Source of the DNA: a bacterium
Lineage (GTDB): Bacteria > Hydrogenedentota > Hydrogenedentia > Hydrogenedentiales > SLHB01
Length of the DNA stretch: 10,443 bases
NCBI GenBank assembly: GCA_024231375.1
Contig: JAAEQP010001532.1
Location: 1 to 10,443, forward strand
Direction of reading: 5' to 3'
The notes beneath the pieces were generated by a model. That model saw nothing but the letters and a program-made list of their open reading frames with translations, did not search any database and was not told where the DNA came from. Below, piece by piece: positions 1-10,443 of the stretch. Every line of letters begins with the position of its first letter. The first letter of the stretch is position 1. A program made the translations under genes and the position numbers.

Positions 1-58
1 ACCGTCGCAGGGCTTGCGGGTAGGATGGCACGTCCCAAGAAGTCCCATTTCAGCCTTC

Positions 59-65
59 AAGGAGG
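59..65 (+). promoter_or_regulatory. Ribosome binding site of the propeller-GH123 gene
   Basis: AAGGAGG is a near-perfect Shine-Dalgarno sequence lying 8 nt before the ATG at 74. It decides the start. The reading frame is open back to an ATG at 14, but only the ATG at 74 has this ribosome binding site and begins directly with a signal peptide. Confidence 0.85.
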
Positions 66-73
66 GTGCACCC

Positions 74-3000
74 ATGACGTTGACTCGCCGCCTTTCGGCC
101 CTACTGCTTGGATTGTTGTCGGTCACATTGGCCCTTGGCGCCTGGGCTCAAGAGCCCCAACTGGAATGGGCCTACGAAACCAAGGGCAAGATCTACTCCT
201 CCCCCATCCTGACAGATCTGGATGGCGACGACGTGCCCGAGGTGATCGTGTGCGTGTCGCGAGAGGGGCGTGTCATCTGCCTGGACGGGAGGGGCGAGCT
301 TCGGTGGGACTACCTAATCGAAGACAGCGGCACGGATGGCATCCAGGCGACGCCGTCGGCCTTGGACACGGACGGCGATGGCAGACCCGAAATCTACTTC
401 ATCACCACGGGTGGCATGGCCGGGTGCCTGGACGCGTCGGGCAGCTTGCGCTGGCGGACGTTCACGGGCGACAAGACCGACTACAGCGGGACGCTGGTGA
501 CGGATATTGACGCGGACAGCGGCGCGGAGGTGGTGTTTGGTTCGGACAGCGGCACGATCTATTGCCTGGACGACTGCGGGATTGAGAAATGGCATTACCA
601 GGGGGACGGCCAGGTCCGGGGGATTCCCGCGACGGCGTGGGATGAGGAATCGGGCACATGGCGGGTGTATGCGGTCTTCGGAGGCGGGGTGCTGGCCTGC
701 CTGACGAGCGAAGGCGAGGTGGTGTGGAGTCACGACGAACCGAGCACCCGCAAGGAGCGCCGGTGCGGGCCTGCCATCGGTGATTTGGATGGCGACGGCA
801 CGCTGGAAATCGTGGCGGCCACGGACCGTTTCGAGGTGATCGTACGCGACCCGTTCACGGGGGCGGAGAAATGGCGATGGAAGGGCCTCTCGGCGATTGA
901 CCAGACGTCGAGCTTCGCGCTGGCGGATTTCGACGGGTCGGGTCGGCTGGACATTGTGGCCGGGGACGGAACCGGCCTCGGCGGGCCGGGACACGTGTAC
1001 CGGTTGCGCGACGGGAAGGCGCTGTGGACGGCCGATGTGGGCGGTGGCGTGGTCCAGGGCCCCAGTGTGGGCGACGTGGACGGCGACGGGCAACTTGAAG
1101 TACTCGCGTGTTCGCGGTCGAAACGGCTGGTGTGCCTTTCCCAGGACGGTGCGCTGGAATGGGAATATCCTTCGGATGCAGGGTCGCTGACGACGCCCGC
1201 GCTGGGCGATATCGATGGTGACGGCGAAGTGGAAGTGGTGTTCACGAGCAAGGACCGGTTCGTGCGGTGCTTGAGTGTTGGGGGTGCCCACGCGGACGGC
1301 AAGCTGCCGTGGCCCATGATGGGACGGGATCCGCAACTGTCGAACAACGCCACGGGTGCGCCTTTCAGCACGCAGAAAGCGACGGGATCGCCGGGTGAAG
1401 ACCTGCGTATTGAGGCGTTCGGACCGCTTCGCGTTGGGGACAACACGATCACGTGCGCCTTCATGAACAACGCGCCGCGGCCGCGGCATCTGGAGGTCGT
1501 GGTGCGCGTGGAGCCGCCGGGGCTCGGGGTCGTGACCCGAACATTCAGCAACCGGTGCGATCCCTTCGAGCGGAAGACCATCACGTGCGATGTGGCCGTG
1601 TATCCGCCTCACAGCCTGTCGGATACCAATACATGCCATCTGAGCGTTCGATTGGTCGATGTGGGGACAGGCGTCACGCTGGCGGCCGAGAAGCGCGAAG
1701 CGCTGATGAAGCCCTGGGCGGTGGAAGAGCGCGAATGGGTGGGCCTGGCCACGCGCGGACTCAAGTTGCTGGAGAAAACGCGCGACGTGTCCGCGCGTCC
1801 GCGGCTGGCAGGTGCATTGCACCGGGCGATCCTCGACGACGAGACGCTGACGGATGATGAGGTCAGAACCGTTAGCATGGAACGCGTCCGCGAGCGAGGT
1901 CTTGAGTTCATCAACGACGTATTCAAGGGGTTCGCGGAACTGCCCCCGCTGGCGCCGCGAGCCCAAGTGCGGGAGCGAGTGGCACTGGTCGCCGCGAAGA
2001 CGGACAACCTGCGCCGCATTGTGGCGCGTCTCGATGCCGCGGCGAACGGCGAGGCGGGCGACTTCGCGGTAGTCCCATGCTCGCCCTTGGCGAAGGTGTT
2101 TCGTGACGAGCCGCTCCCGGCGGAATGCCGACTGGATTCGCTGTCGATCTCGCTGGCGAAGAACGAAGCCGAAGCGGTGCAGATGACGGTGGTGCCCCTG
2201 GGGAAGGACCTGACCAATCTGCGTGCGACGTGCTCGGCGCTGAAGCAGGCGGACGGCGATGGCGAAATCCTGGCTGATGCGGTCGAGATCGCGCGCGTGG
2301 GCTACATCCCCATCGGTCCGCCTGAGTACAACTGGTTCGTGGAGAAGCGGGGCGACTATCCTGACGTGCTGCTCCCGGCCGACCCGGTGGACGTGCCGGC
2401 GTCGCAGGACGCGCAACCGTATTTCGTTACGGTGAAGACGCGGCCCGACACACCGACAGGGACCTACGAGGGTGTCGTCGAGGTCACGGCGGACGGGTGC
2501 GCGTCGGTCCAAGTGCCGTTGCGCGTGCGGGTGTGGGACTTCGCGCTGACGGACGAGACACACCTGAAGACGTCCATGTGGATGAGCGAGGGGTATATCA
2601 GCCGATTCTACAAGCACGACGGCGGCCTGCCGTGGGATGTTCGCAAGCGGTTCTACGACTTGCATCTGTCGCACCGGGTCGGGCCGGTGAAGGATTTCCC
2701 GCTGGAAGGCGGCGACAAGTTGAAGGACTTTGAGTACCTGCTGGCGAACGGTCAGAACAACTTCTTCATCCCCGTGCCGGAACACGTGGAAGGTGAGGCG
2801 CGGGAGACGTTGGCAGCGAAGTACCAGGCCACGCGCGATTTGCTCGTCGAAAAGGGGTGGAACGACCTCGCCATGTACTACACGCGCGACGAGGTGGCGG
2901 TGGTGGCGCGGCATCTCATTCCCAAGGTGGTTGAAATGAACCACTGGATTCACGAGGTGGTGCCGGAATGGCCGCGGCTCCAGACCAGCGCGCCGGAGCA

Positions 3001-3592
3001 ATCGTTGTTCGACGCGGTGGACGTCTGGTGTCCCACCATCGACCATTTCGACCCGGTGGTGCTAGAGGAGCGGATGGCGCAGGGCGACCGGCTGTGGTTC
3101 TACACGGTGTGGGGTCGCCCGGGCATCATGATCGAGTTTCCGGCGACGGACTACCGGCTCATGTTCTGGCAATGCTGGAAGTACGGCGCGGAGGGGTTCC
3201 TGTATTGGGGCACCACGCACTGGGATCTCAACATGACGACGGACCAGCGGTGGCCCGAGATCCCCTGGATTCCGTACAACCGGCAACCCGGCCACAACGG
3301 CTGCGGATATCTCATCTATCCCGGCGCAGACGGCACGCCCTTGGCCTCCATCCGGTTGGCCCTGGCGCGGGACGGTATCGAGGACTACGAGTACCTGCAC
3401 TTGTTGCGGGAATTGCTGGCGAAGGCAGGCGATGGCTGTCCGAAAGACTTGGCCGAACGCGCGCGGAAGGAGTTGTCGATTACGCCGGATGTGCTCGTCG
3501 ACCACAAGACGTACACGGAAGACCCGGCCGCCATCATGAATGCGCGCGGGCGTATCGCGGCGATCATCGAGGAGTTGCAGGCGATGAAGTGA
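74..3592 (+). CDS. Secreted FG-GAP/PQQ-like propeller protein with DUF4091 (GH123-like) domain
   Basis: Seen: 1172 residues from the ATG at 74. A signal peptide (RR, then a leucine-rich core) probably ends at AWA, residue 25. Residues about 30-420 carry a beta-propeller: calcium-loop motifs of the form DxDGDGxxE start near residues 48, 98, 144, 237, 285, 334 and 379, with a decayed one near 190. Each is preceded or followed by a LxW strand as in PQQ-like propellers. A beta-sandwich (about 435-560), a helical part (560-660) and a GH123 N-terminal-like region (about 665-820, with AKNEAEAVQ) follow. The C-terminus has DUF4091 marks: TRDE with D939 and E940, FWQCWKYGAEGFLYW and RDGIEDYEYL. Known: GH123 enzymes are N-acetylgalactosaminidases that use an adjacent Asp-Glu pair with substrate assistance. 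Inferred: an exported glycosidase acting on amino-sugar glycans. Many DUF4091 proteins are uncharacterised, so the substrate is open. It is transcribed alone here. Confidence 0.85.
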   Translation: MTLTRRLSALLLGLLSVTLALGAWAQEPQLEWAYETKGKIYSSPILTDLDGDDVPEVIVCVSREGRVICLDGRGELRWDYLIEDSGTDGIQATPSALDTDGDGRPEIYFITTGGMAGCLDASGSLRWRTFTGDKTDYSGTLVTDIDADSGAEVVFGSDSGTIYCLDDCGIEKWHYQGDGQVRGIPATAWDEESGTWRVYAVFGGGVLACLTSEGEVVWSHDEPSTRKERRCGPAIGDLDGDGTLEIVAATDRFEVIVRDPFTGAEKWRWKGLSAIDQTSSFALADFDGSGRLDIVAGDGTGLGGPGHVYRLRDGKALWTADVGGGVVQGPSVGDVDGDGQLEVLACSRSKRLVCLSQDGALEWEYPSDAGSLTTPALGDIDGDGEVEVVFTSKDRFVRCLSVGGAHADGKLPWPMMGRDPQLSNNATGAPFSTQKATGSPGEDLRIEAFGPLRVGDNTITCAFMNNAPRPRHLEVVVRVEPPGLGVVTRTFSNRCDPFERKTITCDVAVYPPHSLSDTNTCHLSVRLVDVGTGVTLAAEKREALMKPWAVEEREWVGLATRGLKLLEKTRDVSARPRLAGALHRAILDDETLTDDEVRTVSMERVRERGLEFINDVFKGFAELPPLAPRAQVRERVALVAAKTDNLRRIVARLDAAANGEAGDFAVVPCSPLAKVFRDEPLPAECRLDSLSISLAKNEAEAVQMTVVPLGKDLTNLRATCSALKQADGDGEILADAVEIARVGYIPIGPPEYNWFVEKRGDYPDVLLPADPVDVPASQDAQPYFVTVKTRPDTPTGTYEGVVEVTADGCASVQVPLRVRVWDFALTDETHLKTSMWMSEGYISRFYKHDGGLPWDVRKRFYDLHLSHRVGPVKDFPLEGGDKLKDFEYLLANGQNNFFIPVPEHVEGEARETLAAKYQATRDLLVEKGWNDLAMYYTRDEVAVVARHLIPKVVEMNHWIHEVVPEWPRLQTSAPEQSLFDAVDVWCPTIDHFDPVVLEERMAQGDRLWFYTVWGRPGIMIEFPATDYRLMFWQCWKYGAEGFLYWGTTHWDLNMTTDQRWPEIPWIPYNRQPGHNGCGYLIYPGADGTPLASIRLALARDGIEDYEYLHLLRELLAKAGDGCPKDLAERARKELSITPDVLVDHKTYTEDPAAIMNARGRIAAIIEELQAMK

Positions 3593-3625
3593 GGGCGCGC
3601 GGGGCCGACACAAGACTGCCGGACC

Positions 3626-3680
3626 CCTCACCCTGCCCTCTCCCAGCCGCGGCTGGCAAGCCGCAGGGAGAGGGTAAGAG
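3626..3680. repeat. Palindromic intergenic repeat, possible bidirectional terminator
   Basis: Nested inverted repeat between two convergent genes. The outer arms CCCTCTCCC (3636-3644) and GGGAGAGGG (3666-3674) are perfectly complementary. The inner arms GCGGCT (3649-3654) and AGCCGC (3659-3664) close on a 4-nt loop GGCA. The flanks (CCCTCACCCTG and TAAGAG) extend the pairing imperfectly. The CCCTCACCC...CCCTCTCCC pattern is a common dispersed intergenic palindrome in environmental bacteria. There is no T-tract, so its terminator role is inferred from the convergent position. Confidence 0.6.
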
Positions 3681-3692
3681 ACGCGCCCATTG

Positions 3693-3710
3693 GGCCCTCC
3701 TCCGAGGGCC
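3693..3710 (-). terminator. Stem-loop just after the PEP-CTERM gene
   Basis: A perfect 7-bp stem GGCCCTC/GAGGGCC with a 4-nt loop CTCC, starting 6 nt past the TAA stop of the minus-strand gene. No run of T follows on the minus strand, so it may be a 3'-end stabiliser or a weak terminator acting with the larger hairpin next to it. Confidence 0.4.
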
Positions 3711-3716
3711 ACTACG

Positions 3717-4388
3717 TTAACGGAATCGCCGTCGTGCGCGGCAGGCCACGCCCACAAGGCCCAGGCCTAGCAGCGCCATCGACGCCGGTTCCGGGATAAC
3801 GCCTTCGAGGTTGTCATTGGTGAGGTTGAAGGCAAAGCTGGAACCCAACGACGAGAACGAGACCCCGTTGAACCCGACAGCGTCGCCGCTATCGACATCG
3901 CTCGTGGCCCAGTACCAGTCGTCGTCCTGATCGAGCTGGGTGGCGTTGGCGATGCCTACCCAGTAGGTGACGCCGGGTTGGAGCACGAGCGGATCGATGT
4001 CGAGCCAGTATTCGTAGACGTCGACGGAGAACCCAGTGAACACCTCAATGTCGTCGCCGGTGTCAGTGCGGCCGATGTCGCCAGGCGTGAGACTCAGTTC
4101 CAGGTCGGTGGGGTCGGGCTCGCCGGAGTTGTCGCCCGTGATGAAGACGGCGAAGTTGTCCGTACCCGGAGTGCCGGCGAAGGCGTAGAACCCCCACCAG
4201 TGGAGATCGGTCACCGTGGCCGATCCTTCTTCGAGCACGAAGGGCTCAAAAACGACGTTTGGCAGGTCGAGGTCGGAAGGGTAGCCGCTGACGAGATCCG
4301 GTGTGCCGTTGTCGTAGATGATGTCGGCGGTGGCGGGGAAGGTGGCGAGGAGGACGGCCACCCCGACGGCCAGTGCAAGGTTTCGCAT
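3717..4388 (-). CDS. PEP-CTERM sorting-domain surface protein, function unknown
   Basis: 223 residues. The N-terminus is a signal peptide with a hydrophobic core (residues 4-17) and probable cleavage after ATA (residue 21). The C-terminus is a complete PEP-CTERM tail: PEP at residues 199-201, a hydrophobic segment (about 203-216) and a basic end (CRARRRFR). The middle is an acidic, Asp-, Gly- and Trp-rich beta-strand domain that begins IYDNGTPD and contains the phrase LQPGVTYWVGI, a style common in anchored PEP-CTERM proteins of unassigned role. Known: such proteins are exported by Sec, processed by an exosortase and tied to the outer surface or exopolysaccharide. No exosortase gene lies in this window. 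AAAGGA ends 7 nt before the ATG and supports this start. The gene is a single unit, convergent with the propeller protein. No catalytic motif is visible; a structural or carbohydrate-binding role is possible but unproven. Confidence 0.85.
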   Translation of the reverse strand: MRNLALAVGVAVLLATFPATADIIYDNGTPDLVSGYPSDLDLPNVVFEPFVLEEGSATVTDLHWWGFYAFAGTPGTDNFAVFITGDNSGEPDPTDLELSLTPGDIGRTDTGDDIEVFTGFSVDVYEYWLDIDPLVLQPGVTYWVGIANATQLDQDDDWYWATSDVDSGDAVGFNGVSFSSLGSSFAFNLTNDNLEGVIPEPASMALLGLGLVGVACRARRRFR

Positions 4389-4389
4389 G

Positions 4390-4402
4390 GAAAGGTCCTT
4401 TC
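4390..4402 (-). promoter_or_regulatory. Dyad containing the ribosome binding site of the PEP-CTERM gene
   Basis: GAAAGG-T-CCTTTC is a perfect 6-bp dyad with one central base. The minus strand supplies the AAAGGA Shine-Dalgarno sequence of the gene starting at 4388. The centre is too short for a hairpin, so any special function (operator or mRNA pairing) is speculative; it may be chance. Confidence 0.3.
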
Positions 4403-4883
4403 AACGGCGCATGTCGCGCGACCTCGTGTTTTCGTGCTCTTCACGCCAAGCCTTGAACCAAGCCTCCGCAACACGATTACTGGTCAGGACCACCTCCGCT
4501 CCACGCGCGACCGCGTACAGCCGGAAAGACTCTACCCGCACCCCCTTTCGGCCTGTCCTCGCTCATACTCCTCGACACGTTCCTTGCCGAGGATCGCCCC
4601 ATTGGAATCGGTCCGTTCCCACCACTACCACATGTGCTGCATTTCCACGTGCGGGCGTGGTCCGACCACGGTACACCTTGACTACGGGGCCTCGGCGCTC
4701 AGCCCAAGCGCCTGTCTTATCGTTAACATCTGTGGAACATGCTGGGCGGGGGGGACATTCCGGGTGGGGATGGAATTCGTGGGGATTTCCGTGGAAGTTG
4801 CGCCAAGGTGAAGGGGCTTCCGCTCAAGGCTCCCGTAAGTCGTTGTGTGTCAATGAGGTGAGATGGAGGCCTGTCGGTCGTGG
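4403..4883. other. Gene-free upstream region of the PEP-CTERM gene
   Basis: About 480 bases without a credible coding sequence; frames that stay open here lack ribosome binding sites and give low-complexity Arg/Ser/Pro peptides. The base composition is less GC-rich than the neighbouring genes. It should hold the promoter of the minus-strand PEP-CTERM gene, but no convincing -35/-10 pair could be picked out by eye. The only clear structure is the dyad at 4656-4670. Confidence 0.5.
4656..4670. promoter_or_regulatory. Perfect 15-bp dyad, possible operator
   Basis: CGTGGTC-C-GACCACG has 7-bp arms around a single base. It lies about 270 bp upstream of the PEP-CTERM start. The near-zero spacer favours a dimeric protein-binding site over an RNA hairpin. 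No regulator gene is nearby, so this is only a candidate. Confidence 0.25.
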
Positions 4884-4976
4884 CGTGACCTTGCGGTCAC
4901 GTCGGTGGGTCGGGCGGAGCGCGGCCGGGAGGCCGCGACCGGCCACAGCGGGGGGCGGTCGACACGGAGGCCGACC
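4884..4976. repeat. GC-rich stem-loop cluster abutting the heparinase stop codon
   Basis: Three inverted repeats in 93 bp. CGTGACC-TTGC-GGTCACG is at 4884-4901. GCGGCC-GGGA-GGCCGC is at 4921-4936. GGTCGG (4908-4913) pairs with CCGACC (4971-4976), enclosing the second hairpin. The minus-strand heparinase gene stops (TAG, 4977-4979) directly at this edge, within CCGGTAGGGTCGG. It is probably a dispersed GC-rich repeat that also serves as the 3'-end structure of the operon. No T-tract follows. Confidence 0.5.
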
Positions 4977-7892
4977 CTACCGGGGGCCGTGAAACACGGC
5001 ATCCGCGAAGGCATGGGGCTCACCTGTCGCCACCTGCGTCTTGCCGCAAGTGAGGTTGGACCCGTTCGCCAGGGCGGCGTATGCCGCGGAGCCGGCACCG
5101 TCCAGCCGAACGAGTGCGAGTTCGGCGTCGGTTTGGAGAGGGGCGTCGCCGAGGAGTGCTTCGGCGGTGGCGGCGTCTTGGTGGTCGCGGATGAGGATGA
5201 GGTCTTCGCGGCCATCGGTGAGGGTAATGACGAGTCCGACGTGGCTGTCTGGAAGTACGGAACCGTCGGGTGCGAGGACGTTTACGCGCCGGATGGACTG
5301 GACGACGCGCGCGGTTCCATACGGCTCGACGACGGCCACGAATGTGGAGGCCAGGGGCTGCCCTTCGGCCGCGGCCCGCTGAATCAGCACGCGGGGAACC
5401 CAGGTTTCGGTGGTGGAGTTGTAGACGCCTTCGACAACCCAGCCTTCGGTGAGGCCGGCGGATGCGCCGGTCGTGAGATCGGTGTAGCGCAGATGCACTT
5501 CTTCGCCGTCGGACAGGAGGCCATGGCGGTCGTCGATGGTCCAGTCGACGGACCAGCCGGACTCGGGCGCGGCGTCCATCCGCGTGTTGCGTGTGATAGC
5601 GCCGGCGCCGAACTCGTCGGCGGGCGTGAGGTCCAGGCCTTCGGCGTCGACGGTCCCGAAATGGCTGTGCATGAACTTGGTGTGCTGGGACCCGCCGGCC
5701 ACGCGGAACACGTCGACCAGGTAGACGTCCTCGTCCGACACATCCACGGTGAGGACGGTTCGCTCGTAGCGGTTGCCGCCGTTGAGGCCGGGGCCGGATG
5801 CGCGGATGGCCTTGCATTGACGGCCATCGGCCCAGAGCTGGGTGTGACCAGGCTCGCCGCCGTTGTTGTTGCGGTCCACGACGACGGTGTTGTGGGCGGC
5901 GGTTGCGACGTAGGACCGGGCCTTGGGGGCGCCCCACCCGCCAAACTGGACGGGGGGGTAGCCGAAGTCGGGCATGAGGTCGAGTCCGCGGGCGAAGAGG
6001 CCGAGGTTCATGCCGTCGGGGTGGCCATGGCCGCCGCCGGAATCGTAGTCGAGCCATGCGACGCGCGCATGCGGTCCTTGTCCCGAGCGCAGCAGTGCAA
6101 TGTGCCATTGTTCCTTGTTGATGCAGCCTTGACGGACCAACGTGCCTTCACGCTCGATGACGGCCGCGATGCCGGTGCGGACAGCGGCGGGGTCGTCGCA
6201 ATAGATGTCGAAGGGCAAGCCGTCGAGGTCGCCGTCGTTGGCGTGGTAGAGGGTCTGGACGAAGGCGACGTCGCCGGTGAGTTCGTACAACTGCCAGAGG
6301 GTGGAGAAGGACGAGGGCGGCAGCGGCGACCACCCCGAACACACAGGGGAGCCGTCGGCGGGCTTGAGGAACGTCATGCCTTTGTACTCGGGCATGGCGC
6401 CCGCGAACCAGCCGGTGTCACCGGAGAGAGGATAGTACTGCTGCAAACACCGGGTGTCGATGTGAAACCGGTAGGTCTGGTGCAAGCGTGGCTGGCGGTC
6501 GATCGCCTTCTTCAAGAATCCGGGGTCGGTCTTGGTGAATTCACCCAGAAACATGGCCAGGGACTGAATGGTGTAGCAGGTATAGCCGGCAAGCCCTTTT
6601 TCACCGGTAACGCCGTCTACAGCGGTGGCGCGGACGAGCATGGGGTCGACGATGTCCCAGAAGGCGGCTTCGTTCTCTGGCCACCCCAACACGGCGAAGA
6701 TGATGCCCACGGCGATTTCGGTGCGGGGATAGTTGGTGTGGATCTTGGCGCGGTTGGCGAGGGCGTCCCGCAGGATGCGGGTTTCGATGTTGTCCTGGAC
6801 GCGGGCAAAGGTGTCCTTGGGGTTGGCGAGTTGGTACTGGCGCGCCTTCTCGGCGAGAAACGCGACCAGGGCCTCGTCGTGGCGAATGGTCTCGAAGATC
6901 ATGTCATAGGCCATGACGAGTTCGCGGGTTTCTTCGCAGGCGTCATGCCAGGTGGACACGTAGCCGGCGGCGCCCTTGCCTTCGTACAAGATTCCCTGCT
7001 GGCCGAAATCGAAGGTCGGATGGAGGTCGGCGACGCGGTCGAGCATGATGCCGGCTTTGTGCGCGTAGACGGGATCGTCGGTCATGACGTGGGCGGCGGC
7101 CAATGTGCGGATTCCACCGACAAGGGCCTGCTTCCATTGCCCGTAGATGAGGTAAGCGCCAATGAAGCGCCAGCGGTTTCCGTCCTTGTCGACGTACCCT
7201 TCGCCGTCGTCCACGCCGAACGTGTGGAGCGGGTCGGACGGGTCGGGATGGTCTGCGTTGAACAGGAGGGCGCGGTCTGCGCGGGCGGGATCGAACACGC
7301 CGTGTTCATCCAGGCCCGTCTTGTAGAAGGCGGCGAAGTCGTTTGTGGGGAACACTGCGTCGCAGTGCGGGCATTGCGTCTTCCAGGGACACCCCATGGC
7401 GTCCATCTTCCAGTTGTACATGGGGACGCTCTCGCCGCAGGTGGGACAGTGGCCGTTGGACCAGACCATCCAGGAGCGCCGAATGGTTGCGCCGAACATG
7501 AGGTCCCATAGATCGTCGTCCGACAGATCCATCCACGGCTGGGCGGCCGCGACGAGATCGTCGCGCACGCTGGCGGTCCATTCGTCGTTGGCGGCGTTGG
7601 CCCGGACACGCGCCACCACGTCGGCAGAGTAGAGGGTGCTGGCTTGTTTCACAGGCGGTGCTTCCTCGGCCCCCTGGGCAAGCGTGCTGAGCAACACGAG
7701 TGCCGCGGAAGTCGCAAGGATGCGTCGCGCCTTACGCGACGACCTTGAGAAGAGCCCGAGACAGACCCGTCTCGCTTCGTGCAGGCCGCGAGAAGGCCTG
7801 GGACAGTCCCGTCTGCGTCCGCCTACGGCGGACTCCGCTTGGGACAGTCCCGGTTTCTCGCTTCTCCGCCTGCGCGCAGTTACTGTCGTCAT
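4977..7892 (-). CDS. Secreted heparinase II/III-family protein with insert-bearing leader
   Basis: 971 residues. From about residue 100 to 500 it looks like the alpha/alpha-toroid of heparinase II/III polysaccharide lyases; from about 550 on it is beta-sandwich. The family hallmarks are GHGHPDG with H622 and H624, LMPDFGYP shortly after, and AHNTVVVD with H667. C149/C152 (CPTC) and C174/C177 (CPHC) form a zinc-ribbon-like four-cysteine set. Known: relatives cleave uronic-acid polysaccharides such as heparan sulfate or alginate by beta-elimination; the exact substrate cannot be read here. Odd: the signal peptide core is at residues 58-71 with probable cleavage after QGA (residue 75), behind a 57-residue Arg-rich leader encoded largely by a palindromic repeat. 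No ATG, GTG or TTG lies in frame between 7892 and the signal core, and GGGAG sits 6 nt before the ATG at 7892. The stop of the GH51 gene is 21 nt upstream, which indicates an operon. Confidence 0.85.
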   Translation of the reverse strand: MTTVTARRRRSEKPGLSQAESAVGGRRRDCPRPSRGLHEARRVCLGLFSRSSRKARRILATSAALVLLSTLAQGAEEAPPVKQASTLYSADVVARVRANAANDEWTASVRDDLVAAAQPWMDLSDDDLWDLMFGATIRRSWMVWSNGHCPTCGESVPMYNWKMDAMGCPWKTQCPHCDAVFPTNDFAAFYKTGLDEHGVFDPARADRALLFNADHPDPSDPLHTFGVDDGEGYVDKDGNRWRFIGAYLIYGQWKQALVGGIRTLAAAHVMTDDPVYAHKAGIMLDRVADLHPTFDFGQQGILYEGKGAAGYVSTWHDACEETRELVMAYDMIFETIRHDEALVAFLAEKARQYQLANPKDTFARVQDNIETRILRDALANRAKIHTNYPRTEIAVGIIFAVLGWPENEAAFWDIVDPMLVRATAVDGVTGEKGLAGYTCYTIQSLAMFLGEFTKTDPGFLKKAIDRQPRLHQTYRFHIDTRCLQQYYPLSGDTGWFAGAMPEYKGMTFLKPADGSPVCSGWSPLPPSSFSTLWQLYELTGDVAFVQTLYHANDGDLDGLPFDIYCDDPAAVRTGIAAVIEREGTLVRQGCINKEQWHIALLRSGQGPHARVAWLDYDSGGGHGHPDGMNLGLFARGLDLMPDFGYPPVQFGGWGAPKARSYVATAAHNTVVVDRNNNGGEPGHTQLWADGRQCKAIRASGPGLNGGNRYERTVLTVDVSDEDVYLVDVFRVAGGSQHTKFMHSHFGTVDAEGLDLTPADEFGAGAITRNTRMDAAPESGWSVDWTIDDRHGLLSDGEEVHLRYTDLTTGASAGLTEGWVVEGVYNSTTETWVPRVLIQRAAAEGQPLASTFVAVVEPYGTARVVQSIRRVNVLAPDGSVLPDSHVGLVITLTDGREDLILIRDHQDAATAEALLGDAPLQTDAELALVRLDGAGSAAYAALANGSNLTCGKTQVATGEPHAFADAVFHGPR
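7723..7741. repeat. Hairpin inside the heparinase leader
   Basis: CGTCGCG-CCTTA-CGCGACG is a perfect 7-bp stem with a 5-nt loop. It lies in the coding sequence just before the hydrophobic core of the signal peptide and adjoins the decayed repeat at 7745-7774, so it may be part of the same insertion history. Confidence 0.4.
7745..7774 (+). repeat. Decayed partial copy of the palindromic repeat
   Basis: GAAGAGCCCGAGACAGACCC followed by GTCT aligns to GAAGGCCTGGGACAGTCCC followed by GTCT in the intact repeat, with one inserted base and three substitutions. The GACAG cores are 42 nt apart, which is exactly 14 codons. The encoded peptides correspond: RRDCPRPSR from the intact copy and RRVCLGLFSR from this one. 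It also forms a 6-bp stem CGAGAC/GTCTCG at 7757-7774. Confidence 0.5.
7788..7861 (+). repeat. 74-bp imperfect palindromic repeat inserted in frame in the heparinase leader
   Basis: The ends GCGAGAA and TTCTCGC are inverted. Each half carries GGGACAGTCCC (7800-7810 and 7841-7851), itself a palindrome. The centre is a perfect 7-bp stem GTCCGCC-TAC-GGCGGAC (7817-7833). The two halves pair along most of their length. Bases 7786-7834 match 10395-10443 at 47 of 49 positions in the same orientation, so this is a dispersed repeat. It encodes about residues 11-35 of the heparinase ORF without a stop. Confidence 0.8.
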
Positions 7893-7898
7893 GCCTGT

Positions 7899-7903
7899 CT
7901 CCC
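7899..7903 (-). promoter_or_regulatory. Ribosome binding site of the heparinase-family gene
   Basis: The minus strand reads GGGAG, 6 nt before the ATG at 7892, within the 21-nt gap after the GH51 stop codon. It supports translation from 7892 despite the abnormal leader that follows. Confidence 0.6.
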
Positions 7904-7913
7904 GTCCGTGGTG

Positions 7914-10232
7914 CTACTCGACCTTCAGTTCGAAGAGGGTTGCGCTAAGCGGCTGCAACGGCAAGGGTCCTCCAGGCTTGAAGCCGCTCATATGGAAATC
8001 ATGCACGTTCACGTTTCGCGGCTTGCCGGGTTCGTTGTAGGCCATGGGATCGTTGCCCGTGATCATCCACCCGCCGTTACAGCCCTTCACCTCGACGCCC
8101 TCGAAGGAGAGGTCCAATACCATGTCGTCGTCCATGGGGTTCACCACAGCGAGGGTGATGGCCTTCTTGTCCGCCGTCCATGCCGCGGCCACATCGAGGG
8201 GACCGGTATCGCCGTCCACCTTGATGGGAATGACGCCGTAGTGCTTGCGGTACAGCATCAGCGGCAGGCCGGTGGCCGCGAATTCGGCGGCGGTGTCGGT
8301 GGTCTTGATGCACCCGATGACATTGACGGTCTGGGCGTAGTTGGCCATGTAGAACACGTCGCTGTGGCGCGTCATCTCGTGGATGCCTTCGGCGATGCCC
8401 AGCGCGTCCTTGAGGTAGTAGCGGGTTCCGAGTTCGCCGTAGACGTGATCGCCGTACCAGTAGTTCCATTCGTCGAGGGCGATGGGAATGGATTTGCCCT
8501 GCAAGGCCGCGATGGTCTCGTGGTATTTTCGATGATGGTAGGCCTTGCGGCGAACACTCTGCGGAATTTGGCGCACGTGGGCCAGCAGGCCCGGTTGTTC
8601 ACCACAATAGAAATGTTCGCTGAGCGCGTCCATGTGATCGGCGGATTCCGTCAGCATGGTCTCGGTCCATTTCCCGCTCGCGCCGACGGCCACCACCTTG
8701 ATGTCAGGCGACTGGGCGCGCATGGCGTCGACGAAGGCGTTGTGTTTCTTCACGTAGTCTTCGAGGGGCATATGGCCAATTTGCCAATTGCCGTACATCT
8801 CGTTGCCGATGCCCCACCACGTGACGTTGTAGGGTTCGGGGTGGCCGTTCCGTGCGCGGACCTTGCCCATGGGTGTGTCGGCGGCGCCGTTGACGTATTC
8901 CAGTTCTTCCAACGCCATATCGACCTCACCCGCACCGGTGTTCACGACCACGAGCGGTTCCGTGCCGATTTCTTTGCAGTACAGCATGAAATCGTCGATG
9001 CCGAAATCGTTGGAATCGACGCCTTTCCACGCGGGATTCTTGCGCGGCGGGCGCTTGTCGCGGTCGCCGATGCCGTCGCGCCAGTCGTAGCCGCTGACGA
9101 AGTTGCCGCCCGGCCACCGGTAGATGGGCGAATCGAGTTGTTTGAGCAGCGCAAGCGTATCGGCTCGCATGCCGTGGACGTTGTCCGCGGGCATGAGCGA
9201 GACCGTGCCGACGACCACGCGGCTCTTGCCCACGGCGTTGATGGCAAGGCCCGACTTGAAGTATGGGAATCCATTCACGACCTCGAACGTAGTCTTGACA
9301 AACTTGTTCGGGTCGAGATTGGCATCGATTACGAGAACGTTGTGCTCTTCATCGCCCATGCCCACCCTCGCCTGGCCCTCTCCTTTGAGCCAAACATAGC
9401 CTTCGTATGTCCTGCCCGGCACAAGCTCAACGGGCGCGGAGACAATGGCGTAGGATTCGCCCTCTCCCCCACTCTCGAGCAGGGGCGACCATTCGCCCAC
9501 GAAAGGCTCTTCCGTAGTCATGGACACACTGCCCCCTGATGAACCGGCAACGCCCCACGGCGATTCCTCGGCCTTCACGTCGTAGAAGAACTTTCGGTCT
9601 TCGATCATCTCCGACCAGATGCCGCCGTAGATGCAGCGGCCGAGGTGTTCGATGAACTGACCGTAGATGTACTCCGAAATGGGCGGGCCCGTCTCGTTGG
9701 CCTTCACCACCGCCTTGGGTTCGAGAGTCATGGTCGAGATCAGCTCCAACTGCACGTCGTCGAACCACGCCTTGCCAGTGGATGTCCCCCACCCGCCAAA
9801 GAGACAGTTCACCTGGACCGAATCCAGGTCGTTGGTGTCGAAGGTGACCTCGACACGGGTCCAGTCTTTGGTGCCTGTGATGGGAGGCGTGTGGACGGGC
9901 CGGAGGCCGTGGATGTTGAATAGTGCGCCTTCGCCCGACCCGGCTTTGACCTTCTTGGTTTTCACCCAACCCGACAAGCGATAGGTGGAGAAGGGCTTCA
10001 CGGCCACGTGCCGTTGCCAGGTGAGGTCGCCGCCCCTGTCCGACGCGATCATGACGCTACGGCTGCCCGTGTGGCCGATGTCGGCGTAGACGAATTCGCC
10101 TTCGCCGTTCCACACGTGGGTTTCCCAACCGGCCGGTTCCTGGCCGCCTTCCTCAAAAGACGGATTGGGCACGGCGTTGTCGGCGGACGGGTTCTGAGCG
10201 AGGAACATCGTGGCGACAAGTATGGCGTTCAT
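7914..10232 (-). CDS. GH51 alpha-L-arabinofuranosidase with N-terminal carbohydrate-binding domain
   Basis: 772 residues from the ATG at 10232. A short hydrophobic leader (residues 3-12) is followed by a jelly-roll carbohydrate-binding domain (about 20-165: VPNPSFEEG at the start, GKAWFDDVQLE at the end, CBM4/9-like). GH51 then begins near residue 187 with YIYGQFIEHLGRCIYGGIW. A second beta-sandwich-like insert follows (about 210-350), then RWPGGNFVSGYDWRDGIG (about 371). The acid/base glutamate is E478 in GIGNEMYGNW and the nucleophile is E588 in ALDEWNYWY. A C-terminal beta-sandwich completes the fold. Known: GH51 retaining enzymes release terminal arabinofuranose from arabinan and arabinoxylan; the family also includes some endoglucanases. 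All key residues are present. An ATG at 10268 would add 12 residues including RNWRR, which gives a better basic signal n-region, but its GGAG touches the start codon; the later ATG has proper spacing. It is probably the first gene of an operon with the heparinase-family gene. Confidence 0.9.
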   Translation of the reverse strand: MNAILVATMFLAQNPSADNAVPNPSFEEGGQEPAGWETHVWNGEGEFVYADIGHTGSRSVMIASDRGGDLTWQRHVAVKPFSTYRLSGWVKTKKVKAGSGEGALFNIHGLRPVHTPPITGTKDWTRVEVTFDTNDLDSVQVNCLFGGWGTSTGKAWFDDVQLELISTMTLEPKAVVKANETGPPISEYIYGQFIEHLGRCIYGGIWSEMIEDRKFFYDVKAEESPWGVAGSSGGSVSMTTEEPFVGEWSPLLESGGEGESYAIVSAPVELVPGRTYEGYVWLKGEGQARVGMGDEEHNVLVIDANLDPNKFVKTTFEVVNGFPYFKSGLAINAVGKSRVVVGTVSLMPADNVHGMRADTLALLKQLDSPIYRWPGGNFVSGYDWRDGIGDRDKRPPRKNPAWKGVDSNDFGIDDFMLYCKEIGTEPLVVVNTGAGEVDMALEELEYVNGAADTPMGKVRARNGHPEPYNVTWWGIGNEMYGNWQIGHMPLEDYVKKHNAFVDAMRAQSPDIKVVAVGASGKWTETMLTESADHMDALSEHFYCGEQPGLLAHVRQIPQSVRRKAYHHRKYHETIAALQGKSIPIALDEWNYWYGDHVYGELGTRYYLKDALGIAEGIHEMTRHSDVFYMANYAQTVNVIGCIKTTDTAAEFAATGLPLMLYRKHYGVIPIKVDGDTGPLDVAAAWTADKKAITLAVVNPMDDDMVLDLSFEGVEVKGCNGGWMITGNDPMAYNEPGKPRNVNVHDFHMSGFKPGGPLPLQPLSATLFELKVE

Positions 10233-10239
10233 GGTACGT

Positions 10240-10243
10240 CTCC
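10240..10243 (-). promoter_or_regulatory. Ribosome binding site of the GH51 gene
   Basis: The minus strand reads TTGGAG, ending 7 nt before the ATG at 10232. The in-frame ATG at 10268 has a GGAG with no spacer, which is too close for normal initiation, so 10232 is favoured. Confidence 0.6.
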
Positions 10244-10268
10244 AATTCCGGCTACAGTTTGTGACCAT

Positions 10269-10394
10269 CTCCAGTCCGATGCCCAGGACATTCTATCCGC
10301 CGTCATTCCCGCATAGGTGGCGAGAGATGGCAGTAAGCGGGCAGAGCGTGGGTAAGCAGGACTACTGGCAACGCGTGGAGTCGCGATACGTCGA
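10269..10394 (-). promoter_or_regulatory. Upstream region of the GH51-heparinase operon
   Basis: This stretch should hold the operon promoter. On the minus strand, TAGAAT (10290-10295) differs by one base from the -10 consensus and lies about 58 nt before the chosen start, but no convincing -35 is found 17 nt further up. The promoter is therefore only a weak candidate. Confidence 0.25.
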
Positions 10395-10443
10395 CCGCGA
10401 GAAGACCTGGGACAGTCCCGTCTGCGTCCGCCTGCGGCGGACT
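10327..10443 (+). CDS. Possible 5' end of a divergent gene, runs off the window
   Basis: An ATG at 10327 opens 39 codons to the window edge with mostly G or C third bases. The first 22 residues (from MAVSGQSVGKQDYWQRV) are unique; the last 16 or so are encoded by the palindromic repeat. The upstream GGCGAGAG is a poor ribosome binding site. I recognise no family. It may be chance, or a gene carrying the repeat in its N-terminus like the heparinase-family gene. Confidence 0.15.
   Translation, partial: MAVSGQSVGKQDYWQRVESRYVDREKTWDSPVCVRLRRT
10395..10443 (+). repeat. Second copy of the palindromic repeat, cut by the window end
   Basis: Matches 7786-7834 at 47 of 49 bases in the same orientation. 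The differences are G/A at 10405 and A/G at 10434. It contains the GGGACAGTCCC palindrome and the GTCCGCC/GGCGGAC stem. The right half of the palindrome would lie outside the window. The two copies flank the GH51 gene as direct repeats about 2.6 kb apart. Confidence 0.8.

What the first reader, a model, noticed from the sequence alone, without database searches (positions are those of the whole stretch)
7745..7892. Palindromic repeat accommodated in frame between start codon and signal peptide
The signal core of the heparinase-family protein begins only at residue 58. No in-frame ATG, GTG or TTG exists between 7892 and that core, and 7892 has a well-spaced GGGAG. Almost all of the extra Arg-rich leader is encoded by a 74-bp palindrome (7788-7861) plus a decayed relative. 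That a repeat also found outside the gene stays open in this frame resembles Rickettsia palindromic elements, which persist inside genes. It may tax secretion, be tolerated, or have broken the gene.
Basis: partly seen in the sequence, partly recalled or inferred. Interest (0 to 1): 0.7.

Follow-up and report, generated by a model that had tools for sequence, protein, structure and literature searches.

The report
Protein-coding palindromic repeats in Hydrogenedentota
A small palindromic DNA repeat appears to have landed, without breaking the reading frame, between the start codon and the export signal of a sugar-degrading enzyme, and the same repeat family sits in frame inside other conserved genes of this little-known bacterial phylum, so it can be used to study how proteins tolerate inserted DNA.

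Summary
ORF 4977-7892(-), a PF07940 protein, has no ATG/GTG/TTG between 7892 and the signal core. About 40 of its 57 leader residues come from a palindromic repeat (7786-7865) plus a decayed third unit (7745-7790). None of 119 listed homologues fills half of those columns. The repeat is a dispersed family: two GGGACTGTCCC cores, a purine-rich loop and co-varying outer arms. It matches in 41 of 68 Hydrogenedentota genomes held (33 of 68 at E<=1e-5), against 2 of 119 and 2 of 101 in two other phyla at E<=1e-5. Of 142 copies classed, 105 are intergenic; nine or ten lie inside ORFs that look coding on both sides, among them RecG, HsdM, a nucleoside hydrolase and a Kdo-type kinase, and all six frames are used. 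RecG carries a 132-bp net in-frame insertion absent from two close relatives. The hydrolase array differs by 20 residues from a 94%-identical relative. This works like Rickettsia palindromic elements but has another architecture and no identified mobilising enzyme. Whether the window enzyme is still secreted cannot be settled from sequence.

The parts
4977..7892 (-). heparinase II/III-family ORF (971 aa) that carries the repeat in its N-terminal leader
   Evidence: ORF; Pfam PF07940 E 2.9e-7; 1387 homologues at E<=1e-3, 120 listed, top-scoring foreign one 64% identical over 93% of the query
7890..7892 (-). start codon ATG, the only canonical start before codon 66
7899..7903 (-). GGGAG, ribosome-binding-site-like, 6 nt before the ATG
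   Evidence: sequence
   Evidence: nhmmer E 4.2e-13 from 47 foreign copies; CM 53.8 bits; alignment A1
7841..7851 (-). first core GGGACTGTCCC
7800..7810 (-). second core GGGACTGTCCC
7817..7833 (-). inner hairpin GTCCGCC-GTA-GGCGGAC in the loop
   Evidence: sequence and fold
7745..7790 (-). decayed third unit (3' half of an element; core GGGTCTGTCTC at 7758-7768)
   Evidence: nhmmer E 2.8e-4, aligned 7754-7784
7668..7721 (-). signal-peptide core and likely cleavage region (ILATSAALVLLSTLAQGA)
   Evidence: translation, read by eye, no signal-peptide predictor was run; homologues begin shortly before the matching segment
10395..10443 (-). second, intergenic copy cut by the contig end
   Evidence: 96% identity over 49 nt; nhmmer E 6.4e-6
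7914..10268 (-). upstream alpha-L-arabinofuranosidase-like gene, 21 bp before the ATG and in the same frame
   Evidence: Pfam PF06964, PF22848, PF02018; frame

Best explanation
The leader is an in-frame insertion of a dispersed palindromic repeat family of Hydrogenedentota (two GGGACTGTCCC cores, loop AAGCG..AGAC, self-complementary outer arms) into the short n-region of an ordinary signal peptide. Insertion (RecG) and change in unit number (nucleoside hydrolase) are shown by comparison in other genes of the phylum; for this gene they are inferred from homologues and family membership. Copies that keep the frame survive because the repeat is, in several genomes, poor in stop codons and because flexible or terminal protein regions tolerate roughly 12-64 extra residues. 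Here about 40 codons (residues 11-50) were added between MTTVTARRRR and SSRKARRILATSAALVLL. The most likely state is a full-length enzyme made from ATG 7892 with an over-long n-region in front of a still usable signal core (inferred). What moves the repeat is unknown; transfer through a single-stranded hairpin is a guess from the co-varying arms.
For: No listed homologue has the segment (0 of 119); anchor +52 residues against the median. Family profile hits. 41 of 68 phylum genomes match. RecG: 132-bp net in-frame insertion against two close relatives. Nucleoside hydrolase: 119 of 120 listed homologues lack the insert, and the 94%-identical P0241 is 20 residues longer; AlphaFold2 model mean pLDDT 87.7, residues 264-297 below 50. 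HsdM, Kdo-type kinase, rhomboid, HsdR and PQQ protein. All six frames used in the window and ten other hosts. Outer arms co-vary: 74 two-sided changes against 29.6 +- 6.2 shuffled, slid controls at most 45. The ORF is open over 971 codons.
Against: Interior copies are few: 9-10 of 142, and 0 of 75 in the second batch. Copies at ORF 5' ends can lie upstream of the true start; the window differs in lacking a canonical start between the repeat and the signal core, but it does have GTG at codon 66. Six-frame openness is not general (G059: 0 of 26). No expression or secretion data. The window is one contig with no independent copy, and repeats can cause false joins.
Confidence: 0.72

Rival explanations
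1. The insertion broke the gene: the protein is made but not exported, or hardly made because of the strong hairpin that begins near codon 11, and the ORF is a young pseudogene.
For: 57-residue leader with 15 Arg and 2 Lys before the core; 7745-7892 folds at -70.9 kcal/mol. 116 of 119 listed homologues have the anchor at residue 127 or less.
Against: No stop or frameshift in 971 codons; the top-scoring foreign homologue aligns at 64% identity over 93% of the query. The copies inside RecG, HsdM and the hydrolase leave open ORFs.
Confidence: 0.22
2. Translation starts after the repeat at a non-canonical codon (CTG codon 37 at 7784, or ATC codon 58 at 7721), so the repeat is untranslated leader RNA.
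For: CTG and ATC exist there. PMC3733652 (passages read) warns that many REPs at ORF N-termini may be extragenic because translation starts downstream.
Against: No ATG/GTG/TTG before codon 66. The database start for this protein (P0001, which corresponds to GTG codon 81) would delete the signal peptide. ATG 7892 has a well-placed GGGAG and lies 21 bp after the upstream gene.
Confidence: 0.12
3. Assembly chimera: two loci falsely joined at the repeat.
For: The contig ends in another copy at 10443; in fetched genomes contigs also end at or near copies (L124, L125, L155, L171). No tested relative shows the arabinofuranosidase beside the heparinase gene (0 of 38 loci at E<=1e-5), but most of those loci reach only 1.5 kb past the match.
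Against: The join is in frame, has a plausible start and Arg-rich n-region, and contains a decayed third unit that a simple repeat collapse would not create (inference).
Confidence: 0.1

Closest known systems
Rickettsia palindromic elements (RPE; Ogata et al. 2000, 2002, known here only through passages of PMC2229807 and PMC10969869)
   Same: Short palindromic repeats in frame inside unrelated conserved genes as well as between genes; hosts keep an open frame.
   Different: RPE are described there as 105-146 or about 150 bp, with an ORF encoding a conserved peptide; here single units with 14-nt flanks are 66-86 nt with GGGACTGTCCC cores, all six frames are used, in-gene unit number changes, and the phylum is unrelated. 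Sequences were not compared.
GTAG- and CGTC-tagged REPs (PMC3733652, passages read)
   Same: Dispersed palindromes, mostly intergenic, some inside genes including DNA repair genes; CGTC REPs also lack a dedicated transposase.
   Different: The tag-plus-stem architecture is largely absent here: CGTC in 45 of 48 copies but followed by a 7-8 bp stem in 4; GTAG in 8, with stem in 0.
Enterobacterial RU-1/ERIC, RU-2, RU-3 (PMC2759123, passages read)
   Same: MITE-like repeats with open frames fused to genes.
   Different: 103-168 bp; sequences were not compared.
Coding palindromes of Nematomorpha mitochondria (PMC6649704, passages read)
   Same: Palindromes inside coding sequence with complementary arms kept through evolution.
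   Different: Long perfect hairpins in mitochondrial genes, distinguished by those authors from insertion elements such as RPE.

Membership tests
Rickettsia palindromic element (RPE) | palindromic repeat dispersed in the genome | tested here: met
   1 to 69 matches per genome in 41 of 68 genomes, at most 70 candidates scored per genome; pairing
Rickettsia palindromic element (RPE) | in-frame copies inside unrelated conserved genes | tested here: met
Rickettsia palindromic element (RPE) | length 105-150 bp | tested here: not met
   single copies with 14-nt flanks are 66-86 nt; arrays can be longer
Rickettsia palindromic element (RPE) | ORF with a conserved encoded peptide (as stated in PMC10969869) | tested here: not met
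   six frames, hence unrelated peptides, in 11 hosts including the window
Rickettsia palindromic element (RPE) | sequence similarity to RPE families | not tested
   no RPE sequence was fetched
CGTC-tagged REP | unpaired CGTC followed by 8-9 bp stem, 4-5 nt loop | tested here: not met
   CGTC in 45 of 48; with a 7-8 bp stem (1 mismatch allowed, loop 3-6) in 4 of 48
GTAG REP / RAYT system | GTAG tag with stem | tested here: not met
   GTAG 8 of 48, with stem 0 of 48
GTAG REP / RAYT system | RAYT (Y1_Tnp) gene flanked by the repeats | tested here: inconclusive
   two Y1_Tnp ORFs in 117 element loci, 46 bp (L118) and 2.6 kb (L295) from a copy (with a less sensitive model had found only L118). Y1_Tnp in 54 of 68 genomes: present in genomes without repeat match (G012, G042), none found in G049, which has 48 matches
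MITE | terminal inverted repeats | tested here: met
   19-pair arm helix, 87.1% of cells paired
MITE | target-site duplication | tested here: inconclusive
   RecG flanks too diverged to define one
MITE | matching autonomous transposon | tested here: inconclusive
   no gene family recurs close beside the copies in 60 loci and the window; an IS with matching ends was not searched for

The most novel reading that the evidence does not exclude
A phylum-wide repeat whose core has, in some lineages, been shaped to be translatable in all six frames, so that either orientation and any phase can survive inside genes, and which then grows in codon-multiple steps, acting as a source of new protein loops and, in the window, of a new preprotein leader.
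Probability: 0.25. Interest if true: 0.75.

Novelty: new member of a known kind. Interest (0 to 1): 0.55.

Why it matters
In the papers seen, protein-coding palindromes are described mainly from Rickettsia and from some REP-rich genomes. A family with another architecture in a largely uncultured phylum, with insertion-free close relatives (RecG) and unit-number variation inside a gene (nucleoside hydrolase), gives natural before/after pairs to test how proteins absorb inserted DNA. It also warns annotators: the public gene model of the window enzyme corresponds to a start at codon 81 and loses its signal peptide.

Tried and rejected
RAYT as the mover: Y1_Tnp genes occur in 54 of 68 genomes, but only two Y1_Tnp ORFs lie in 117 element loci, one 46 bp (L118) and one 2.6 kb (L295) from a copy. 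My first model had missed L295 and was replaced. Not supported, not excluded. Common neighbour gene: all-against-all comparison of ORFs in 60 loci plus the window; the largest family occurs in 7 loci but at 9 to 3221 bp from a copy, so nothing recurs close by. Rfam: no match in the window at gathering score. Gene disruption by out-of-frame copies: of 91 copies outside ORFs with both neighbours called, 9 lie flush (under 60 bp) between same-strand genes; 8 of the 9 pairs have different Pfam families on the two sides (for example dapA-dapB, exbB-exbD, AHAS small and large subunit) and one (L305) had a family on one side only. No split gene was seen among these 9; the other 82 were not tested. 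Six-frame openness as a universal property: rejected in that form. 42 of 72 copies (60 loci plus the window, in-gene and overlapping array pairs included) are six-open against 3.9 expected; among 110 copies not inside an ORF it is 34 against 7.5, only 10 of 20 genomes exceed expectation, and G059 (26 copies) has none. In-frame count in the window's own genome: not possible, no genome held. Literature, open-licence library only: searches (phylum name plus palindromic / repeat element) gave one paper, off topic by its listing, and none; search 37 for the core sequence gave 10 papers whose listing names no bacterial repeat; searches gave the prior art cited. PMC186582 (an RPE paper) is not held.
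Full report
Observation. The window is probably a Hydrogenedentota metagenome contig: by eye 7 of 14 homologues listed with an organism name and 5 of 8 related loci are Hydrogenedentes/Hydrogenedentota, and the repeat below is concentrated there; no own genome is held. ORF 4977-7892(-) encodes a PF07940 protein. ATG 7892 is its only ATG/GTG/TTG before codon 66; the in-frame TAG at 7916 (also the stop of the upstream arabinofuranosidase-like ORF) excludes earlier starts; GGGAG stands 6 nt upstream. The hydrophobic core starts at residue 58. The public gene model (P0001, 891 aa) corresponds to a start at GTG codon 81 and so loses the signal peptide.

Homologues. Of 1387 proteins at E<=1e-3, 120 were listed, one of them the window's own. 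In the other 119, the anchor R[STA]WMVW lies at residues 54-322, median 87; the window has it at 139. Only one reaches 139 (P0104, with a further Pfam domain). In a multiple alignment none of 119 fills half of window residues 11-50. Annotated starts of metagenome proteins can be wrong, but the window is the outlier. Taking away 40 residues on paper would put the anchor at about 99, inside the normal range (inference).

The repeat family. A search with 87 bases matched 15 of 68 genomes of the phylum of G001; a strict two-core pattern matched 12 of 68, with no match of the reversed control pattern. Oriented copies (74 pairs) share: outer arms around AAAAC / GTTTT, core GGGACTGT(C/A)CC, AAGCG, a variable loop, GAGAC, core GGGACTGTCCC. 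On 48 of them, given with 14-nt flanks (alignment A1), the arm helix forms 87.1% standard pairs, with 74 two-sided changes against 29.6 +- 6.2 in shuffles and at most 45 in slid controls: the arm sequences change but tend to stay complementary. RNAalifold's own consensus keeps 14 pairs, 5 with two-sided changes. The copies are related, so the shuffle count is not a probability. A covariance model from these copies finds matches in 41 of 68 genomes at E<=1e-3, at most 70 candidates scored per genome. At E<=1e-5, counted by eye from that table, it is 33 of 68, against 2 of 119 genomes of the phylum of G008 and 2 of 101 of the phylum of G007, where only 40 and 47 candidates per genome were scored, so those counts may be low. 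The bare two-core pattern also occurs in 9 of 392 genomes of the phylum of G008; the places listed have other spacers.

The window copies. A profile from the other 47 copies scores 7786-7865 at E 4.2e-13, the contig-end copy at 6.4e-6, and 7745-7790 at 2.8e-4; the covariance model lists only the first of these three.

Where copies lie. In 120 fetched loci (117 with copies used), 142 model matches were classed with a simple codon-usage gene caller of my own: 105 intergenic, 32 inside an ORF, 5 at an edge; called coding fraction 0.81. The 142 were transcribed from two model searches (102 and 126 matches), leaving out opposite-strand duplicates, matches under 37 bits, and four further matches of 37-39 bits (second matches in L143, L147, L167, L293). 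Of the 32, nine have coding scores of at least 7 on both sides (L138, L148, L150, L151, L165, L169, L171, L172, L173); L154 is added because a rhomboid domain spans the copy, though its upstream coding score is 0.1. All ten come from the first batch (67 copies); the second batch (75 copies, 28 of them from G059) has none. Most of the others sit at ORF ends, where an open repeat may simply extend the ORF; those near 5' ends have an ATG, GTG or TTG 0-59 codons downstream. In the window the next one is codon 66, about 35 codons after the second core, and lies in the signal core. L170, with five cores in a 990-codon ORF without Pfam match, was not in the 142. Interior copies are thus rare relative to the coding fraction, as expected if most gene insertions are lost or avoided.

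In-frame insertions in conserved genes. RecG of G013 (L150) carries four cores between the wedge and DEAD domains. G012 and G014, 92% and 89% identical over about residues 286-772 and 86% and 84% over about 31-239, lack them; the aligned DNA is 132 bp (44 codons) shorter there, with uncertain end points. The nucleoside hydrolase L172 (352 aa) has an insert that 119 of 120 listed homologues lack (less than half of the columns filled); the one that has it, P0241 (94% identical), is 372 aa, while P0242 (71% identical) is 308 aa. The AlphaFold2 model (alignment of 38 sequences, mean pLDDT 87.7) gives residues 264-297 below 50, between helix 250-259 and strand 305-314; 277 of 352 residues are at 90 or more. 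HsdM (L138) carries the repeat inside the N6_Mtase domain, in a loop that also varies elsewhere: 33 of 119 homologues fill at least half of those columns. A Kdo-type kinase (L173) is, counted by eye, 11-16 residues longer at the copy than 18 of 19 aligned relatives; the other one (L227) is longer still. HsdR (L165) and a PQQ protein (L171) are further hosts by Pfam. L148, L151 and L169 rest on coding score, with Pfam support on one side or none. Across these ten hosts and the window all six frames are used, the three antisense phases resting on L172/L173, L169 and L154.

Openness. 42 of 72 copies lack stops in all six frames against 3.9 expected from dinucleotide shuffles. Among 110 copies not inside an ORF it is 34 against 7.5, concentrated in some genomes (G003, G033, G050, G056); 10 of 20 genomes exceed expectation, G059 (26 copies) shows none, and 10 of 216 neighbouring stretches are six-open. 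The window copy is open in five of six frames, the whole 7745-7861 stretch in four. Openness is therefore a lineage trait, and the idea that it was selected for insertion tolerance is unproven.

Mechanism. Shown: a dispersed palindromic family, in-frame insertion in RecG, unit-number difference in the hydrolase, a disordered loop by prediction. Inferred: the same event in the heparinase leader; a functional signal peptide after it. Unknown: the mobilising enzyme. Y1_Tnp genes are common in the phylum (54 of 68), but in 117 element loci only two were found, 46 bp (L118) and 2.6 kb (L295) from a copy, and no other gene family recurs close beside the copies.

Comparison. The behaviour matches Rickettsia palindromic elements as described in PMC2229807 and PMC10969869 and intragenic REPs in PMC3733652 (passages read). 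Length, frame usage and architecture differ, and the CGTC/GTAG stem test fails. I file it as a new family of a known kind. I found no description of it in print in searches, which cover only an open-licence library.

Noticed in passing
window 10395-10443: The contig ends inside another copy of the repeat; other fetched contigs (L124, L125, L155, L171) also end at or near copies, so the family seems to fragment assemblies.
   Followed up: partly
window 7652 (P0001): The public gene model of the heparinase-family protein corresponds to a start at GTG codon 81 and drops the signal peptide.
   Followed up: yes
L138 aa 390-412 and P0122, P0126, P0134: The same HsdM loop holds different extra residues in other genomes, an insertion-prone site.
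   Followed up: no
L173 3020-4594: A Kdo-type kinase and an APH-type kinase form one ORF here, while many relatives have separate matches or a stop between them.
   Followed up: no
G317, G343, G190 (phylum of G008): Other GGGACTGTCCC-containing repeats with a different architecture (inverted pairs, short tandem arrays).
   Followed up: no
L118 3690-4575: A repeat array lies 46 bp from a Y1_Tnp ORF (Pfam E 9.4e-13 at G033:C122); of 117 loci only L295 has another, 2.6 kb away.
   Followed up: partly
L001 4804: A single GGGACTGTCCC core lies about 200 bp before the heparinase relative of another Hydrogenedentota genome.
   Followed up: no
window 3625-3674: Palindrome (CCCTCACCCTGCCCTCTCCC / GGGAGAGGG) between two convergent genes, possibly another dispersed repeat or a terminator.
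   Followed up: no
L322, L276, L312, L319, L149: Copies sit between likely operon partners such as dapA-dapB, exbB-exbD and the two AHAS subunits, so they are probably transcribed.
   Followed up: partly
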